From NCBI RefSeq assembly GCF_026676115.1, contig NZ_JAPONB010000004.1, positions 124,001 to 188,000 of the forward strand: 64,000 nt of DNA. Direction: 5' to 3'. This DNA comes from Salinimicrobium sp. TH3. GTDB taxonomy: Bacteria; Bacteroidota; Bacteroidia; Flavobacteriales; Flavobacteriaceae. Numbering within the stretch: the stretch's first letter is position 1; every line of letters begins with the position of its first letter. The position numbers were made by a program, and so were the translations under genes. Of this stretch, positions 1 through 64,000 are shown piece after piece. The notes below the pieces were generated by a model. The model saw only the letters and a list, made by a program, of their open reading frames with translations, was not told where the DNA came from and searched no databases.

Positions 1-569
1 CTATTGTAGGAGCTTCGGGTGCGGGAAAAACAACACTGCTACAGATCCTGGGAACACTTGAAAAACCTGACAGGAATAAAGAAAGTATTTTAAAAGTAAA
101 TGGAATGGACGTGTATTCCCTGAATTCACGGGAGCTCGCAAAATTCAGAAATGAAAATATTGGTTTTATTTTTCAGTTCCATCAATTACTCCCGGAGTTT
201 ACCGCTTTGGAGAATATTTGTATTCCGGCTTTTATTGGTAACCGTTCCAGGGCCGAAACAGAAAAACGAGCCAATGAATTACTTGGGTTTTTAGGACTTT
301 CAAAAAGGGCCCATCATAAACCGGCCGAAATGAGTGGCGGGGAACAACAACGTGTGGCCGTGGCACGCTCTCTTATTAATAACCCCGGTGTTATTTTTGC
401 CGATGAACCCTCGGGTAACCTTGACAGTGAATCTGCCGAGAATTTGCACAGGTTGTTCTTTGATCTACGAAAAGAATTTGGACAAACCTTTGTGATCGTT
501 ACCCACAACGAAGAACTCGCAAATATGGCCGATAAAAAGCTCACTATGGTAGACGGGAAAATAATTTAA
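1..569 (+). CDS. lolD: LolD-type ABC transporter ATPase (5' partial)
   Basis: ATP-binding subunit of an ABC transporter of the LolCDE/MacB group, most likely LolD, which drives release of outer-membrane lipoproteins from the inner membrane. The frame is open from base 3, so the true start lies before the window. Visible in order: Walker [12 protein letters not shown] (bases 9-41), the Q-loop in [12 protein letters not shown], signature [14 protein letters not shown], Walker [13 protein letters not shown] and the H-loop VTHNEE. It ends shortly after the H-loop, as expected for this short family. The membrane partner is not in the window, so LolD is preferred over MacB-like relatives only from general similarity. 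Confidence 0.85.
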
Positions 570-588
570 AGTGCCTGTTGCCGGTTCG

Positions 589-677
589 AGGTTTAAGGTT
601 TAAGGTTTAAAAAAACATTCAATATAAATTATACAATTCCACATCTCAAGTCTAAAGTCTCACGTCTAACGTCTACA
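589..677. repeat. Heptad repeat block (locus 1)
   Basis: The spacer between lolD and the next gene holds two 7-bp tandem blocks. Bases 589-609 are three copies of AGGTTTA. Bases 643-677 are five degenerate units (ATCTCAA, GTCTAAA, GTCTCAC, GTCTAAC, GTCTACA), each with TCT at positions 2-4. The second block ends three bases before the ATG at 681. Related blocks lie at 49646-49870 and 58847-58953. Confidence 0.85.
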
Positions 678-680
678 GAA

Positions 681-1445
681 ATGACCCCAAAAGAACTTAA
701 AGAATTTCTTGACTTTAAGGTTGATCAATATAACACTGCCGAATTTATTGAAACAGATCCTGTACAGATCCCGCATCTTTTCAGCCGCAAAGAAGATATC
801 GAAATTTCAGGATTTTTAACTGCCACAATTTCCTGGGGAAACCGCAAAAGCATTCTCAAAAATGCTCATTCTTTAATGGAATTATTGGAGTTCGCTCCTT
901 ATGATTTTGTGCAGAACCATTCAGAAGGAGACCTTCAAAGATTTGAAAAATTTGTTCATCGTACCTTCAACAGCATTGATCTTATTTATTTTATTAAAGC
1001 TTTTCAAAACATTTATGGACAACACAAAGGCCTGGAAAACATCTTCAGTAAACATTCAAGTAGAGACAGCTTACAGCCTGCAATCCATGAGTTTAAAAAA
1101 GTATTTTTTGAGTTGCCGCACGAGAAAAAGACCGAAAAACATGTAAGTGATCCCTTAAAGAATTCTGCAGCCAAGAGGATCAATATGTTTTTGAGATGGA
1201 TGATAAGAAATGATAATAGAAATGTGGATCTTGGAATTTGGAACAGCCTCTCCTCTTCACAACTTAGCTGCCCATTGGATGTGCATTCAGGAAATGTGGC
1301 GAGAAAATTAGGGCTTCTAAAACGTAAACAGAATGACGCCAAAGCTTTGGCAGAACTAGACATCAACCTTCGGAAACTGGACCACCAGGATCCGGTAAAA
1401 TATGATTATGCCCTATTCGGTTTGGGTGTATTCGAGAATTACTAA
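681..1445 (+). CDS. TIGR02757 / DUF2400 family protein
   Basis: A 254-residue cytoplasmic protein of the TIGR02757 (DUF2400) family, common in Bacteroidota and without an established function. Recognisable conserved blocks are WGNRKSI near residue 55, RINMFLRWMIR near 167, PLDVHSGNVARKLGLL near 200 and a C-terminal DPVKYDYALFGLGV. The PLDVHSGNVARKLGL segment resembles the helix-hairpin-helix region of HhH-GPD DNA glycosylases, which suggests nucleic-acid binding, but I see no convincing catalytic lysine. The ATG at 681 follows directly on the heptad repeat block. No signal peptide or membrane segment is present. The family call is firm; function is open. Confidence 0.85.
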   Translation: MTPKELKEFLDFKVDQYNTAEFIETDPVQIPHLFSRKEDIEISGFLTATISWGNRKSILKNAHSLMELLEFAPYDFVQNHSEGDLQRFEKFVHRTFNSIDLIYFIKAFQNIYGQHKGLENIFSKHSSRDSLQPAIHEFKKVFFELPHEKKTEKHVSDPLKNSAAKRINMFLRWMIRNDNRNVDLGIWNSLSSSQLSCPLDVHSGNVARKLGLLKRKQNDAKALAELDINLRKLDHQDPVKYDYALFGLGVFENY

Positions 1446-1538
1446 TAAGCTTGTAGGAACTTTCTCAAATATTTTCTAGTTAAATCTCAATTTTTTGGTG
1501 GCAATTAATATCTTTAACTACTTATAAGGTTGAGATTT

Positions 1539-2717
1539 ATGCCCAAATTGGAAATCAAGAATACTGAAGGCCGGCAACATCCGGCTCCAGAAGAATTTCA
1601 AATTCTGAAAACTTGTTCAGACAGTGATTTTTCTGATATCCTCTTTCTTTGTGCCCAGGTAGTAAGGGCCAGAACAGCTGCTCTTATAGTTCAGGAAAAG
1701 GAACAGATCTGGATTAAAAGCACTTACGGCATTCCAATTGAAGAGTTAAATGCAGAGACATCCCTTTGGGAAAAGGTGCTGGAGCAGGATGATATTCTAA
1801 TCTTTGATGAGCAAGAACTAAGAAGTTTAGGTTTGGATCATGAAAAAATTATTGCTGTTCCTGTAATTACTGCCAATGGGGAAAGATTGGGGTTAATTTC
1901 CCTATATAATGTTTCTGTAATTGAACTCACTCCCAATCAACGACGTTCTCTCAAGCTCCTGGTGATCCAAATACTCAACTTTATTGCCTTTAGAAAACAA
2001 AACAACCAGTTTCAGCGCGTTCAGCAGGATTTGGAAAAACGTTATGAGGAACTTGAAAAATTCGCCAGTGTTGTTTCACATGATATAAAGTCGCCTCTGG
2101 CCAATATTATTTCCCTTGTAGATCTTTTAAAAGAGGAAAAGCAGGAAAAGTTTGATGAAGAGGCGCAGCAATATATTGACTATTTATCCCAGGCTTCTCA
2201 CAGTTTGAGAAATTATGTAGACGGGTTACTCATCTTCTACAGAAGTGAGCGCATCCTTGAAAAAGAACAGGAAGATGTTGATTTAAAACCCTTTTTTGAA
2301 AACATTGTCAATCTTTACAATGTAAGTCCAGACGTTGAGATCACTTATCCTAAAGCAGGGGTATTAAAGAGGGTAAATAAAGCTGCTCTAACCCAAATCT
2401 TTTTAAACCTTATTAGTAATGCTCTTAAGTATAACCACAAAGATAAACGCCGGGTGGAAATAGAGTTTAAATCTTTAGATCATTTTTATGAATTTCAAGT
2501 CAGGGATAACGGCGACGGTATACCAAAAGATAGCTTTAAAAAGATCTTTGACCTGTTCGCTACCCTTGATCAAAATGATAGGGACGGGAACCCCGGGAGT
2601 GGAATAGGACTGGCAACAGTACAAAAATTACTCACACACATGGGGGGAAACATACAAATTGCGTCTGAACCCGGAGTAGGCAGTAATTTTAAGTTTCAAA
2701 TTAAAAGGTCTTGCTAA
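1539..2717 (+). CDS. GAF-domain sensor histidine kinase
   Basis: Soluble two-component sensor kinase of about 392 residues. The N-terminal 150 residues look like a GAF domain, followed by a coiled linker with EKRYEELEKF. The HisKA domain carries the H-box VVSHDIKSP (phospho-acceptor near His181), then the HATPase_c boxes: N-box NLISNALKYN, G1 RDNGDGIP, an F-box region and G2 GSGIGLATVQKLL. No membrane segments are present, so the ligand should be cytoplasmic. No response regulator is adjacent. I chose the ATG at 1539 over an in-frame TTG nine bases upstream. The gene ends 36 bases before the next start. Confidence 0.9.
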   Translation: MPKLEIKNTEGRQHPAPEEFQILKTCSDSDFSDILFLCAQVVRARTAALIVQEKEQIWIKSTYGIPIEELNAETSLWEKVLEQDDILIFDEQELRSLGLDHEKIIAVPVITANGERLGLISLYNVSVIELTPNQRRSLKLLVIQILNFIAFRKQNNQFQRVQQDLEKRYEELEKFASVVSHDIKSPLANIISLVDLLKEEKQEKFDEEAQQYIDYLSQASHSLRNYVDGLLIFYRSERILEKEQEDVDLKPFFENIVNLYNVSPDVEITYPKAGVLKRVNKAALTQIFLNLISNALKYNHKDKRRVEIEFKSLDHFYEFQVRDNGDGIPKDSFKKIFDLFATLDQNDRDGNPGSGIGLATVQKLLTHMGGNIQIASEPGVGSNFKFQIKRSC

Positions 2718-2727
2718 GGCCTTTTTC

Positions 2728-2735
2728 TATCTTTG
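2728..2735 (+). promoter_or_regulatory. Bacteroidota -7 promoter box
   Basis: TATCTTTG matches the TAnnTTTG consensus and lies 18 bases before the ATG at 2754. It also rules out the in-frame TTG at 2733, which overlaps the box. Confidence 0.5.
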
Positions 2736-2753
2736 ACAAAAGAATGCCTGCGC

Positions 2754-4679
2754 ATGTACTTTAAATATCCCGAACTGCTTTACGCTTTGGTTTTATTGGT
2801 GATTCCTGTCCTGGTGCACCTTTTTCAACTTCGTAAGTTCAGGACTACGCAATTTACCAACGTAAAATTCCTGAAAAAGACTGTTCTACAGACCCGTAAA
2901 AGTTCCCGCTTAAAAAAATTCCTCACTCTTTGTACCAGGCTGTTGCTTTTGACCTGTCTCATCATTGCATTTGCCCAACCCTACTTCCCTCCTGCCTCTG
3001 GCGAAATAAAAGATACAGAAACAGTGGTTTATCTTGACGACTCCTATAGTATGCAGGCACGGGGAAAGAGCGGCGTACTTCTAAGAAGAAGTGTTCAGGA
3101 CCTTCTGGAAAATATTCCTGAAGAAGAAATAATCACATTATTCACCAATGATGAAGAATACCAGAATATTTCTGTAGCCAGTTTGCGCGAAAGGCTGCAG
3201 GACAGGAATTTTTCACCCAAAGAACTTTCCTGGAGAGCTATTGAATTAAAAGCCCGGAATTTTTTTCGCAATTCTTCGGATTCCCAAAGAAACTTTATTG
3301 CAATTTCCGATTTTCAACATGTGGAGGATTCTCTTACTGCCCTGGGCGATGATATCAATACTTTTCTGGTACAATTAAGACCCGAGAATGAAAACAACGT
3401 GGCCCTGGATTCTGCCTGGGTGACAAGTCGGGGGCTGGATGTAACTGTTCTCAATGTTTCCTTTTCGGCATATGGTGACAGGCAGGAGGAAGTCGCTATA
3501 GGTTTGTACGATGGCGATCGTATGCTTGCAAGAAAGACGGTAACATTGGATGAAGGTCTGCGAGGGAATACTACCTTCAACCTGGCTGCCGACGCGATTC
3601 CCCACGGCAGGATCGAAGTCGAAGATAATGGCCTGCAGTTTGACAACCGGTTTTTCTTTAGCATTAACGAAATCGCTCCTGTGAACATAGTCGCCATAGG
3701 TGATTCTGAAGCAGATTACCTGCAAAGGATCTATTCTTCTCCAGAGTTCAACCTGTCAATTCTTCCCGAAAACAATATTGATTTTAATCTCCTCTCGCAA
3801 GCCAATGTAATTATTCTGAACCAGCCTCAAAAAATACCTTTTTCGATGCTGACGCTTCTTCAGGAGTTGGTAAAAGAACAGGTGTTACTTGTGATCGTTC
3901 CTTCAGTAGAAGCTGAGATCGGGGATTATAATGCTCTCCTGAAGAACCTGGACCTACCGGTTTTTACAGCTCTTAATACCCAGGAAAAATTGATCACAGA
4001 TATCATTTTTGAGCATCCTCTTTATAGCAGTGTTTTTAATGAAAAGGTGTCAAATTTCGAATATCCAAAAGTTCAGAGTTCTTATCTTTTAAGCAAGACC
4101 ACGACCGGGATTCTAAAATACCAATCCGGGCAGCCTTTTCTCTTTGAACAGGATAACGTTTTTGTTTTCACCGCGGCCCTAAACCAGGAAAACTCTAATT
4201 TTAAAAATTCTCCGCTCATTGTTCCTACTTTTTACAACATAGGAAACCTGGCTATTTCAAGGCCCAGTCTTTACAGCGTATTAGGAGACTCGCATACAAT
4301 CGGGATTCAGGCGAATCTTCAGAAAGATGAGATCCTGAAACTATCTTCTTCTGAAACTACCTTTATTCCGCAGCAGCAAAGTTTTCAGAATAAGGTAGAA
4401 ATTTTGCTGGATGAACTTCCGAAGGAACCCGGGCATTACGACGTGTTACAGGAGGAAAAAGTGCTAAGGTCCCTTAGTTTTAATGTCTCCAGAAGTGAAA
4501 GTGACCCGGTGAATACGGAGTTAAACGAACGGGAAGGTATTTTTGTGCACTCCTCTGTTCCCGAAGTTTTCTCTGAAATTAAATCGGCCAATGAAGTGGA
4601 CAGCCTTTGGAAATGGTTTGTTATTTTTACACTGTTTTTCTTAATTACTGAAATATTTATTCTAAAATTCCTCAAATGA
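2754..4679 (+). CDS. BatA-like (aerotolerance) VWA-type membrane protein
   Basis: About 641 residues. The N-terminus (YFKYPELLYALVLLVIPVLV) is the classic BatA domain of Bacteroidota aerotolerance-type proteins: one hydrophobic segment followed by HLFQLRKF. A second segment lies near residues 55-75. A von Willebrand A-like region follows with YLDDSYSM, close to the DxSxS metal site. The C-terminus ends in another membrane helix (FVIFTLFFLITEIFILKF). The large middle part is probably periplasmic. Its stop overlaps the next ATG by four bases (ATGA), so it is translationally coupled to the dihydroorotase-like gene, a pairing I recall from other flavobacteria. Exact role unknown. Confidence 0.85.
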   Translation: MYFKYPELLYALVLLVIPVLVHLFQLRKFRTTQFTNVKFLKKTVLQTRKSSRLKKFLTLCTRLLLLTCLIIAFAQPYFPPASGEIKDTETVVYLDDSYSMQARGKSGVLLRRSVQDLLENIPEEEIITLFTNDEEYQNISVASLRERLQDRNFSPKELSWRAIELKARNFFRNSSDSQRNFIAISDFQHVEDSLTALGDDINTFLVQLRPENENNVALDSAWVTSRGLDVTVLNVSFSAYGDRQEEVAIGLYDGDRMLARKTVTLDEGLRGNTTFNLAADAIPHGRIEVEDNGLQFDNRFFFSINEIAPVNIVAIGDSEADYLQRIYSSPEFNLSILPENNIDFNLLSQANVIILNQPQKIPFSMLTLLQELVKEQVLLVIVPSVEAEIGDYNALLKNLDLPVFTALNTQEKLITDIIFEHPLYSSVFNEKVSNFEYPKVQSSYLLSKTTTGILKYQSGQPFLFEQDNVFVFTAALNQENSNFKNSPLIVPTFYNIGNLAISRPSLYSVLGDSHTIGIQANLQKDEILKLSSSETTFIPQQQSFQNKVEILLDELPKEPGHYDVLQEEKVLRSLSFNVSRSESDPVNTELNEREGIFVHSSVPEVFSEIKSANEVDSLWKWFVIFTLFFLITEIFILKFLK

Positions 4680-5929
4680 AAATACTCGTTAAGTCGGCCA
4701 GGATTATTGATAATGAAAGTCCATACAACAACAAAGTGATGGACATCCTGGTTGAAAATGGTATTATTAAAGAGATCGATCCAGTCATTAAAACCCGAAA
4801 ACCCGATCTTGAGATCAATTTTGAGAATCTGCATGTATCGCAAGGGTGGTTTGACAGTAGCATCACATTTGGGGAACCGGGGTTTGAGGAAAGAGAAACC
4901 CTTGAAAACGGTTTAAGAACAGCTGCCCTTAGCGGCTTTACAGCAATCGCTTTAAACCCCGGAAACGATCCTGTGACCGATAATAAAGGTGCAGTTACCT
5001 TTTTAAAGAACAGAGCCGAAAAACAACCTGTTACTTTGCTTCCTATTGGGGCACTCACCCGCAAAAGTGAAGGAAAGGATATGGCCGAACTATACGATAT
5101 GCAACAGGCCGGTGCCGTGGCTTTTGGAGACTTCAAAAAATCTGTTTCCAATCCTAACTTATTGAAACTGGCTTTACAATATTCTCAGAATTTTGACGGA
5201 CTTGTTATGTCTTTTCCGCAGGAAGACAGGATAGCACTTAACGGGCAGGTCAATGAGCATGAAAATAGTACCATGTTGGGATTAAAAGGGATTCCTGCTT
5301 TGGCCGAGGAGTTACAAATCACCAGAGACATCTATCTTCTTGAATATACCGGCGGGAAACTCCATATTCCCACGATTTCCACAGCAAAATCTGTAGATAT
5401 CATTAGAGATGCTAAAGAAAGAGGCCTGGATGTTTCCTCCAGCGTTGCTATTCATAACCTTTTCTTTACAGACGAAATGCTTGAAGAATTTGACACCAAT
5501 GCCAAAGTGCTTCCACCCCTTAGGACTAAAAGCGATGTCAAGGCGCTCATTGCCGGCGTTAAAGATGGAACTATAGACATGGTAACATGCGATCATATTC
5601 CAATGGATGTGGAGCACAAAAAAGTGGAGTTCGATAATGCCCTTTTTGGCACCCTGGGATTGGAATCGGCCCTGGGAGCTTTGTTGCAGCTATTTTCTGT
5701 AAGAACTGCGGTCAAAGTTCTTACCTCAGGAAAATCCAGATTCAATCTTGCAGATGTAGTCATTGATGAAGGATCTCCCGCTAACTTTAGTTTCTTTAAT
5801 CCCGATAAGGAATATACTTTCGAAAAAGAGCATATTTTAAGCAGTTCCAAAAACAGTCTGTTTCTCGGGAAAGAATTAAAAGGAAAGGTCTATGGGATTT
5901 TAGTGGGTGAGGAATATTTAACCTCCTGA
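4676..5929 (+). CDS. Dihydroorotase homologue lacking the metal-site motif
   Basis: Amidohydrolase-superfamily protein of 417 residues whose overall pattern is that of dihydroorotase (EPGFEERETLENG near residue 67; CDHIPMDVEHKK late). Key metal ligands are missing. The canonical D-x-H-x-H reads D60-S-S62-I-T64; the HIAHVST block reads HIPTIST; the PHH block reads AIHN. It therefore looks catalytically inactive as a zinc dihydroorotase, as in non-catalytic PyrC-like subunits that support aspartate transcarbamoylase, or it has another job. A genuine PyrC would then have to be elsewhere in the genome. It overlaps the BatA-like gene by four bases. Confidence 0.8.
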   Translation: MKILVKSARIIDNESPYNNKVMDILVENGIIKEIDPVIKTRKPDLEINFENLHVSQGWFDSSITFGEPGFEERETLENGLRTAALSGFTAIALNPGNDPVTDNKGAVTFLKNRAEKQPVTLLPIGALTRKSEGKDMAELYDMQQAGAVAFGDFKKSVSNPNLLKLALQYSQNFDGLVMSFPQEDRIALNGQVNEHENSTMLGLKGIPALAEELQITRDIYLLEYTGGKLHIPTISTAKSVDIIRDAKERGLDVSSSVAIHNLFFTDEMLEEFDTNAKVLPPLRTKSDVKALIAGVKDGTIDMVTCDHIPMDVEHKKVEFDNALFGTLGLESALGALLQLFSVRTAVKVLTSGKSRFNLADVVIDEGSPANFSFFNPDKEYTFEKEHILSSSKNSLFLGKELKGKVYGILVGEEYLTS

Positions 5930-5982
5930 AACCGGTAAACAAACAGGAAATTAAGTAAATTTATACCCTAAAAATTTGACGC

Positions 5983-6309
5983 ATGGAAAGCGTAGCGAAC
6001 GAAGGAAAAGCTGCAGCAATTTGGGCCTATTTGACTATTATAGGAACCATTGTTGCTTATTTTTTAAACAATGATTCAAAGAACCCATTTGCATCCTTTC
6101 ATATTAGACAGGGGCTTGGGATCCACATTACCTTTTACCTTCTTGGAATCATAGTTTCCTGGTTCGACTCCTGGTTGATATCAGCTCCTTTTTATATTTT
6201 TATTGTTGTTTTGTTGGGGTATGGCTTAATTGGTGCTATACAGGGAGAAAGAAACGAAGTTCCCTTTTTAGGAAGTCAATTTCAAAAATGGTTTAGTACA
6301 ATTAATTAA
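5983..6309 (+). CDS. DUF4870-family small membrane protein
   Basis: A 108-residue membrane protein with about three hydrophobic segments (AIWAYLTIIGTIVAYFL; IHITFYLLGIIVSWF; FYIFIVVLLGYGLIGAI). The motif FASFHIRQGLGIH after the first helix and the C-terminal VPFLGSQFQKWF identify it as DUF4870-like. Function is unknown for the family. The stop shares one base with the next start (TAATG), so the two genes are translationally coupled. Confidence 0.8.
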   Translation: MESVANEGKAAAIWAYLTIIGTIVAYFLNNDSKNPFASFHIRQGLGIHITFYLLGIIVSWFDSWLISAPFYIFIVVLLGYGLIGAIQGERNEVPFLGSQFQKWFSTIN

Positions 6310-6971
6310 TGGAAGCAGATACCTTTACTTTATATCACTTAATAAGAAAACCAAAAAAGCCTGTAGAAAAAGCTCCTCTTGTAATAATGCTGCACGGTTA
6401 CGGCAGCAATGAAGAGGATCTATTTTCTTTTGCAGAAGACCTTCCCGATGAACTTTTCATTATTTCGGTAAGAGCACCTTATCCCATGGCTCCTTATGGA
6501 AATGCCTGGTATGCCATTCACTGGCAGGGAAGTGCAGATGGAAAATTTAGCGATGATAATCAAGCTGTGATCTCAAGAGAAAAGATCATTCAGTTTATGG
6601 ATGAGGTCATGGAGGAATATCCTGTAGATCCAGATAATGTCACACTCATTGGTTTTAGCCAGGGCAGCATCCTGAGTTTTGCAGTGGCACTTTCTTATCC
6701 CGAAAGGATCAAAAATGTGATTGGGTTAAGCGGTTATATCAATGAGAATATCCTGAAAGAGGGTTATCAAAACAAGGATTTTTCTAATCTTTCGGTTTAC
6801 AGTTCTCACGGCACGGCCGACCAGGTGATTCCGGTGGCTTGGGCGAGAAAGACCAAACCCTTCCTTGATTCCCTGGGCATAGAAAATACTTTTTCAGAAT
6901 TTCCTGTGGGACACGGTGTTGCGCCTCAAAACTTCAGGGAACTGAAGCAATGGCTGGAGGAGCATCTTTAA
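6309..6971 (+). CDS. Phospholipase/carboxylesterase-family alpha/beta hydrolase
   Basis: A 220-residue alpha/beta hydrolase of the carboxylesterase 2 / phospholipase family. The oxyanion region HGYGSNEEDL lies near residue 28, the nucleophile elbow GFSQGS near 115, the acid in SHGTADQVIP near 167 and the catalytic histidine in GHGV near 200. There is no signal peptide, so it should act in the cytoplasm on short-chain or lysophospholipid-like esters; the true substrate cannot be read from sequence. It starts on the stop codon of the DUF4870 gene and its 3' end overlaps the convergent gene by four bases. Confidence 0.88.
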   Translation: MEADTFTLYHLIRKPKKPVEKAPLVIMLHGYGSNEEDLFSFAEDLPDELFIISVRAPYPMAPYGNAWYAIHWQGSADGKFSDDNQAVISREKIIQFMDEVMEEYPVDPDNVTLIGFSQGSILSFAVALSYPERIKNVIGLSGYINENILKEGYQNKDFSNLSVYSSHGTADQVIPVAWARKTKPFLDSLGIENTFSEFPVGHGVAPQNFRELKQWLEEHL

Positions 6972-7465
6972 TTTTGAGGGTACAATAAAGCTTTTTCAGA
7001 AAAAACTTCCACCTTACCTTCTTCGTCAATCTCGAAGCTAACCAACAGGTCTCCCCAGAAAGATCCATCGGTAAAACTGGCAATTGCCCATTTATGGTTG
7101 AGAAGCTTTACTTTATTGATCCTGAATGGCCCATTCATCCCCTCGTAAGGAACCAGTTCGTTGTCTTCCTCTGCAGTATTTCGGCTTATAAGAGCTTCTT
7201 CTACTTTTTTGATTATTTCAGCAGGATCGAAACCTCGGTTTTCCAGGTAGGAAAGGGCTTCTTCATTGGAAACCAGTGAAAAGGTATCTTCCTGCAAAGT
7301 AGTTTCAGCTAAATTGTCGACACCGGAATTTTGCTCCTCAAGTTGCTCTTTTAGAGCCTCGATTTCCTGGTCCTTGGACTCTACTAATTTTGAGCCGTTT
7401 ACATAAAAAATTACTGCAAGTAAAATTGTGAACACAAACAGGTACATTAAAAAACTTTTCCGCAT
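6968..7465 (-). CDS. Membrane-anchored hypothetical protein
   Basis: A 165-residue protein with one N-terminal membrane anchor (residues about 5-23), then a short charged coiled-coil stretch (ESKDQEIEALKEQLEEQ) and a soluble domain with GPFRINKVKLLNHKWAIASF. The C-terminal part looks like a small beta-rich domain. I do not recognise the family. It lies head to tail with the upstream metallo-hydrolase: that gene's stop ends at 7466, directly next to this start, so the two are almost certainly co-transcribed. Confidence 0.75.
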   Translation of the reverse strand: MRKSFLMYLFVFTILLAVIFYVNGSKLVESKDQEIEALKEQLEEQNSGVDNLAETTLQEDTFSLVSNEEALSYLENRGFDPAEIIKKVEEALISRNTAEEDNELVPYEGMNGPFRINKVKLLNHKWAIASFTDGSFWGDLLVSFEIDEEGKVEVFSEKALLYPQN

Positions 7466-8227
7466 TTAGATTTCTATTTGGAGATTATCATAAGCCAGAA
7501 ATACATTTTTTGGCAGTTGTGCCTGTACCTTATCATGAAAACCCATGTGATGGCTTATATGTGTGAGATATGCCCTATCGGGACCTATTTTTTGAATGAA
7601 CTGAAGAGCCTCTTCCAGGTTAAAGTGTGAATGGTGAGGCTCTTTTCGCAAGGCATTGATCACCAGTACATCAACTCCTTTAAGTTTTTCGGCCTCCTCT
7701 TCTTCTATGGTTTTAGCATCTGTAACATAAGCGAAGTCCCTAATCCTGAAACCAAAAACCTGCACCCTGTTATGCATTACATCCACGGGAACTACATTTA
7801 TTCCTTTTACAGTGAAAGGTTTATTCTCAATCACATGTTCCTGTACACTGGGAGCACCGGGATATTTATTTTCTGAAGAAAAGATATACTCAAAACGCTT
7901 TTGCAAAGAAGCCATCACCCTTGAATGTGCATAAACCGGAATGTCTCCCTGCCGGAAAAAATATGGCCGTATATCGTCCAGCCCTATTGTGTGATCACTG
8001 TGTTCATGAGTGTACAATATGGCATCAATACGCTGCACTTTGTTAGATAACATTTGCTGCCTGAAGTCGGGTCCACAGTCAATTAAGATATTGGATCCAT
8101 CAACTTCAACCAGTACCGAAACCCGCAACCTCTTATCTTTCGGGTTTTCGCTACGGCAAACCGGATGATCACTGCCAATAACGGGTATTCCCTGAGAAGT
8201 TCCTGTGCCTAAAAATGTAACCTTCAA
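7466..8227 (-). CDS. PhnP-like metallo-beta-lactamase-fold hydrolase
   Basis: A 253-residue metallo-beta-lactamase-fold enzyme. It opens with FLGTGTSQGIPVIG, has the metal motif THEHSDH near residue 80, a DxxxI block and a late histidine in LTHISHH. The layout is that of the PhnP / cyclic phosphodiesterase group, so hydrolysis of a phosphodiester such as a cyclic nucleotide-like substrate is likely. No phosphonate genes are nearby, so a PhnP role in phosphonate breakdown is unsupported. The start is ATG; it is the first gene of a two-gene reverse operon. Confidence 0.85.
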   Translation of the reverse strand: MKVTFLGTGTSQGIPVIGSDHPVCRSENPKDKRLRVSVLVEVDGSNILIDCGPDFRQQMLSNKVQRIDAILYTHEHSDHTIGLDDIRPYFFRQGDIPVYAHSRVMASLQKRFEYIFSSENKYPGAPSVQEHVIENKPFTVKGINVVPVDVMHNRVQVFGFRIRDFAYVTDAKTIEEEEAEKLKGVDVLVINALRKEPHHSHFNLEEALQFIQKIGPDRAYLTHISHHMGFHDKVQAQLPKNVFLAYDNLQIEI

Positions 8228-8263
8228 AGCTCTAAATTTACCACAAAACTAAGTATTATTTTT

Positions 8264-8292
8264 TTGTTTAGCCCTTCATTTTAGTACCTTTG
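8264..8292 (+). promoter_or_regulatory. Promoter with -33 TTG and -7 TACCTTTG
   Basis: TTG at 8264-8266, an 18-base spacer, then TACCTTTG at 8285-8292: a close match to the Bacteroidota sigma-ABfr promoter. It places the transcript start near 8298, which favours the ATG at 8349 for the following gene. Confidence 0.7.
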
Positions 8293-8348
8293 ACTACAAA
8301 TTGAGTGTTTCAACAAGAGGAACTCATTTTGAACAAAAAAAGACAGCT

Positions 8349-9803
8349 ATGCCAATAACCATAATGGGTGACAGGGAGTTTGAGAACGTCCCATCGATAA
8401 AAAGTAAGGCTCTTCGTATTAACCTTAATGAAAATATCTACGGAACTTTTTCTGAAATTGGTGCAGGGCAGGAAACCGTCCGCAACTTTTTTAGAGCCGG
8501 TGGAGCTTCAGGGACCATTGCCAAGGCAATGAGTGCTTATGATAAGGATTTTAGTGATGCGATATACGGGATCGAAGATGACAGGAGATATGTTACCGAA
8601 GAGCGTTTAAAAAAGATGCTCACGCATGAGACCAATCTTATTGAACAAAGGATCTCGCGCGAAAAACATCCCAACAAGTTATTTTTTACTTACGCCAATA
8701 CTGTTGCAACTATTGATTTTGCCAAAAAGTACAAAGGCCACGGGTGGGTTGGAATTAAATATCAGGTGCATCCCGAAGAAGATTATAACGAGATCCTCCT
8801 GCACATAAGATTTCATGAAAATGATGCCCGCCTGCAACAGAATACTTTGGGAATACTAGGTGTAAACCTCATTTACGGGGCCTATTACAAATACGACAAT
8901 CCTAAAAAATTGCTTCGTTACCTCTACGACCATATTGACAAAGACCAGATCGAGATCGATACTATCAATTTCTCGGGTCCCAGGTTCGAAAAAGTGGACA
9001 ACAGGCTTATGAGTTTACAGCTGGTGAAAAATAATATGACCGAGGCGGTTATGTTTGCACCAGATGGAAACAACGTTTTACCGGCGAAGATCCTTTATAA
9101 AAAGAATATCCTTGCCCTGCGTGGAAGCTTTAGACCTGTGACCAAGGTTAATATGGATATGTATAAGCGTTCCCTCGAACTTTTCTTAAATGAAAACAGA
9201 GTTTCGGAAGATAATACCGAAGTTATCTTTGAGATCACCCTGTCCAACCTTCGTGCTGAAGGTGAAATCGACGAAAGAGACTTTATGGACCGGGCAGAAT
9301 TGCTTTGTTCTCTAGGACAAACTGTAATGATCTCCAATTTCCAGGAATATTATAAAGTAGTTGAATATTTCTCCCGCTATACCAAGGAACGTATGGGGCT
9401 AGCCATGGGAGTAAATAACCTGGTGGACATCTTTGATGAGAAATACTACAGGCATTTAAGTGGAGGAATCCTAGAAGCCTTTGGTAAATTGTTTTTCAAA
9501 GACCTTAAGGTTTATCTTTATCCATTCAAGGATCGTGAGACAGGAGAGATCACCACCAGCGATAATCTCAAAGTGCATCCTAGAATGAAGGAGCTTTACA
9601 AGTTCTTCAAATACAATGGTAAAGTTGTAGATATCACCAATTATGATCCTGCTATTCTGGATATTTTCTCCAGGGAAGTATTGCAGTTGATCGCAGAAGG
9701 AAAAGGTGGCTGGGAAGATATGCTACCCGAAAAAACTACAGCTATGATCAAGGAGCACGACCTGTTTAGTCACTATAAACAAAAGTCTGCCCAAAAGATT
9801 TGA
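8349..9803 (+). CDS. Conserved Bacteroidota protein of unknown function
   Basis: A 484-residue soluble protein with no signal peptide or membrane segment. I recognise it as a protein conserved across flavobacteria, sometimes labelled a nicotinate-nucleotide adenylyltransferase; I see no nucleotidyltransferase HxGH motif that would support that label. Conserved-looking stretches are GTFSEIGAGQETVRNFFRAG near residue 33, LFFTYANTVATIDF near 119, and LGQTVMISNFQEYYKVVEYF near 318. Upstream in-frame TTG 8301 falls on the predicted transcript start, so ATG 8349 was chosen. It is monocistronic with a strong promoter and a strong terminator, suggesting a well-expressed housekeeping protein. Confidence 0.75.
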   Translation: MPITIMGDREFENVPSIKSKALRINLNENIYGTFSEIGAGQETVRNFFRAGGASGTIAKAMSAYDKDFSDAIYGIEDDRRYVTEERLKKMLTHETNLIEQRISREKHPNKLFFTYANTVATIDFAKKYKGHGWVGIKYQVHPEEDYNEILLHIRFHENDARLQQNTLGILGVNLIYGAYYKYDNPKKLLRYLYDHIDKDQIEIDTINFSGPRFEKVDNRLMSLQLVKNNMTEAVMFAPDGNNVLPAKILYKKNILALRGSFRPVTKVNMDMYKRSLELFLNENRVSEDNTEVIFEITLSNLRAEGEIDERDFMDRAELLCSLGQTVMISNFQEYYKVVEYFSRYTKERMGLAMGVNNLVDIFDEKYYRHLSGGILEAFGKLFFKDLKVYLYPFKDRETGEITTSDNLKVHPRMKELYKFFKYNGKVVDITNYDPAILDIFSREVLQLIAEGKGGWEDMLPEKTTAMIKEHDLFSHYKQKSAQKI

Positions 9804-9832
9804 TCTTTTGAGGTAAAGAGAATAAAAATAAG

Positions 9833-9890
9833 ACCGTTTAAATTGCTTCGGAATTCCTGTAAGGGATTCCAAAAAAGCAATTTAAACGGT
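9833..9890. terminator. Long-stem bidirectional terminator
   Basis: Arms ACCGTTTAAATTGCTT (9833-9848) and AAGCAATTTAAACGGT (9875-9890) form a perfect 16-bp stem, with a second inner stem GGAATTCC/GGATTCC. A T-run follows on the plus strand. The right arm runs into the last codons of the convergent gene. Confidence 0.8.
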
Positions 9891-10358
9891 TTCTTTTTTG
9901 AAGCTCCCAAAAAGCTCTTTTAATTTCTTTTTTCTGAAGTCAAAGATCTCCTCCAGTTTAGGCCTTACTAGAAATGGATGAACCGCCTGGCCTATAAATC
10001 CCAGCGGAAGTTTATAATCAATAATATCCTCCATTTCTACTCCCCCATCAATCTCCCTGAAGAAATGTTTGTGGTGCCAAAGGTCGTAGGGCCCAAACCG
10101 TTGTTCATCTACGAAATATTCGAGATCCTTAACATGGGTGATCTCTGTCACCCATTTGGTTTTAATACCTGCTATGGGAGTTACGATGTACTCAATGATC
10201 TGTCCTGCAAACATAGGACGGTCTCCCCCCATTGTAATATCAAATCCCATGTAAGGAGGAGTAATTACCTTTAAGTTCGAAGGATCTGAAAAAAACTTCC
10301 AGGCTTCCTGAAGTGAAATTGGTATACGTTGAATGGTGTGCAGCTGATAAATTTTCAT
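9882..10358 (-). CDS. SRPBCC-family ligand-binding protein
   Basis: A 158-residue START/Bet v1-like (SRPBCC) protein: the opening IYQLHTIQRIPISLQEAWKFF, then FFSDPSNLKVITPP, the central TKWVTEITH, and WHHKHFFREIDGGVEMEDII. Such proteins bind hydrophobic small molecules in a deep cavity; the ligand is not predictable. The last codons lie within the terminator stem. A -7 box TATCTTTG lies 14 bases upstream of the start, giving a very short leader. Confidence 0.8.
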   Translation of the reverse strand: MKIYQLHTIQRIPISLQEAWKFFSDPSNLKVITPPYMGFDITMGGDRPMFAGQIIEYIVTPIAGIKTKWVTEITHVKDLEYFVDEQRFGPYDLWHHKHFFREIDGGVEMEDIIDYKLPLGFIGQAVHPFLVRPKLEEIFDFRKKKLKELFGSFKKETV

Positions 10359-10371
10359 GATTCACTTTTTT

Positions 10372-10416
10372 CAAAGATATAATTTGTTTAATTATTAAAA
10401 ATATAATTTAAACAAA
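10372..10416 (-). promoter_or_regulatory. Promoter and inverted repeat upstream of SRPBCC gene
   Basis: Reverse-strand -7 box TATCTTTG occupies 10372-10379. Immediately upstream an inverted repeat TTTGTTTAA (10383-10391) / TTAAACAAA (10408-10416) sits where the -33 element would be, so it could be an operator or activator site. Confidence 0.4.
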
Positions 10417-10565
10417 ATAAATCATCCGTTATTTTGTTTGGGTGGTCAAAAAAGGTGTCTTTTCAAAAAATTTTCTGAAAAGCCGCGCTACCACTCTTAT
10501 AATTGCGTTAATCCCTCAGGTAATAAATATTAAAAACCCGAGATTCGTCTTAAACAATTTTAACA

Positions 10566-11411
10566 ATGAAATATTCTATATTCCCCCTAATATTTTCCTT
10601 TTTAATTTCTTTTTCCACATATTCTCAGTCCTACTCCCCTGCTTCCGGTGATACATCGGATTCCCCTTATAAAACCAGCTGGCTGGTTGACGGGTCTTAC
10701 TTAGGAATAAGTTTGGGACTCAATTTCGTAGGTTTTAAATTGATCCAGGATAAAGAAGCTCTTACCCTTCAGGAATTAAATGATCTGTCCAAAGACGATG
10801 TGCCGGGAATAGACAGGTTCATTGCCGGGAACTATAGCAAAAGAGCCGATGAGATTAGTTATTATCCTTTTTATGGTTCTTTTGCCGTACCGGTAGTTAT
10901 GATGATCGCCGATAAAAATATGCGTTCAAATGCCGGGCAGATCTCTGTATTATTCCTGGAAAGCATGGCCACCACAGGAGCTGTTTATACGCTTACTGCC
11001 GGGCTTATAGACCGTCCGAGACCCTTGGTGTATAACACCTCTCTACCAGACGAAGAGCGAACTGAAAAAGGTGCCCAGCGATCATTTATTGCAGGACACA
11101 CCGCGGCAACTGCTTCGGCGTCCTTTTTTGCCGCCAAGATCTATAATGACTTTTATCCAGACTCTGCAGCTAAACCTTATGTATGGACTGCTGCAGCCCT
11201 CGTTCCTGCCTATGTGGGATATTTAAGATCTGAAGCTGGGAAACATTTCCTGACAGATAATATTGTTGGTTACATGGTGGGAGCAGCCAGTGGAATCCTT
11301 ATTCCCGAACTTCATAAAAAGAAAGAGCGTGACTTTGGAGTCGCTCCTGCAATGGGTGTAGATCTTAGAGGGAATGAATACCAGGGACTCACCCTGCAGT
11401 ACTCCTTTTAG
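10566..11411 (+). CDS. PAP2-family phosphatase (exported)
   Basis: A 281-residue protein with an N-terminal signal peptide (FPLIFSFLISFSTYSQS). The three PAP2 motifs are present: LIDRPRPLVYN near residue 143, SFIAGHTAATASASF near 173 (AGH instead of the usual SGH), and RSEAGKHFLTDNIVG near 220. The enzyme probably dephosphorylates a lipid phosphate or diphosphate (phosphatidate, undecaprenyl diphosphate) in the periplasm or at the outer membrane. The C-terminal GVDLRGNEYQGLTLQYSF ends in phenylalanine and looks beta-barrel-like. The 200-base upstream spacer is AT-rich without a clear promoter box. Confidence 0.85.
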   Translation: MKYSIFPLIFSFLISFSTYSQSYSPASGDTSDSPYKTSWLVDGSYLGISLGLNFVGFKLIQDKEALTLQELNDLSKDDVPGIDRFIAGNYSKRADEISYYPFYGSFAVPVVMMIADKNMRSNAGQISVLFLESMATTGAVYTLTAGLIDRPRPLVYNTSLPDEERTEKGAQRSFIAGHTAATASASFFAAKIYNDFYPDSAAKPYVWTAAALVPAYVGYLRSEAGKHFLTDNIVGYMVGAASGILIPELHKKKERDFGVAPAMGVDLRGNEYQGLTLQYSF

Positions 11412-11472
11412 AACTTAAACCTCTTTTTCCGGCTGAATTTTTCTATTTTTAGGCTTTAATCAAATCCTGAAA

Positions 11473-12969
11473 ATGAAAAAAATCATTTGTATTGCCATAT
11501 TTTTTGGCCTTTTACATGCTTCAGCAATAGCTCAGAATAAAGTTGAAATCCCTGTTGATACTACAGTTGTCACCGCTCATCGGGTAAATATAAATGGCCA
11601 GAGAATAGATTACACTGCCACTACCGGCATGCAGCCCGTGTGGAGTGATGATGGAGAAGCCATTGCAAGCCTTTTTTACACGTACTACAAACGAGAAGGT
11701 GGAAACGATCTTAAGAAAAGACCATTGGTGATCTCCTTCAATGGCGGTCCAGGATCTGCTTCTGTTTGGATGCACATTGCATATACAGGTCCCCGCGTGC
11801 TGGAAATCGATCCTGAAGGTTTTCCAATTCAGCCTTACGGTATAAAGGAGAATCCTTACTCTATTCTCGACATAGCCGATATTGTTTATGTTAATCCTGT
11901 CAATACTGGGTTTTCCCGAATAGTTGAACCAAAAGGAGAAAAAAAGCGGGATCGTGAGCTATTTTTTGGTGTAAATGCAGATGTAAGTTACCTGGCGAAA
12001 TGGATCAATACTTTCGTCACCCGGTATGACCGTTGGTTATCACCTAAATACCTTATAGGAGAAAGTTATGGAACAACAAGAGTTTCGGGACTGGCTCTGG
12101 AACTTCAGAATTCACAATGGATGTACCTCAATGGGGTGATCCTGGTTTCTCCAACAGAAATAGGAATTGAAAGAGATGGTCCTGTAGAAATTGCCAACCG
12201 CCTCCCCTATTTTACTGCTGCCGCCTGGTACCATGACCTGCTTCCGCAAGACCTTCAAAAAAGGGATTTGGAAGAGTTGCTACCCGAAGTGGAGCAGTAT
12301 GCCATCAATGAATTATTGCCTGCATTGGCAAAAGGAGGCTTCCTTGAGGAGGAAAGAAAAAATGAAATTGCCGAAACAATGGCGCGTTATTCAGGAATAT
12401 CAAAGGAAGAAATACTTCAGCATAACCTTGAAGTGCCTTACCAGTATTTTTGGAAAGATCTACTAAGAGATCAAAAAGGCTTAACCGTGGGGAGACTTGA
12501 TTCCCGATACATTGGACTGGACAAAAAAGAGGCAGGGGATTCACCTGATTATAATTCTGAACTTACCTCATGGTTACATTCCTTTACTCCGGCGATCAAC
12601 CATTACCTTCGAAATGACCTCAATTTTAAGACCGATCTTACTTATTATATGTTTGGTCCCGTTCATCCCTGGGATCGCAGCAAAAACAAAACAGGAGAAA
12701 ACCTGCGACAGGCTATGGCGCAAAACCCTAACCTGGATGTGTTGATCCAGAGCGGATATTTTGACGGCGCCACCACATATTTTGATGCCAAATATACTAT
12801 GTGGCAGCTCGACCCCAGTGGAAAAATGCGCGACAGGTTAAGTTTTAAAGGTTACCGTAGCGGCCACATGATGTATTTAAGAAACGAGGACCTAAAAAAG
12901 GCAAATGATGATCTTAGAGAATTCATTCAGAAATCATTGCCAAAGCCGGGAGAACCTGCAACTTATTAA
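11473..12969 (+). CDS. Secreted serine carboxypeptidase (peptidase S10)
   Basis: A 498-residue protein of family S10. A signal peptide (IICIAIFFGLLHASAIAQ) is followed by the S10 block FNGGPGSASVWMH, the nucleophile motif GESYGTTRVSG near residue 196, the catalytic aspartate in SGYFDGATTYFDA near 425 and the histidine in RSGHMMYLR near 459. It should remove C-terminal residues from peptides in the periplasm or medium, feeding amino-acid scavenging. A strong terminator follows directly, so the unit ends here. It lies 61 bases after the PAP2 gene. Confidence 0.9.
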   Translation: MKKIICIAIFFGLLHASAIAQNKVEIPVDTTVVTAHRVNINGQRIDYTATTGMQPVWSDDGEAIASLFYTYYKREGGNDLKKRPLVISFNGGPGSASVWMHIAYTGPRVLEIDPEGFPIQPYGIKENPYSILDIADIVYVNPVNTGFSRIVEPKGEKKRDRELFFGVNADVSYLAKWINTFVTRYDRWLSPKYLIGESYGTTRVSGLALELQNSQWMYLNGVILVSPTEIGIERDGPVEIANRLPYFTAAAWYHDLLPQDLQKRDLEELLPEVEQYAINELLPALAKGGFLEEERKNEIAETMARYSGISKEEILQHNLEVPYQYFWKDLLRDQKGLTVGRLDSRYIGLDKKEAGDSPDYNSELTSWLHSFTPAINHYLRNDLNFKTDLTYYMFGPVHPWDRSKNKTGENLRQAMAQNPNLDVLIQSGYFDGATTYFDAKYTMWQLDPSGKMRDRLSFKGYRSGHMMYLRNEDLKKANDDLREFIQKSLPKPGEPATY

Positions 12970-12986
12970 GCATAAATCAATAAAGT

Positions 12987-13019
12987 AAAAAAGCCATTCC
13001 CTCACAAGAATGGCTTTTT
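12987..13019. terminator. Rho-independent terminator
   Basis: AAAAAGCCATTC, an 8-base loop, then GAATGGCTTTTT. It has A and T tracts on both sides and serves the S10 peptidase gene and the convergent HAD gene. Confidence 0.88.
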
Positions 13020-13039
13020 GCTTTTAAACCAAATTAACT

Positions 13040-13858
13040 TTAAGCCCCTGTTGATCTAAGGGACTCCAGTAATTTCTCCAGGACTTTTTCCACGCCGAGT
13101 TCATCATTGCTTCCGGCATGATGTGTTGCTACAGCTTTAACTTCTTTATGTGCATTTTCCATGGCGTAACTGTAACCGGAATGTTGAAATAACTCAATAT
13201 CATTAAGATAATCCCCAAAGGCCACCGTTTCCTCTTCCTTAATATTCATTTTCTCCTGCACTGCTTTTAAAGCATTTCCTTTCTGAGCTTTTTTGTCATT
13301 AAAATCTATCCAGATCTTTCCTGAAAGCTTGACCTGCAAACGATCTTCAAAATGCTTTAGGTGTGGCAGGGAATTCTTTTCGGCCCCGCTAAGATCACAA
13401 ATGGTAAATTTTAAAAAGAGATCATCTTTCACCTCCATAAGATCATCCACCACCTTATACTTTTCATAATGATTGAGAAAAGGTTCCATAAATTCGGGAT
13501 CGGTACTTTCAATATAAGCCTGTTCCCTTCCGCAGAGAATAAGGTACTTATTATCCAGTTCCCTTACTTCTTTTATGATCTCATGAACCACCTCTGGTTC
13601 CATTGGAACAATGTGAAGTTGCTTTTCATGATGCATTACAATGGCCCCGTTTTCGGCAATATAAATGAGCTCATCCTTGATCGCATCCATACGCTCTCTA
13701 AGGCTGTAGTATTGCCTGCCGCTTGCTACCGCAAACTTTATATCCAGGTCCCGTAGCTCTTTAAAAATTTCTATAAACTGCCTACTCACCTCGTGCTTAC
13801 TGTTAAGCAAGGTGCCATCCATATCACTTACTACAAGTTTTATCTTTGAATAATCCAT
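13040..13858 (-). CDS. Cof-type HAD-IIB phosphatase
   Basis: A 272-residue haloacid dehalogenase-fold phosphatase of the Cof/IIB type. Motif I is SDMDGTLLNS near residue 11 (nucleophile and acid aspartates), motif II AVASGRQYY near 60, a lysine in QKGNALKAV near 199, and motif III/IV VAFGDYLNDIELF near 219. These enzymes hydrolyse sugar phosphates or related metabolites such as flavin or pyridoxal phosphates; substrate not predictable. No membrane segment. The 260-base spacer beyond its start (13859-14118) is AT-rich and I see nothing specific in it. Confidence 0.9.
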   Translation of the reverse strand: MDYSKIKLVVSDMDGTLLNSKHEVSRQFIEIFKELRDLDIKFAVASGRQYYSLRERMDAIKDELIYIAENGAIVMHHEKQLHIVPMEPEVVHEIIKEVRELDNKYLILCGREQAYIESTDPEFMEPFLNHYEKYKVVDDLMEVKDDLFLKFTICDLSGAEKNSLPHLKHFEDRLQVKLSGKIWIDFNDKKAQKGNALKAVQEKMNIKEEETVAFGDYLNDIELFQHSGYSYAMENAHKEVKAVATHHAGSNDELGVEKVLEKLLESLRSTGA

Positions 13859-14118
13859 GTTTTCCTCTTAAAAAATGCAAAAATAAGAGAAGTTTTAGCC
13901 GGGGGGCAATGTGGAACGTTAATTTGTGGTGAAGATTGTTTCTCGATCAGGAGCTAATACGCTGGTGATATTTTAAAAATAGATACAATTTACTTCAGCT
14001 TCTCACCTGCGTAAAGTAAACAATAACAGAAGTTTACCAAATAATTAACCTCCATAGCAGAAGATAGGTTATAATTTAATCTTTAAAAAAAAGATTATTA
14101 ACCACTAATTCACGAATT

Positions 14119-15051
14119 ATGTTTTATCACGTAAAAGAATTACAATTCAATGCGCGGGTATCGAAACCAGATCCTGCTTTTGCCACACTATTGCTGGAAC
14201 AGTTTGGAGGTGCAAACGGAGAATTAAAGGCAGCCCTGCAGTATTTTGTCCAGGCCTTTGCTGTCAAACAGGTCCACCCTGATAAGTATGACCTGCTTAT
14301 GGACATTGCTACTGAAGAATTCAGTCATCTCGAAATCGTAGGTGCCACTATCCAGATGCTTCTAAAAGGAATTCACGGTGATCTAAAGAATGCTGCCGAA
14401 GAGTCTGAGATCATGGAACTTTTAAAAGGAAAAGCATCCAAGGAAGATTTTATTCACAATGCTATGGTGAATCCGCAGTTCTTTAATCTTTCTGGCGGAG
14501 GCCCTACCCTCTCCGATAGTAATGGAAACCCCTGGACCTCGGCTTATGTAACAGCCAACGGAGATCTTACGGTTGATCTAAGATCAAATATTGCAGCTGA
14601 ATCACGGGCTAAAATCGTTTATGAATATCTTATGCAACATACCAGTGATCCTCACGTAAAAGATACTTTGAGGTTTCTTATGACCCGGGAAGTAGCTCAC
14701 TTCCAAATGTTCCAGGCAGCACTGGAGACCATAGAACCCAATTTCCCTCCGGGGGTCCTGCAAAGTGATCCCAAATACAGCAATAAATATTTTAACCTTT
14801 CTAATGGGGAAGATGTGAGAGGTCCATGGAATGAAGGTAAAAGCCCGGAATTGGGAGAAACCTGGGAATATATTTCAGATCCTATTGAACATGTGAGGAA
14901 AACAAAGGGAATGACTGAAGGGCATGATGACAAAAAACTTTCCAGGGATCCAAAAGAGGTCGATAAGAAAAATAAGGAATTGAGTAAAAAGAAATATGAA
15001 GAAATAACGAAAGCCATGCCCAAAGGGGAGGCACAATGGAGTAAATATTGA
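14119..15051 (+). CDS. Manganese catalase
   Basis: A 310-residue dimanganese catalase that dismutates hydrogen peroxide in the cytoplasm. The ferritin-like helical core is clear: GGANGELKAALQYFVQAF with a glutamate ligand near residue 37, DIATEEFSHLEIVGATIQ with E and H ligands near 70, and TREVAHFQMFQAALETI with E and H near 193. The C-terminal tail from about residue 240 is charged and lysine-rich, as in family members. The following gene starts seven bases later, forming a peroxide/thiol stress pair. No PerR or OxyR site could be recognised upstream. Confidence 0.93.
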   Translation: MFYHVKELQFNARVSKPDPAFATLLLEQFGGANGELKAALQYFVQAFAVKQVHPDKYDLLMDIATEEFSHLEIVGATIQMLLKGIHGDLKNAAEESEIMELLKGKASKEDFIHNAMVNPQFFNLSGGGPTLSDSNGNPWTSAYVTANGDLTVDLRSNIAAESRAKIVYEYLMQHTSDPHVKDTLRFLMTREVAHFQMFQAALETIEPNFPPGVLQSDPKYSNKYFNLSNGEDVRGPWNEGKSPELGETWEYISDPIEHVRKTKGMTEGHDDKKLSRDPKEVDKKNKELSKKKYEEITKAMPKGEAQWSKY

Positions 15052-15058
15052 TCCTTTT

Positions 15059-15808
15059 ATGGAAAAATTTAAAGTTGAATATTTTACAGATCCACTTTGC
15101 TGCTGGAGCTGGGCTTTTGAGCCCCAGTTGCGAAAACTACGTTTTCTTTTAAAAGACCGCCTGCACCTTACTTATGTGATGGGCGGTCTCTTAAGAGACT
15201 GGAAAAACTATAATGATCAAATGAATGATATAGCCCGTCCCGCTCAAATGGGGCCTTTATGGATGCAGGCACGCCATATTTCCGGCCAACCTATTGAGGA
15301 GAACATCTGGATCTCAAATCCAGTCGATACTTCTTATCTCGCATGTATGGCGGTAAAGGCGGGTTCCCTGCAATCAAAAATTGGGGAGGAAGCCATGCTT
15401 CGTAAGATAAGGGAGGCAGTAATGATGGATAAAAAAAACATTGGAGAAGTAGAGGTGATCCTGGAAATAGCCGGGGAACTGGAGCAGGCAAAAATTCTCA
15501 AAAAAAGTAAATTTCGGAAGTATCTTTTTTCTGATGAAGTGAGCAGTCTTTTTAAACAGGATTTGGACAGAACCAAAGCCAGTGGAATAAGTCGTTTCCC
15601 TACCCTTTTAATTTATTATAAAGACAAAACCTATCAGGTTACAGGTTACAGGCCTTTTAGTGAGTTAAAAAAGACATTTTCCCTCATGGATCCTAATCTT
15701 GATTTAAATGAAGTCATAGACCAGGAGGTATATTCCAATAGCTGGGAAAATCTTACAGACAGGGAACTGCTGGAAATTACTGAAGCTCCAAAAGAACTAA
15801 GTTTCTAA
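15059..15808 (+). CDS. DsbA/SpxH-like thioredoxin-fold protein
   Basis: A 249-residue thioredoxin-fold protein of the DsbA / SpxH (YjbH) type. The start FKVEYFTDPLCCWSWAFEPQ and the cis-proline region SGISRFPTLLIYY are diagnostic. The usual CxxC redox pair is reduced to C14-C15-W-S17, so it has C14 in place but serine at the resolving position. There is no signal peptide; it acts in the cytoplasm. In Firmicutes SpxH delivers the Spx regulator to ClpXP; Bacteroidota lack obvious Spx, so a glutaredoxin-like or adaptor role is more open. Co-transcribed with the catalase. Confidence 0.8.
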   Translation: MEKFKVEYFTDPLCCWSWAFEPQLRKLRFLLKDRLHLTYVMGGLLRDWKNYNDQMNDIARPAQMGPLWMQARHISGQPIEENIWISNPVDTSYLACMAVKAGSLQSKIGEEAMLRKIREAVMMDKKNIGEVEVILEIAGELEQAKILKKSKFRKYLFSDEVSSLFKQDLDRTKASGISRFPTLLIYYKDKTYQVTGYRPFSELKKTFSLMDPNLDLNEVIDQEVYSNSWENLTDRELLEITEAPKELSF

Positions 15809-15939
15809 TAGAATTATAGAAATTATAGTTTTCTTAATAATAAGTAATTCTGGGGGTAAGATTTTGAGTTTTTACTGACTAAAATCATACTTTTTGGGGT
15901 TTTGCCAGCGTAACTTTATACAAGTCAAAATCCAAGATC

Positions 15940-16755
15940 ATGAAAAAGATAATCTATGCTACAGACTTTTCACATTACTCTGTGGCGGCCCTTAAATATG
16001 CAGCTGAACTGGCCAGGATAATGGGAGATGATCTCATTGCTCTTCATGTTTATCCGCCTAATGATGGAGAAAAGCGGAATTCAGATTTTCTAAAGAAGCA
16101 TCAGAAAGAGCTTCAGGATTTTTGCAAACTTCATTTAGGGGAGGAATATAATTCCCAATTCATTTCGCCCGCAGTGGTTTCCGGGCCTGAAGTGGCAGAA
16201 GAAATTCTAAAATTCACCAAAGATCTTCAGGTAAGAATGATTATTATGGGAGCATGTGGCTCCAGTAAGCTTAAAGACAGGCTAGTTGGCACTACCACGA
16301 GTGAAATGATTGGTAAATCTCATCTACCTGTATTAGCCGTGCCTCCACAATTTAAATTTAAACAGCCTCAAAAGATCTTTTTTGCAAGCACTTTTGACGA
16401 TCAGGAATTAATCTATCTCAAAGAATTAATTCCTCTGGCAAAAGCTTTAAATGCAAAAATCGAGATCGTACATATTACTCACCGGGAAGAAGATGAAGCT
16501 ATAAAGAACCTGAAAGCTTTTCAGAAAAAAGTGAAGTCAGAAATCCCCTACCCCAATATTGAATATAAAACGCTGTATTCATTTGAAGTCTTTGATACCC
16601 TGCGAAAGACAATTGAGGAAGAGCTCCCGGATATTGTATTGATGCCCGAGAAGAGGAATATGAATCTTTTTAAAAGAGGATTGGTAAGGGACCGTATCAA
16701 AAGGATGCAATCCTGTAGCCCTTCTCCCCTGCTTACTTTTCCTGCTTTTGCTTAA
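15940..16755 (+). CDS. Universal stress protein, two Usp domains
   Basis: A 271-residue protein with two Usp domains. The first (1-140) begins IIYATDFSHYSVAALKYA and carries the ATP-binding signature GACGSSKLKDRLVGTTTSEM followed by HLPVLAVP. The second half (150-271) keeps the fold pattern (IFFASTFDDQELIYL; IEIVHIT) but has lost the glycine-rich motif, which is typical of double Usp proteins. It likely works in stress survival. It follows the catalase/SpxH pair after a 131-base spacer and so probably has its own promoter. Confidence 0.88.
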   Translation: MKKIIYATDFSHYSVAALKYAAELARIMGDDLIALHVYPPNDGEKRNSDFLKKHQKELQDFCKLHLGEEYNSQFISPAVVSGPEVAEEILKFTKDLQVRMIIMGACGSSKLKDRLVGTTTSEMIGKSHLPVLAVPPQFKFKQPQKIFFASTFDDQELIYLKELIPLAKALNAKIEIVHITHREEDEAIKNLKAFQKKVKSEIPYPNIEYKTLYSFEVFDTLRKTIEEELPDIVLMPEKRNMNLFKRGLVRDRIKRMQSCSPSPLLTFPAFA

Positions 16756-16831
16756 ATTTTTTATTTTTCGGTCGCCAATATTATTTTTAACCAGTTTCCG
16801 GAGAAAAATAAGAATCATACATAATAAAAAA

Positions 16832-16857
16832 CCACGTTCTTTTGGGACGTGGTTTTT
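16832..16857. terminator. Hairpin terminator, first copy
   Basis: CCACGT (16832-16837) pairs with ACGTGG (16847-16852), flanked by A-rich sequence on the left and TTTTT on the right. It ends the universal stress gene transcript. A near-identical hairpin recurs at 17218-17237. Confidence 0.75.
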
Positions 16858-16858
16858 A

Positions 16859-17041
16859 CTTGTAATGAGTTCCAAACACTTCGTTGTAGACTATTTCCCG
16901 GTCCTTAGCCCTGGCAGTAAATCCTTTGTATTAGGAAATGTGCTTCCCTGGTCTTTCCTCAATAGAAGAACCTTTATGGACTATATAATACCTGCCCTAG
17001 GTCCTGGAATAAAAGATTTACATTGAAAAGCTCATTACAAG
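16859..17041. repeat. MITE-like imperfect palindrome, 183 bp
   Basis: Perfect 11-bp terminal inverted repeats CTTGTAATGAG (16859-16869) and CTCATTACAAG (17031-17041). The similarity continues inward: GGTCCTTAGCCCTGGCAG near 16900 matches the complement of CTGCCCTAGGTCC near 16992, so the whole segment is a long imperfect palindrome. No credible coding frame. It resembles a small non-autonomous element, or a structured RNA. Confidence 0.6.
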
Positions 17042-17210
17042 ATTGTTTTTAAAACAAAAAAACCTTCGTTTGGGAGGGGTTTCTGTGATCCCAAAAGGAT
17101 TGAATTTCCTATTGAGATGCACTCCTGCAAATGCAAAACCACGGGCTTTCACCCCCGTCTTTTTTAACCCACTTCAAGCTTTGAAGCTGCGCTTCAGCTT
17201 TGCATGGAAT
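17042..17210. other. Hairpin-rich non-coding spacer
   Basis: Non-coding spacer with further hairpins: ACGGG (17141-17145) with CCCGT (17154-17158) followed by a T-run, and GAAGC-TGC-GCTTC at 17183-17195. The first is of the CCACGGGC...CCCGT type seen around IS200/IS605-like and REP-type elements in Bacteroidota, so this may be a decayed element. I find no transposase. Confidence 0.4.
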
Positions 17211-17237
17211 AAAAAAACCACGCCCTTAGGGACGTGG
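17211..17237 (-). terminator. Terminator of tRNA-Arg
   Basis: Read on the reverse strand: CCACGTCCC-loop-GGGCGTGG followed by a T7 tract (17217-17211), 15 bases after the tRNA 3' end. It repeats the hairpin at 16832-16857. Confidence 0.8.
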
Positions 17238-17251
17238 TTTTGCACTTGATG

Positions 17252-17325
17252 TGATCGCGAGAGGATTCGAACCTCTGACCGTCTGCTTAGAAGGCAGATG
17301 CTCTATCCAACTGAGCTACGCGACC
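17252..17325 (-). tRNA. tRNA-Arg (anticodon TCT)
   Basis: A 74-base tRNA on the reverse strand. Acceptor arms GGTCGCG (17325-17319) and CGCGATC pair over seven positions with one G-T, and the discriminator base is A. The D-arm reads TAGCTCAGTTGGATAGAGCA, the anticodon stem TCTGC/GCAGA encloses loop CTTCTAA giving anticodon TCT, and the T-arm has GGTTCGAATCC. The terminal CCA is not encoded. Confidence 0.95.
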
Positions 17326-17337
17326 ATTAAAGCGGTG

Positions 17338-17367
17338 CAAATATAATGAGGTTTTTAAAAAAGACAA
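17338..17367 (-). promoter_or_regulatory. Promoter of tRNA-Arg
   Basis: Reverse-strand TTG (17367-17365), 19-base spacer, TATATTTG (17345-17338), ending 12 bases before the tRNA 5' end: an almost ideal Bacteroidota promoter. The rest of the spacer up to 17672 is AT-rich; I see only a short direct repeat TTTACAGG near 17615 and 17635. Confidence 0.75.
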
Positions 17368-17672
17368 GCAAAAAAAATATTTAATTCTGACATTTTATCT
17401 AAGTAAAAGGACTTCAGTAATTTATTAATTTTTATTCTTTGTCCTACTCATCAATTTCAGGTTTTTCTTTGCGGTTCTAAAGCCTTTCATAGAAAGAAGT
17501 ATCCCCTGTTGTTTTCCAAAAGTACTATTAAATCTTTCCTAAACTTCAGCTAATTGAACGGGCATAATTATACCAGAACTTCTGAATATTTTAAATTTAC
17601 TAATGAGCATTTTTACAGGATGTACGGTCTATTTACAGGCTTTCACATTCCTCAAAAAAAGCAAAAAATTTT

Positions 17673-19559
17673 ATGGCAGTAAGTACATCTAATGAACCAA
17701 AGGCATTTAGTGAAATATCTATTGAAAAAATAGTAGAAGAACTCCAGGAGAAATGCGAGATTGAAAAGCATTTACCGGGGGGTGGTTTCCTTCATATGAG
17801 TGATGAACTCCCCTACCTGGTTATCTACCGAAACGAAGATGAGGATATAGAAAAAGGGGAAGACCGCGCTACCGTGCGTCTTATTTTGAGTGAAGCTTCC
17901 TTTCTAATTATAGGAAATAAGGATTTTGAAGGATACCAGCGGCTCATGTTTTGCCTTAGTGAAGCCATGTCCTCAAAATTTAAATCTTTCTTGATCATTG
18001 AAGTTTATGCAGGAGCCCCGGAGAGTCGAAAATTTAAAATTAAGGGTCCTGCAGAAAAACTTTCCACCACAATTAAAGTTTTACAGGAAGAACTGGATGA
18101 CGTGGATTCAGGATACAGGGCTTTAAAACTTGGATCTACCGAAGTGCAGGATACTCTGGAAAGACAACCAGAAGGGAAGAAACCCCTTTTAAACCTGGAA
18201 CAGTTAAAAGCTTCCGGATGTTTGCTGCTGGGAATTGAAGTGCCGCCCGTCTACCGCAGCAAGGAAGGAGAAGACTACCCGGTTTTCTTTAGAAGCTTTA
18301 AAGATGATTTTGTAGTTGCCCTTCACAAAACAATATTTCAGTTCATTAGAATCCAAACCTCCAGCGGAGTCAAGAGCTACAGAGCTCTGGGACAAAAAAA
18401 CCTTCAGAATAAAGTTAAAGAGATTGACCGGCAGCTGGCCCAAATTGAAACTTCTTATCAATTCCTGTGGTTAGTTTCCCCTGCCAACATACGGCAGATC
18501 AAAGACACCTTTTTTGAAAGTAATTATGAAAAGGTACTTAACTATCATTATCGGCTTATACCATTTGACCCAGATGTTCTAAAACGAAGACTTTATAATC
18601 TTAAACTGGAGGAAATTGATGATCCCGCCCTCTCCTATATCTTCAGGGAAAAACGTGAAGAGCTGGATCTACAGATAAGTATGCTTAGCGACAGAGGTTC
18701 AGATAATTTTTTCTACAACAGTATGATGCTGTTTGGAAAAATTAGCAATGATCTTCAACACGAAGCTGAGACTATCTTAAAAGAAGTTCCTGAGAAGGAA
18801 GATCATGCTTTTGAAAGCATTATGAAAGCAGAAGATTTTAAGGTACTTGCAAATCGGGAATTTGACTACTTCAGGGAACAGGATGAAAATTTTTCAAGTA
18901 AAGTACACATTCGTGATGATGTGAATATCCTTATGGTCTCCAGGGGAGAACTTTATTTGCCAAGTGATTACAAACTCAATGCAAATGAAACTAAAGCATT
19001 GATCCAGCACGAAATTGGAACCCATGTCCTCACCTATTATAATGGAAATCAACAGCCATTAAAATTGTTATCCATAGGTCTAACAGATTACGATACCCTG
19101 CAGGAAGGGCTCGCTGTTCTTTCTGAATACCTTGTGGGGGGACTTACCGGCAACAGGATGCGAACCCTGGCAGGCCGGGTGGTCGCAGCTTCGGCCCGAA
19201 TGCATGGGGCCGATTTTAAAGAGATCTTCCGGCTGCTCAATAAAGATTATAACTTTAAACCACAACGTGCATTTAATATCACCTCCAGGATTATGCAGGG
19301 AGGTGGCTTCACAAAAGATATTTCTTATTTAAAAGGCTTGGTGCAACTCAAGAAGCACCTGGAAGAAGGTGGAGAATTAGCTCCCCTGCTCACAGGGAAA
19401 TTTGCTCTGGAACATATGCCAATTATTAGTGAATTGAATGAAAGAAGAGTGCTTTCACCCGTTAAACTCACCCCAAGATATCTTCATACCGAAGAAACCA
19501 GAAAAAAACTAAGTCAAATAAGGGAGGGAATACCCCTTGCCAAACTAATAAATGCATGA
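17673..19559 (+). CDS. MATCAP/QEGLA-type metallopeptidase (DUF1704)
   Basis: A 628-residue cytoplasmic protein of the flavohemoglobin-expression-modulating QEGLA family (DUF1704/TIGR02421). The C-terminal domain has the zinc motif HEIGTH (H446, E447, H451; HExxxH) and LQEGLAVLSEYL, whose glutamate E478 is the likely third ligand. The same HEIGTH...QEGL arrangement occurs in eukaryotic MATCAP (KIAA0895L), a tubulin tyrosine carboxypeptidase, so C-terminal residue removal from a peptide or protein tail is a reasonable inference. The N-terminal 230 residues show no motif I can name. It is the first gene of a four-gene operon and overlaps the next by four bases (ATGA). Confidence 0.85.
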   Translation: MAVSTSNEPKAFSEISIEKIVEELQEKCEIEKHLPGGGFLHMSDELPYLVIYRNEDEDIEKGEDRATVRLILSEASFLIIGNKDFEGYQRLMFCLSEAMSSKFKSFLIIEVYAGAPESRKFKIKGPAEKLSTTIKVLQEELDDVDSGYRALKLGSTEVQDTLERQPEGKKPLLNLEQLKASGCLLLGIEVPPVYRSKEGEDYPVFFRSFKDDFVVALHKTIFQFIRIQTSSGVKSYRALGQKNLQNKVKEIDRQLAQIETSYQFLWLVSPANIRQIKDTFFESNYEKVLNYHYRLIPFDPDVLKRRLYNLKLEEIDDPALSYIFREKREELDLQISMLSDRGSDNFFYNSMMLFGKISNDLQHEAETILKEVPEKEDHAFESIMKAEDFKVLANREFDYFREQDENFSSKVHIRDDVNILMVSRGELYLPSDYKLNANETKALIQHEIGTHVLTYYNGNQQPLKLLSIGLTDYDTLQEGLAVLSEYLVGGLTGNRMRTLAGRVVAASARMHGADFKEIFRLLNKDYNFKPQRAFNITSRIMQGGGFTKDISYLKGLVQLKKHLEEGGELAPLLTGKFALEHMPIISELNERRVLSPVKLTPRYLHTEETRKKLSQIREGIPLAKLINA

Positions 19560-20605
19560 AGATATGTTTTGTAGTTAATAGTGTGGAGTCCGAAGGTGCA
19601 GGAACAACGGTCTATATAATGCACGAAGCCTGGAAAAGAAACCATGAAGTGTATCTTATGGGGGTCGGTGATTTCAGCTTTACAAAAAATGAAGCCCTTA
19701 CTATCATTAGTACTTCCCTGCCTAAAAGCCTTAAGCCCCAGAATCCTGAAGAACATCTTGAAATGTTACAGGGGGAAAAGGCTAAAAAGAAAAAAATTAA
19801 AGCAAAAGAATTAGATGTACTTTTTATACGTAACAACCCTACCGAAGAAGGTTCGGGACGTCATTGGGCAGAGCAATCGGGCGTAGCGTTTGGCCGCATG
19901 GTTCAACAGGAGGGAGTTCTGGTTCTTAACGATGCATTTGCCCTTTCCAATGCTTTTATTGATAAGCTTTATTTTGAAGAATTACCTGCCCATGTAAAAC
20001 CGGCATCTCTTATCACTCGTGATAAACAGGAAATTCTTGAATTTTTTGAGTACCATAAGAAGAAAATGATTCTCAAACCGCTAGAAGGATCTGGAGGACG
20101 CGGTGTTTACTTGATCGACAAGAATGAAAAAAACCTAAATCAAATTATTGAAAACCTTAGTGCACAGGGTTATATTATTGCCCAGCAATATTTACCTGCC
20201 GCTAAGGAAGGAGATGTACGGGTTCTTCTTCTCAACGGAAAGATCCTTCAAAAGAACGGAAAGTTCGGGATCATAAAAAGAGTTAGTGGTGATGGGGAAT
20301 TTCGTAGTAATATTTCGCAAGGTGCTACCCCTGAAGCCAGCGAACACACAAAAGAAATTCAGAAAATAGTGGATATCATTGGTCCGAAATTAAAAAGAGA
20401 CGGCCACTTTTTTGTAGGCCTGGATGTGGTAAAAGATAAACTAATTGAGATCAACGTTCTAAGTCCCGGTGGGATCGACGGACTCTTCAAAATTGGTGTA
20501 GAAAATTTTTCGGATGTTATCATGGAAGCAATCGAGAAAAAAGTAGAATATAAGAAGCTCTATGGTTCGAAAATCTTGAACAGAGAGCTGGCCACAATGG
20601 AATAA
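19556..20605 (+). CDS. GshB-like ATP-grasp ligase, copy 1
   Basis: A 349-residue ATP-grasp protein related to glutathione synthetase GshB. N-terminal KICFVVNSVESEGAGTT is a pre-ATP-grasp Rossmann-like domain; RNNPTEEGSGRHWAEQSG matches the GshB region that precedes the ATP-grasp. Then come KPLEGSGGRGVYLID (nucleotide loop), EGDVRVLLLNG, FRSNISQGATPE, and GLDVVKDKLIEINVLSPGGI with metal ligands E and N. It should form an amide bond between a carboxylate and an amine via an acyl phosphate. Substrates are unknown; the neighbouring peptidase and deacylase suggest a small peptide. Its start overlaps the upstream stop. Confidence 0.88.
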   Translation: MKICFVVNSVESEGAGTTVYIMHEAWKRNHEVYLMGVGDFSFTKNEALTIISTSLPKSLKPQNPEEHLEMLQGEKAKKKKIKAKELDVLFIRNNPTEEGSGRHWAEQSGVAFGRMVQQEGVLVLNDAFALSNAFIDKLYFEELPAHVKPASLITRDKQEILEFFEYHKKKMILKPLEGSGGRGVYLIDKNEKNLNQIIENLSAQGYIIAQQYLPAAKEGDVRVLLLNGKILQKNGKFGIIKRVSGDGEFRSNISQGATPEASEHTKEIQKIVDIIGPKLKRDGHFFVGLDVVKDKLIEINVLSPGGIDGLFKIGVENFSDVIMEAIEKKVEYKKLYGSKILNRELATME

Positions 20606-20658
20606 AATAAAATTTTAAGAATAATAAACCGGGAGAAATCCCTTAAAACAAAGAATTA

Positions 20659-21708
20659 ATGAAAATATGTTTTGTTGTAAATAATGTCGAAACTGAAAAC
20701 TGTGGGACCACTGTGTTCCTTATGCAGGAGGCCCGTAAACGTAAGCATGAGGTTTATGCAATGGGAGTAGGAGACTTCTTTTTCAAGCAGGGTGAAGAAC
20801 TCTCTATTGATTCCACCTACGTTCCTAAAAAAATGGAAGCCAAGACGCCAGAAGAATATCTAAAACTTCTTCAGGGAGATAAAGCTAAAAAAGAAAGAAT
20901 AACAGCTACAGATCTTGATGTGCTGTTCATAAGAAATAACCCTACCGAGGAAGGTTCTTCCCGCCAATGGGCGGAACAGTCTGGTATTGCTTTTGGACGA
21001 ATGATGCAACAGGAGGGAGTGCTGGTTTTGAATGATGCCTATGCCCTATCCAATGCTTTTATAGACAAATTGTACTTCGAAGAACTTCCTGCCAGTATAA
21101 AACCAAATTCCATAATTACCCGTAAGAAAGAGGACGTGATGGAATTCTTCGAAAAACATAAGAAGAAAATGGTTCTTAAACCTCTTGAAGGTTCTGGCGG
21201 TAGAGATGTATATCTTATCGATAAAAACGAGAAGAACCTAAACCAGATTATAGAGAACCTTTCTGGACAGGGATACATTATAGCCCAGGAATATTTACCT
21301 GCAGCAAAAGATGGGGATGTGAGAGTTTTACTTCTCAATGGTCGTGTAATGGAAAAAGATGGTAATTACGGGATCATAAAAAGATTGACCGGCGAGGGAG
21401 AATTCCGAAGTAATTTTAACCAGGGAGGTACAGGCGATAAAAGTCCCCTCACAGAAGAGATGAAAAAGATCATTGAAATAACCGCTCCAAAATTAATAAG
21501 GGACGGCTTATTCTTCGTAGGACTTGATATTGTCAAAGACAAGCTCATTGAAATCAATGTATTGAGTCCAGGCGGGATGGATCACTTTGGAGAAATTGGG
21601 CTCCCCGATTTTTCGGATGTAGTGATCGATGCTATTGAGAAGAAAGTTGAATACAAGAAGTTGTACAAAGGCCAGATATCCAATCAGGTGTTGGCTACTA
21701 TGGCATAA
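20659..21708 (+). CDS. GshB-like ATP-grasp ligase, copy 2
   Basis: Tandem paralogue of the preceding gene and of identical length (349 residues); by eye about two thirds of positions are identical. All ATP-grasp elements are kept: KPLEGSGGRDVYLID, DGDVRVLLLNG, FRSNFNQGGTGD and GLDIVKDKLIEINVLSPGGM. Differences cluster in the N-terminal region (CGTTVFLMQEARKR versus AGTTVYIMHEAWKR), in the GGRD/GGRG loop and after the RSN motif, where substrate selectivity would be expected. The gap to copy 1 is 53 bases, to the next gene 18. Two sequential couplings, or two substrates, are more likely than simple dosage, since both remain intact. Confidence 0.88.
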   Translation: MKICFVVNNVETENCGTTVFLMQEARKRKHEVYAMGVGDFFFKQGEELSIDSTYVPKKMEAKTPEEYLKLLQGDKAKKERITATDLDVLFIRNNPTEEGSSRQWAEQSGIAFGRMMQQEGVLVLNDAYALSNAFIDKLYFEELPASIKPNSIITRKKEDVMEFFEKHKKKMVLKPLEGSGGRDVYLIDKNEKNLNQIIENLSGQGYIIAQEYLPAAKDGDVRVLLLNGRVMEKDGNYGIIKRLTGEGEFRSNFNQGGTGDKSPLTEEMKKIIEITAPKLIRDGLFFVGLDIVKDKLIEINVLSPGGMDHFGEIGLPDFSDVVIDAIEKKVEYKKLYKGQISNQVLATMA

Positions 21709-21726
21709 CTTCAGAAAAAAAATATA

Positions 21727-22623
21727 ATGAAAGATAACACCCGGATTATAGGAGAATACTCCACCAATAAAAAAGGACCTTTATTATTTGTCACTGCCGG
21801 AGTTCATGGAAATGAACCCAGCGGGGTACAAGCCTTAAAAAAGGTCTTTGCTGAACTTGAAAAAACCAAACCCGAAATCAACGGAAGAATTGTAGGTGTA
21901 ATGGGCAATAAAGCTGCCCTTGAAAAGGAACAACGGTATATTGATGAAGACCTGAACCGCACCTGGACCGAAGATAATGTCAAGAACCGCGATCCTGAAA
22001 CCCAGGAACAAAGGGAAATGCATGAAATAATTGAAGTCCTTGAAAAGTATCCCGAAGAGGAATATTCAAAACGTTATTTTCTGGACTGCCACACAACCTC
22101 TTCAGATAGTTTGCCTTACATATCTGTGCAGGATGTGAATGACAATGATAGCTGGGCCCACAAATTCCCTACCTACATTGTGAGAGGATTTAGTGATATT
22201 ATCTACGGTGCCATAGATCACTATATGAGCCGAACGGGTCTTACAGGTTTTGTTTTTGAAGCAGGCCAGCACACCAGCAAGGCTTCTGTTGAAAACCATG
22301 AAGGAATGATATGGCTGGCTTTAAAGGAAGCAAATGGTCTTGAAGTGACGAATGTTTCCTGCTATCCCGAATGTGTGGAACGCTTTACCGAGAAAAATGC
22401 TCCTTCTCAAAAAACTTTTGAGATCAAATACCGGCACGAAATCAAAAAAGGAGATAGTTTTAAAATGGAGCCGGGGTTTAAGAATTTTCAAAAAATTAAA
22501 AAAGGCCAGTTACTTGCAACAAGTAATGGGCAGGAGATAAAAAGTGAATGGGATGCCTATATTTTTATGCCCCTTTACCAGTCTCAGGGCAATGACGGCT
22601 TTTTTGTCATTGAAGAACAGTAA
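21727..22623 (+). CDS. Succinylglutamate desuccinylase / aspartoacylase family
   Basis: A 298-residue zinc amidohydrolase of the AstE/AspA family (M14-related fold). Metal ligands appear in GVHGNEPSG (H and E near residues 28-31) and in DCHTTSSDS near 121; the substrate arginine lies in DEDLNRTW near 81 and the catalytic glutamate in FVFEAGQHTS near 178. Such enzymes remove N-acyl groups from amino acids. It is the last gene of the peptidase and ATP-grasp operon, suggesting it deacylates or recycles the product. AstE in arginine breakdown is unlikely, because no other ast genes are present. Confidence 0.87.
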   Translation: MKDNTRIIGEYSTNKKGPLLFVTAGVHGNEPSGVQALKKVFAELEKTKPEINGRIVGVMGNKAALEKEQRYIDEDLNRTWTEDNVKNRDPETQEQREMHEIIEVLEKYPEEEYSKRYFLDCHTTSSDSLPYISVQDVNDNDSWAHKFPTYIVRGFSDIIYGAIDHYMSRTGLTGFVFEAGQHTSKASVENHEGMIWLALKEANGLEVTNVSCYPECVERFTEKNAPSQKTFEIKYRHEIKKGDSFKMEPGFKNFQKIKKGQLLATSNGQEIKSEWDAYIFMPLYQSQGNDGFFVIEEQ

Positions 22624-22628
22624 ACTTT

Positions 22629-22672
22629 CTCTGCTACAGAGGTGGTAGTTATCGTCTCACGATACCTACCAC
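22629..22672. other. Two hairpins between convergent genes
   Basis: CTCTG-CTA-CAGAG (22629-22641) followed by GTGGTAG (22642-22648) pairing with CTACCAC (22666-22672), with inner ATCGT/ACGAT. The second overlaps the 3' end of the reverse-strand gene. No T-run follows, so termination is uncertain. Confidence 0.4.
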
Positions 22673-22987
22673 TTCACCTGTAGCACATTTAATTCTTAAA
22701 AATTCCCCTTTTTGGACCCCATATTTACCTTCGGGTACTTCGTAATCCCCAACTCCTTCAGAAAAAGCAGACTGCATAATAATCTTTGTGCCATCGCGGG
22801 GATCGGTTAATGGATTGCTACACGAATTGCTTCCTGTAGTAGCACCTTCTGGTGCTTCAAAATTTCCAGGTACATCTGTAGCGGCTCTTAGCACCGGCTT
22901 CATTGACCTGGTTTCCATAGTGCTGCCACAACTAAAAAGAATAATCGTAGAAAACACCAGGAGCGCATTTTGCAACTTGTTTTTCAT
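22649..22987 (-). CDS. Small lipoprotein of unknown function
   Basis: A 112-residue lipoprotein: signal sequence with lipobox LFSC (Cys20), so it is acylated and membrane-anchored. The mature part contains two further cysteines (SNSCSNPL, IKCATGE) that could form a disulfide, and ends with KGEFLRIKCATGEVVGIVRR. I do not recognise the family. Three 10-bp direct repeats lie immediately upstream of its ATG. It converges on the ATP-grasp operon and is separated by 148 bases from the sugar operon. Confidence 0.75.
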   Translation of the reverse strand: MKNKLQNALLVFSTIILFSCGSTMETRSMKPVLRAATDVPGNFEAPEGATTGSNSCSNPLTDPRDGTKIIMQSAFSEGVGDYEVPEGKYGVQKGEFLRIKCATGEVVGIVRR

Positions 22988-23017
22988 ATTGGTTTAAATT
23001 GGTTCAAATTGGTTTAG
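22988..23017. repeat. Three 10-bp tandem repeats before lipoprotein start
   Basis: ATTGGTTTAA, ATTGGTTCAA, ATTGGTTTAG in direct tandem. They abut the reverse-strand start codon, so they form the 5' untranslated region of the lipoprotein mRNA or a protein-binding array with one-turn spacing. The rest of the spacer to 23135 shows nothing clear. Confidence 0.8.
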
Positions 23018-23135
23018 TGAAAATTAGGAAATTTTTCAATTCCCTTCTAAAAAACTTTCCTCTGAAAAAGAGCACTAAAAAACACCTTTTTGAATGGGTA
23101 TATCTAATGCACTGATTTTTAAATAAAAAATCCAC

Positions 23136-23507
23136 TTATTCTGAATAAGCTATGGTGCTTAAAAGGGCATTTTCGGCCTGCCTTGAATCCAGGCGGGTAT
23201 GTTGAACTACTACCGGTATAGTAGAAACGATAACACAGGCATAATCAGTTCCCAATGGTACCGGCTCGGGCTCTTGTAGATCATTAAATCTTAGGTGTTT
23301 TGTTCTCTGTGCCTCCACCGTCACCTTATAGGGACCCACCGGATCTTTATCTGAGAAAAAAATGGTCAATTCGACCTCGGCATCTTGATTAGAGGTGTTG
23401 AGAATACAAGCTGTTTCATGACTTGTGAACTCCGGTTCCTTACCCGTTCCATATTTTGGGATGTAGCCTTCGGCTATTACCCAGGTTTTTTTTCCTAGTG
23501 CTTTCAT
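23136..23507 (-). CDS. ASRT-family (sensory rhodopsin transducer-like) protein
   Basis: A 123-residue protein closely matching the Anabaena sensory rhodopsin transducer family: WVIAEGYIPKYGTGKEPEF, HETACILNTS, FFSDKDPVGPYKVTV, RTKHLRFNDLQEPEP and the C-terminal VVVQHTRLDSRQAENALLS. The family forms a small beta-sandwich and is thought to bind small molecules, perhaps sugars. No rhodopsin is present in the window. The gene is last in a carbohydrate operon, three bases after the GH13 alpha-glucosidase stop, which supports a sugar- or polyol-related role rather than photosensing. Confidence 0.93.
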   Translation of the reverse strand: MKALGKKTWVIAEGYIPKYGTGKEPEFTSHETACILNTSNQDAEVELTIFFSDKDPVGPYKVTVEAQRTKHLRFNDLQEPEPVPLGTDYACVIVSTIPVVVQHTRLDSRQAENALLSTIAYSE

Positions 23508-23510
23508 TGT

Positions 23511-25106
23511 TTATTCCAGTTTAATAACCAGGCCCAGATTGGCCGGGAGGTTAATTTTATCATTCATTTCCTTCCCTTCAAATTCTTCGTGAGATGAAAC
23601 TTTTACAGTTCCTGTCCATTTAAAACCGGGAGCAAAATTCACTTCTGAATCTGTGAGATTTAAAACTATAAGGAACTGTTGTTCCTCGTATTTCCTGATG
23701 TAAGAAAGAATGCCATCTTGAGACAGTACAGGCAGATAATTGCCAACATGCAGGGCCGGTTCCTGCGCCCGAATTTTTAAAAGTTTCCTGTGCAGCTGAA
23801 GCATTGAACCAGGCTGGTCCCATTGCTTTTTCACGTTAATTTCTTTATAATTTACCATTAGCGGAAGCCATGGGTCTCCTTTAGTAAATCCTGCATTTTT
23901 TGTAGCATCCCACTGCATTGGGGTGCGTTCTGGATCCCGGCTGCGTCCAACTCCGGGTTCATTCAAAGCCTGTGGATCCTGAATCTTCTCCTTTGGAATA
24001 TCAACATCCTGCATCCCCAGTTCATCCCCATAATAAATGGTAGGCGTTCCTCTAAGTGTTAGCAACAATATTGCGGCATTTTTGGCCTGGTCCTTCCCCA
24101 CCCGGCTTGCAATTCGGGAATTGTCATGGTTACCCAACACCCAATTGGGCCAGCCATTTTCAGGAAGCGCCCCTTCATATTCATCTATTGTAGCTTTGAT
24201 CCTGGCAGCATTCCACGGAAGCTGCAGCAGTTGAAAATTAAAAGGTAAATGAGCGCCCTGATTGTCTTCTCCGTAATAACTTACAAGCTTGCTTATTGGC
24301 AGGTAAATTTCTCCAATGAGTAATCTCTCATCATATTCATCGATTACCTTCCGCATTTTATGCACTATGTCATGAACTTCATCCTGGTCTGTTGAATAGG
24401 CCGGAAGTAATTTACTGTAGGAATTCATTCCTTTCTTATATTCAGGATTTGGTGGATCATCCCTCAATTGTTCGTCTTTGATCATATGCCACATCACATC
24501 TACCCTAAAACCGTCTACTCCCTTCTTGAGCCAATACCTCATTATGGCAAGCATTGCCTGCTGCAAATCGGGGTTTCTCCAATTGAGATCGGGTTGTTCT
24601 TTTAAAAATGCATGGTAATAATATTGTTCGGTTTTCTCATCATATTCCCAACCACTACCTCCAAAAACACTTAACCAGTTATTAGGTGGGCCTCCATCCT
24701 TACCGGGATCTTTCCAAATATACCAGTCCCGTTTATGATTGTTTTTTGAACTTTTGGATTCCAGGAACCATGGATGCTTATTTGAAGAATGATTAGGTAC
24801 TAAGTCAAGGATAAGTTTCATTCCTCTTTGATGTACTTCCGTAAGCAATTCATCAAAATCCTTCATTTCTCCAAATAAAGGATGGATACCCGTATAATCA
24901 CTTACATCGTACCCAAAATCGGCCATGGGAGAAGGATAAATGGGTGATATCCAGACAGCATCAACACCCAGATCTTTCAGGTAATCGAGTTTTTCTATTA
25001 TTCCACGTAGGTCTCCTACACCATCTCCATCACTGTCTTTGAAGGATCTTGGGTAAATTTGATACACTACTCCCTTGTGCCACCATAAGTATTCTTTGTA
25101 ATTCAT
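23511..25106 (-). CDS. GH13 alpha-glucosidase-like enzyme
   Basis: A 531-residue glycoside hydrolase family 13 enzyme of the oligo-1,6-glucosidase/alpha-glucosidase type. Conserved regions: VYQIYPRSFKDSDGDGVGDL at the start, DLVPNHSS near 102, GFRVDVMWHM (nucleophile Asp) near 199, LLIGEIYLP (acid/base Glu) near 262 and LGNHDNSR near 323. No signal peptide, so cytoplasmic. It should release or transfer glucose from alpha-glucosides such as maltose, isomaltose or sucrose. It overlaps the upstream GH13 gene by four bases and is followed by the ASRT gene. Confidence 0.92.
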   Translation of the reverse strand: MNYKEYLWWHKGVVYQIYPRSFKDSDGDGVGDLRGIIEKLDYLKDLGVDAVWISPIYPSPMADFGYDVSDYTGIHPLFGEMKDFDELLTEVHQRGMKLILDLVPNHSSNKHPWFLESKSSKNNHKRDWYIWKDPGKDGGPPNNWLSVFGGSGWEYDEKTEQYYYHAFLKEQPDLNWRNPDLQQAMLAIMRYWLKKGVDGFRVDVMWHMIKDEQLRDDPPNPEYKKGMNSYSKLLPAYSTDQDEVHDIVHKMRKVIDEYDERLLIGEIYLPISKLVSYYGEDNQGAHLPFNFQLLQLPWNAARIKATIDEYEGALPENGWPNWVLGNHDNSRIASRVGKDQAKNAAILLLTLRGTPTIYYGDELGMQDVDIPKEKIQDPQALNEPGVGRSRDPERTPMQWDATKNAGFTKGDPWLPLMVNYKEINVKKQWDQPGSMLQLHRKLLKIRAQEPALHVGNYLPVLSQDGILSYIRKYEEQQFLIVLNLTDSEVNFAPGFKWTGTVKVSSHEEFEGKEMNDKINLPANLGLVIKLE

Positions 25107-26743
25107 AAGAAATTATGTTTTTTATGCATCCATCTGTAACCATAAGGGGTTAACTTCACTTCAGCTTTTCCGGGGTCGAAATTTTCATATCTTATATTTC
25201 CGAAGACATCTACAACATCCTTAAATAATTCCTTATCCACTTCGAGCTTTATGGTGATTTCTTTTCCCGAGAAATTGTGAAATGCTACTCCCATCCCTTT
25301 TTCAGATTTTGTATAGTGTCCTAAAACATGAGGATTACCGGTGTCGAGGACGTGGTTACGGCCCCATCCAAATTCCGCAAATTCTTTCCGGTAATCTATG
25401 GCTTTGGAGATCCAGGTAAGAAAAGAATCGGGATCTCTCAATTGATCACTTACATTAACTTTCTCATAGCCAAAATCTCCTCCAGAAATGACATTTCTAA
25501 TAAGATTTTCTGTGGGTGCAGTAGAAAACCCGCCATTCCTGTCATTAGCCCACTGCATAACTGTGCGAACACTGGAACGACCTTCCATTGAAAGATCTTC
25601 CCCCATTCCTATTTCTTCACCATACCGCAACACCGGTGTACCGGGAATCGTAAAAAGAAGGCTGTGGGCCAATTCCATTTTTTTCCGGTCATTTCCAAGC
25701 ATTGAAGCCAATCTCCGCCTTATTCCCCTTCCAAAAATGCGCATGTTTTCTTTGGGGGCAAAAGCTTTAAAAACCTCTTCTCTTTCGGTTCTACTCAATT
25801 TGTCAAGGTTTAATTCGTCATGATTCCTAAGAAATGTTGCGAGCTGTTCTTTTTCGGTAATCTCTTCGGGCATTCTTTGCAGTGCACGGGCAACAGGAAT
25901 AGCCTCTTCCCTGGCAAATGACAGGTACATGAAGTTATTCACATAAAAATTAAACAGCATATGCATCTGGTCCTCGTTCCCCAGGTACTTATTATATTGG
26001 TTGGGATCAAGGTCTACTTCGGCGAGTAAAATAGCATCGGGTTTTTGAGTTTCAACAAATTCCCTGAAATTCCGGAAGATCTTATGTGGATCTCCTTCAA
26101 AGTCCATTCTGCCTTTTTCCTTGAACATGTGAGGCGCTGCGTCAATCCTGAAGCCTGAAACTCCCATTTTTAACCAAAAATGCATGATCCTGCATATTTC
26201 CTCCTGAACTTGCGGATTGGCTATATTTAGATCGGGTTGATGGGGATAAAAAGAATGGAAATAATACGCTTTAGCAGTACGATCATATTTCCAGCTGATG
26301 CTTTCCTCACCTTCGGCTGCCATCATATTTTTCTCAGGGTCCTCTGGCTTTTCATCTACCCAGATATAATAATCTCTGTATTTGGAATTTTTGTCCTTCC
26401 GGGATTCCTGAAACCAGAAATGTTCAGACGAAGTGTGATTAACTGCAAGGTCAATAAGTATTCTAATACCCACTTCTTCCGCAGCATCAATGAGCTGAGT
26501 GAAATGACCTAAATCGCCGAGACGGGGATCTATTTTATAATAATCTTTTACGTCATAGCCATTGTCCCGGTTTGGGGTATCGAAAATTGGCAGGAGCCAG
26601 ATACAGGTGATCCCAAGACTCGAAAGGAAGGGAAGGGCATTTTTAAGTCCCTTGAAATCTCCGGTACCGTCACCCGTTGCATCCTTAAAAGTTTCTACAT
26701 CCAGCGAATAGATCACCGCATTTTTGTACCAGTATTTATTCAT
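25103..26743 (-). CDS. GH13 trehalose synthase-like enzyme
   Basis: A 546-residue GH13 enzyme that resembles the trehalose synthase / amylosucrase-like branch: WYKNAVIYSLDVETFKDATG at the N-terminus, IDLAVNHTSSEH near 99, GFRIDAAPHMF (nucleophile Asp) near 197, LLAEVDLDPNQ (acid/base Glu) near 240, and FLRNHDELNLDKLSR near 308. The RNHDEL form is typical of TreS. No signal peptide. Maltose-trehalose interconversion or a related transglycosylation is plausible; a C-terminal maltokinase domain is absent. The gene overlaps the second GH13 gene by four bases and follows the LLM oxidoreductase by nine. Confidence 0.87.
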   Translation of the reverse strand: MNKYWYKNAVIYSLDVETFKDATGDGTGDFKGLKNALPFLSSLGITCIWLLPIFDTPNRDNGYDVKDYYKIDPRLGDLGHFTQLIDAAEEVGIRILIDLAVNHTSSEHFWFQESRKDKNSKYRDYYIWVDEKPEDPEKNMMAAEGEESISWKYDRTAKAYYFHSFYPHQPDLNIANPQVQEEICRIMHFWLKMGVSGFRIDAAPHMFKEKGRMDFEGDPHKIFRNFREFVETQKPDAILLAEVDLDPNQYNKYLGNEDQMHMLFNFYVNNFMYLSFAREEAIPVARALQRMPEEITEKEQLATFLRNHDELNLDKLSRTEREEVFKAFAPKENMRIFGRGIRRRLASMLGNDRKKMELAHSLLFTIPGTPVLRYGEEIGMGEDLSMEGRSSVRTVMQWANDRNGGFSTAPTENLIRNVISGGDFGYEKVNVSDQLRDPDSFLTWISKAIDYRKEFAEFGWGRNHVLDTGNPHVLGHYTKSEKGMGVAFHNFSGKEITIKLEVDKELFKDVVDVFGNIRYENFDPGKAEVKLTPYGYRWMHKKHNFL

Positions 26744-26752
26744 CTTAGTGGG

Positions 26753-27718
26753 TTATTGTTGTTGAAGGTTTGGAAGCACTTCTTTTCCAAAGAAATTTAT
26801 ATAATCTTCCTGTTGCTCATTTACGTTATGGATGATCACTTTTTCAAACCCCATTTCATTGAAGGTTTTGATCTTTTCAATAAAGACATCTGCATCACTT
26901 CCTATAATCACGTGCTTTTCCATGTCTTCTTTTCTGGTGTTTTGGCCTATGGCATCAAACTTTTCGGGACTGTCTATGTCTGCAATTAGCTTGCTTGGAT
27001 AGATATTATTTCTCCATTGTTCCCAGGCTCCATCCAAAGCTTTTTCACGGGTGCTCGCATAGGATATCTGCACTTTCAAAGCCAAAGGCTTTTCACTTCC
27101 ATCTGCTCCCCTAAAGGCTTTCACCATTTTTTCAAGTTCTTCAACGGGTTTGGAGATAGTGATCATACCATCTGCCCACGAAGAAAGCCAGGCAGCTGTT
27201 TTTTCGGTAATAGCTGCTCCATACACTCTGGGAATTTGAGTAGGCTTTGTGAAGAGTTTTGCCCGCTCGACCGTAAACATACCTTTATGGTTGAGATAAT
27301 CGTCTTCCTGCCAAAGGCGTCGTATTACTTCGACCGATTCCTGTAAACGTTTATTCCTGTCCCTTTTTGGCGGCCATTTCTCCCCTGTGATATTTTCATT
27401 AAGAAGTTGACCACTGCCAGAACAGAGAAAAAATCTTCCTGGAAACATTTGATCCAGCGTCGCCACAGCCTGGGCAATTATAGCAGGATGATATCTCTGG
27501 CCTGGAGCATTCACTATCCCGTATTCCAGGTTTGTAGCCTGCATTGCCGCTCCCAGCCAGCTCCATGCGAATCCACTTTGTCCCTGTTTGTCACTCCAGG
27601 GATGGAAATGGTCTGACGACAGGACTGCCTTAAAACCTGCATCTTCGGCCTGCTGAACAAGTTTTAGCAGGTGACCCGGGGTAAATTGTTCGTGGGAAGC
27701 GTGAAAACCAATTTTCAT
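26753..27718 (-). CDS. LLM-class flavin oxidoreductase (TIGR03885-like)
   Basis: A 321-residue luciferase-like monooxygenase-fold flavoprotein. KIGFHASHEQFTPGHLLKL, SSDHFHPWSDKQGQSGFAW, NAPGQRYHPAIIAQA and GSGQLLNENITGEKWPPK match the non-F420 flavin oxidoreductase group (TIGR03885), which I recall lying next to alpha-amylase-family genes in other bacteria. The substrate is unknown. It is the first gene of the four-gene reverse operon LLM, GH13, GH13, ASRT. Its upstream spacer is shared with the divergent hemerythrin gene. Confidence 0.87.
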   Translation of the reverse strand: MKIGFHASHEQFTPGHLLKLVQQAEDAGFKAVLSSDHFHPWSDKQGQSGFAWSWLGAAMQATNLEYGIVNAPGQRYHPAIIAQAVATLDQMFPGRFFLCSGSGQLLNENITGEKWPPKRDRNKRLQESVEVIRRLWQEDDYLNHKGMFTVERAKLFTKPTQIPRVYGAAITEKTAAWLSSWADGMITISKPVEELEKMVKAFRGADGSEKPLALKVQISYASTREKALDGAWEQWRNNIYPSKLIADIDSPEKFDAIGQNTRKEDMEKHVIIGSDADVFIEKIKTFNEMGFEKVIIHNVNEQQEDYINFFGKEVLPNLQQQ

Positions 27719-27846
27719 AAATAGCAGCTTTAATTAAAATATTTTAATGATTCCTTCTAAATTATAAAGCTTTACACGATAAACCGGATTTCTATTATTA
27801 AAAAAATGATAAATTACTGCTCTTCTTAAAACATCGACCAATGAAA

Positions 27847-27891
27847 CATGATCTCAGTCATGCTCTGCCAGGATATATAAAATTACCTTTG
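27847..27891 (+). promoter_or_regulatory. Candidate CRP/FNR-family site plus -7 box
   Basis: CATGA-TCTCAG-TCATG (27847-27862) is a perfect inverted repeat with the TGA-N6-TCA core used by CRP/FNR-family regulators. TACCTTTG (27884-27891) is a -7 box with no -33 TTG. The palindrome centre falls about 41 bases before the predicted transcript start, the classic position for an activator touching RNA polymerase. Confidence 0.55.
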
Positions 27892-27909
27892 TGAAGCAAT
27901 AAAGAAATC

Positions 27910-28377
27910 ATGAGGAAGCCTACACCCCTTAAACGACACGATGCGCTGAAACATTTGAGCAGGGACCATCATCACGGGCTCCTTTTATGCTGGAAAATAA
28001 GAGAAGGATTAAAAAAGAATGTCCAACTCGACCGAATTAAAAATTATACCGATTTCTTTTTTACTTCTCAATTAAGACCACATTTTAAGTTTGAGGAGGA
28101 GGAAATATTTCCCTTATTGGGGGATTTTCACCCCATGAGTGTTAGAGCTCTAAAAGAACATGACCGGCTAAAAGATCTCTTTAAAGCTGAAGTTGTGAGA
28201 GAAACCTTCACCTCAATTCAAAAGGAATTGAATGACCATATAAGGTTTGAGGAACGGGAATTATTCCGGGAACTGCAGGAAACAGTTCCCAAAGAAAAAC
28301 TTAATATCATAACCAAAAAGGAAGAGGAGATTATTACTCCAGATCCCGATGATTGGGAAGATAAATTCTGGAAATAG
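27910..28377 (+). CDS. Hemerythrin-like (HHE) domain protein
   Basis: A 155-residue four-helix protein with hemerythrin-type ligands: LSRDHHHGLLLCW near residue 17, LRPHFKFEEEEIFPLL near 56, a histidine in KEHDRLKDLF near 83 and NDHIRFEERELF near 107. These give the H, HxxxE, H, HxxxE pattern of a diiron centre. Related proteins sense or bind oxygen or nitric oxide or store iron; RIC/YtfE-like repair is possible but the N-terminal ScdA domain is absent. Monocistronic, divergent from the sugar operon, and preceded by a possible CRP/FNR-family site. Confidence 0.87.
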   Translation: MRKPTPLKRHDALKHLSRDHHHGLLLCWKIREGLKKNVQLDRIKNYTDFFFTSQLRPHFKFEEEEIFPLLGDFHPMSVRALKEHDRLKDLFKAEVVRETFTSIQKELNDHIRFEERELFRELQETVPKEKLNIITKKEEEIITPDPDDWEDKFWK

Positions 28378-28386
28378 AAGTAGTAT

Positions 28387-29469
28387 CTATAGCCATCGTT
28401 TGCGTCTAAAATAAAAAAGCATCCCCACAATTAATAGGAACATTGAAATTAATAAAATAGGATAACTGTAACGATACTCCAATTCGGGCATATACTCAAA
28501 ATTCATCCCGTAAATACCGGCCAGGAAAGTGAGAGGAATGAAGATAGAAGCCATTATTGTAAGCACTTTCATCACCTCGTTCATCTTGTTGCTAATCGTG
28601 GTCATATACATATCCATAAGGCCCCAGGTCATTTCCCTGTAGATCTCAATATTTTCTGAAACCTGTAGCATATGGTCGTAAAGGTCTCTTATGTAATTTA
28701 TGGTTTGCTCCTGTACCAGGTTGTGATTCATTTTTTCCAGGCGACTTACTACTTCCCTTAGTGGGTTCACGGCACGCCTTATTCTAAGCATCGTGCGCTT
28801 TAGTTCTTGGATTTCAAGAATGGTATCATCCTTTGGTCGGGCATCAAAAAGGCGCTCTTCCATTGCCTCTATTTTATCACTCATATCATCTATGACCATA
28901 AAATAATGATCCACTATGGCATCTAAGAGAGCAAAAACAAGATAATCTGCCCCACGGCTCCTTATTCTGCCTTTTTCTGTAGAAAGTCTTTCTCTTACCC
29001 CGTCAAAAACATCTCCCCCGGCCTCCTGGAATGTGAGCACATAATTCTTCCCCAGTACTATGCTGATATGTTCATTTTCAAGCCTACCATCTTCTTTGTA
29101 GTAAAGCATTTTTGCAACAATGAAAAAATAATCTTTATACTCATCAATTTTAGGACGCTGGTTGGTGTTTACTATATCTTCAATAATCAATGGATGAAGC
29201 TCGTAATACTTTCCAATCTTTTCAATTTCACTGGTGTTACTAAGGCCGTCAATATTGATCCAGGTGGTGCGGTCCTCTTCTTCAAACTTGAAAGCATCTT
29301 CTGGCCGTTTTGAAGTAAACCTCTCATACTTTTCGGCATTATAATCAATTACCTCCAGTTTAGTTTCTACCTGTTCCTTTCTTCCAACATAAGTCACAGT
29401 TCCCGGAGCCTGGTGAAGAGCCTTATGAGACTTTGGCCTTTTGGAGAGGTAGCGCGTTCTTTTAACCAT
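28387..29469 (-). CDS. corA: CorA-family Mg2+/Co2+ transporter
   Basis: A 360-residue CorA channel. The cytoplasmic N-terminal domain (about 1-290) includes HPLIIEDIVNTNQRPKIDEY and ends in a long helix with MNEVMKVLTIMASIFIPLTF. The first membrane helix ends in the signature YGMNFEYMPE, and the second helix (YSYPILLISMFLLIVGMLFYF) is followed by the basic tail RRKRWL. It should take up magnesium or cobalt as a pentamer. It is monocistronic and converges on the hemerythrin gene with a nine-base gap. Confidence 0.93.
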   Translation of the reverse strand: MVKRTRYLSKRPKSHKALHQAPGTVTYVGRKEQVETKLEVIDYNAEKYERFTSKRPEDAFKFEEEDRTTWINIDGLSNTSEIEKIGKYYELHPLIIEDIVNTNQRPKIDEYKDYFFIVAKMLYYKEDGRLENEHISIVLGKNYVLTFQEAGGDVFDGVRERLSTEKGRIRSRGADYLVFALLDAIVDHYFMVIDDMSDKIEAMEERLFDARPKDDTILEIQELKRTMLRIRRAVNPLREVVSRLEKMNHNLVQEQTINYIRDLYDHMLQVSENIEIYREMTWGLMDMYMTTISNKMNEVMKVLTIMASIFIPLTFLAGIYGMNFEYMPELEYRYSYPILLISMFLLIVGMLFYFRRKRWL

Positions 29470-29585
29470 ACAAGAATAATTTCTTTAAAAGTAAGAATTT
29501 CCTCTTACCTAAAGCTCACTATAAAAAGTTGTATTTAACTATCCTCTGCCATTGAGCATTGGTAGGGTTTCATTTTCTTTGTAAC

Positions 29586-31688
29586 ATGGTAGAGGAGGCA
29601 AAGTTATTAGGTACATTAAAGGAATATTTTGGTTACGACAGTTTCAGGCCGTTGCAACGGGAGATTATAAACTCAGTTTTTGAGGGTGACGATAACCTTG
29701 TGATCATGCCCACAGGTGGCGGAAAATCTATTTGTTTTCAACTTCCTGCCCTTTTGCTTCCGGGGATCACCATTGTGATCTCTCCCCTTATCGCTCTTAT
29801 GAAAGACCAGGTGGATGGATTGACTGCCAACGGTATTCCCGCTGCCTTCCTCAACAGCAGTCAGCAGGAAAAGGAGCAACAGGAGATCTTCAGCAAGATC
29901 GAAAGAAATGAGATCAAACTGCTTTATGTAGCTCCTGAAAGTCTTCAGTATATCGACACTGTATTTTCCGCAGGAAATATCAGTTTAATAGCTATTGATG
30001 AAGCTCATTGTATTTCCAGCTGGGGTCATGACTTTAGACCCGCCTATACCCAGCTAGGGTATCTTAAAAACCGTCATCCCGAAACTCCTGTAATTGCTCT
30101 TACCGCTACGGCAGATAAAGCTACGCGCCAGGATATTTGTGAGCAACTCAATATTCCCCACGCCAGGAAACATATTTCTTCTTTTGACCGGAAAAATCTG
30201 AGCCTGGAAGTGCGCCCCGGAATTAAAAAATTTGAACAGATTTCGGCATTTTTGAAAGGTAGAAAGTCTGAAAGTGGTATCATTTACTGTCTTAGCCGAA
30301 AGAATACAGAAGAACTTGCGGCCAAATTGCAAGCTAAAGGCCATAAAGCTGAAGCTTATCATGCCGGACTTTCTCATAATGACCGAATCTCGATTCAGGA
30401 AGATTTTATCAATGACCGCACAGATATTATTTGTGCCACTATTGCCTTTGGAATGGGTATCGACAAATCTAATGTTCGATGGGTGATTCACTATAACATG
30501 CCTAAAAACCTGGAAGGTTATTACCAGGAAATTGGGCGGGCCGGTCGTGATGGATTACCATCCTCTACCCTGCTATTCCATAGTTATGCCGATGTGGTGC
30601 AGTTGCAAAAGTTTGCTGAAGGTTCTGGGAATTCTGAAGTTCAGCTGGCAAAACTTGAGCGCATGAAGCAATATTCTGAAGCTTTGAGTTGCCGCCGAAG
30701 AATTCTGCTAAGCTACTTTGGAGAAATAATTTCCAAAGATTGCGGTAATTGTGATGTTTGTAAAAATCCTCCTGAATTCTTCGACGGAACTTTACTGGCT
30801 CAAAAGGCACTTTCAACAATTTTCAGGCTTCGGGAACAGGAACCGGTTTCGATGGTTATCGATGTTTTAAGGGGAGCCCAAAATGCGCAGGTGCTCGAAA
30901 AAGGATACCAGCAATTAACTACTTATGGTATTGCACAGGATGTTTCCTGGAGGGACTGGCAGCAGTACATGATCCAGTTGATCAACATGGGCTATGTTGA
31001 AATTGCCTTTCACGATCAAAACAAACTCCGGCTTACCAGTCTTGCCAAAAATGTGCTTTTTGAAGGAGAAAAAGTCTTGCTCGCAGAGGTTATCCAGGTC
31101 GAATTAAGAAAGGAGCAGGCTGTAGCCGAAAAAACTTCAGAAAACACTCTTTTTGAGAGGTTAAGAAAACTGCGCCTTGAACTTTCAAAAGAGGAAGGGA
31201 TTCCTGCCTATCTCATTTTTAATGACGCCACTTTAAAAGAAATGGAAAAGGAAAGACCTATGACCGATGAAGACTTTATGCAGATTAGTGGTGTGGGGAG
31301 ACAAAAAATGCAAAATTACGGTTACAGGTTTATCAAAGAGATCATCGCGCACGGCAAAGAAAAAAGGGAGAAGAAAGCCCGCAAAAAGGGAAATACTTAT
31401 AAGGAAACCTTTAAACTTTATAAGGAAGGTATGACCATTGAAGAAATTGCCCAAACCAGGAACCTTGCTCCTACTACAATTTTTTCCCATCTCTCCAAAT
31501 TGTATGATTCAGGTGAAGGTGTTGATCTAAAGAAATTCATTTCTAAAAGTGATCTTGAGGCCGTTAAAAGAGCCAAATCCAAACTAGATAATCCCGATGC
31601 TTTAAAGCCATATTTTGAACATTTTCAGGAGGAAATGGATTACGGAACTATAAGAATGGCATTGACGATCCTGAGCAAAGAGGGATAA
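29586..31688 (+). CDS. recQ: RecQ-family ATP-dependent DNA helicase
   Basis: A 700-residue superfamily 2 helicase. Motif 0/I region FRPLQREIINSVF, MPTGGGKSICFQLP; motif II IDEAHCISSWGHDFRP; motif III ALTATAD; motif VI QEIGRAGRDG. The RQC zinc cysteines are in CRRRILLSYFGEI and CGNCDVC; an HRDC domain (about 520-600) contains ISGVGRQKMQNYG. The final 90 residues hold a helix-turn-helix-like unit (MTIEEIAQTRNLAPTTIFSHL), a known C-terminal extension in Bacteroidota RecQ. ATG 29586 is used instead of the upstream TTG at 29559, which would add an unconserved leader. Confidence 0.93.
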   Translation: MVEEAKLLGTLKEYFGYDSFRPLQREIINSVFEGDDNLVIMPTGGGKSICFQLPALLLPGITIVISPLIALMKDQVDGLTANGIPAAFLNSSQQEKEQQEIFSKIERNEIKLLYVAPESLQYIDTVFSAGNISLIAIDEAHCISSWGHDFRPAYTQLGYLKNRHPETPVIALTATADKATRQDICEQLNIPHARKHISSFDRKNLSLEVRPGIKKFEQISAFLKGRKSESGIIYCLSRKNTEELAAKLQAKGHKAEAYHAGLSHNDRISIQEDFINDRTDIICATIAFGMGIDKSNVRWVIHYNMPKNLEGYYQEIGRAGRDGLPSSTLLFHSYADVVQLQKFAEGSGNSEVQLAKLERMKQYSEALSCRRRILLSYFGEIISKDCGNCDVCKNPPEFFDGTLLAQKALSTIFRLREQEPVSMVIDVLRGAQNAQVLEKGYQQLTTYGIAQDVSWRDWQQYMIQLINMGYVEIAFHDQNKLRLTSLAKNVLFEGEKVLLAEVIQVELRKEQAVAEKTSENTLFERLRKLRLELSKEEGIPAYLIFNDATLKEMEKERPMTDEDFMQISGVGRQKMQNYGYRFIKEIIAHGKEKREKKARKKGNTYKETFKLYKEGMTIEEIAQTRNLAPTTIFSHLSKLYDSGEGVDLKKFISKSDLEAVKRAKSKLDNPDALKPYFEHFQEEMDYGTIRMALTILSKEG

Positions 31689-31784
31689 ATGTTTTTCAAA
31701 ATTCAGTTATAATCTTTTTGATGTACTTAATTTGTCCCCGATCCTAATTCCAAAAAAATTAACCCGGCTCATCCCAGAGAGACA

Positions 31785-32573
31785 TTAAATCTCAAAATCC
31801 ACCTTGTTGAGAATCAACCCACTTCCGGGAGCAATGTAGGTCATGGGCATTTTCACTTTGGGATCAAGACTTTTTTCGATGTCTTCAAGTGAGAATTCTC
31901 CTCTCCCTAACTGGACAAGGCATCCCATGATCAACCGGATCTGATTTCGCAGAAATCCCGTTCCCGTGACTCTTAGAAGGAAAGATCTTTCGGGGAAAAA
32001 GCTTGCCGTAATTTCCTGGTTTGGTTGAATCTCACAAATTTCAATTTCCCGTTCCACTATCGTATGAGGAGTAGGTTTTGTGCAAAAATTATGGAAAGAA
32101 TGTTTCCCTTCAAAAAGTTTTGCGCCTTCCATCATAAGGTCAATATCCAGTTTTTCGAGAAAGGTGGCCATGAGAGGTGCTGCAAAAGGATGACTTTTTC
32201 TTCCGAAGGAAAACAGGTACAAATATTCCTTTTTCTTTGGGTGCTGAATGATATTGAAGCCTGCGTCTACTTCATTTATGCTTAGAACCCTAATGTCTGG
32301 CGGTAAATTCTTGTTGAACACCACCATGAAATCTGCAATATTTTCCAGGGGCTCATGGTCTGTGAATAATTCAAAAGCAGATTCGTGGGCTGAAACCATT
32401 GCATCTGTACGGCTGGAGCCAAGGATCTTGAATCTTTTATCGCCCAGAACGAATTTCAGGGTTTTCTTTACCAGACCTTCTACAGTTTTTAGACCCGGCT
32501 GCCTTTGCCAGCCATGCAACCTGTATCCCAGATATTGCACCTTAATGAGGTAATAAAAGCGCTGTTGCTTCAC
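31785..32573 (-). CDS. Divergent TruA-family pseudouridine synthase
   Basis: A 262-residue TruA-type enzyme. The catalytic aspartate is D57 in GSSRTDAMVSA, compared with the canonical GRTDAGVHA; the glycine and histidine after it are changed. Other blocks fit TruA: YLGYRLHGWQRQP near 14, KEYLYLFSFGRK near 114, HSFHNFCTKP near 155 and FLRNQIRLIMGCLVQLG near 208. It may modify positions 38-40 of tRNA or have a shifted specificity; many Bacteroidota carry a second, canonical TruA. It converges on recQ with a 96-base spacer in which I see nothing specific. Confidence 0.82.
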   Translation of the reverse strand: MKQQRFYYLIKVQYLGYRLHGWQRQPGLKTVEGLVKKTLKFVLGDKRFKILGSSRTDAMVSAHESAFELFTDHEPLENIADFMVVFNKNLPPDIRVLSINEVDAGFNIIQHPKKKEYLYLFSFGRKSHPFAAPLMATFLEKLDIDLMMEGAKLFEGKHSFHNFCTKPTPHTIVEREIEICEIQPNQEITASFFPERSFLLRVTGTGFLRNQIRLIMGCLVQLGRGEFSLEDIEKSLDPKVKMPMTYIAPGSGLILNKVDFEI

Positions 32574-32677
32574 AAACTTTAATTTTTACGAAATTAATGG
32601 AAAAACTTCGGCTATAATTGATCAAATCTGTCTTTGTACGAAATGTCTTTAACTTTTAGTTAAAATATAATGGCTGC

Positions 32678-32685
32678 TACTTTTG
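32678..32685 (+). promoter_or_regulatory. Bacteroidota -7 promoter box
   Basis: TACTTTTG matches TAnnTTTG and lies 13 bases before the ATG at 32699, giving a very short leader for the AI-2E transporter gene. Confidence 0.5.
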
Positions 32686-32698
32686 TATCTTCACTTTT

Positions 32699-33775
32699 AT
32701 GGAAAAAACATTCAGTTCAAAAGGAAAGCAAATTTTATTTTTTGGCACCTTAAGTATTCTTGCAATTTACTTTTTATTTCAGGGCTTGTTTCACGCCAAA
32801 GGTTTCTTAATTCCCCTTACCACCGCACTAATTTTTGCTTTATTGATGATGCCGCTGGCACGTAAGATGGAAAAATCTTTTATCAATCGTACCGCGTCTT
32901 CCCTACTCAATACCTTTATAATTTTACTGGTCTCTGTTGGGTTCATGGCCCTGGTTTCTATGCAGGTAAAAACTGTAGTGGATGACTGGCCTCAAATAAC
33001 AGAAACCATGAAGCCGAAAATTGAGAATTTAAAGGGTTTTCTTCTTGAACATACTCCTCTCGACCAGGAAGATTTGAAACAATCCGGTGAAGGTTCTTCA
33101 GTCCCGTTTATGGGTAAAAATTCCAATGCGGGACAAAAAGCAGCTTCTTTTGTAAATCAGGCCATTAGTTTTTTTGGAGATTACCTGCTCACCTTCATTT
33201 ATATCTTTTTCATTCTTAACTACCGGCATAGGTTCAAGGATTTCCTGCTCTTGTTGTTTCCTGATTCCAAAAGAAAAGAAGTGAAGAAAGTGATAGAGGA
33301 TTCAGCTAAGGTTACTCAAAAATACCTGGTAGGAAAACTCATTTTAATAGGTTTACTGGCTGTTTTGTACTCAATAGGACTGGGTGTATCGGGGGTCAAT
33401 AATTTCATTCTGGTTAGCCTTATTTCGGCCATTTTAAGTATTATACCTTACATAGGTAATATGATAGGAATGGGATTGGCTATAGTTTTTGGCTACCTTA
33501 CCTCGGGGGATCCAACGGTGCTTATTGGGATAATCATCACCTTTACCATTGCGCAATTTGTGGAGAGTTATATTCTCCAACCCTATGTAGTGGGAGATCA
33601 AGTTGATCTTCACCCTCTTTTTGTTATTCTGGCAGTGATCATTGGCGGGATGATTTGGGGCATAATGGGAATGATCCTAGCCATACCAATTTTAGCTATT
33701 TTCAATGTTGTTTTTTCCCATATTCCTCCACTAAAACCTTTTGCTTTTCTCTTTAGTAAAGAGGATGACGACTAA
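32699..33775 (+). CDS. AI-2E family transporter
   Basis: A 358-residue inner-membrane protein with about eight hydrophobic segments, of the AI-2E transporter (PerM/TqsA) family. Helices at the N-terminus (LFFGTLSILAIYFLFQGLF) are followed by a soluble linker (residues about 75-145) and the conserved block SIIPYIGNMIGMGLAIVFG near 243 and FVESYILQPYVVGDQVDLHP near 283, which is the family signature. The substrate could be a signalling molecule, sodium or another solute; the family name should not be over-read. The stop is directly followed by the next ATG. Confidence 0.9.
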   Translation: MEKTFSSKGKQILFFGTLSILAIYFLFQGLFHAKGFLIPLTTALIFALLMMPLARKMEKSFINRTASSLLNTFIILLVSVGFMALVSMQVKTVVDDWPQITETMKPKIENLKGFLLEHTPLDQEDLKQSGEGSSVPFMGKNSNAGQKAASFVNQAISFFGDYLLTFIYIFFILNYRHRFKDFLLLLFPDSKRKEVKKVIEDSAKVTQKYLVGKLILIGLLAVLYSIGLGVSGVNNFILVSLISAILSIIPYIGNMIGMGLAIVFGYLTSGDPTVLIGIIITFTIAQFVESYILQPYVVGDQVDLHPLFVILAVIIGGMIWGIMGMILAIPILAIFNVVFSHIPPLKPFAFLFSKEDDD

Positions 33776-34600
33776 ATGAATTTTTCTCTTAAAGAACAGT
33801 TCGAAGGATTTATTCGCACACCGCAAATTTTTGCTGAAAATGCCATTTTTGGATACCCGCTTTACCAAACAAGTAAAGTAACATTACAAAAAATTAGCGG
33901 GGAAATAACGGCACCCAAACAAAGTGTCCTGGGGAAGCGAATGGAACATTTTTTCGCTTTTTATGTCTCCCATTTTACTTCGGAAGAAATTTTAATTCAA
34001 AACCGGCAAATAATTGAAGGTAAAACAACCCGGGGGGAACTTGATTTTCTGCTCAAGGATTCTGCCTCAGGAATTATTTCCCATATAGAACTGATCTATA
34101 AATTCTACCTTTTTGATCCCGATACGGGTGCTTCAGAACTTGATCATTTAATTGGTCCGAATAAGCGGGACAGTTTGAACAAAAAACTGGAAAGACTTCA
34201 AAAAAAGCAATTCCCCCTACTCTTTAAGGAGGCAACACAAAGTGTTTTAACTTCTTTAGAGATTAATACTGAACATGTAGTTCAAAAAATGTGTTTTAAA
34301 GCATCTGTATTTCTTCCGAAGCAAATGAAGAATATCTCTTTCAAGCACATTAATCCTGAAACAATTGCAGGTTACTGGATTAAAGCTTCAGAATTCACTT
34401 TTGAATCCTATGGGAAAAATGCCTTTTACACTCCCACCAAAAAATACTGGCCGGTATCTCCACAACAAAATGAGAAGTGGTTTGCCTATGATGAAATTGA
34501 GGAACAAATTAGTACCTTACTGGAAAGCAAATTCTCTCCTTTACTATGGATGAAAACATCCAAGGGAGAGCTTGAAAGATTTTTCATAGTTTGGTGGTAG
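33776..34600 (+). CDS. DUF1853-family protein
   Basis: A 274-residue cytoplasmic protein of the DUF1853 family. Conserved parts are LGKRMEHFFAFYVSH near residue 52, TTRGELDFLLKD near 83, and SHIELIYKFYLF near 101, then LIGPNKRDSLNKKLERLQ. The combination of an acidic residue in GELDFL with E-x3-K in IELIYKF looks like a PD-(D/E)XK nuclease core, but this is inference and I know no tested activity. It starts on the base after the AI-2E transporter stop, so the two are coupled. Confidence 0.75.
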   Translation: MNFSLKEQFEGFIRTPQIFAENAIFGYPLYQTSKVTLQKISGEITAPKQSVLGKRMEHFFAFYVSHFTSEEILIQNRQIIEGKTTRGELDFLLKDSASGIISHIELIYKFYLFDPDTGASELDHLIGPNKRDSLNKKLERLQKKQFPLLFKEATQSVLTSLEINTEHVVQKMCFKASVFLPKQMKNISFKHINPETIAGYWIKASEFTFESYGKNAFYTPTKKYWPVSPQQNEKWFAYDEIEEQISTLLESKFSPLLWMKTSKGELERFFIVWW

Positions 34601-34703
34601 CTATTTGCAATATATTAACTGCAAAATACGCTCTCCTTAAGGAAAAATTATGAACGCCCGTCCTGCGCCTTATTTCACATATTAGTATATTAACTAGGTA
34701 TTT

Positions 34704-35933
34704 ATGAATCAGGAAGAGGCTTCTCTAATTGGAGAAAAAATCTTCCCTAAAACACAACAGATCATGCCAATTTTGACCAAAGAACAATTTGAGGAATTAG
34801 CAAAATTTGACAGTAACCCTTGCGTTTCTATTTTTATTCCCACTGTAAGGGCTGGAAAAGACGTCCTCGAAGAAAAAGATAAGATCAATTTAAAAAGCCA
34901 GTGGAAGAAAGCCGTTGAGGAATTAAAGAATATGGGATATCCACAGGATAAAATTGACAAGATGGGAAAACCTGTTTTTGACCTGATGGATGACCGGGAT
35001 TTCTGGAGACATCAGAGCGACGGGCTTGCACTCTTTCTTGCCGATGGTTTTTCTAGGCAATATACTCTGCCAATATATTTTGAAGCCTATACCTATGTAG
35101 CCGATCACTTTTACCTCAAGCCTCTTGTACCCATGTTCAATGGAGATGGAAGATTTTTTCTACTCCATTTACAATTGGACCAGGTGAAACTCTATGAGGC
35201 TACTCAATATTCTATTGGGGAAGTAGAAATTGGTGATCTCACTCCAGATCAACTGGAAGACAGAGTGGGATACGATTATGAAGAAAAGAACAGTAAGCAC
35301 AAAACCCAGCGTAGCGGAGGATCTGGTGCAGAAGGCAGCTCGACGCAACATGGATATGAAGCAGCTAATCGTGACAGGAAAAATGAGATCCTGCGATTTT
35401 TTAGAGCTGTGGATAAAGGAATCTACGAGATTCTCAATAATGAATCTGTTCCTCTGATTGTCGCCTGCCAGGATTCTTTCTTCCCAATCTACAAGGAAGC
35501 CAGTCGTTATAAGAATTTGTTCCCAAAATCTGTACCGGGTAATCCCGAAGCCGACCATGAGAGTATTTTTAGTCTTCATGCAGCGGCATTGGACACTCTT
35601 GAACCACATTTTAGAAAAGAAAGAGAGGAGAAAATGGCCCAATTCAATGACCTTAATCCTTCCCGAACTTCTACTAGTGTTTCAGATATTATTCCTGCTA
35701 TTTTTGAAGGGAAAGTGGACACGTTGTTTCTTCAGAACCGGGAAGACATCTGGGGAAATTATAACGAGAAAATGGCTTCTGTTGATATTCATCAAGAAAA
35801 AAGGAATGGTAGTCTTTCCCTAATGAACCTGGCCGCCGTGAAAGTAATTGAACAGAATGGAAAGGTTTATCTCATTGAACAAGAGTCAATGCCAAATAAA
35901 AAATCAAAAATGAATGCCGTTTACAGGTACTAA
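34704..35933 (+). CDS. baeRF-like (eRF1-related) protein
   Basis: A 409-residue protein that fits the bacterial baeRF group of eRF1-like proteins. CVSIFIPTVRAGKD near residue 37 is the usual N-terminal block; KLYEATQYSIGEVEI and a glycine/serine-rich loop with SSTQHGYEAANRDRKNEIL (residues about 211-230) recall the release-factor loop, and LRFFRAVDKGIYEIL follows. In the C-terminal part VDTLFLQNREDIWGNY matches the late domain. A role in ribosome rescue or translation stress is inferred from the superfamily. Start ATG 34704 is used; ATG 34764 (Met21) is an equally possible start. The 103-base upstream spacer shows nothing specific. Confidence 0.7.
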   Translation: MNQEEASLIGEKIFPKTQQIMPILTKEQFEELAKFDSNPCVSIFIPTVRAGKDVLEEKDKINLKSQWKKAVEELKNMGYPQDKIDKMGKPVFDLMDDRDFWRHQSDGLALFLADGFSRQYTLPIYFEAYTYVADHFYLKPLVPMFNGDGRFFLLHLQLDQVKLYEATQYSIGEVEIGDLTPDQLEDRVGYDYEEKNSKHKTQRSGGSGAEGSSTQHGYEAANRDRKNEILRFFRAVDKGIYEILNNESVPLIVACQDSFFPIYKEASRYKNLFPKSVPGNPEADHESIFSLHAAALDTLEPHFRKEREEKMAQFNDLNPSRTSTSVSDIIPAIFEGKVDTLFLQNREDIWGNYNEKMASVDIHQEKRNGSLSLMNLAAVKVIEQNGKVYLIEQESMPNKKSKMNAVYRY

Positions 35934-35952
35934 TTTCGATTATCAGAAAATG

Positions 35953-35982
35953 AAAAAGCTGCCCTTAAAGGCAGCTTTTTTT
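35953..35982. terminator. Rho-independent terminator
   Basis: AAAAAGCTGCC, a short loop, GGCAGCTTTTTTT. It ends the baeRF-like gene and, through its A-tract, can also stop the convergent acyltransferase transcript. Confidence 0.88.
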
Positions 35983-36520
35983 ATGAGTAATGGGCGATTT
36001 TACCAGTGACGTCTTCGTAGAAGTGTTTGATCTTGAGGAAATCAAGATTTTTATCGTTGGTAGGATAAAGAGGTTTTGATACTTTCACCAGTTTATTTCC
36101 AAAATCAAAAGCAATCATAACGATAGGAACATTTGCAGCTTTTGCAATGTAATAAAACCCCGTCTTCCATTCTGTTACTTTTTTACGGGTGCCCTCTGGG
36201 GACATAGCTATACGCAAAACTTCCTTTTGATCGAACAAAGCTGCAATGGCCTCCACTTTCTTCTGTCCGGGAGTACGGTCTAAAGGAGTACCACCCATCC
36301 ATTTAAAATACCATCCAAAAGGAGGTTTAAACAATTCCTTTTTAGCTAAGAATTTAATGTCTACCCCAAGTATCCTTCTCACCAGGAGCCCCAGGTAAAA
36401 ATCATGCCAGCTGGTATGGGGAACCACAATGACTATTGCCTTTTTTAAATTATCGGGCCAGCTACCGTAGAATTTCCAGCCCATAATTTTAAAGTAAATA
36501 AATCTAGCCAGCCAGTTCAC
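35981..36520 (-). CDS. PlsC-like acyltransferase
   Basis: A 179-residue acyltransferase of the 1-acylglycerol-3-phosphate acyltransferase superfamily. The H-x4-D catalytic motif is HTSWHDF near residue 35, followed by FLAKKELFKPPFGWYFKWMGG, the substrate-binding block TPLDRT, and SPEGTRKK near 120. The chain is shorter than PlsC and probably membrane-associated by a hydrophobic face. It probably acylates a lysophospholipid, ornithine lipid or similar acceptor. The start lies 17 bases inside the end of the proline dehydrogenase gene in another frame, so the pair is co-transcribed. Confidence 0.85.
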   Translation of the reverse strand: MNWLARFIYFKIMGWKFYGSWPDNLKKAIVIVVPHTSWHDFYLGLLVRRILGVDIKFLAKKELFKPPFGWYFKWMGGTPLDRTPGQKKVEAIAALFDQKEVLRIAMSPEGTRKKVTEWKTGFYYIAKAANVPIVMIAFDFGNKLVKVSKPLYPTNDKNLDFLKIKHFYEDVTGKIAHYS

Positions 36521-37715
36521 TCTCTCTATTACTCTTGGTTATCTCCCCACCTCTTCTCTTTCTTTCTTCATAAAGGAGACCTAACTCTCTTCCGGTTTGG
36601 CCTTTTACAGAAGTATTTTCTTCGGCTCTTCTAATAAGATATGGCACAACCTCTCTCACAGGCCCAAAAGGCACTAGTTTAGCAACATTATAACCGGCCT
36701 CTGCCAGGTTATAGCTAATATGTTCACTCATGCCGAACAATTGAGAAAACCAAACCCTGTCGTCATCTTTCTCAATTCCTTTATCCTCCATTACCTGTAG
36801 TGCCAGATAATTACTCACTTCATTGTGAGTTCCAATAAACACAGAGATATCTTCAATATGGGCAAGACAATAAGTTAGTACCCCATTAAAATTCACATCT
36901 GTAGCTTCTTTATTTTCGCAAATAGGGGAAGTATATCCCATTTTTGAAGCTCTTTGATTTTCCTTTTCAAGGTAAGCACCGCGTACAATCTTGGCTCCCA
37001 CTATAAATCCCTGCTCTTTAGCCCTGCTGTGCAAATCTTTTAAATATTGCATCCTGTCCCAGCGATAACATTGAAGGGTATTGAAAATAACTGCCCTCTC
37101 CCTGTTATACTTAAACATCATTTCTTCCATAAGAACATCGGCAGCATCCTGCATCCAGCTCTCTTCGGCATCAGCCAAAAGACTAACTCCGAGTTTATAA
37201 GCTTCCTCGCAGATTCTATTTACACGATTTTTCACTCTTTGCCACTCTTCTTCCTCTTCAAGAGAAAGACTGGCGTTTGCAGAGACCTTTTGCCAAAGTT
37301 CAAAGCGACCAATACCAGTAGGTTTGAAAACTGCAAACGGCAACTCCTTACGTTTAGAAATAAATTTAACAATATTGGTCTTCCGCTCGATGGCCTTTTC
37401 AAATTCGCTTTCCTTCTCCTTCCCTTCTACAGAATAATCAAGTATACTGTGAAGATTTTTACTGTGCATTTTTTCTATAGTAGGAAGGCAATCCTTTTCG
37501 GTCACTCCACCACAGAATTGATTAAAAATTGTTTTTTTAATAAGCCCCTCTACAGGCAGGTGCGCCTTGAGAGCGAGATTGGTCATCGCAGTTCCTGTTT
37601 TGACCAAAAATGGCCGGTCTATCATTTCAAAAAGAAAGATTGCACGGTTCAATTCTGAATCAGATTTTAACCTAAAAGCTGTTTCAGTATCATTAAATAT
37701 TTTCTTAGTGATCAT
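36504..37715 (-). CDS. Proline dehydrogenase
   Basis: A 403-residue FAD-dependent proline dehydrogenase of the monofunctional type found in Bacteroidota; it oxidises proline to pyrroline-5-carboxylate and passes electrons to the quinone pool. Key blocks are SKNLHSILDYSVEGKE near 84, FAVFKPTGIGRFELW near 127, LADAEESWMQ near 180, VGAKIVRGAYLEKENQRA near 237, IGTHNEVSN near 291 and the FAD/substrate motif YLIRRAEENTSV near 365. The aldehyde dehydrogenase partner is not nearby. It begins ahead of a TATCTTTG box and overlaps the acyltransferase gene. Confidence 0.92.
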   Translation of the reverse strand: MITKKIFNDTETAFRLKSDSELNRAIFLFEMIDRPFLVKTGTAMTNLALKAHLPVEGLIKKTIFNQFCGGVTEKDCLPTIEKMHSKNLHSILDYSVEGKEKESEFEKAIERKTNIVKFISKRKELPFAVFKPTGIGRFELWQKVSANASLSLEEEEEWQRVKNRVNRICEEAYKLGVSLLADAEESWMQDAADVLMEEMMFKYNRERAVIFNTLQCYRWDRMQYLKDLHSRAKEQGFIVGAKIVRGAYLEKENQRASKMGYTSPICENKEATDVNFNGVLTYCLAHIEDISVFIGTHNEVSNYLALQVMEDKGIEKDDDRVWFSQLFGMSEHISYNLAEAGYNVAKLVPFGPVREVVPYLIRRAEENTSVKGQTGRELGLLYEERKRRGGEITKSNRESELAG

Positions 37716-37734
37716 TTATCCAAATTAGAGTATA

Positions 37735-37742
37735 CAAAGATA
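37735..37742 (-). promoter_or_regulatory. Bacteroidota -7 promoter box
   Basis: Reverse-strand TATCTTTG, 19 bases before the proline dehydrogenase ATG. No clear -33 TTG. It lies in the 100-base divergent spacer shared with aroB. Confidence 0.55.
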
Positions 37743-37815
37743 ATTATTGAGTGGAGAATGTTAGGATTTTTCTCCTTATTTTCGGCCATGTAACGAGTAA
37801 TTATAATTTGGATCC

Positions 37816-38895
37816 ATGACTAAAGCATCTGCCGAATCTTCGGTTTTTTTTACTGAAAAAGGTTACAATAAATTTAACCGTTTTATAGAGCAGGAAAGCT
37901 TCACAAAGATTTTTGTGTTAGTAGACAGTAATACTCATCTTCACTGTCTTGCTCCCTTTCTACAGCAACTCGAAACCAATATTCCTTTAGAAATTCTGGA
38001 AATTGATGCCGGGGAAGAAAATAAGACACTGGATACCTGTAGCTCCCTTTGGGACACCTTATCCCATTTGGGAGGAGACCGTAAGAGTCTGCTGGTAAAT
38101 CTTGGCGGAGGTGTGGTGACCGATTTAGGTGGTTTTGTAGCGGCCGCCTTTAAAAGAGGAATAGCCTGCGTGCATTTCCCCACTACCCTCCTTGCTATGG
38201 TCGACGCTGCCCTGGGAGGAAAAAACGGAGTCAACCTGGGAGCTTTAAAGAACCAGGTAGGGGTCATTAAAAAACCTGAAATGGTTGTAGCCGATCCGTC
38301 ATTTTTAGGAACTTTACCCGCAGCCGAAATGCGCAGCGGCCTTGCCGAAATGCTTAAACATGGATTAATTGCAGATGAAGACTACTGGAACCGCCTTAAT
38401 TCGCTTAAAGAACTGGACATTACAGACCTGGAAGACCTAATAAAGGAATCGGTAGTTATAAAGGAGAAGATTGTAAAGCAGGATCCTTTGGAGAAAGGTT
38501 TACGAAAAAGTCTCAATTTTGGCCATACCCTGGGACATGCGATTGAGTCTTTTTTTCTTGAAGATCTAAAAAAACAAAAAATACTTCATGGGGAGGCCGT
38601 TGCCGCAGGAATGGTATTAGCTGCATTTCTTTCCTCAAAACTTGAAGGATTTCCAATTCATAAAAGAGATGAAATAAGAAATTATATTCATTCAATGTAC
38701 GGCAGGATCCCCGTTTCCATTGAAGATCAGGAAAAGATCATAGACTTACTTAAATATGATAAAAAAAATGAGGGAGGAAAAATAAATTTTGTTCTTTTGC
38801 GGAAAATTGGGGAACCGGTTATTGATCGGGAGGTACCAAATTCTCTCATTCTGGAAGCATTTAGGTTTTACCTTGCACTTCCAGAGAATGAATAG
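37816..38895 (+). CDS. aroB: 3-dehydroquinate synthase
   Basis: A 359-residue NAD- and zinc-dependent enzyme of the shikimate pathway that converts DAHP to 3-dehydroquinate. Typical blocks: LVNLGGGVVTDLGGFVAAAF near residue 94, FPTTLLAMVDAALGGKNGVN near 119, MRSGLAEMLKHGLI near 174 (Glu and Lys of the active site), NFGHTLGHAIE near 234 and LHGEAVAAGM near 257, which supply zinc-binding histidines. Length is normal. The gene is divergent from proline dehydrogenase and precedes a small acidic protein gene by 97 bases. Confidence 0.95.
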   Translation: MTKASAESSVFFTEKGYNKFNRFIEQESFTKIFVLVDSNTHLHCLAPFLQQLETNIPLEILEIDAGEENKTLDTCSSLWDTLSHLGGDRKSLLVNLGGGVVTDLGGFVAAAFKRGIACVHFPTTLLAMVDAALGGKNGVNLGALKNQVGVIKKPEMVVADPSFLGTLPAAEMRSGLAEMLKHGLIADEDYWNRLNSLKELDITDLEDLIKESVVIKEKIVKQDPLEKGLRKSLNFGHTLGHAIESFFLEDLKKQKILHGEAVAAGMVLAAFLSSKLEGFPIHKRDEIRNYIHSMYGRIPVSIEDQEKIIDLLKYDKKNEGGKINFVLLRKIGEPVIDREVPNSLILEAFRFYLALPENE

Positions 38896-38992
38896 TTTAA
38901 TTAAGGATTGACTTTAAATTTTTTACTTATTTTAACGGCGGCGGAAATATGAATTGCTATTTTCGCCTAGAAGGAGGACTTAAAAATTACTT

Positions 38993-39319
38993 ATGAAAAG
39001 AATCATTGTAGATTACAAAAAGCTTACTCCCGAAATTTTGGGGCTACTCGTTGAAAAATATCCTGATGGGTATGACGATGATCAAATCATCTCATTTAAA
39101 AATGCAAAAAATGAGACGGTTGAGGCGGTTGAGGTAAGGACCGAAGACAGTATTTACCTGGTAAAGGTAAGTACCCGCCTTGAAAATACAATGGCAAATT
39201 ATGATGAAGAAGACTACGATGATTCAGATTTTAATGAACCAATTGTGGATCTTCCGGAAAAGAATGAAGATGTCGAGGATGAGGTAGAAGAACCTGAAGA
39301 CGAGGATCAGGACTTATAA
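38993..39319 (+). CDS. Small acidic protein of unknown function
   Basis: A 108-residue very acidic protein. The N-terminal half (KRIIVDYKKLTPEILGLLVE...PDGYDD) looks like a small folded domain; the C-terminal 40 residues are almost entirely D, E and P (DEVEEPEDEDQDL) and should be disordered. I know such proteins from flavobacteria without a function. A purine-rich AAGGAGG lies about 15 bases before the ATG, too far to act as a normal ribosome site. The last codons are followed by a strong terminator. Confidence 0.8.
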   Translation: MKRIIVDYKKLTPEILGLLVEKYPDGYDDDQIISFKNAKNETVEAVEVRTEDSIYLVKVSTRLENTMANYDEEDYDDSDFNEPIVDLPEKNEDVEDEVEEPEDEDQDL

Positions 39320-39330
39320 AAAGACTATAA

Positions 39331-39371
39331 AAAAGCCGCTCAAAAAATGTCATTTTTAGAGCGGCTTTTTT
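39331..39371 (+). terminator. Rho-independent terminator with inner palindrome
   Basis: GCCGCT at 39333-39338 pairs with AGCGGC near 39360, followed by a T-tract. The region between contains AAAAAATGTCATTTTT, a variant of the palindrome found after other stop codons in the window. Confidence 0.85.
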
Positions 39372-39400
39372 TTCTTTAAAATTAGAAAAGAGTTAAAGGA

Positions 39401-39949
39401 TTAAGCATGTTGGTCTTCATGTTTCCCCTCTTTGATTTCCTCTATCAGCTTAGCATTAAATGCAGGTAGATCATCTGGATTTCTACTTGTAACGAATCCT
39501 TCGTCTACAACTACTTCCTCATCAACCCAGTTTGCTCCTGCATTTTTTACATCATCTTTCATGGAATTATAAGAGGTCATAGTCCTTCCTTTGACCACTC
39601 CCGCACTTATAAGGGTCCATGGTGCATGACAAATGGCTGCTACTGGTTTCTTTTGTTCGAAAAAATCACGAACAAATTTTAGAGCCTTCTCGTTCGTTCT
39701 TAGATTATCTGGATTCATAACTCCCCCGGGAAGCATAAGCGCGTTATAATCACTTGCATTCACTTCTCCTACTACTTTATCTACATTGTACTCTTTTGAC
39801 CAGTCGGTCTTATTCCAGGCTTTTATCTTGCCTTTTTCGGGACTTACAATATGTACTTCAAATCCTTCATCTTCCATTGCTTCTTTTGGAGAGGTCAATT
39901 CTACTTCTTCAAATCCATGTGTTGCCAAAATGGCTACTTTCTTATTCAT
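39401..39949 (-). CDS. DJ-1/PfpI-family protein
   Basis: A 182-residue type 1 glutamine-amidotransferase-like protein of the PfpI/DJ-1 family. The start KKVAILATHGFEEVELTSP is diagnostic, the glutamate of the elbow is in GFEEVEL, and the nucleophile cysteine lies in AAICHAPWTLISAG near 107, followed by TSYNSMKDDVKNAGA. Members act as deglycases, chaperones or general stress proteins; which applies here is unclear. The start was set at ATG 39949; an in-frame ATG 45 bases upstream would add an unconserved basic leader. Confidence 0.9.
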   Translation of the reverse strand: MNKKVAILATHGFEEVELTSPKEAMEDEGFEVHIVSPEKGKIKAWNKTDWSKEYNVDKVVGEVNASDYNALMLPGGVMNPDNLRTNEKALKFVRDFFEQKKPVAAICHAPWTLISAGVVKGRTMTSYNSMKDDVKNAGANWVDEEVVVDEGFVTSRNPDDLPAFNAKLIEEIKEGKHEDQHA

Positions 39950-39992
39950 ATCTTTTCTTTTTTTTGGTTTAATATTTAGAAATAAGATAATC

Positions 39993-40014
39993 AATACAAA
40001 AGGTATTTTGTATT
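39993..40014. promoter_or_regulatory. Perfect inverted repeat upstream of PfpI gene
   Basis: AATACAAAA-GGTA-TTTTGTATT, 9-bp arms with a 4-base centre, about 45 bases upstream of the PfpI start. It is a candidate operator. No T-tract follows on the coding strand. Confidence 0.45.
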
Positions 40015-40055
40015 AAAAAGGCTTTAAAATCGGGTAAGGGAAGGTTAAACTTTAA

Positions 40056-41111
40056 TTAAGATTGGGTTTCCTTTTTCTCTTCCTGTTCTTCTGTAAGGTT
40101 TTCTTCCTTTGCCTTATCAGAATGCGATTGAAGTGTGTCCAGGATCCTCTTTTCATCAATCAATTGACCCCGCTTCTGCTCAAGCCTTTCAAGCTCCTGG
40201 TAGATTGCAGGTTCGGCGTATTCATTTGGCTCCACCCTCTCCTTTTTGTGAAGGGCATATTGCACTGTAAATTCGGCTCCAAAGAATACAATAAGACAGG
40301 TATAATAAACCCATAGCAGAATCAGGACCACAGAGGAAGCCCCACCATATATAGAACCGGGATTACTCTGGCCAAAATAAAAACCAATTAAATATTCGGC
40401 TATCAGGAATAAAAAGGTAGTAAGCATGGCTCCTAAATAAGTTGTTTTCCACCTCAATTTTACATCGGGTAACCATTTAAAAATGGCCGCAAAGAGGGAC
40501 ATAATAATGGCAAAAGAAAGTGAGAAATTCAATATTTTAAGCAGGAATGTAGTAATGACGGGAGCAATTGATGCAACATAATCATTTATAGCTTTTAAAA
40601 TTGCCGATATGACGAGCGAAATAAGGAGCAATAAACCAAGGACGAAAACCATTCCGAGGGAAATAACCCTGTTTATAACAATCCTTTTAACCGTATATTT
40701 TTTTACAGCAATATTCCAAATATTGTTCATTGCTGCCTTTAACTGAAAGAATACTCCCGTAGCACCAAAAATAAGAAAGGAAAAACCAAAGATCACAGCC
40801 CAGGTGGAGGTTTGATCGAGTGCTGCGTTGGCTACCATTCCTTCAATGGCTTTTGCTGCATCTATACCGATGAATTCTCCTATTTCCTGAGTAATCCTCC
40901 CCTGTACCGCTTCCTTCCCCCAAAAGTAGCCTGCAACTGTTACAACAATTATAAGTAAAGAAGGTAAAGAGAATAAAGCGTAATAAGCAATTGTAGCACT
41001 CCGGGCCCATGGATCATTCCTGTTCCAGCTTACATAGGAACGCCTTATCAAGGACCAGAATGTGAGTAATTTTCGCTTAATTAAGCTCATAGAAGTCATA
41101 TAAGAATTCAA
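40056..41111 (-). CDS. YihY/BrkB-family membrane protein
   Basis: A 351-residue inner-membrane protein with about six helices, family YihY/BrkB (formerly, and wrongly, called RNase BN). Typical parts: ARSATIAYYALFSLPSLLIIV near residue 37, FGATGVFFQLKAAMNNIW near 121, FGQSNPGSIYGGASSVVLIL near 251 and VFFGAEFTVQYALHK near 276. The C-terminal 60 residues are soluble and charged. Function is not settled; proposals include transport or envelope integrity. Internal ATG codons at residues 5 and 8 are alternative starts. Confidence 0.9.
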   Translation of the reverse strand: MNSYMTSMSLIKRKLLTFWSLIRRSYVSWNRNDPWARSATIAYYALFSLPSLLIIVVTVAGYFWGKEAVQGRITQEIGEFIGIDAAKAIEGMVANAALDQTSTWAVIFGFSFLIFGATGVFFQLKAAMNNIWNIAVKKYTVKRIVINRVISLGMVFVLGLLLLISLVISAILKAINDYVASIAPVITTFLLKILNFSLSFAIIMSLFAAIFKWLPDVKLRWKTTYLGAMLTTFLFLIAEYLIGFYFGQSNPGSIYGGASSVVLILLWVYYTCLIVFFGAEFTVQYALHKKERVEPNEYAEPAIYQELERLEQKRGQLIDEKRILDTLQSHSDKAKEENLTEEQEEKKETQS

Positions 41112-41120
41112 ATTAATAAA

Positions 41121-41154
41121 AAAAGCCCTCCAAACTATAGCTTGAAGGGCTTTT
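41121..41154 (-). terminator. Rho-independent terminator after Lrp gene
   Basis: AAAAGCCCT and AGGGCTTTT pair with an extended inner stem CAA/TTG; T-rich tract on the reverse strand. It separates the Lrp-type regulator from the BrkB gene. Confidence 0.8.
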
Positions 41155-41171
41155 AATAAGAATTTAGTAAA

Positions 41172-41651
41172 CTAAAGATTCTCAAAAATTGAATGCATAA
41201 GCCTTTTCTTATCATTAATGCTTTCCTCAAGAGAAATCATTGTTTCTGTGCGATACACTCCTTCTATGTCATCCAGTTTGAAAATAATCTCTTTGGCATG
41301 TTGGGTATCTCTTGCTCTAATCTTACAGAACACATTGAATTTTCCTGTGGTAACGTGTGCAACCGTAACATATGGAATTTCATTAATACGCTCAAGAACA
41401 AATTTTGTTTGAGATGTATTTTGAAGAAAAATTCCCACATATGCTATAAAAGCATAACCTAATTTCTCATAATTAAGAGTAAGGGATGATCCAAGAATAA
41501 TTCCTGCCTCTTCCATTTTCTTAACCCTAACATGCACCGTCCCTGCAGATATGTTCAATTTCTTGGCTATATCGGTAAAAGGGGTACGGGTGTTGTCGAT
41601 CAACATATTGAGGATCTGGTGATCTGTTTCATCTAATCTAAACTTTGCCAT
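41172..41651 (-). CDS. Lrp/AsnC-family transcriptional regulator
   Basis: A 159-residue feast/famine regulator. The N-terminal winged helix-turn-helix is clear (LDETDHQILNMLIDNTRTPF; DIAKKLNISAGTVHVRVKKM), and the C-terminal RAM ligand-binding domain spans about 65-150 (FIAYVGIFLQN; PYVTVAHVTTGKFNVFCKIR; DIEGVYRTETMISLEES). It probably senses amino acids. The reverse-strand -7 box TAATTTTG lies at 41700-41693. It is monocistronic, with a terminator directly after. Confidence 0.92.
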   Translation of the reverse strand: MAKFRLDETDHQILNMLIDNTRTPFTDIAKKLNISAGTVHVRVKKMEEAGIILGSSLTLNYEKLGYAFIAYVGIFLQNTSQTKFVLERINEIPYVTVAHVTTGKFNVFCKIRARDTQHAKEIIFKLDDIEGVYRTETMISLEESINDKKRLMHSIFENL

Positions 41652-41729
41652 ATCTAATCTTTTGTAGATTCTCCTTATTTTTAAACGAAGTACAAAATTA
41701 ATACAAAATAATTAGATTATAAATAATAT

Positions 41730-42893
41730 TCACGGAATTTGAGGGGATTTTATTGATAACTTCTCTTTATTTAACAAAATAACCTCTACTATATCGTTTT
41801 CGATAAGAGGGGATCCATCTGTTTTTTCTAATTCCTTTCCCTTGCAATCTATTTCCTTGTGACCAAAAAAATTGAGATGCTCATTTATATTCTGAATTTG
41901 GGGCTCAAAATGAACTTCTCCTCCTTTTATTTTTTCTGAGAACTGGATCCCCACATCTACTGTTCTTCCTTTTATTGATGCATTACGTAAAATAACATCC
42001 AGAAAACTCTTTTTATTTTCCGGAATACCAAAATAGTCTTCTTCCCTTTGCTGAACAAAATCTCCTGTAGCAATAGCCTTTATTCCCATTAATAGTGAAT
42101 AAGTGAAAATCCTGCGGGTTTTCTCTCTTAAATAATCCTGCGGAAAGTGGCCGCATTCAAAAAGAATAGTAGGTACGTTTTGTGCCGTAAAATAATCACC
42201 CGTACAATTAATATTGAAACCATCATCAAACCTCCCCACCTGCCCCGGGATCACCTTTTGCAGTTCAGTGTTCATTGCAACTATTACTTTCATCGCTTTT
42301 GTCCTTACAGGTGTCACTGTCCTTGCTGCATCCATAGAAGGCGCTAAAAAGGAAAGCGTAGCAGGCAAATTCTCATCTCCTGCACCAAAGATGGTACGTT
42401 GATCATGCAGATTAAAACAAAAATCTGGTTTAAAATCCAGAAAACAATTCCGAAGAACTCTACTTTCCGGCTCGTGTAGATCACTGGCGTCCCTGTTAAG
42501 GTCTACCTTATTGACATTTTCTCTCGTATACCTGGCAGCCCCGTCTGGGTTGACCATAGGAAGAATAAGTAAAGTACATTGCTCCAGGATTTTTTTGACC
42601 TCGATATGATCTTTATAAATATTGAAAAAAAGCAGAAGATCAAGTACTCCTTTTGTAGTAGTGGTTTCGTTCCCGTGCATTTGAGACCAGGCAAAGATTT
42701 TCTTAGATCCTGTACCTATTGTAATACTTAAAATGGGAATATTAAGAAATGATCTTCCTACTTCCTTTATTTCATACTCTTCCCCAAACTCCTTCAAAGC
42801 TTTCTCCAGATTAGAAAAATCAAGAAATCTGCCATGTATTCCAGGAACTGTGAATTGCTCGTACTGGTCCAAAAAATCTGTAACTATTTTCAT
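41730..42893 (-). CDS. Zinc carboxypeptidase-like M14 family protein
   Basis: A 387-residue protein of the M14 family. The zinc motif is SQMHGNETTTTKG (H and E near residues 70-73), the substrate-binding block VDLNRDASD follows near 129, the third zinc ligand is in CFNLHDQRTIFG near 157, and the catalytic glutamate is in FECGHFPQ near 244. No signal peptide, so intracellular. It could cleave C-terminal residues from cytoplasmic peptides or act on modified amino acids. ATG 42893 is chosen over an upstream in-frame ATG at 42935. Its promoter is overlapped by operator-like palindromes shared with the divergent XRE gene. Confidence 0.82.
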   Translation of the reverse strand: MKIVTDFLDQYEQFTVPGIHGRFLDFSNLEKALKEFGEEYEIKEVGRSFLNIPILSITIGTGSKKIFAWSQMHGNETTTTKGVLDLLLFFNIYKDHIEVKKILEQCTLLILPMVNPDGAARYTRENVNKVDLNRDASDLHEPESRVLRNCFLDFKPDFCFNLHDQRTIFGAGDENLPATLSFLAPSMDAARTVTPVRTKAMKVIVAMNTELQKVIPGQVGRFDDGFNINCTGDYFTAQNVPTILFECGHFPQDYLREKTRRIFTYSLLMGIKAIATGDFVQQREEDYFGIPENKKSFLDVILRNASIKGRTVDVGIQFSEKIKGGEVHFEPQIQNINEHLNFFGHKEIDCKGKELEKTDGSPLIENDIVEVILLNKEKLSIKSPQIP

Positions 42894-42933
42894 GTTTACA
42901 AAAGTAAATATTCCATAATTTACAATAGTAAAC
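42894..42933. promoter_or_regulatory. Paired TTTAC-N4-GTAAA operators and -7 box
   Basis: GTTTACAAAAGTAAAT (42894-42909) and ATTTACAATAGTAAAC (42918-42933) share the palindrome TTTAC-N4-GTAAA, with centres 24 bp apart. The first covers a reverse-strand -7 box TACTTTTG (42906-42899) whose start point would fall at or next to the ATG at 42893. Upstream, up to 43108, the spacer is AT-rich with nothing further clear. Confidence 0.65.
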
Positions 42934-43108
42934 ATGAAAATTCGACCTGGTTGTCTACTTATGTAAACAGCCCATCAACCCAGTAAACACAGCTACTAGG
43001 AAATATTCCCTAGCTCTAAATTAAATGACTTAAAATACTGTACTTTAGTTAACTAAAGATATTTACTTAATGTTTAAGTTTATACAAATTTTATCTTGTA
43101 ATCGGAAA

Positions 43109-43180
43109 TTGGCAGATTAAAATTAAAAGTGTTACTTTTGTAAACATAACAATTTTACATTTGTGTTTACAATGGTAAAC
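43109..43180 (+). promoter_or_regulatory. Promoter and operator of XRE regulator
   Basis: TTG (43109-43111), 21-base spacer, TACTTTTG (43133-43140). A perfect palindrome GTTTACAATGGTAAAC (43165-43180) covers the start codon region and matches the two operators at 42894-42933. Half sites GTAAA and TTTAC lie at 43140-43144 and 43154-43158. Confidence 0.65.
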
Positions 43181-43582
43181 GTTGCAGAATTTACAAATAG
43201 ACTAAATGAGATCATGGAATATTATGACCTCTCGGCTGCTTCTTTTGCCGATAAAATTGAAGTAGGCCGCTCCTCTATTTCTCACCTGCTTTCGGGTAGA
43301 AACAAACCCAGTTTAGATTTTGTCATGAAGATCGTCACAGCTTTTCCCGATGTAGAACTTTATTGGCTACTAAATGGAAAGGGAAGTTTTCCGAAGAAAA
43401 ATGACCAGGCACAAGTAGAAAAACCCGTGAGGATTCCTCCTCCAAAAAATGAGGCACAGGATCTTTTTTCTTCTTCCTCCCCACTTCCTTCAAATGATCA
43501 TGCTGTAACCTCTTCTTCAAAAAAGATAAAAAAAGTGGTCATTCTTTATACCGACGGTTCTTTTGATGCTTACGAAAATTGA
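43172..43582 (+). CDS. XRE-family helix-turn-helix regulator
   Basis: A 136-residue DNA-binding protein. The N-terminal Cro/CI-type domain is clear (FTNRLNEIMEYYDLSAASFA; DKIEVGRSSISHLLSGRNKP; FPDVELYWLLNGKG); the rest is a proline- and serine-rich linker ending in KKVVILYTDGSFDAYEN. The GTG at 43163 and ATG at 43172 are in frame; the ATG is preferred. A perfect palindrome overlaps the start and recurs before the divergent M14 peptidase gene, so it is probably autoregulated and controls that gene. Confidence 0.88.
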   Translation: MVNVAEFTNRLNEIMEYYDLSAASFADKIEVGRSSISHLLSGRNKPSLDFVMKIVTAFPDVELYWLLNGKGSFPKKNDQAQVEKPVRIPPPKNEAQDLFSSSSPLPSNDHAVTSSSKKIKKVVILYTDGSFDAYEN

Positions 43583-43612
43583 GAAGCATTGAAAAAGTTT
43601 TAAATTTGCCAC

Positions 43613-43987
43613 ATGAAAAAACTGTTTTTAGGAATGACGGCTCTTTGCTGTCTCACCTCCTGTTACCAGGCAGAACGTAACTGCGAAGATTTTAGAACCG
43701 GCACTTTTGAGTTTGAATCCTATCTTGAAGGAGAACTGGTAAAAACCCGGTTTGTACGAAATGACAGTATAGAGATCGATTATTTTAGAGGGAAGGCAGA
43801 TACTTCTTCCATACGATGGATAAACGACTGTGAATATCTCCTTTCAAACTTAAACCCAAAGAACCGCGCAGAAGAAAAACCAATTCACATGAAGATCCTT
43901 ACTACGAAGGACAATACTTATACCTTTGAATATGGTTTGGTGGGGGAAAGTAATAAACAGAGGGGAACGGTAGTGAAAACAGAATAA
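43613..43987 (+). CDS. Small lipoprotein of unknown function
   Basis: A 124-residue lipoprotein with signal sequence KKLFLGMTALCCLTSC (lipobox LTSC, Cys17). The mature part is a small beta-rich domain: CEDFRTGTFEFESYLEGELV, FVRNDSIEIDYFRGKADTSS and IRWINDCEYLL. Homologues in flavobacteria are sometimes annotated as topoisomerase IV only because they lie near parC; nothing here supports that. It follows the XRE gene by 30 bases and may be co-transcribed with it. A shared terminator follows. Confidence 0.78.
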   Translation: MKKLFLGMTALCCLTSCYQAERNCEDFRTGTFEFESYLEGELVKTRFVRNDSIEIDYFRGKADTSSIRWINDCEYLLSNLNPKNRAEEKPIHMKILTTKDNTYTFEYGLVGESNKQRGTVVKTE

Positions 43988-44022
43988 TTTATACCTAAAC
44001 GAATTTAAAGCTATTCCATAAA

Positions 44023-44046
44023 AAAAGTGGCTTTTCTGCCACTTTT
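44023..44046. terminator. Rho-independent terminator (bidirectional)
   Basis: AAAAGTGGC, loop TTTTCT, GCCACTTTT. It lies between the convergent lipoprotein and mscL genes. Confidence 0.85.
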
Positions 44047-44071
44047 CAAATATTGTATTTTTAATTACAGA

Positions 44072-44524
44072 TTAACTGTTATTCTTCTTAAGCAACTCAT
44101 TCTGTTCCTGCATAAGTTCCTTAAGGTTTGTGAGCAGCTCAATGTCTTTTGGAGTAGCGACGGTAGTGTCTTTTGTATCTTCGGCCTTTCTTCTAAACCT
44201 GTTCATGAATTTCACTACCAGGAACACAGTCAATCCAATTACCAGGAAATCTATAAAAACTTCAATGAGAAGGCCATACCCCACGGCTATTTCTTCAATA
44301 GCTTCTGTACCATCTGTGGCTGGCACTGCTTCTTTTAAAACATATTTTCTTTCGCCATAATCGATCCTGCCGGTCATCATCGATAAAGGAGGCATTACCA
44401 CCTGCTTTACGAGTACATCTACAACGCGGTTAAAAGCTGTACCAATGATGATACCCACCGCCATATCGATCATGTTACCCTTGACCGCAAACTCTTTAAA
44501 TTCCTGAAAAAATCCTTTAGCCAT
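44072..44524 (-). CDS. mscL: Large-conductance mechanosensitive channel
   Basis: A 150-residue MscL. The N-terminus GFFQEFKEFAVKGNMIDMAV and first helix GIIIGTAFNRVVDVLVKQVVMPP are diagnostic; a periplasmic loop (GRIDYGERKYVLKEAVPATD) leads to the second helix GLLIEVFIDFLVIGLTVFLVVKF and a cytoplasmic helix NLKELMQEQNELL. It opens under membrane tension to save the cell from osmotic downshock. The start shares one base with the parC stop (TAATG), so it is translated from the parE-parC transcript. Confidence 0.95.
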   Translation of the reverse strand: MAKGFFQEFKEFAVKGNMIDMAVGIIIGTAFNRVVDVLVKQVVMPPLSMMTGRIDYGERKYVLKEAVPATDGTEAIEEIAVGYGLLIEVFIDFLVIGLTVFLVVKFMNRFRRKAEDTKDTTVATPKDIELLTNLKELMQEQNELLKKNNS

Positions 44525-47211
44525 TACTCATCAAAAAGTTTTATCTGGCTCTCATCATTTTTCACACCTTTTTTCTGAAGTTTTCCTTCCGAAAAATCCG
44601 GAGATCCCGAGGAAGCACCTGTCCCTTCTACATTCTCTTCCCCTACCACTTCCATGTCTTCGGGAGCAGTCTCTTCGGGCTCTACGAAAGGCTTAGGATC
44701 CAAAAGGTTTATTTGTTTAACCTTTTCTGAGGTAAGTTGGTTTCCAAGAGCTTTGATGCCTTTTACCGAGATGAATTCTTCAAGTTCAATAAGATCATTC
44801 GGTTTTTGATCTTTACCTCTAACTTTTCCATAGACCACTTCCACAACCGGAAGATAATCTGTAGAGACAATTTCAAGATAGGATTTAGGGTGATCTCCTA
44901 TAAAATTCTCTTCCCTTTCCTCATTTTCAACCAGGAAGCGTTTTACATAAAATTTTTCTTTTTCCCCTTCCCAATAGATAGCCGAAAGTGGCTTCTTTGG
45001 AGACCATTTTTCCAGAACTATAATATCCTGGTCAAATCTGGTAGTGAGTTCGGGTTTAATTGTTTTGGCAATTCCATTTTGGGTAATGATCAACAGCCTG
45101 TCTTCTCCTTTAAACTCGCCAAGCAACTCTCCTCTTTCATCAACATTAAGTCTTCGTACTGTATCATCGAACCATATCCTTCGCGGTTTCAAGGTAGAAA
45201 CCCCTTCTTCCTTCAGGTCGATCTTTTTAACCGGATACTTGGTCACAATATTTCCTTTTACAGCTCTGCCTTTTATGGCCATGTCTGCAAAATCCACTTC
45301 AAATTTCAGTTTTTTTATACTGCCTACCTGGCGCAGGTAAACCATTACTACTTCGGCCTCTCCATTTGGATTGGCAGAGAAGTAAAGTACTTCAGAAGCT
45401 TTTTTACCCTGGGTAAGATCGTATTCCCTGTCCCGGGTGACCGAGGTTACTGCAAATCTTTTAATATATGCAGCACCACCTTTCCCGTCTTTATAGATCA
45501 TGTTATAGATGGTCCTGCGGTCCTTCTTCTTGAAAATGGCAACGTGAATAATGTCTTTTCCTATAAAGGTCTTGGCATCTACTTTTGTTACGATCATTTT
45601 CCCTTCGGCCGTAAAGCAGATCACATCATCGATATCTGAACAATCGGTAACATACTCATCCTTTTTTAGGGCGGTACCCACAAAACCTTCTTTCCGGTTG
45701 ACGAAGAGCTTGGTATTTCTTATAACAACTTTTGTAGCTTCAATATCATCAAATAATCGAAGTTCGGTCTTTCTTTCTTTTCCGGCACCGTACTCTTTTT
45801 TCAGGCGGTTGAAGTATGCAATGGCATATTCCACAAGATGATCCAGGTGATGTTTTATCTGGGCAATCTCCCCTTCCAGTGCATCAATCTTCTGCTCGGC
45901 TTTTTCCAGGTCAAATTTGGAAATTCTCTTGATCCTTATCTCAGTAAGCCGCACAATATCTTCTTCGGTCACTGCGCGTTTTAAGTGGGTAGTGTGTGGC
46001 TTTAGGCCTTCATCTATGGCTTTTATTACTCCTTCCCAGGTCTCCTCCTCTTCAATATCACGATAGATACGTTTTTCAATAAAGATCCTCTCAAGGGAAG
46101 CAAAATGCCATTGCTCCTGGAATTCGTCGAGCTTTACTTCGAGGTCACTTTTTAGAAGACTCAGAGTATGATCTGTTGATCTTTTTAAGATTTCTGAAAC
46201 TCCGAGAAAAGCCGGTTTATTATCAATAATAATACAGCTTAAAGGGGAAATAGATACTTCGCAGTTTGTAAATGCATATAATGCATCTATAGTTTTATCG
46301 GGTGATATACCCGAGGGTAAATGGATAAGGATCTCAACTTCACTTGAGGTATTGTCCTCAATTTTCTTGATTTTAATCTTTCCTTTTTCGTTTGCCTTGA
46401 GGATAGAATCAATTAAAGTTGACGTATTAGTACTAAAGGGTATCTCCTTTATTACCAGGGTAGTTTTATCGAGTTGAGAAATTTTGGCCCGCACCCTCAC
46501 GCGGCCCCCTCTCAGACCATCGTTATAATTAGTAATATCAGCAATTCCGCCGGTAGCAAAATCGGGATACAATTTAAATTTTTTCCCTTGCAGGTGTTTT
46601 ACACTAGCCTCAATGAGTTCAATAAAGTTATGAGGCAGGATCTTGGTACTTAATCCTACTGCAATACCTTCAGCCCCCTGGGCAAGTAACAACGGGAACA
46701 TTACCGGAAGATTTACCGGTTCTTTTTTTCTTCCGTCGTAGGAAAGCTGCCATTCGGTGATCTTTGGATTGTAAACCACATCCAGGGCAAATTTAGAAAG
46801 CCGCGCTTCAATGTATCGTGCTGCTGCTGCCCCATCTCCTGTAAGGATATTTCCCCAGTTCCCCTGGGTATCTATCAACAGGTCTTTTTGCCCAACCTGC
46901 ACCATGGCATCTCCAATACTGGCATCCCCGTGCGGGTGATACTGCATGGTATGACCTACAATGTTAGCCACTTTGTTGTACCGGCCATCATCAAGATCCT
47001 TCATAGAATGCATGATACGCCGCTGTACAGGTTTAAACCCGTCTTCAAGAGCAGGAACGGCCCTTTCCAGGATCACATAAGAAGCATAATCAAGAAACCA
47101 GTCCTTGTACATCCCGGTGACCTTTTTGAGCACCTCATTATTCTCTAAATTCAGCTCTTCGTTTTGCCCGATTTGTTCGTCTTGATGATCGTCTAGATTC
47201 TCGTTCTCCAT
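44524..47211 (-). CDS. parC: DNA topoisomerase IV subunit A
   Basis: An 895-residue GyrA/ParC-family subunit that cuts and rejoins DNA. The breakage-reunion domain has LEDGFKPVQRRIMHSM near residue 56, YHPHGDASIGDAM near 92 and the active-site tyrosine in AAAARYIEARLS near 133. A long helical tower and the C-terminal beta-pinwheel follow, with weak repeats such as CFTAEGKMIVTK and IITQNGIAKTI, and no GyrA box, so it fits ParC rather than GyrA. The tail from about 850 is acidic and disordered. It lies in one operon with parE, separated by a small membrane protein gene. Confidence 0.92.
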   Translation of the reverse strand: MENENLDDHQDEQIGQNEELNLENNEVLKKVTGMYKDWFLDYASYVILERAVPALEDGFKPVQRRIMHSMKDLDDGRYNKVANIVGHTMQYHPHGDASIGDAMVQVGQKDLLIDTQGNWGNILTGDGAAAARYIEARLSKFALDVVYNPKITEWQLSYDGRKKEPVNLPVMFPLLLAQGAEGIAVGLSTKILPHNFIELIEASVKHLQGKKFKLYPDFATGGIADITNYNDGLRGGRVRVRAKISQLDKTTLVIKEIPFSTNTSTLIDSILKANEKGKIKIKKIEDNTSSEVEILIHLPSGISPDKTIDALYAFTNCEVSISPLSCIIIDNKPAFLGVSEILKRSTDHTLSLLKSDLEVKLDEFQEQWHFASLERIFIEKRIYRDIEEEETWEGVIKAIDEGLKPHTTHLKRAVTEEDIVRLTEIRIKRISKFDLEKAEQKIDALEGEIAQIKHHLDHLVEYAIAYFNRLKKEYGAGKERKTELRLFDDIEATKVVIRNTKLFVNRKEGFVGTALKKDEYVTDCSDIDDVICFTAEGKMIVTKVDAKTFIGKDIIHVAIFKKKDRRTIYNMIYKDGKGGAAYIKRFAVTSVTRDREYDLTQGKKASEVLYFSANPNGEAEVVMVYLRQVGSIKKLKFEVDFADMAIKGRAVKGNIVTKYPVKKIDLKEEGVSTLKPRRIWFDDTVRRLNVDERGELLGEFKGEDRLLIITQNGIAKTIKPELTTRFDQDIIVLEKWSPKKPLSAIYWEGEKEKFYVKRFLVENEEREENFIGDHPKSYLEIVSTDYLPVVEVVYGKVRGKDQKPNDLIELEEFISVKGIKALGNQLTSEKVKQINLLDPKPFVEPEETAPEDMEVVGEENVEGTGASSGSPDFSEGKLQKKGVKNDESQIKLFDE

Positions 47212-47694
47212 TTAAGCCCTCGCTTTGTTTTTTTCCAAAATCTTGGCAAGTGACATCTTTAAAGCCTTGATTTTCTTGCCTGTCAAAAAGGTGATATTAT
47301 ATTTATAATGCCTGTAACCCTTACTGTTCCTTGAATGGATAAAGATGTGCAGACGTTTATAGAAAAAATAATTCTCTACTCTAAAATCCTTCAATTTCGA
47401 CTTTGGAACTTCTGTTCTTTGCTCCCGATAATGCATAAATTGCGACACCAGCACACCATTGCTTTTAAAGTTAATTGTCTCTCCATCGCTGTCAAATTCG
47501 AAAGTCTTACCAACAATAAAAATAAAGATCCCTACCAAAAGCGCAATTACATTAGGTATTAAACTGCTGTAATTAAAGGGAGCATCGTCGTATTTTAACT
47601 CAATAGATGCAAATGTATTAGTAATAAAAACCGCCACAACAATAATATAGATCGAGGGGATAATGCTGGTTTCTTTCTTATTGTTGAACTTCAT
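47212..47694 (-). CDS. Small membrane protein between parE and parC
   Basis: A 160-residue protein with two membrane helices (IIPSIYIIVVAVFITNTF; LIPNVIALLVGIFIFIVGKTF) followed by a soluble part resembling a bacterial PH-like domain (EFDSDGETINFKSNGVLVSQ; LKDFRVENYFFYKRLHIFI) and a basic C-terminus (IKALKMSLAKILEKNKARA). I do not recognise a named family. It abuts parC (no gap) and lies one base from the parE stop, so it is translated with both subunits. ATG 47694 is preferred; an earlier ATG at 47736 lies inside parE. Confidence 0.72.
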   Translation of the reverse strand: MKFNNKKETSIIPSIYIIVVAVFITNTFASIELKYDDAPFNYSSLIPNVIALLVGIFIFIVGKTFEFDSDGETINFKSNGVLVSQFMHYREQRTEVPKSKLKDFRVENYFFYKRLHIFIHSRNSKGYRHYKYNITFLTGKKIKALKMSLAKILEKNKARA

Positions 47695-47695
47695 G

Positions 47696-49549
47696 CTATT
47701 CGTTAATAAGGTCCAGCTCGACTTTAAGGTTATCAATAATAAATTCCTGCCTGTCTGGCGTGTTTTTCCCCATATAAAAGTTCAGAAGTTCCTCAATGCT
47801 CATTTCCTTGTCGAGCATAACAGGATCAAGCCGAATATTATCGCCGATAAAGTGCCTGAATTCGTCCGGAGAAATCTCCCCAAGTCCTTTAAATCGGGTG
47901 ATCTCAGGTTTCCCTGAAAGTTTTTGTATTGCCTGTTGCCTTTCCAACTCACTGTAGCAGTAGATCGTTTCTTTTTTGTTCCGCACGCGAAAAAGTGGCG
48001 TTTGCAGGATGTACAAATGGTTCTCTTTAATCAACTCCGGAAAGAACTGCAAAAAGAAAGTAATGAGCAGTAATCTAATGTGCATTCCGTCAACATCGGC
48101 ATCTGTAGCGATCACAATATTATTATACCGAAGGTCTTCCATAGACTCTTCGATATTAAGCGCTGCCTGAAGCAAATTGAATTCCTCATTCTCATACACG
48201 ATCTTTTTACTTAGACCGTAGCTGTTGAGAGGTTTTCCTTTTAAGCTGAAAACTGCTTGTGTATTAACATCCCTCGATTTGGTGATGGAACCACTCGCAG
48301 AATCTCCCTCTGTAATAAAAAGGGTGCTTTCCAGGTAGCGTTCTTTTTTACTGTCTCCCAAATGGATTCGGCAATCCCGTAATTTCTTATTGTGCAGGCT
48401 GGCCTTTTTAGCACGGTCTTTTGCCAGCTTTCTAATTCCCGAAAGTTCCTTGCGTTCCCTTTCTGCCTGCAGGATTTTGCGCTGCAGTAAATCGGCAGTT
48501 TCAGGATTTTTGTGCAGGTAATTGTCCAACTGGGTCTTCAGGAAATCATTTATATAAGTACGCACCGTTGGCAGGTCACCTCCCATATCTGTAGAACCAA
48601 GTTTTGTCTTTGTCTGACTTTCAAAAACCGGCTCCATAACTTTTATACTAATAGCCGAAACAATAGACTTTCTAACGTCACTAGCTTCAAAATTCTTTCC
48701 GTAGAATTCCCTAAGGGTTTTTACTACAGATTCCCTGAATGCAGCCAAATGGGTTCCCCCCTGGGAAGTATGCTGGCCGTTAACGAAAGAATGATACTCT
48801 TCGCTGTACTGGGTCTTGCTGTGAGTGATCGCCACTTCAATATCATTGCCCCGCAGGTGAATGATTGGGTACAGGCGGTCGTCTTCATTAATACTATCAG
48901 ATAAAAGATCGGCCAATCCATTTTCTGAATAAAATTTTTCGCCGTTAAAAACTATCGTCAACCCCGGATTGAGGTAAACATAGTTCTTCAGCATCTTTTC
49001 AATATATTCCGAACGAAATTTGTAATGCTTAAAGATGATCTCATCTGGTGTAAAACTCACCTTGGTACCCCTTCTTCTGGAGGTTTCCTCGAGTTCCTCT
49101 TCGTTGATCAGGTTACCCTGCTCAAATTCGGCCGATTTTGATCTCCCGTCCCTGGTAGATTCCACTTTAAAATTACTGGAAAGGGCATTTACCGCCTTGG
49201 TACCAACACCATTAAGCCCTACAGACTTTTTAAAGGCTCGGGTATCATATTTCCCACCGGTGTTCATCTTTGAAACCACATCTACCACCTTTCCCAATGG
49301 AATACCCCGGCCGTAATCGCGAACGATCACCCGTTGGTTTTGTACAGAGATCTCGATGGTCTTTCCTGCACCCATTACAAATTCATCGATACAGTTGTCA
49401 ATAACTTCTTTAAGAAGAATATAGATACCGTCATCTGCACTGGAACCATCTCCAAGTTTTCCAATATACATCCCGGGACGCATACGAATATGCTCCTTCC
49501 AGTCGAGCGACCGTATATTATCTTCGGTATATTTAGTTTCTTCGATCAT
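47696..49549 (-). CDS. parE: DNA topoisomerase IV subunit B
   Basis: A 617-residue ATPase subunit of topoisomerase IV. GHKL motifs: [13 protein letters not shown] near residue 49, [15 protein letters not shown] near 75, and [15 protein letters not shown] near 110. The transducer domain follows, and the TOPRIM domain shows TEGDSASGS near 415 and [13 protein letters not shown] near 484. The chain is shorter than GyrB and lacks its insertion, and it is in an operon with parC. The first gene of a four-gene reverse operon; upstream spacer 49550-49869 holds heptad repeats and the ychF terminator. Confidence 0.93.
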
Positions 49550-49645
49550 AGCTGCTTCCTGCGGTTTCGTGGCTAATATAAGCTTTCCCCTAAAAAGTTG
49601 AAACCTCTCGGGAACAAAATAATTAACAATTGTTTCACAACTATA

Positions 49646-49708
49646 AGTTCAAGGTTTAAAATTCAAAGTTCAAGATCTTTTGAATTCAGGATTCAAAATT
49701 CAAGATTA
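49646..49708. repeat. Heptad repeat block (locus 2, TTYAA-type)
   Basis: AGTTCAA, GGTTTAA, AATTCAA, AGTTCAA in tandem at 49646-49673, then AGGATTC, AAAATTC and AAGATTA at 49688-49708, keeping the 7-base phase. It lies in the spacer between parE and ychF. Confidence 0.75.
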
Positions 49709-49783
49709 TTTGTTTTGCAAAAATAACTTTATAAAACGGCATTTTCGGAAGGTATTCAACGTTGAAGTTTCCTTAAATTGAAA

Positions 49784-49816
49784 AGACCTTCCGGGTTTTG
49801 AAAACCCGAAAGGTCT
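49784..49816 (-). terminator. Terminator of ychF
   Basis: AGACCTTCCGGGTTTT (49784-49799) pairs with AAAACCCGAAAGGTCT (49801-49816); T-rich sequence follows on the reverse strand. It is the only strong terminator seen after ychF. Confidence 0.8.
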
Positions 49817-49828
49817 AATATTTATAAA

Positions 49829-49870
49829 AGTCTTAGATCTAATATCTTAGATCTAATATCTCAGGTCTAC
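49829..49870. repeat. Heptad repeat block (locus 2, TCT-type)
   Basis: Six tandem units: AGTCTTA, GATCTAA, TATCTTA, GATCTAA, TATCTCA, GGTCTAC. Every unit has TCT at positions 3-5. It ends on the ychF stop codon and is separated from the other heptad block by the terminator hairpin. Confidence 0.82.
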
Positions 49871-50964
49871 TAAACGTTGAACCTAAAGTGCATTACATCC
49901 CCATCTTTTACAATGTATTCCTTCCCTTCTACCCTCATTTTTCCGGCTTCCTTCACTTTAGCTTCGCTTCCGTAATTTACGTAGTCGTCATACGCAATAA
50001 CTTCGGCACGAATAAAACCTTTTTCAAAGTCGGTATGGATCACACCTGCCGCCTGCGGTGCTGTGGCTCCTACGGGGATTGTCCAAGCTCTTACTTCTTT
50101 AACACCGGCTGTAAAATAAGTTTGCAGATTGAGGAGACTATAGGCCCCACGAATAAGTTTAGCTGATCCCGGCTCTTCCAGGCCAATATCCTGAAGGAAC
50201 ATTTGGCGCTCCTCATAGTCTTCAAGTTCAGTAATATCTGCTTCTGTTCCTACTGCAAGTACCAAAACCTCGGCACCTTCACCTTTTACAGACTCTTTTA
50301 CCTTATCAACATATTCATTTCCCGAAACTGCATCGGTTTCATTAACATTACAAACATACATCACAGGTTTGTCTGTAATGAACTGTAATGGCTTAATAAA
50401 TTCCTGTCTTTCTTCTTCAGTAAGATCAATTGCTCTTACAGAATTTCCCGCTTCAAGCCCACTCTTTACTTTCAATAACGCAGCTTCTTCTTTTTGAGCT
50501 TCCTTATTCCCGGTCTTTGCTGCCCGCTTCACCTTTTCCAGCTTCTTTTCGGCCGTTTCAAGATCCTTGAGCTGCAGCTCCATATCAATGGTCTCCTTAT
50601 CTCTCACAGGATTAATATTTCCATCTACGTGCACGATATTTTCATTCTCAAAACATCTTAAAACATGAAGAATAGCATCAGTTTCACGAATATTTCCGAG
50701 GAATTGATTTCCCAAACCTTCCCCTTTACTCGCTCCTTTTACGAGTCCGGCAATATCTACGATCTCAACGGTAGCAGGCATTACTCTTTCAGGATTTACA
50801 AGAGATTCCAGTTTTTCCAGGCGCTTATCGGGCACGTTCACCACTCCAATATTTGGTTCAATGGTACAAAACGGGAAGTTGGCACTCTGCGCTTTTGCGT
50901 TTGAGAGACAGTTGAATAAAGTTGATTTTCCTACGTTGGGTAATCCTACAATTCCGGCTTTCAT
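49870..50964 (-). CDS. ychF: YchF-family translation-associated ATPase
   Basis: A 364-residue Obg-related P-loop protein. [18 protein letters not shown] is the G1 loop, [20 protein letters not shown] the G3 region, and NVNE replaces the usual NKxD, which makes the family prefer ATP. A coiled-coil insert (residues about 130-180) is followed by the C-terminal TGS domain ([28 protein letters not shown]). YchF/OLA1 binds ribosomes and affects stress responses. Conserved universally, so confident. Confidence 0.95.
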
Positions 50965-50996
50965 ATAATATCTTTTGATGCACTTTTTAGCGGGTG

Positions 50997-51004
50997 CAAA
51001 TATA
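50997..51004 (-). promoter_or_regulatory. Bacteroidota -7 promoter box of ychF
   Basis: Reverse-strand TATATTTG, 32 bases before the ychF ATG. No clear -33 TTG was found. Confidence 0.5.
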
Positions 51005-51066
51005 GTTATATGAATTGGAATTAAGGGCGGGATTAAATTGCTGAAATTTTCCCCGGAAAACTCACC

Positions 51067-51101
51067 AAAAAAGGCATCTTTGGAACCCTCTCAAAAATGC
51101 C
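51067..51101 (-). terminator. Terminator of prolyl oligopeptidase gene
   Basis: On the reverse strand GGCATTTTT pairs with AAAGATGCC, followed by a T6 tract (51072-51067). The first arm is part of the palindrome AAAAATGGCATTTTT that recurs elsewhere. Confidence 0.75.
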
Positions 51102-51114
51102 ATTTTTAATACCT

Positions 51115-53277
51115 CTAATCGTTTATAGGCGTGGCGGGCTGAAATTTTGGATGCCCCGACTGCCATAGGCTGAATGAAAACATATTTGCAAAATTCTCGA
51201 AGGTTTTTGACTTTTGATCCCCTATTCCATGTCCGCTATCGAAATCTGTAAGAAGCAAAATCGGATTGTCCGAGGCATTTGCATTTTGCATTCGGGCGGC
51301 AAATTTGGCAGGCTCCCACGCGATCACACGGGGATCATTCATTCCCGAAGTGACCAGGGTCGCAGGATATTCTGTCCCATCCTTTAGGTGGTGATAAGAA
51401 TCCATTTCAAGCAATCCTTTGAATTCTTCAGGATCCTTTACAGTCCCAAACTCAGGTGCATTCACCGGTCCATTAGGAGTTTCTTCCATTCTAACGGTAT
51501 TCATGGCCCCCACGGCAGGGATTGCTGCAGCAAAGAGGTCTGGTCTTTCGGTTATAGCTCTTCCCACAAAAATTCCGCCGGCACTGCCACCCATAATAGT
51601 GAGCTTCTCTGGACTTGTATACCCTTCCTCAATAAGATATTCGGCAGCGGCGATCGCGTCTTTCCAGGTATTCGGCTTGTTAAGCTTTTGCCCTGCCCTG
51701 TGCCAATCATCTCCCAATTCTCCGCCCCCGCGAACATGAGGTACTACAAAAACACCGTCATAAAGAGTATAAGCCAATAATAGCGGACTAAAAAACGGAC
51801 CTGTTGAAATCCCATAGGAACCGTACCCATAAAGTATCGTGGGATTACTACCATCCAGCTTCGTATCTTTATTGTAGACCAGGGAAACCGGCACCTGCAC
51901 CCCGTCATGGGAAGTCACCATCACCTCCTTAGCAACAAGATTTTCCAACTCAGGATAATCTGCAGGTGTTGATAAAGGCTGTAGGGTAAAAGTATTTGAA
52001 GCAAGATCGTATTTATATCTTTTTGAAGGGGAGGTCCAACCAGAAAGGTTCACCCAGAGATCACTAAATTTTGGTCCTTTGGAGCTAAGGCCTACATAAC
52101 CTGCAGTGAAAGGAAGTTTTATTTGTTTTGGCTGCTGTCCATCTTTTGGTAAAAAGTAAAGATTACTTTCTACTCCATTTGATTTCACGGTATAGAACAA
52201 ACCGTCTTTTGTAGTCACGAGGTCATCTATTGGCCCCGATTCGGGTTCTTCTACTACAACCTTTCCTTTGGAAAATGCCGGATCATTGATGCTGCTCCTC
52301 ACAATCTTAAAATTTGGAGCATCCTGAAAACTTAAGTAATAAATCGCATCGCTGGAAAGTGCGAAATTGGACACCTGTTCATCTTGTGATGCCAGTTGTT
52401 TCCATGAGTTCGGGTTAAGCTTATCTCCTTCACCTATATATATTTTTGCAGCCTTGTTAACGGTGACAACAAAAGCAAACGTTCTGTCGAGATCTTTATC
52501 ATAAAAAATAATGGGAATTTCTTCGGGCTTTATATCCAGAGCGGGATTGTTGGCTGAAGATAAGAGCACCTTATCCTCAGTTTGAGCAGTTCCTAATTCA
52601 TGCCTGTACACCTTAAGGTTTAATTGTCTGTCCATATCTTTAATATCAGCAGAATTAAGCTTGGTATACACAATATGGTCATTTCCCAACCAACCGAATA
52701 CCTCTACCAGGTCCAGGGGTTCTTCCAACTTGTTCCCGGATTTATCCAGGATTAACAACTCCCCATTTTCGGAGCCGTTTGGGGCCAGCCTCACAGCAAC
52801 CTTATCTCCCGTTTGGTTAGGTTCAAGACTTAATATAGTATAGGTCTTATCATTGTCTTTATATTTTTCGGGATCCAACAACAACTTTTCTGAACCTTCA
52901 TAACCGTCTCTTACATACAATTTCCCCGATTCATCCTGGGGCGTCATTTTCAAATAATAATAGGTGTCATTATCGGTAATGCTGACATTCATGATTTTCG
53001 CAGCTGTACGGCTGTCGAGTTCCCGTATCTTTTCCAGTAGCGCATCCTTTTCCGGGATTGTATTTAAAACAGCTTCAGCGTAATCTGTGTTTGAGCGCAA
53101 CCAATTAACAACATCGGGATCGTTAAGATCTTCCATGTAACGGTATGGATCTTCCACAGTGATCCCATGGTAAACATCTTTAACGACCTTTGGAGTAGCA
53201 TTTTCGGGCTTTGGAGCCACTTGGGCAAATACCGGAACCAGGTTAAATAACATACAAAGCAATAAGAACCTTTTCAT
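51115..53277 (-). CDS. Prolyl oligopeptidase family protein (S9A), exported
   Basis: A 720-residue S9A peptidase with a signal peptide (RFLLLCMLFNLVPVFAQ). The N-terminal beta-propeller follows VEDPYRYMEDLNDPDVVNW; the catalytic domain has the oxyanion region YGYGSYGIS, the nucleophile in IMGGSAGGIFVGR near 563, the acid in SGMNDPRV near 649 and the histidine in DSGHG near 687. It should cut short proline-containing peptides in the periplasm, complementing the S10 carboxypeptidase. A TAGATTTG box lies at 53343-53350 on the reverse strand. Confidence 0.92.
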   Translation of the reverse strand: MKRFLLLCMLFNLVPVFAQVAPKPENATPKVVKDVYHGITVEDPYRYMEDLNDPDVVNWLRSNTDYAEAVLNTIPEKDALLEKIRELDSRTAAKIMNVSITDNDTYYYLKMTPQDESGKLYVRDGYEGSEKLLLDPEKYKDNDKTYTILSLEPNQTGDKVAVRLAPNGSENGELLILDKSGNKLEEPLDLVEVFGWLGNDHIVYTKLNSADIKDMDRQLNLKVYRHELGTAQTEDKVLLSSANNPALDIKPEEIPIIFYDKDLDRTFAFVVTVNKAAKIYIGEGDKLNPNSWKQLASQDEQVSNFALSSDAIYYLSFQDAPNFKIVRSSINDPAFSKGKVVVEEPESGPIDDLVTTKDGLFYTVKSNGVESNLYFLPKDGQQPKQIKLPFTAGYVGLSSKGPKFSDLWVNLSGWTSPSKRYKYDLASNTFTLQPLSTPADYPELENLVAKEVMVTSHDGVQVPVSLVYNKDTKLDGSNPTILYGYGSYGISTGPFFSPLLLAYTLYDGVFVVPHVRGGGELGDDWHRAGQKLNKPNTWKDAIAAAEYLIEEGYTSPEKLTIMGGSAGGIFVGRAITERPDLFAAAIPAVGAMNTVRMEETPNGPVNAPEFGTVKDPEEFKGLLEMDSYHHLKDGTEYPATLVTSGMNDPRVIAWEPAKFAARMQNANASDNPILLLTDFDSGHGIGDQKSKTFENFANMFSFSLWQSGHPKFQPATPIND

Positions 53278-53494
53278 ATCAACAGGTTTAGAGTTTCCTA
53301 ATTATAAAAAGATTGGCGAGGCGGCGGGGGAAATCCTTATCCCAAATCTATACCGGGGGAAAGAGTATTAAAGATAAAAATTTTTCTTAAACTAAAAACC
53401 AGAAAATTATGAATCCATTTTCTTCTTTTTCAGCATAAAGGGTACGTGTAAATAATTTCATTCAACTAAATTTAGATATGAAAACAGTATGTCT

Positions 53495-53537
53495 CAAAAA
53501 AGGCATTTTTGAAGTTGATTCAAAAATGCCTTTTTTG
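53495..53537. terminator. Perfect 19-bp stem hairpin
   Basis: CAAAAAAGGCATTTTTGAA (53495-53513) and TTCAAAAATGCCTTTTTTG (53519-53537) are exact complements around loop GTTGA. With T-runs on both strands it can terminate the reverse-strand gene upstream of it. The rest of 53278-53593 holds only the promoter box of the peptidase gene. Confidence 0.82.
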
Positions 53538-53593
53538 GAATTATCTATATTACCTTATTTGCTAGTCCATTTTCTAACCAATGAAAAACAAGA

Positions 53594-54262
53594 TCACAAA
53601 ATTATTGATGTGTCGAAATACAATTTAAATTTCTCCTCATTATTTAACTGAATTTCGAAGACATCGTAAGTGCGTCCTTCGTGCGGTATGAGGCTTTTTC
53701 CTAACATTTCGGCATTGGGGTAATGCTCCTTCATCCATTGATACTCCTCAATTATACTTTTACGCACAACAGCCGTTTCGTAAGACAGCCCATCTCTGTT
53801 TTCAAAAGACTGAATGTACTCCTTTAACTCCGGACCCTGCAAGGAAGCCAGCTTATCGGCTTCAGGATTTGCTGCTTTTGGATTCTTTTCCAGAAACTGT
53901 TCGTAGACTTTTATCAAATTTTGAAGGCCTGCAGCTTTCGCAGCCACATCATCTTCTGAAGTTTCATTTTCAAGAATATACGCCACCTTTCCGAAGAAAT
54001 AGGACCTGATTAAATAAGGTGCTAATTCCCGGTTGCTGATTTTTAAAGCATTAACAAATAGCCCAATATCCATGACCTCAATACCTGAATCTTTCTGGAT
54101 CCACAACAAGGTTTGGGCAGAAGTTTCCTTTATTTCTTCTGAAAAAGGAGAGGAGTGAATGGAATCTAATTTTTGGAGGATCTGTTGTTCTGAATAAGTT
54201 TGTTGCGCAAAGGTGCCGGCTGAACAGAATATTATGGCCAAAAGTAATTTGAGCTTCTTAAT
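53594..54262 (-). CDS. Exported protein of unknown function, apparent ATT start
   Basis: About 222 residues. No ATG gives a signal peptide. Reading from ATT at 54262 yields MKKLKLLLAIIFCSAGTFAQ, a textbook signal peptide; a TTG at 54241 would remove its basic N-terminus. A stop lies three codons upstream of ATT. The mature protein is helical (LQKLDSIHSSPFSEEIKET; LQNLIKVYEQFLEKNPKAANPE), with no catalytic motif I can name. The ATT is either a rare non-canonical start or a mutation of ATG. Followed by a strong hairpin terminator. Confidence 0.65.
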   Translation of the reverse strand: MKKLKLLLAIIFCSAGTFAQQTYSEQQILQKLDSIHSSPFSEEIKETSAQTLLWIQKDSGIEVMDIGLFVNALKISNRELAPYLIRSYFFGKVAYILENETSEDDVAAKAAGLQNLIKVYEQFLEKNPKAANPEADKLASLQGPELKEYIQSFENRDGLSYETAVVRKSIIEEYQWMKEHYPNAEMLGKSLIPHEGRTYDVFEIQLNNEEKFKLYFDTSIIL

Positions 54263-54317
54263 TGAGTTTTAGTAATTGGTTGGAATAAATATATAAATTA
54301 ATCTTCTAATGCTGCTT

Positions 54318-55049
54318 TTAGCTATTCTTCCCCACCCGAAGCAACACCGGAAAATTAACTTCCTCCACCTCTCCAAAACTCTTTCCAAGTTCTTTCTTCA
54401 CCAGCTCGACTGGACTTTCATCCTTCTCCTTTTCATAAGCTTTCACTGCCGACCAGGTGTTGAGATATCCAAGAAGCCTTTCAAAGCTCCATTGTTGCTT
54501 CATTTCAAAATCCGGAGTTTGAATTTCCTCAAAAGGAAAGGGAATGGTTTGATATTTCTCCTCCAGGTAACGTCGTTCGGGTTGCCAAAAAGGACCTATT
54601 ATATTATCGTAAAAGTGCCTGATGATTTTATCTGTTTCGGGATTGCTTCTAAAAAGCGAGTATCCAAAAATGGCAATTACGGCATCTTTTTTTAGCACCC
54701 TTTTAGCTTCAGTATAAAATTTTTCAAGATCAAACCAGTGTACCGCCTGTCCAACGGTTACAAGATCAAAATGATCATTGGGAAACATCATGTTTTCCGC
54801 AGGTTGTTTGGTGTAATGAATATTTGGCTTCTGCACCGCCTGCGACAGCTGATTAATACTAAGATCGGTCGCATAAACCTCCTGGAAGAAATTTGCAAGC
54901 TCCCCTGCGACCTGCCCGTTACCGGTACCACAGTCCAGGCCCCTGTCTCTTGACTGGCAAACCTTCCCAAGAAAATTAAACAGTTCTGCGGGATACGTGG
55001 GACGGAATCGGGAATAGTCTTTTGAATGAGAGGAAAAGAGATCTTTCAT
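54318..55049 (-). CDS. Class I SAM-dependent methyltransferase
   Basis: A 243-residue methyltransferase with a Rossmann fold. The N-terminal KDYSRFRPTYPAELFNFL leads to motif I LDCGTGNGQVAGELA near residue 38, the acidic residue after strand 2 in VYATDLSINQL near 58, motif II-like FDLVTVGQAVHWFD near 95, and VLKKDAVIAIFGY near 118. It resembles the Bacteroidota Methyltransf_11 group with unknown acceptor; a small molecule or lipid-like substrate is plausible. Monocistronic, divergent from nhaA. Confidence 0.87.
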   Translation of the reverse strand: MKDLFSSHSKDYSRFRPTYPAELFNFLGKVCQSRDRGLDCGTGNGQVAGELANFFQEVYATDLSINQLSQAVQKPNIHYTKQPAENMMFPNDHFDLVTVGQAVHWFDLEKFYTEAKRVLKKDAVIAIFGYSLFRSNPETDKIIRHFYDNIIGPFWQPERRYLEEKYQTIPFPFEEIQTPDFEMKQQWSFERLLGYLNTWSAVKAYEKEKDESPVELVKKELGKSFGEVEEVNFPVLLRVGKNS

Positions 55050-55169
55050 GGAATTTTAAAAAAATAATAACCATCTGATATTCATCATATTCTATGAAGA
55101 ATAAAAAAAATAACTTAATAGACTATAAAATTACGTTTCTGTTCTAACTTCACATCGAAGGTAAAATTT

Positions 55170-56552
55170 ATGAGAAAATCACATTTAGACCTGTACCTGT
55201 TGCTGCCTATCAAGGGCTTTATTGAAAAACAGACTTCTGTGGGCCTGCTGCTTATTTTCTCTGCCGTTCTCGCTGTGATCTTCGCCAATTCTCCATGGGC
55301 AGAAACTTACCACAATTTCTGGAAACAGTATATTCATTTAGGGATCAATGATATGGTGATCAGGAAAAACCTGCTGCACTGGATCAATGACGGGTTAATG
55401 TCCATGTTTTTCTTCCTGGTTGGGCTTGAACTAAAACGGGAGATCACCCAGGGGGAGCTTGCCGGCTTTAGAAAATCTGTGCTTCCGGTAGCGGCGGCTA
55501 TAGGTGGAATGATGACGCCCGCACTCATTTATTACTACTTCAATGGCGGGCTTGAGTCAATCTCGGGGTGGGGAATTCCAATGGCTACAGATATCGCCTT
55601 TGCACTGGGTATACTGTATTTGCTGGGGGATCGGGTTCCACTTTCTCTAAAGGTTTTCCTCACTGCTATTGCCATTGTAGACGATTTGGGAGCAGTGATT
55701 GTCATCGCCCTGTTCTATACTGCAGATCTTTCATTCTTTAGCCTGGCAATAGCAGCCATGTTCTTCCTTATCCTAATCGTCGCCAACCAGATAGGAATTC
55801 GACATACGGCCTTTTATGCAATCATGGGAATAGGTGGGCTCTGGCTGGCAATACTTCTTTCGGGAGTCCATGCAACAATTGCAGCAGTGTTGGCTGCCTT
55901 TGCCATTCCTGTGACTAAGAAAATCGATCCACCTCTTTTTCTCCGGAAGGTGCGCTTGTTATCATATAATATTAAAGCTTTAATGAAAGAAGAGGATATT
56001 AAGGAAGAACACAGGGAGGAATCCATCACCAATACCATAGAGAAATTCACCTCGCTCACAAAAGATGCAACCCCTCCCCTTCAACGTCTTGAACACGCCC
56101 TGCAACCATTTGTAAGTTTTGTTGTTTTACCTCTTTTTGCATTTGCAAATGCAGGTGTGACTATTGATGCCTCTTCCCTGGGCTTCTTTTTTAGTCCGGT
56201 AACATTAGGTATCATCCTGGGATTGATCATTGGAAAATTCTTTGGAGTGGTCTTTTTTACCAAACTAATGGTGTGGTTAAAAATTTCTTCCCTCCCCAAA
56301 GGAGTTAAATGGAAGCATATTTATGGAGTTGGTTTTCTCGCAGCCATTGGATTCACGATGAGTCTCTTTATTACAGAACTTGCTTTTGTCAATGAAGAAT
56401 TTCTTGTACAGGCAAAAATCGGAATACTCTCGGCCTCCCTCCTGGCAGGTATTATAGGATACATTTACCTCAAATGGATAAGCAGCAAAGAGATCCAAAG
56501 GAAGAAAAGGAGGCATTCGGAAAGATCTGTTCTTTCTGAAAAACCTTTGTAA
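55170..56552 (+). CDS. nhaA: Na+/H+ antiporter NhaA
   Basis: A 460-residue NhaA-type antiporter with about twelve helices. Signature blocks are FFLVGLELKREITQGEL near residue 75, the region MATDIAFALGILYLLGDRVP near 138 and AIVDDLGAVIVIALFYT near 167, whose two aspartates bind the exchanged ions. A hydrophilic insert lies at about 255-300 (EDIKEEHREESI). The C-terminus is basic and cytoplasmic (SSKEIQRKKRRHS). It exports sodium in exchange for protons, fitting a marine cell. Confidence 0.95.
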   Translation: MRKSHLDLYLLLPIKGFIEKQTSVGLLLIFSAVLAVIFANSPWAETYHNFWKQYIHLGINDMVIRKNLLHWINDGLMSMFFFLVGLELKREITQGELAGFRKSVLPVAAAIGGMMTPALIYYYFNGGLESISGWGIPMATDIAFALGILYLLGDRVPLSLKVFLTAIAIVDDLGAVIVIALFYTADLSFFSLAIAAMFFLILIVANQIGIRHTAFYAIMGIGGLWLAILLSGVHATIAAVLAAFAIPVTKKIDPPLFLRKVRLLSYNIKALMKEEDIKEEHREESITNTIEKFTSLTKDATPPLQRLEHALQPFVSFVVLPLFAFANAGVTIDASSLGFFFSPVTLGIILGLIIGKFFGVVFFTKLMVWLKISSLPKGVKWKHIYGVGFLAAIGFTMSLFITELAFVNEEFLVQAKIGILSASLLAGIIGYIYLKWISSKEIQRKKRRHSERSVLSEKPL

Positions 56553-56590
56553 CCTTCAGGATAAAGAAGAAAATTTCAGCAAAATCCTAC

Positions 56591-56613
56591 CTCTCAAAAA
56601 CAGCATTTTTAAA
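56591..56613. repeat. Post-stop AAAAA...CATTTTT motif
   Basis: CTCTCAAAAACAGCATTTTTAAA lies 38 bases after the nhaA stop. It is a variant of the A/T palindrome seen at 39340-39356, 51087-51109, 53495-53537 and 60154-60176, with one arm mutated. Confidence 0.45.
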
Positions 56614-56726
56614 GGAAATTCTTCCGCAGGAAAGATAAAGGACGAATAGGTCCTGCTTCAGGTGATTTTCGTCAGATTTTCACGACTTTTTAACCTGTCT
56701 CGCAGGTCAGGGTTTTTTATAAGCCT

Positions 56727-56734
56727 TACTTTTG
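56727..56734 (+). promoter_or_regulatory. Bacteroidota -7 promoter box of pta
   Basis: TACTTTTG matches TAnnTTTG and lies 19 bases before the pta ATG at 56754. Confidence 0.5.
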
Positions 56735-56753
56735 CAGTAGAATTTACAAAACT

Positions 56754-58847
56754 ATGAACAAAGGACTTTATATAGCGACTTTAGAACCAAACAGTGGAAA
56801 ATCCCTTATCTCCCTGGGACTAATGAGAGCTTTGTTAGGAAAGACTGTAAAGGTAGCCTATTTTCGACCTATTATTAATGAAGAAAAGCCTGGGAGCCTT
56901 GATAACCACATTGATACTGTTTTAAAATATTTTGATCTTCCAATGTCTTACGAAGATGCTTACGCTTACACCAGGAGCGAAGTTATTCAAAAGCGCAATG
57001 AGGGAAAATCGGGAGAGATCATTGATACCATAATTAGAAAATATAAGAAACTCGAGGATACTTTTGATTTTGTCCTGGTTGAGGGCAGTGACTTTTCGGG
57101 AGAAGGCAGTGTTTTTGAATTTGATGAGAATGTCAATATTGCAAAAAACCTGGGCTTACCGGTAATTATTATTGCCAGTGGGCGTAGCAAAACTAAAGAA
57201 GGATTAATGGGAAGCCTTCAAATGGCTTATCAAACCTTTATTAGTAAAGACGTTCGCGTTATGGCCATGGTAAGTAATAAAATAGAACTTGCTAATCTCA
57301 CCATTGCCACCGATGGAATGAGGGAGTTCCTGCCAGATAATGTGGCTGTTTTTGCACTTCCTTTAATAGATACTTTGGCTAACCCAACGCTAAAGGAGAT
57401 CGTGGAAGCTCTGGACGGAAAAGTGCTTTTTGGGGAGGAATTTCTTGATAATCAATCGGGAAGCTTTAATGTTGGAGCTATGCAGCTGCGCAATTACCTA
57501 AAGCACCTTAAAAATGAAAGCCTGGTGATTACTCCGGGTGACAGGGCAGATATAATTCTCGGGGCACTACAAGCGCATATTTCCAGTAATTATCCGCGAA
57601 TTTCAGGAATTATCCTCACAGGAGGATTGATCCCCGAAGATTCTATAATCAAACTTATTGAGGGGCTTTCACAGGTGGTTCCTATTATTTCTGTAGAAGA
57701 AGGGACCTTTAATGTGACCAATAAAGTGGGTGCCATTAACTCAAATATCTATGCCGACAGTACGCAGAAGATCGAAACGTCGATAAGCACCTTTGAGAAG
57801 TACATTAATATGGATCCTCTAATAGAACGTTTTGCCAGGCTTCAACCCAGTGGTATCACGCCTAGAATGTTCCAGTACAGCCTTGTAAAACGTGCCCAGC
57901 AGCAACGTAAACATATCGTTCTTCCCGAAGGTACAGATGAGCGTATTCTTACTGCGGCTTCCCGCCTAATCGCAATGGATATTGTAGACCTTACTATTCT
58001 TGGGGATGAGGAAGAGATCAGGAAAATGATCATGAACCTGGCTTTACCAATTGATTTTGAAAAACTGAATATCATTAACCCTACAAAATCTGAATACTTT
58101 GACGATTACGTAAAGACCTTTTACGAATTGCGAAAACATAAGAATATCAACATGGATATCGCCCGCGACCTTATGAGTGATGTATCCTATTTTGGGACTA
58201 TGATGATCTATAAAGGGCACGCCGACGGAATGGTTTCGGGTGCGGCTCACACTACGCAGCACACCATTAGACCGGCACTGCAGTTCATTAAGACCAAACC
58301 GGGAGTTTCTGTAGTTTCTTCGGTTTTCTTTATGTGTCTTGAAGACAGGGTTTCGGTTTTTGGAGACTGTGCAATTAATCCTAATCCAACGGCCGAAGAG
58401 CTTGCAGAAATCTGTATCTCTTCTGCTGAAAGTAGTAAAGCCTTCGGAATTGAACCCAAGATCGCAATGCTCTCCTACTCTTCCGGAAGTTCCGGAAAAG
58501 GAGAAGATGTAGACAGGGTTCGGGAAGCAACTGAAATTGTGAGGAAAAAACGTCCCGATCTCAAAATTGAAGGACCAATACAATATGACGCCGCAGTTGA
58601 TCGCAACATAGGTAAAAGTAAATTACCGGGATCTGAAGTTGCAGGGCAGGCAAGCGTACTTATTTTCCCCGACCTTAACACCGGGAACAATACCTATAAA
58701 GCCGTGCAAAGGGAAACAGGTGCTTTGGCAATTGGACCAATGCTACAGGGGTTAAACAAACCTGTGAACGATCTTAGCCGTGGCTGTACTGTTGACGATG
58801 TTTTCAACACGGTAATCCTTACCGCAATTCAGGCTCAGGGTTTATAA
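56754..58847 (+). CDS. pta: Phosphate acetyltransferase (long form)
   Basis: A 697-residue Pta of the three-domain type. The N-terminal P-loop-like domain (KGLYIATLEPNSGKSLISLG) and the central DRTGG-type domain (ITPGDRADIILGAL near residue 258) are regulatory; the catalytic PTA domain begins near 370 and has IVLPEGTDERILTAA, FGTMMIYKGHADGMVSGAAH and SYSSGSSGKGEDVDRVREAT. It makes acetyl phosphate and CoA from acetyl-CoA. It is followed, after a repeat-filled spacer, by ackA; together they handle acetate overflow or assimilation. Confidence 0.95.
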   Translation: MNKGLYIATLEPNSGKSLISLGLMRALLGKTVKVAYFRPIINEEKPGSLDNHIDTVLKYFDLPMSYEDAYAYTRSEVIQKRNEGKSGEIIDTIIRKYKKLEDTFDFVLVEGSDFSGEGSVFEFDENVNIAKNLGLPVIIIASGRSKTKEGLMGSLQMAYQTFISKDVRVMAMVSNKIELANLTIATDGMREFLPDNVAVFALPLIDTLANPTLKEIVEALDGKVLFGEEFLDNQSGSFNVGAMQLRNYLKHLKNESLVITPGDRADIILGALQAHISSNYPRISGIILTGGLIPEDSIIKLIEGLSQVVPIISVEEGTFNVTNKVGAINSNIYADSTQKIETSISTFEKYINMDPLIERFARLQPSGITPRMFQYSLVKRAQQQRKHIVLPEGTDERILTAASRLIAMDIVDLTILGDEEEIRKMIMNLALPIDFEKLNIINPTKSEYFDDYVKTFYELRKHKNINMDIARDLMSDVSYFGTMMIYKGHADGMVSGAAHTTQHTIRPALQFIKTKPGVSVVSSVFFMCLEDRVSVFGDCAINPNPTAEELAEICISSAESSKAFGIEPKIAMLSYSSGSSGKGEDVDRVREATEIVRKKRPDLKIEGPIQYDAAVDRNIGKSKLPGSEVAGQASVLIFPDLNTGNNTYKAVQRETGALAIGPMLQGLNKPVNDLSRGCTVDDVFNTVILTAIQAQGL

Positions 58848-58899
58848 AGGTTTAAGGTTTAAGGTTTAAGGTTTAAGGTTTAAGGTTTAAGGTTTAAGG
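58847..58899. repeat. Seven AAGGTTT tandem repeats (locus 3)
   Basis: Seven exact copies of AAGGTTT plus AAGG, starting on the last base of the pta stop codon. The longest of the heptad blocks and the only perfect one. Confidence 0.95.
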
Positions 58900-58918
58900 A
58901 AAAATAATCTAATTAAAA

Positions 58919-58953
58919 GTCTTGGCTCTTGGTTCTTGGCTCTTGATTCTAAA
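58919..58953. repeat. Heptad repeat block (locus 3, TCT-type)
   Basis: Five tandem units: GTCTTGG, CTCTTGG, TTCTTGG, CTCTTGA, TTCTAAA, all with TCT at positions 2-4. It ends eight bases before the ackA ATG. Confidence 0.85.
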
Positions 58954-58961
58954 ATAAAATT

Positions 58962-60149
58962 ATGAATAAGAATATACTTATAATTAACTCCGGAAGTTCA
59001 TCCTTAAAATTTCAATTGATCAACATGCCTTCGGAAGAAGTTTTAGCTTCGGGGCTGGTTGAAAGGATTGGACAGGCTTCAGGAAAACTTCATTATAAAT
59101 CGGAAGCATACTCAACTTCCGAAGAAATGGAAATCCTGGATCATTCCGTAGCACTAAAAGAGGTGACAAAACACCTTATGCACAGCAATTATGGAGTAAT
59201 ACAGGATCCTGCCGATATTCCTGCTATTGGCCATCGCGTGGTTCATGGAGGTGCAAGTTTTTCCAATACTATTGTTATTGATGAAAAAGTAAAGGAAAAG
59301 ATCAAAGAACTATTTTCCCTGGCACCACTTCACAATCCACCAAACCTGAAAGGAATTGAAGTAGCCGAGGAGATTTTTCCAAAAGCCGTCCAGGTGGCGG
59401 TTTTTGACACAGCTTTCCACCAGAGCATTCCTTCACACGCCAGTAAATATGCTATTCCCAATGAATTTTATGAAAAAGAGAAAATTCAGGTGTACGGCTT
59501 CCACGGGACCAGTCATAAGTATGTTTCAGAAAAAGCTAATGAGTACCTCAAAAAAGAGAAATCTAAACTAGTTACTGTGCACCTTGGAAATGGGTGTAGC
59601 ATGACGGCTGTCAAAGATGGGAAAAGTATTGACCACACCCTTGGCTTCGGTCCTGTTAACGGATTGATTATGGGAACCCGTAGTGGAGATATTGACCAGT
59701 CGGTGATATTTTATATGATCGAACAGCTGGGATATACGGCTAAAGAAGTGAGTGACCTACTCCATCACAAAAGCGGGATGCTGGGCCTTACCGGTTACAG
59801 TGACCTTAGAGATATTGAAGACGAGGCAGATAAAGGGAACAGGGAATGTCAACTGGCACTCGATATGAATGCTTATCGCATAAAGAAATATATTGGTGCT
59901 TACGCGGCAGCTATGAATGGTCTTGATGCTGTGGTCTTTACTGCAGGAATTGGAGAAAATTCAGATGTAATTAGAAAGCTTGTTTCCCGTGATATGGAAT
60001 ACCTGGGTCTTGAACTGGATGAAGAAAAGAACAGCGTACGTTCCAAGGAAATAAGGGATATTGGCAAGGCAACTTCAGCAGTAAAGATCCTTGTGATCCC
60101 TACCAATGAAGAGCTGGAGATCGCCAAACAAACTTTGGCAATGCTATAG
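58962..60149 (+). CDS. ackA: Acetate kinase
   Basis: A 395-residue acetate kinase (ASKHA fold) that interconverts acetyl phosphate and ADP with acetate and ATP. NKNILIINSGSSSLKFQL is the N-terminal phosphate loop, HRVVHGGASFS near residue 89 carries the conserved arginine, FDTAFHQSIP near 148 the catalytic aspartate, HLGNGCSMTAVKDGKSIDH near 207 the adenosine/phosphate block, and TAGIGENS near 327 the nucleotide site. Full length. It sits downstream of pta and a 114-base spacer packed with heptad repeats. Confidence 0.96.
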   Translation: MNKNILIINSGSSSLKFQLINMPSEEVLASGLVERIGQASGKLHYKSEAYSTSEEMEILDHSVALKEVTKHLMHSNYGVIQDPADIPAIGHRVVHGGASFSNTIVIDEKVKEKIKELFSLAPLHNPPNLKGIEVAEEIFPKAVQVAVFDTAFHQSIPSHASKYAIPNEFYEKEKIQVYGFHGTSHKYVSEKANEYLKKEKSKLVTVHLGNGCSMTAVKDGKSIDHTLGFGPVNGLIMGTRSGDIDQSVIFYMIEQLGYTAKEVSDLLHHKSGMLGLTGYSDLRDIEDEADKGNRECQLALDMNAYRIKKYIGAYAAAMNGLDAVVFTAGIGENSDVIRKLVSRDMEYLGLELDEEKNSVRSKEIRDIGKATSAVKILVIPTNEELEIAKQTLAML

Positions 60150-60153
60150 AACA

Positions 60154-60213
60154 CCTCTTAAAAATGGCATTTTTGAAACGGAGAGACTTACACGAAAAGG
60201 TAAGCCTCTCCGT
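60154..60213. terminator. Palindrome and terminator after ackA
   Basis: AAAAATGGCATTTTT (60160-60174) is followed by ACGGAGAG (60178-60185) pairing with CTCTCCGT (60206-60213), with inner CTTAC/GTAAG and a T-run. It stops ackA, and runs into the end of the convergent Rrf2 gene. Confidence 0.8.
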
Positions 60214-60616
60214 TTTTTACTTTTTCTGCAAATACACTTATGTTCTCCTGTAGTTCCTTCCTGAACTTCTGCTTTAAAGGCTGAACAGAATAATGTACAG
60301 GGCAAGGCTGCTCGGAACTGCACTTCTTCAAACCCAAAACACAATCCTCCAGCCGGCTGGTACCATCAATAATATTAACTACTTCTATTAAAGGAGTATT
60401 TAATGCCTGTTTTGTGAGATAAAAACCTCCTGTAGGACCTTTAGAGGAAGAAATTAAATTTTCCCTTGAGAGTGACTGCAGTAATTTTGAAAGAAAAGGT
60501 GATGGCAGTTTAATTGCTTCTGCAATTTCCTTAGCTCTTATTTTATTCTTGTCATTTGAGTGAACGGCCAGATAAAGGACTGCATTCACTGCATATTTGC
60601 TGGAGCTTGATAACAT
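60188..60616 (-). CDS. Rrf2-family regulator with three cysteines (NsrR-like)
   Basis: A 142-residue Rrf2 protein. The winged helix is clear: LSSSSKYAVNAVLYLAVH, IRAKEIAEAIKLPSPFLSKL and SSKGPTGGFYLTKQ. Three cysteines (EDCVLGLKKCSSEQPC, spacing C-x6-C-x5-C near residues 92-105) are placed like those that bind an Fe-S cluster in IscR, NsrR and RsrR. Being divergent from the nos genes, nitric oxide sensing as in NsrR is the most likely role. No isc/suf genes are near. It lies after ackA on the opposite strand. Confidence 0.88.
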   Translation of the reverse strand: MLSSSSKYAVNAVLYLAVHSNDKNKIRAKEIAEAIKLPSPFLSKLLQSLSRENLISSSKGPTGGFYLTKQALNTPLIEVVNIIDGTSRLEDCVLGLKKCSSEQPCPVHYSVQPLKQKFRKELQENISVFAEKVKNGEAYLFV

Positions 60617-60741
60617 TGATGTACTGGATTTATATTTTTTTACCTCAGTTATAAAAAATTAAGACAATTAAGTCCCAAAATTAAAGCAATCCTGATTCTT
60701 ATCATATAAAATATCTTTTTAATACCTGAAATTTATAGAGT

Positions 60742-60779
60742 GTTTGGATATTCCTGATCCCCCTCCCCTAAATCCAAAC
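60742..60779. promoter_or_regulatory. Inverted repeat in Rrf2-nos spacer
   Basis: GTTTGGAT (60742-60749) and ATCCAAAC (60772-60779) are exact complements separated by 22 bases of C-rich sequence, between the divergent Rrf2 and cytochrome genes. Candidate operator or RNA hairpin; the role is not clear. Confidence 0.4.
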
Positions 60780-60839
60780 TAAATATAATGAATTAAAAAT
60801 ATTTTAAGACCGTTTTATCTTTTTTAAATGTAAATGTCT

Positions 60840-60847
60840 TAATTTTG
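60840..60847 (+). promoter_or_regulatory. Bacteroidota -7 promoter box of cytochrome gene
   Basis: TAATTTTG lies 24 bases before the ATG at 60872 and overlaps the in-frame TTG at 60845, which supports the ATG. No -33 TTG, as expected for an activated promoter. Confidence 0.5.
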
Positions 60848-60871
60848 GACCAATTAAAAAGAACCTTTATT

Positions 60872-61378
60872 ATGAAATTAACACTAAAGATTTGTGCACT
60901 ATCTCTAATCATGGCATTAACGGCCTGTGGAGAAAAGGAAGAAAAGGAAAAGATCAAACTATCCGATGAAAGTACTGCAGTACAAAAAGAAGTTGTAGAG
61001 GAAGCCACTTCGACTACAGCAGAGACAGACAACATGCAGAACAAAGGAATTGGACCTATTGAGAATATTGACCTAAGTGGAGACGTAGACCAGGCTATGG
61101 CTACCCGCGGAGAAGAACTTTTCAAGAATATGTGTTCTGCCTGTCACAAGATGGATAAGAAGTTCGTTGGTCCTTCCCTTGCCGGAGTCACCGAAAGACG
61201 TGCTCCCGAATGGATCATGAACATGATCCTTAACCCTGAGAAGATGATCAAAGAAGACCCCATTGCCAAAAAACTGTTGGTGGAGTCTAACATGGCTGTA
61301 ATGGCAAACCAGAACCTTACTGAAGAAGAAACAAGAGCGATCCTTGAATACTTCAGGCAGTATGACCAGCAAAACTAG
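60872..61378 (+). CDS. Cytochrome c lipoprotein
   Basis: A 168-residue lipoprotein with signal sequence LKICALSLIMALTAC (lipobox LTAC). A charged linker follows (residues about 18-75), then a class I cytochrome c domain with one heme motif CSACH (near residue 90), GPSLAGVTERRAPEW, and the likely axial methionine in ESNMAVMANQNLT. It should be anchored to a membrane facing the periplasm and carry electrons to NosZ, as small cytochromes do in clade II nos clusters. ATG 60872 is used over TTG 60845. Confidence 0.9.
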   Translation: MKLTLKICALSLIMALTACGEKEEKEKIKLSDESTAVQKEVVEEATSTTAETDNMQNKGIGPIENIDLSGDVDQAMATRGEELFKNMCSACHKMDKKFVGPSLAGVTERRAPEWIMNMILNPEKMIKEDPIAKKLLVESNMAVMANQNLTEEETRAILEYFRQYDQQN

Positions 61379-61439
61379 CCTGAAAAGGTATTTTTATGCA
61401 GGTAATTTGACAATGGCTAATCAACCTAATCCAATACCT

Positions 61440-62033
61440 ATGAAAATAATCAAGTTCACAATTTTATGCCTCAGTTTAGGCGCTTTTATCCTTACCACAT
61501 CCTGTAAGGATAACAAGGAAACCAATGAGGCTGCCCCTGCCCCGACTGAAGAAGGAGCAGTACCGGCTTCTAATAAAGGCCAGGCTTACATAGATGATGA
61601 GAGTGATAATCCAAACGCGCTGCGTATCGCCATTAATTCTCCAGACCATAGTACTCTTGTAGCTGCAGTGGAGGCCGCCGAGGTACAGAATTCCCTGGTG
61701 AATGTAGGACCACTTACTGTCTTTGCACCTACCAATGAAGCCTTCGAAAAATTACCCGAAGGAACTGTGGAAGAACTGCTTAAGCCAGAGAATAAATCAA
61801 AACTTGCTAATATTCTTACCAATCATGTAGCTCCAAGTAATTATCCAGTAGACATGCTGCTCAAAAACGTAAAAAAAGGCAGGACTTTATACATGGCTTC
61901 GGGAGAGAACGTGGAGGTTACACAGGAAGGAGATGACATCTACGTGGGAGGTGCCAAAATTCTTGGAACAGTCAAAGCCAGCAACGGCTGGGTACACGTA
62001 GTAGACAAAGTGATTTTACCAAAGAACAACTAA
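61440..62033 (+). CDS. Fasciclin-domain lipoprotein
   Basis: A 197-residue lipoprotein; signal sequence KFTILCLSLGAFILTTSC with lipobox TTSC. The mature part is a single fasciclin (FAS1) domain: DHSTLVAAVEAAEVQNSLVN, GPLTVFAPTNEAFEKLPEG, LANILTNHVAP and a final GWVHVVDKVILP. FAS1 domains act in adhesion and protein interaction; such genes occur beside nosZ in Bacteroidota, where they may help copper-enzyme assembly, though this is untested. The in-frame ATG at 61344 lies inside the upstream gene, so ATG 61440 is chosen. Confidence 0.88.
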   Translation: MKIIKFTILCLSLGAFILTTSCKDNKETNEAAPAPTEEGAVPASNKGQAYIDDESDNPNALRIAINSPDHSTLVAAVEAAEVQNSLVNVGPLTVFAPTNEAFEKLPEGTVEELLKPENKSKLANILTNHVAPSNYPVDMLLKNVKKGRTLYMASGENVEVTQEGDDIYVGGAKILGTVKASNGWVHVVDKVILPKNN

Positions 62034-62043
62034 TAACAATTCA

Positions 62044-64000
62044 ATGAAAAAATTCAATTCAATTTTATTTATTGCTCTTTTCAGCTTGCTTTTGGTAAGC
62101 TGTGGAGATGAAAATAATAAAGACACAAATAGATCATCGGGCGGTGCTATGGCATCTAATGCAGCCGAAAGGGTCTACGTAGCTCCCGGGGAGCATGACG
62201 AATTTTACGCATTTCTCTCGGGAGGATATAGTGGTAACCTTACCGTATATGGTCTTCCCTCAGGGCGTATGTTAAAGGAAATTCCTGTGTTTTCCCAGTT
62301 CCCTACCAGCGGGTACGGATATTCTGAAGAGACAAAGCCGATGTTGAACACTTCTCATGGATTTGTGCCCTGGGGAGATTCTCACCACCCGGATATTTCC
62401 CAAACAAATGGAGAAACTGATGGCCGATGGATTTTCATCAATGAGAATAACACCCCCCGTATCGCCAGGATAAGTCTGGAGACTTTTGAGACAGAAGAGA
62501 TCATTGAGATCCCTCACAGTGCAGGTAATCACTCCTCCTCTTTCGTGACCGAGAATACAGAATATGTTGTAGCGGGTACACGCTTTGCAGTTCCCTATCC
62601 TCAAAAGGATATGCCTATTGATGAAATGAAGGGGAATTTTAAAGGCCCTCTTACTTTTATTGCAGTAGGAGACGACGGTAAAATGAACATCGATTTTCAA
62701 CTGGCTATGCCAGGCTTTAACTATGACCTGTCACACCCTGGACGTGGAGATTCCCATGGATGGTTCTTCTTCACTACTTATAACACCGAAGAAGCCCATA
62801 CTATGCAGGAAGTGAACGCTTCTCAAAACGATAAAGATTTTATCGCTGCGGTAAACTGGAAAAAGATCCAGGAATATGTAAGGAACGGCGGTGGTGAACA
62901 AATGGATGCAGAGTACGCACATAACGTATACGATCACAGCACACATACGGCTACAACCACAATGGAGAACAAAGTAACCAGAGTTGATCCGCGTGATGTG
63001 GAAGGTGCAGTATTCTTCATGCCTACTCCCAAATCGCCGCACGGCTGTGATGTAGATCCTTCCGGAGAATATATTGTTGGAAATGGAAAACTGTCAACAG
63101 ACCTTACTGTTCACTCTTTCTCAAAAATGCTGAAAGCAATAGAGAATGAAGATTTCACAGGAGAAGCCTATGACATTCCTATTCTTAACTTTGACTCTAC
63201 TCTTGCAGGAACTGTAAAAGAAGGAGGATTAGGACCATTGCACACAGAATTTGACGGAAAAGGAAATGCTTACACCACATTCTTTATTTCTTCGGAAGTT
63301 GTGAAATGGAAATTGGGAACCTGGGAAGTTCTTGACAGGCAGCCAAGCTACTATTCAGTGGGTCACCTTATGATCCCCGGCGGAAACTCGCGTAAGCCTG
63401 AAGGAAAGTACCTAATCTCAATGAACAAGATCACTAAGGATCGTTATCTGCCAACAGGACCGGAATTGGAACATTCTGCCCAGTTGTACGACATTACGGG
63501 GGATAAAATGGAGCTGCTGCTGGACTTCCCTACTCATGGAGAGCCACATTACGCTGCAGGAATTTCTGCCGATAGAATAAAGGCGAATTCTAAAAAGATC
63601 TACAGGCTTGATGAAAATGAGCACAAGTATGCTGCGACCAGTGAAAGTGAGACAAAGATGGAGCGGGACGGGAACAATGTTCATGTATATATGACCACGG
63701 TGCGTAGTCACTTTGCACCAGATAACCTGGAAGGGATCAAAGTAGGAGACAAAGTATTCTTCCACGTTACCAACCTGGAGCAGGATTTTGATGTTCCTCA
63801 CGGTTTTGCAATGATAGGTGCCAACACTTCAGAATTGTTGATCATGCCGGGACAAACAAAAACAATTACCTGGGAACCTAAAAAAGAAGGTGTATGGCCG
63901 TTCTACTGTACAGATTTCTGTTCTGCACTTCACCAGGAAATGCAGGGTTATGTAAGAGTTTCAGGAAAGAATTCCAACGTGCCGTTAAAATGGACCCTGG
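62044..64000 (+). CDS. nosZ: Nitrous oxide reductase, clade II (3' partial)
   Basis: The frame from ATG 62044 stays open to the end of the window (652 codons), so nearly all of the protein is present. The N-terminus is a Sec-type lipoprotein signal (LFIALFSLLLVSC), not the Tat signal of clade I enzymes. CuZ-site histidines lie in GDSHHPDIS, HSAGNHSSSF, DSHGWFFF, SPHGCDVD, LGPLHTEF, VGHLMIPGG and EPHYAAG. The CuA motif is C-TDF-C-SAL-H-QEM near residue 624. It reduces N2O to N2 in the periplasm, with the preceding cytochrome as a probable donor. Confidence 0.95.
   Translation, partial: MKKFNSILFIALFSLLLVSCGDENNKDTNRSSGGAMASNAAERVYVAPGEHDEFYAFLSGGYSGNLTVYGLPSGRMLKEIPVFSQFPTSGYGYSEETKPMLNTSHGFVPWGDSHHPDISQTNGETDGRWIFINENNTPRIARISLETFETEEIIEIPHSAGNHSSSFVTENTEYVVAGTRFAVPYPQKDMPIDEMKGNFKGPLTFIAVGDDGKMNIDFQLAMPGFNYDLSHPGRGDSHGWFFFTTYNTEEAHTMQEVNASQNDKDFIAAVNWKKIQEYVRNGGGEQMDAEYAHNVYDHSTHTATTTMENKVTRVDPRDVEGAVFFMPTPKSPHGCDVDPSGEYIVGNGKLSTDLTVHSFSKMLKAIENEDFTGEAYDIPILNFDSTLAGTVKEGGLGPLHTEFDGKGNAYTTFFISSEVVKWKLGTWEVLDRQPSYYSVGHLMIPGGNSRKPEGKYLISMNKITKDRYLPTGPELEHSAQLYDITGDKMELLLDFPTHGEPHYAAGISADRIKANSKKIYRLDENEHKYAATSESETKMERDGNNVHVYMTTVRSHFAPDNLEGIKVGDKVFFHVTNLEQDFDVPHGFAMIGANTSELLIMPGQTKTITWEPKKEGVWPFYCTDFCSALHQEMQGYVRVSGKNSNVPLKWTL

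Follow-up and report, generated by a model that had tools for sequence, protein, structure and literature searches.

MATCAP peptidases are known from tubulin. The human enzyme MATCAP1/TMCP1 (KIAA0895L; PF08014) is a tubulin tail carboxypeptidase whose activity is strongly lowered by the substitutions E281A and E316A. Its substrates are tails with Tyr, Phe or Ala as the last residue, and the Tetrahymena TMCP removes Glu (PMC10499314). In bacteria, the RimK-RimB systems of the RpsF glutamate tail combine an ATP-grasp ligase with a dedicated protease; RimB is a retropepsin-like enzyme that takes glutamates off RpsF (PMC11957791). A peptide-bond-forming enzyme and a peptidase also occur together in the NAGGN osmolyte operon (PA3459-PA3461; PMC8070244). 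In Gammaproteobacteria, the MATCAP catalytic family is further represented by short proteins that carry the TIGR02421 name 'flavohemoglobin expression-modulating'. We take PA3697 to be one of these short TIGR02421-type proteins. PA3697 regulates fhp (PMC8070244). Moreover, a table for Photobacterium damselae lists genes with higher expression at 1% NaCl, among them RimK (52-fold), GshB (38-fold) and a QEGLA protein whose locus tag is next to that of GshB (27.5-fold; PMC10308900). Among the papers listed in our literature searches, none describes a cassette such as the one analysed here. Iyer and colleagues (2009) reportedly reviewed gene neighbourhoods of ATP-grasp enzymes with peptidases, and their survey may touch on pairs of a related kind.

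In this study, we analysed four open reading frames of a Salinimicrobium-like bacterium, set in a tight array within a window of 64,000 nucleotides (Table 1). The first two genes overlap by four bases (ATGA), and gaps of 53 and then 18 bases follow. A preliminary description made from the DNA letters had given this layout, the overlap, the gaps and the four families, and the ORF and family calls agree with it in every detail. Because the spacing is so tight, we infer that the genes for MATCAP, LigA, LigB and AstE are co-transcribed. Promoter and terminator scans gave counts near those of shuffled sequence (15 against 11.1, sd 3.9, and 7 against 5.8, sd 2.7). When compared with Salinimicrobium terrae, the four genes showed dN/dS ratios of 0.024-0.035 (LigA 0.035, LigB 0.024), which are rough values since synonymous sites are nearly saturated, and all four look to be under strong purifying selection. 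The neighbouring genes in the window are of stress type, namely a Mn-catalase, a DsbA-like thioredoxin, a universal stress protein and GH13 enzymes.

Table 1. Position of the four genes and of the two parts of the MATCAP protein, in window coordinates.
Feature	Coordinates	Strand	Evidence
Four-gene array	17673-22623	+	
Long-form MATCAP (DUF1704/QEGLA) metallopeptidase, 628 aa	17673..19559	+	PF08014, E 3.8e-84
Decayed FGase-like (N-formylglutamate amidohydrolase) domain, residues 1-230 of MATCAP protein	17673..18362	+	hhalign
C-terminal MATCAP catalytic part	18375..19556 (start approximate)	+	Pfam match, residues 279-617
LigA, GshB-like ATP-grasp ligase, first copy, 349 aa	19556..20605	+	NF009110, 413.8 bits
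LigB, GshB-like ATP-grasp ligase, second copy, 349 aa	20659..21708	+	NF009110, 433.0 bits
AstE/AspA-type deacylase, 298 aa	21727..22623	+	PF24827 AstE_AspA_cat, 1.8e-20

The long-form MATCAP protein passed the PF08014 gathering score (283.2 bits against 27) and remained below the cut-off of the QEGLA equivalog TIGR02421 (317.3 against 338.65 bits), so we did not file it under that equivalog. The first residue of HEIGTH is 446 and that of QEGLA is 477; the HExxxH residues (H446, E447, H451) and the third metal ligand, E478, are kept in all 66 aligned MATCAPs. The AF2 model of the protein (pLDDT 90.5) found the human MATCAP structures 7z6s and 7z5g as best Foldseek matches, with a TM-score on target of 0.67-0.71, and hmmsearch with the MATCAP alignment (A3) against the PDB returned 7z5g at 1.7e-12. 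The catalytic fold, the HExxxH motif and the third Glu are thus common to the bacterial protein and human MATCAP1/TMCP1, at 17-18% identity in the fold alignment, and the long form is predicted to be a carboxypeptidase. Unlike its human relative, it carries an additional N-terminal domain and is encoded in an operon with a ligase.

A direct Pfam search of this N-terminal domain gave no match. On the other hand, hhalign related it to the FGases of other cassettes (PF05013) with a probability of 96.2 (E 2e-9, 162 columns), against 0.1-0.6% in six control comparisons; the alignment excludes the first 97 columns of the FGase profile, with other conserved His, Glu and Arg residues. Homology to FGases was therefore found, and a conserved metal site, as judged from the DxH motif, was not: the Asp position is acidic in all 66 rows (E in 65, D in one) and the His position holds His in none. 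Modelled alone, the domain folds (pLDDT 91.9), and its top Foldseek matches are the metallo-carboxypeptidases 3l2n and 4b6z, with the gamma-PGA hydrolase YndL (5onj) and purine nucleoside phosphorylases among the further ones. From these comparisons, we identify the unannotated N-terminal region as a decayed FGase-like domain, which is a candidate substrate-binding part.

LigA and LigB, which are identical at 249 of 349 residues, are the result of a local duplication. Both exceed the cut-off of the 'glutathione synthetase' subfamily NF009110 (408 bits), match PF02955 GSH-S_ATP (6e-50 and 2e-48, respectively) and keep a GSH-S_N match, a domain set in common with E. coli GshB (1gsa) and the NF009110 subfamily. 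The nearest solved structure to LigB is indeed 1gsa (E 8.6e-38), and its matches to RimK-type ligases are weaker (2.8e-10 to 1e-7). LigA and LigB fall below both glutathione synthase equivalog cut-offs, with 195.5 and 188.3 of 299.05 bits for TIGR01380 and 201.3 and 199.9 of 272 bits for NF003573.

The fourth protein, AstE, passed the PF24827 gathering score (73.7 against 25 bits) and missed the succinylglutamate desuccinylase/aspartoacylase models NF003706 (70.6/170), NF002601 (67.7/180) and TIGR03242 (62.8/305.65 bits). Residues H27, E30, N77-R78, H122 and E178 are kept in 29/29 members of the cassette's AstE set; in AstE/aspartoacylase these residues have catalytic roles. Among the best-scoring 80 loci, FGase is a commoner hydrolase partner than AstE (43 and 29 loci, respectively); eight loci have neither and none has both. 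Three of these eight (L057, L078, L097) lie close to a contig end, and the other five show no obvious cut at the FGase side. The MATCAP tree contains a single AstE/FGase switch, in which AstE probably replaced FGase. No sequence relation between the two sets was detected by hhalign (0.6%), and a common chemistry therefore rests on the family names. The exchange of FGase and AstE confines the probable chemistry to that of an N-acyl acidic amino acid and brings the question of the substrate within reach of a few purified enzymes.

The cassette is widespread across bacteria, its core set being found in records whose names cover ten or more phyla. In 78 of the best-scoring 80 loci, a GshB-like ligase is encoded no more than 1 kb from MATCAP, on either strand; in 76 it follows MATCAP directly and in the same orientation. 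Across 199 genomes of the window's family, each of the 27 long-form MATCAPs is followed by a GshB-like ligase and 19 of these pairs by AstE; all 19 close AstE orthologues in those genomes sit behind MATCAP-ligase. At E 1e-30 the ligase occurs in 87 of the 199 genomes and MATCAP is present in all 87, while nine genomes have MATCAP without such a ligase and 103 have neither. Hence, the unit of ligase, peptidase and deacylase that had been proposed at the outset is real and conserved, and the rare co-occurrence named beforehand as the test against it was looked for and not seen. Since the ligase keeps its place directly 3' of MATCAP in 76/80 loci, a chance layout is ruled out; conservation together with dN/dS likewise excludes a degenerate operon. 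An association so nearly obligatory suggests that a metabolite or a protein modification still awaits description, and it places the MATCAP peptidases in a bacterial context.

Two further operons of this genome also combine a ligase with a hydrolase. RimB-RimK-AstE (L208) has the protease-ligase-AstE order of MATCAP-ligase-AstE, and in RimK(RLAN)-GCS2-FGase (L114) an ATP-grasp ligase adjoins FGase as in the cassette, but GCS2 is present and MATCAP absent in the stretch read. The pairing of an ATP-grasp ligase with a dedicated protease also recalls RimK-RimB. However, RimK belongs to another ligase branch than LigA and LigB, and the cassette peptidase is a MATCAP metallopeptidase rather than a retropepsin-like protease, so the likeness concerns the way of working and not membership. 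In contrast to the cassette, the NAGGN operon uses an acetyltransferase-type enzyme and an asparagine-synthase-like amidotransferase and, as described, is without MATCAP, AstE and FGase (PMC8070244). The short gammaproteobacterial frames in the loci fetched showed no FGase-MATCAP-ligase unit, and in two of them (L177, L194) a RimK-sized ligase-like frame lies nearby on the opposite strand. Because these short forms showed no cassette in the loci fetched, regulation of fhp by PA3697 need not apply to it, and the flavohemoglobin link suggested by the TIGR02421 name was not adopted.

Our preferred reading, held with slightly less than even confidence, is that the cassette both forms and cleaves an amide bond that links an acidic amino acid into a small peptide-like metabolite. 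With ATP, the GshB-like ligases would convert a carboxylate, carried by a small peptide or acyl-amino acid, into an acyl phosphate, which would then be joined to an amino acid, as their family and conserved residues suggest. The MATCAP domain, by analogy with the human enzymes and given its conserved active site, would act as a metallo-carboxypeptidase and take the C-terminal residue off again. AstE, or FGase in other lineages, would hydrolyse the N-acyl amide that is left on the Glu/Asp-type part, in keeping with its family. The FGase-like N-domain is probably no longer catalytic and may bind either a partner enzyme or the common substrate, and LigA and LigB of this genus may, after their divergence, serve two acceptors or two steps. 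With both making and breaking steps, the operon would therefore control, through synthesis and recycling, how much of one acidic conjugate is present. This proposal is consistent with the closeness of LigB to the small-molecule enzyme GshB, with the occupation of one position, through one tree change, by two deacylase families whose names refer to N-acyl acidic amino acids, and with the near-constant MATCAP-ligase pairing and purifying selection. The NAGGN operon offers a precedent (PMC8070244). A sodium:dicarboxylate symporter, of an acidic-solute transporter family, also adjoins a related flavobacterial cluster in six of 12 regions searched; the symporter regions all come from one bacterial family, so that plain synteny may account for them, and L020 and L031 lack the symporter. 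Against the metabolite reading stand the eight loci without either deacylase and the dependence of the shared FGase/AstE chemistry on names, and since the cassette contains no acyltransferase, the source of the N-acyl group is left unexplained.

A less probable reading is a reversible protein-tail system, in which the GshB-like ligases would add acidic or other amino acids to a protein C-terminus, MATCAP would remove them and AstE would recycle released or capped amino acids. Its models, by analogy, are RimK/RimB on the ribosomal protein RpsF (S6) and eukaryotic MATCAP/TMCP on tubulin. The activity of MATCAP relatives on protein tails (PMC10499314), together with the identical order of RimB-RimK-AstE in the same genome, speaks for it, as do the stripping of glutamates by RimB (PMC11957791) and the higher expression of RimK, GshB and the QEGLA protein at 1% NaCl (PMC10308900). 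Yet LigB resembles GshB more than RimK, both ligases have a GSH-S_N match, the names of FGase and AstE refer to the hydrolysis of small molecules, and the cassette includes no candidate target protein. We consider quite unlikely the bolder version of a bacterial counterpart to the tubulin tail code, in which a GshB-like ligase would write and MATCAP erase protein C-terminal residues in many phyla, and the eukaryotic tubulin detyrosinases and deglutamylases would have descended from such a cassette. To our knowledge, tubulin itself is not to be expected in bacteria that carry the cassette.

It is improbable, too, that the cassette is chiefly a salvage or degradation unit, in which peptidase and deacylase would degrade an acidic peptide, osmolyte or glutathione-like compound under osmotic or oxidative change, with a minor part for the ligase. 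The likely GshB/QEGLA pair that is higher at low salt in Photobacterium (PMC10308900) and the stress-type neighbours in the window would fit it, but Mn-catalase, thioredoxin or universal stress protein genes stand beside only one of the 80 loci, that of S. terrae (L032). Moreover, the ligase is the most constant partner (78/80 loci) and is duplicated in Salinimicrobium with purifying selection on both copies, which makes synthesis look central.

Ordinary or near-ordinary glutathione metabolism is very unlikely, even though NF009110 (PRK12458) carries the name glutathione synthetase, the genome has one GCS2-family gene and PF04107 is matched in 10 of 25 carriers searched, the fair count given that a set of 21 carriers omits G413, G415, G417 and G418, which have such matches. 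PF04262, the other gamma-glutamylcysteine ligase family, has no match in the own genome or in the 21 carriers, and 15 of these 21 also lack PF04107. Both ligases lie well below the equivalog cut-offs (about 200 of 272 and 188-196 of 299 bits), and the GCS2 gene belongs to another operon, with a RimK-type ligase and FGase (L114). The preliminary description had noted the absence of a gshA-type gene from the window and the lack of support for ordinary glutathione synthesis. Both points hold, as the sole GCS2-family match of the genome (C16:211927-212763) is ~24 kb past the window end and 15/21 carriers lack both families. An anti-phage defence system was rejected as well, none of the four proteins (0/4) matching any PADLOC model. 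Set aside as a pathway hint because of its rarity, an asparagine synthetase-type gene stands upstream of MATCAP in five of the 80 loci by ORF cluster, of which one member was identified.

The operon of Salinimicrobium sp. TH3 is one instance of a cassette that is real and conserved, in which a MATCAP gene stands with a GshB-like ligase gene and with either an FGase (N-formylglutamate amidohydrolase) or an AstE-type deacylase gene. Titled genome records were scanned with a MATCAP alignment, which gave at least 586 pattern matches, at least 569 of them confirmed. The best 80 loci were retained, as top-scoring relatives and not a random sample, and partner genes were sought in them by tblastn and then recounted. 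In 78 of the 80, MATCAP has a ligase within 1 kb, directly 3' on the same strand in 76 and on the opposite strand in L084 and L096; tblastn found none within that distance in L110 or in L057, whose contig stops 27 bases past the MATCAP match. FGase genes occur in 43 loci. In 38 they lie no more than 1 kb upstream, on the same strand; in five the placement differs (L084, L096, L110, and L071 and L092, where FGase precedes a doubled cassette). Another 29 loci carry AstE, 26 of them on the same strand and three (L059, L067 and L068) on the other. By tblastn, eight loci have neither (L057, L078, L081, L083, L085, L095, L097 and L100) and none of the 80 has both. According to record titles, many of them for metagenome bins whose individual placements may be wrong, the loci belong to Bacteroidota, Acidobacteriota, Planctomycetota, Calditrichota, Poribacteria, Verrucomicrobia, Kiritimatiellae, Gemmatimonadota, Campylobacterales/Epsilonproteobacteria, Gammaproteobacteria, Deltaproteobacteria and Actinomycetes. 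In five loci (L046, L049, L053, L054 and L057), an asparagine synthetase-type gene lies directly 5' of the cassette; the five share one ORF cluster, of which only the L046 member was identified by Pfam.

A less biased sample is 199 genomes from the family to which the window belongs. MATCAP occurs in 96 of them; 87 of these, and no other genome, have a ligase with an E-value of 1e-30 or lower. The remaining nine MATCAP genomes lack such a ligase, by a cut-off that could miss a weaker one, and 103 genomes have neither gene. This co-occurrence gives a Fisher p of about 1e-46, with genomes made non-independent by kinship. Each of the 27 long forms (MATCAP matches in open frames above 600 aa) has a close ligase (at least 42% identity) directly downstream, 29-380 bases after the end of the match, and AstE follows in 19, 21-159 bases further. 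Close AstE relatives (at least 53% identity) occur in 19 family genomes, always at the cassette position, one of them (G260) with a stop. The next full-length tier (30-41% identity) is located elsewhere, mostly in longer frames. More widely, TIGR02421 is matched by 13 of 198 genomes spread over the phylum and by 54 of 369 Gammaproteobacteria. Among 40 gammaproteobacterial regions, inspected by a scan that detects only genes resembling the reference set, seven (L187, L197-L201 and L207) have the order FGase-MATCAP-ligase, and in each of these the MATCAP frame exceeds 620 aa; L171 has two MATCAP frames and two ligases. The same scan found no partners for the 702-aa frame of L192, and in the rest it found shorter frames and no such unit. 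Two short genes (L177, L194) have a RimK-sized ligase-like frame nearby on the opposite strand.

Features of the operon, its surroundings and related loci (window, C16:124001-188000 of the 3.69-Mb own genome)
Feature	Location	Coordinates	Strand	Content
MATCAP/QEGLA protein	window, first gene of operon	17673-22623 (operon)	+	628 aa
Two GshB-like ATP-grasp ligases	window, operon	17673-22623 (operon)	+	349 aa each
AstE/AspA-type protein	window, operon	17673-22623 (operon)	+	298 aa
Neighbours of the operon	window	14119-16755; 23136-26743		stress-type genes (Mn-catalase, DsbA-like thioredoxin, universal stress protein and two GH13 enzymes); a protein like the Anabaena sensory rhodopsin transducer
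RimB-RimK-AstE operon	own genome, C14	L208:3505-5804		PF05618 (RimB-type) protein, RimK, another AstE, in that order
RimK-GCS2-FGase operon	own genome, C16, ~64 kb from operon	L114:7827-11245		RimK-type ligase with RLAN domain, GCS2 protein, FGase
Short MATCAP	own genome, C16, ~97 kb before operon	L027:6138-7292		second MATCAP
Fused FGase-MATCAP	locus L020	L020:5133-7136		one 667-aa frame

The preliminary description gives the gene spacing (an ATGA overlap, then 53 and 18 bases) exactly. The MATCAP of Salinimicrobium terrae (L032) is 91% identical to that of the window, and the operon flanks are alike, with Mn-catalase, thioredoxin-like, universal stress protein and GH13 genes; among the best 80 loci, the first three stand beside the cassette only in L032. 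All the stress-type neighbours, and the rhodopsin transducer-like protein, are kept next to the operon in S. terrae. Against this species, dN/dS is 0.024-0.035 for all four genes, with synonymous sites near saturation. The two ligases have 249 of 349 residues in common; S. terrae carries both, and the same-genus genome G227 gives one ligase match. More than one ligase piece occurs in nine of the best 80 loci. Those of L073 and L083 are one gene split into two frames and that of L088 is a ligase of a related cluster, leaving L032, L071, L078, L084, L092 and L104. The planctomycete loci L071 and L092 read FGase-MATCAP-ligase-ligase-MATCAP-ligase, a doubled cassette.

A tree was built from the catalytic halves of MATCAP, with 66 rows: the window, 59 of the 80 loci and six more. 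With the six rows that have neither deacylase left out, AstE-type and FGase-type rows are separated by one change, whose direction is not given by this quick, midpoint-rooted tree with SH-aLRT support only. Because FGase is widely spread and an FGase-like domain lies inside the MATCAP protein, we infer that AstE replaced FGase. No FGase was found anywhere in seven of the 19 AstE-type genomes searched (three Aequorivita, four Leeuwenhoekiella), so AstE is independent of a distant FGase there; the other 12 have an FGase match elsewhere. Profile comparison detected no sequence relation between the FGase and AstE sets (probability 0.6%), and the common chemistry presumed for them rests on family knowledge.

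Residues 1-230 of MATCAP match no Pfam family. In profile comparison with the cassette FGases, this domain gave a probability of 96.2 (E 2e-9, 162 columns, 10% identity), and six control comparisons among cassette parts gave 0.1-0.6%. The alignment spans FGase profile columns 98-276 of 285, and the earlier FGase part with its conserved His, Glu and Arg lies outside it. At the FGase DxH motif, the Asp position holds Glu in 65 of 66 rows and Asp in one, and the His position holds no His in any of the 66, but Trp, Tyr, Phe or another residue. Modelled alone, the domain reached an AF2 pLDDT of 91.9. In Foldseek, the two top-ranked hits are metallo-carboxypeptidases (9e-5, 1.2e-4), followed closely by purine nucleoside phosphorylases and the gamma-polyglutamate hydrolase YndL; with TM-scores of about 0.3-0.5, the fold evidence alone is modest. 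In L020, one frame joins MATCAP to an FGase that Pfam recognises directly, and a ligase adjoins. The simplest account would be that FGase and MATCAP were fused in an ancestor and that the hydrolase half then decayed.

HExxxH and the third Glu of MATCAP are invariant (66/66 rows), and its C-terminal part resembles human MATCAP both in sequence profile (1.7e-12) and in fold. The predicted catalytic residues of AstE are kept in 29 of 29 cassette AstEs, and ligase K174, D290 and N300 in 80 of 80 (E298 in 79). From its families, the cassette would make and break an amide bond adjoining an acidic amino acid. We favour a small molecule over a protein as the substrate, since the ligase resembles GshB most closely and the two deacylase families take their names from small N-acyl amino acids. 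A protein tail modified in the manner of RimK and RimB is kept alive as a reading by the parallel with the RimB-RimK-AstE operon of the own genome, where the order of functions is the same. Altogether, three operons of this genome join an ATP-grasp ligase to AstE or FGase. Ordinary glutathione synthesis, already judged unsupported, is still so: of the two gamma-glutamylcysteine ligase families searched, PF04262 has no match in 21 carriers and PF04107 matches six of them (10 of all 25 searched for it, some with only a short or fused MATCAP), which leaves 15 of 21 without either.

In Photobacterium damselae, a table passage lists RimK at 52-fold, a GshB gene at 38-fold and, under the locus tag after that of GshB, a QEGLA protein at 27.5-fold; the accompanying text gives this GshB as higher at low salt (PMC10308900). 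The GshB-QEGLA pair probably corresponds to the cassette, and the table appears to be for 1% NaCl throughout.

The short MATCAP of the own genome has lost its metal site, with HEIGVN in place of HExxxH and QAGLG in place of QEGLA; S. terrae (L118) shows identical motifs. Neither ligase nor FGase was found beside the gene. With dN/dS of about 0.016 and saturated synonymous sites, it looks like a retained pseudoenzyme under strong purifying selection. A sodium:dicarboxylate symporter lies near a MATCAP cluster in six of 12 regions searched (L021, L023, L026, L027, L028 and L030), all from one family, and two of these (L021, L028) also have a rhodanese-type protein.
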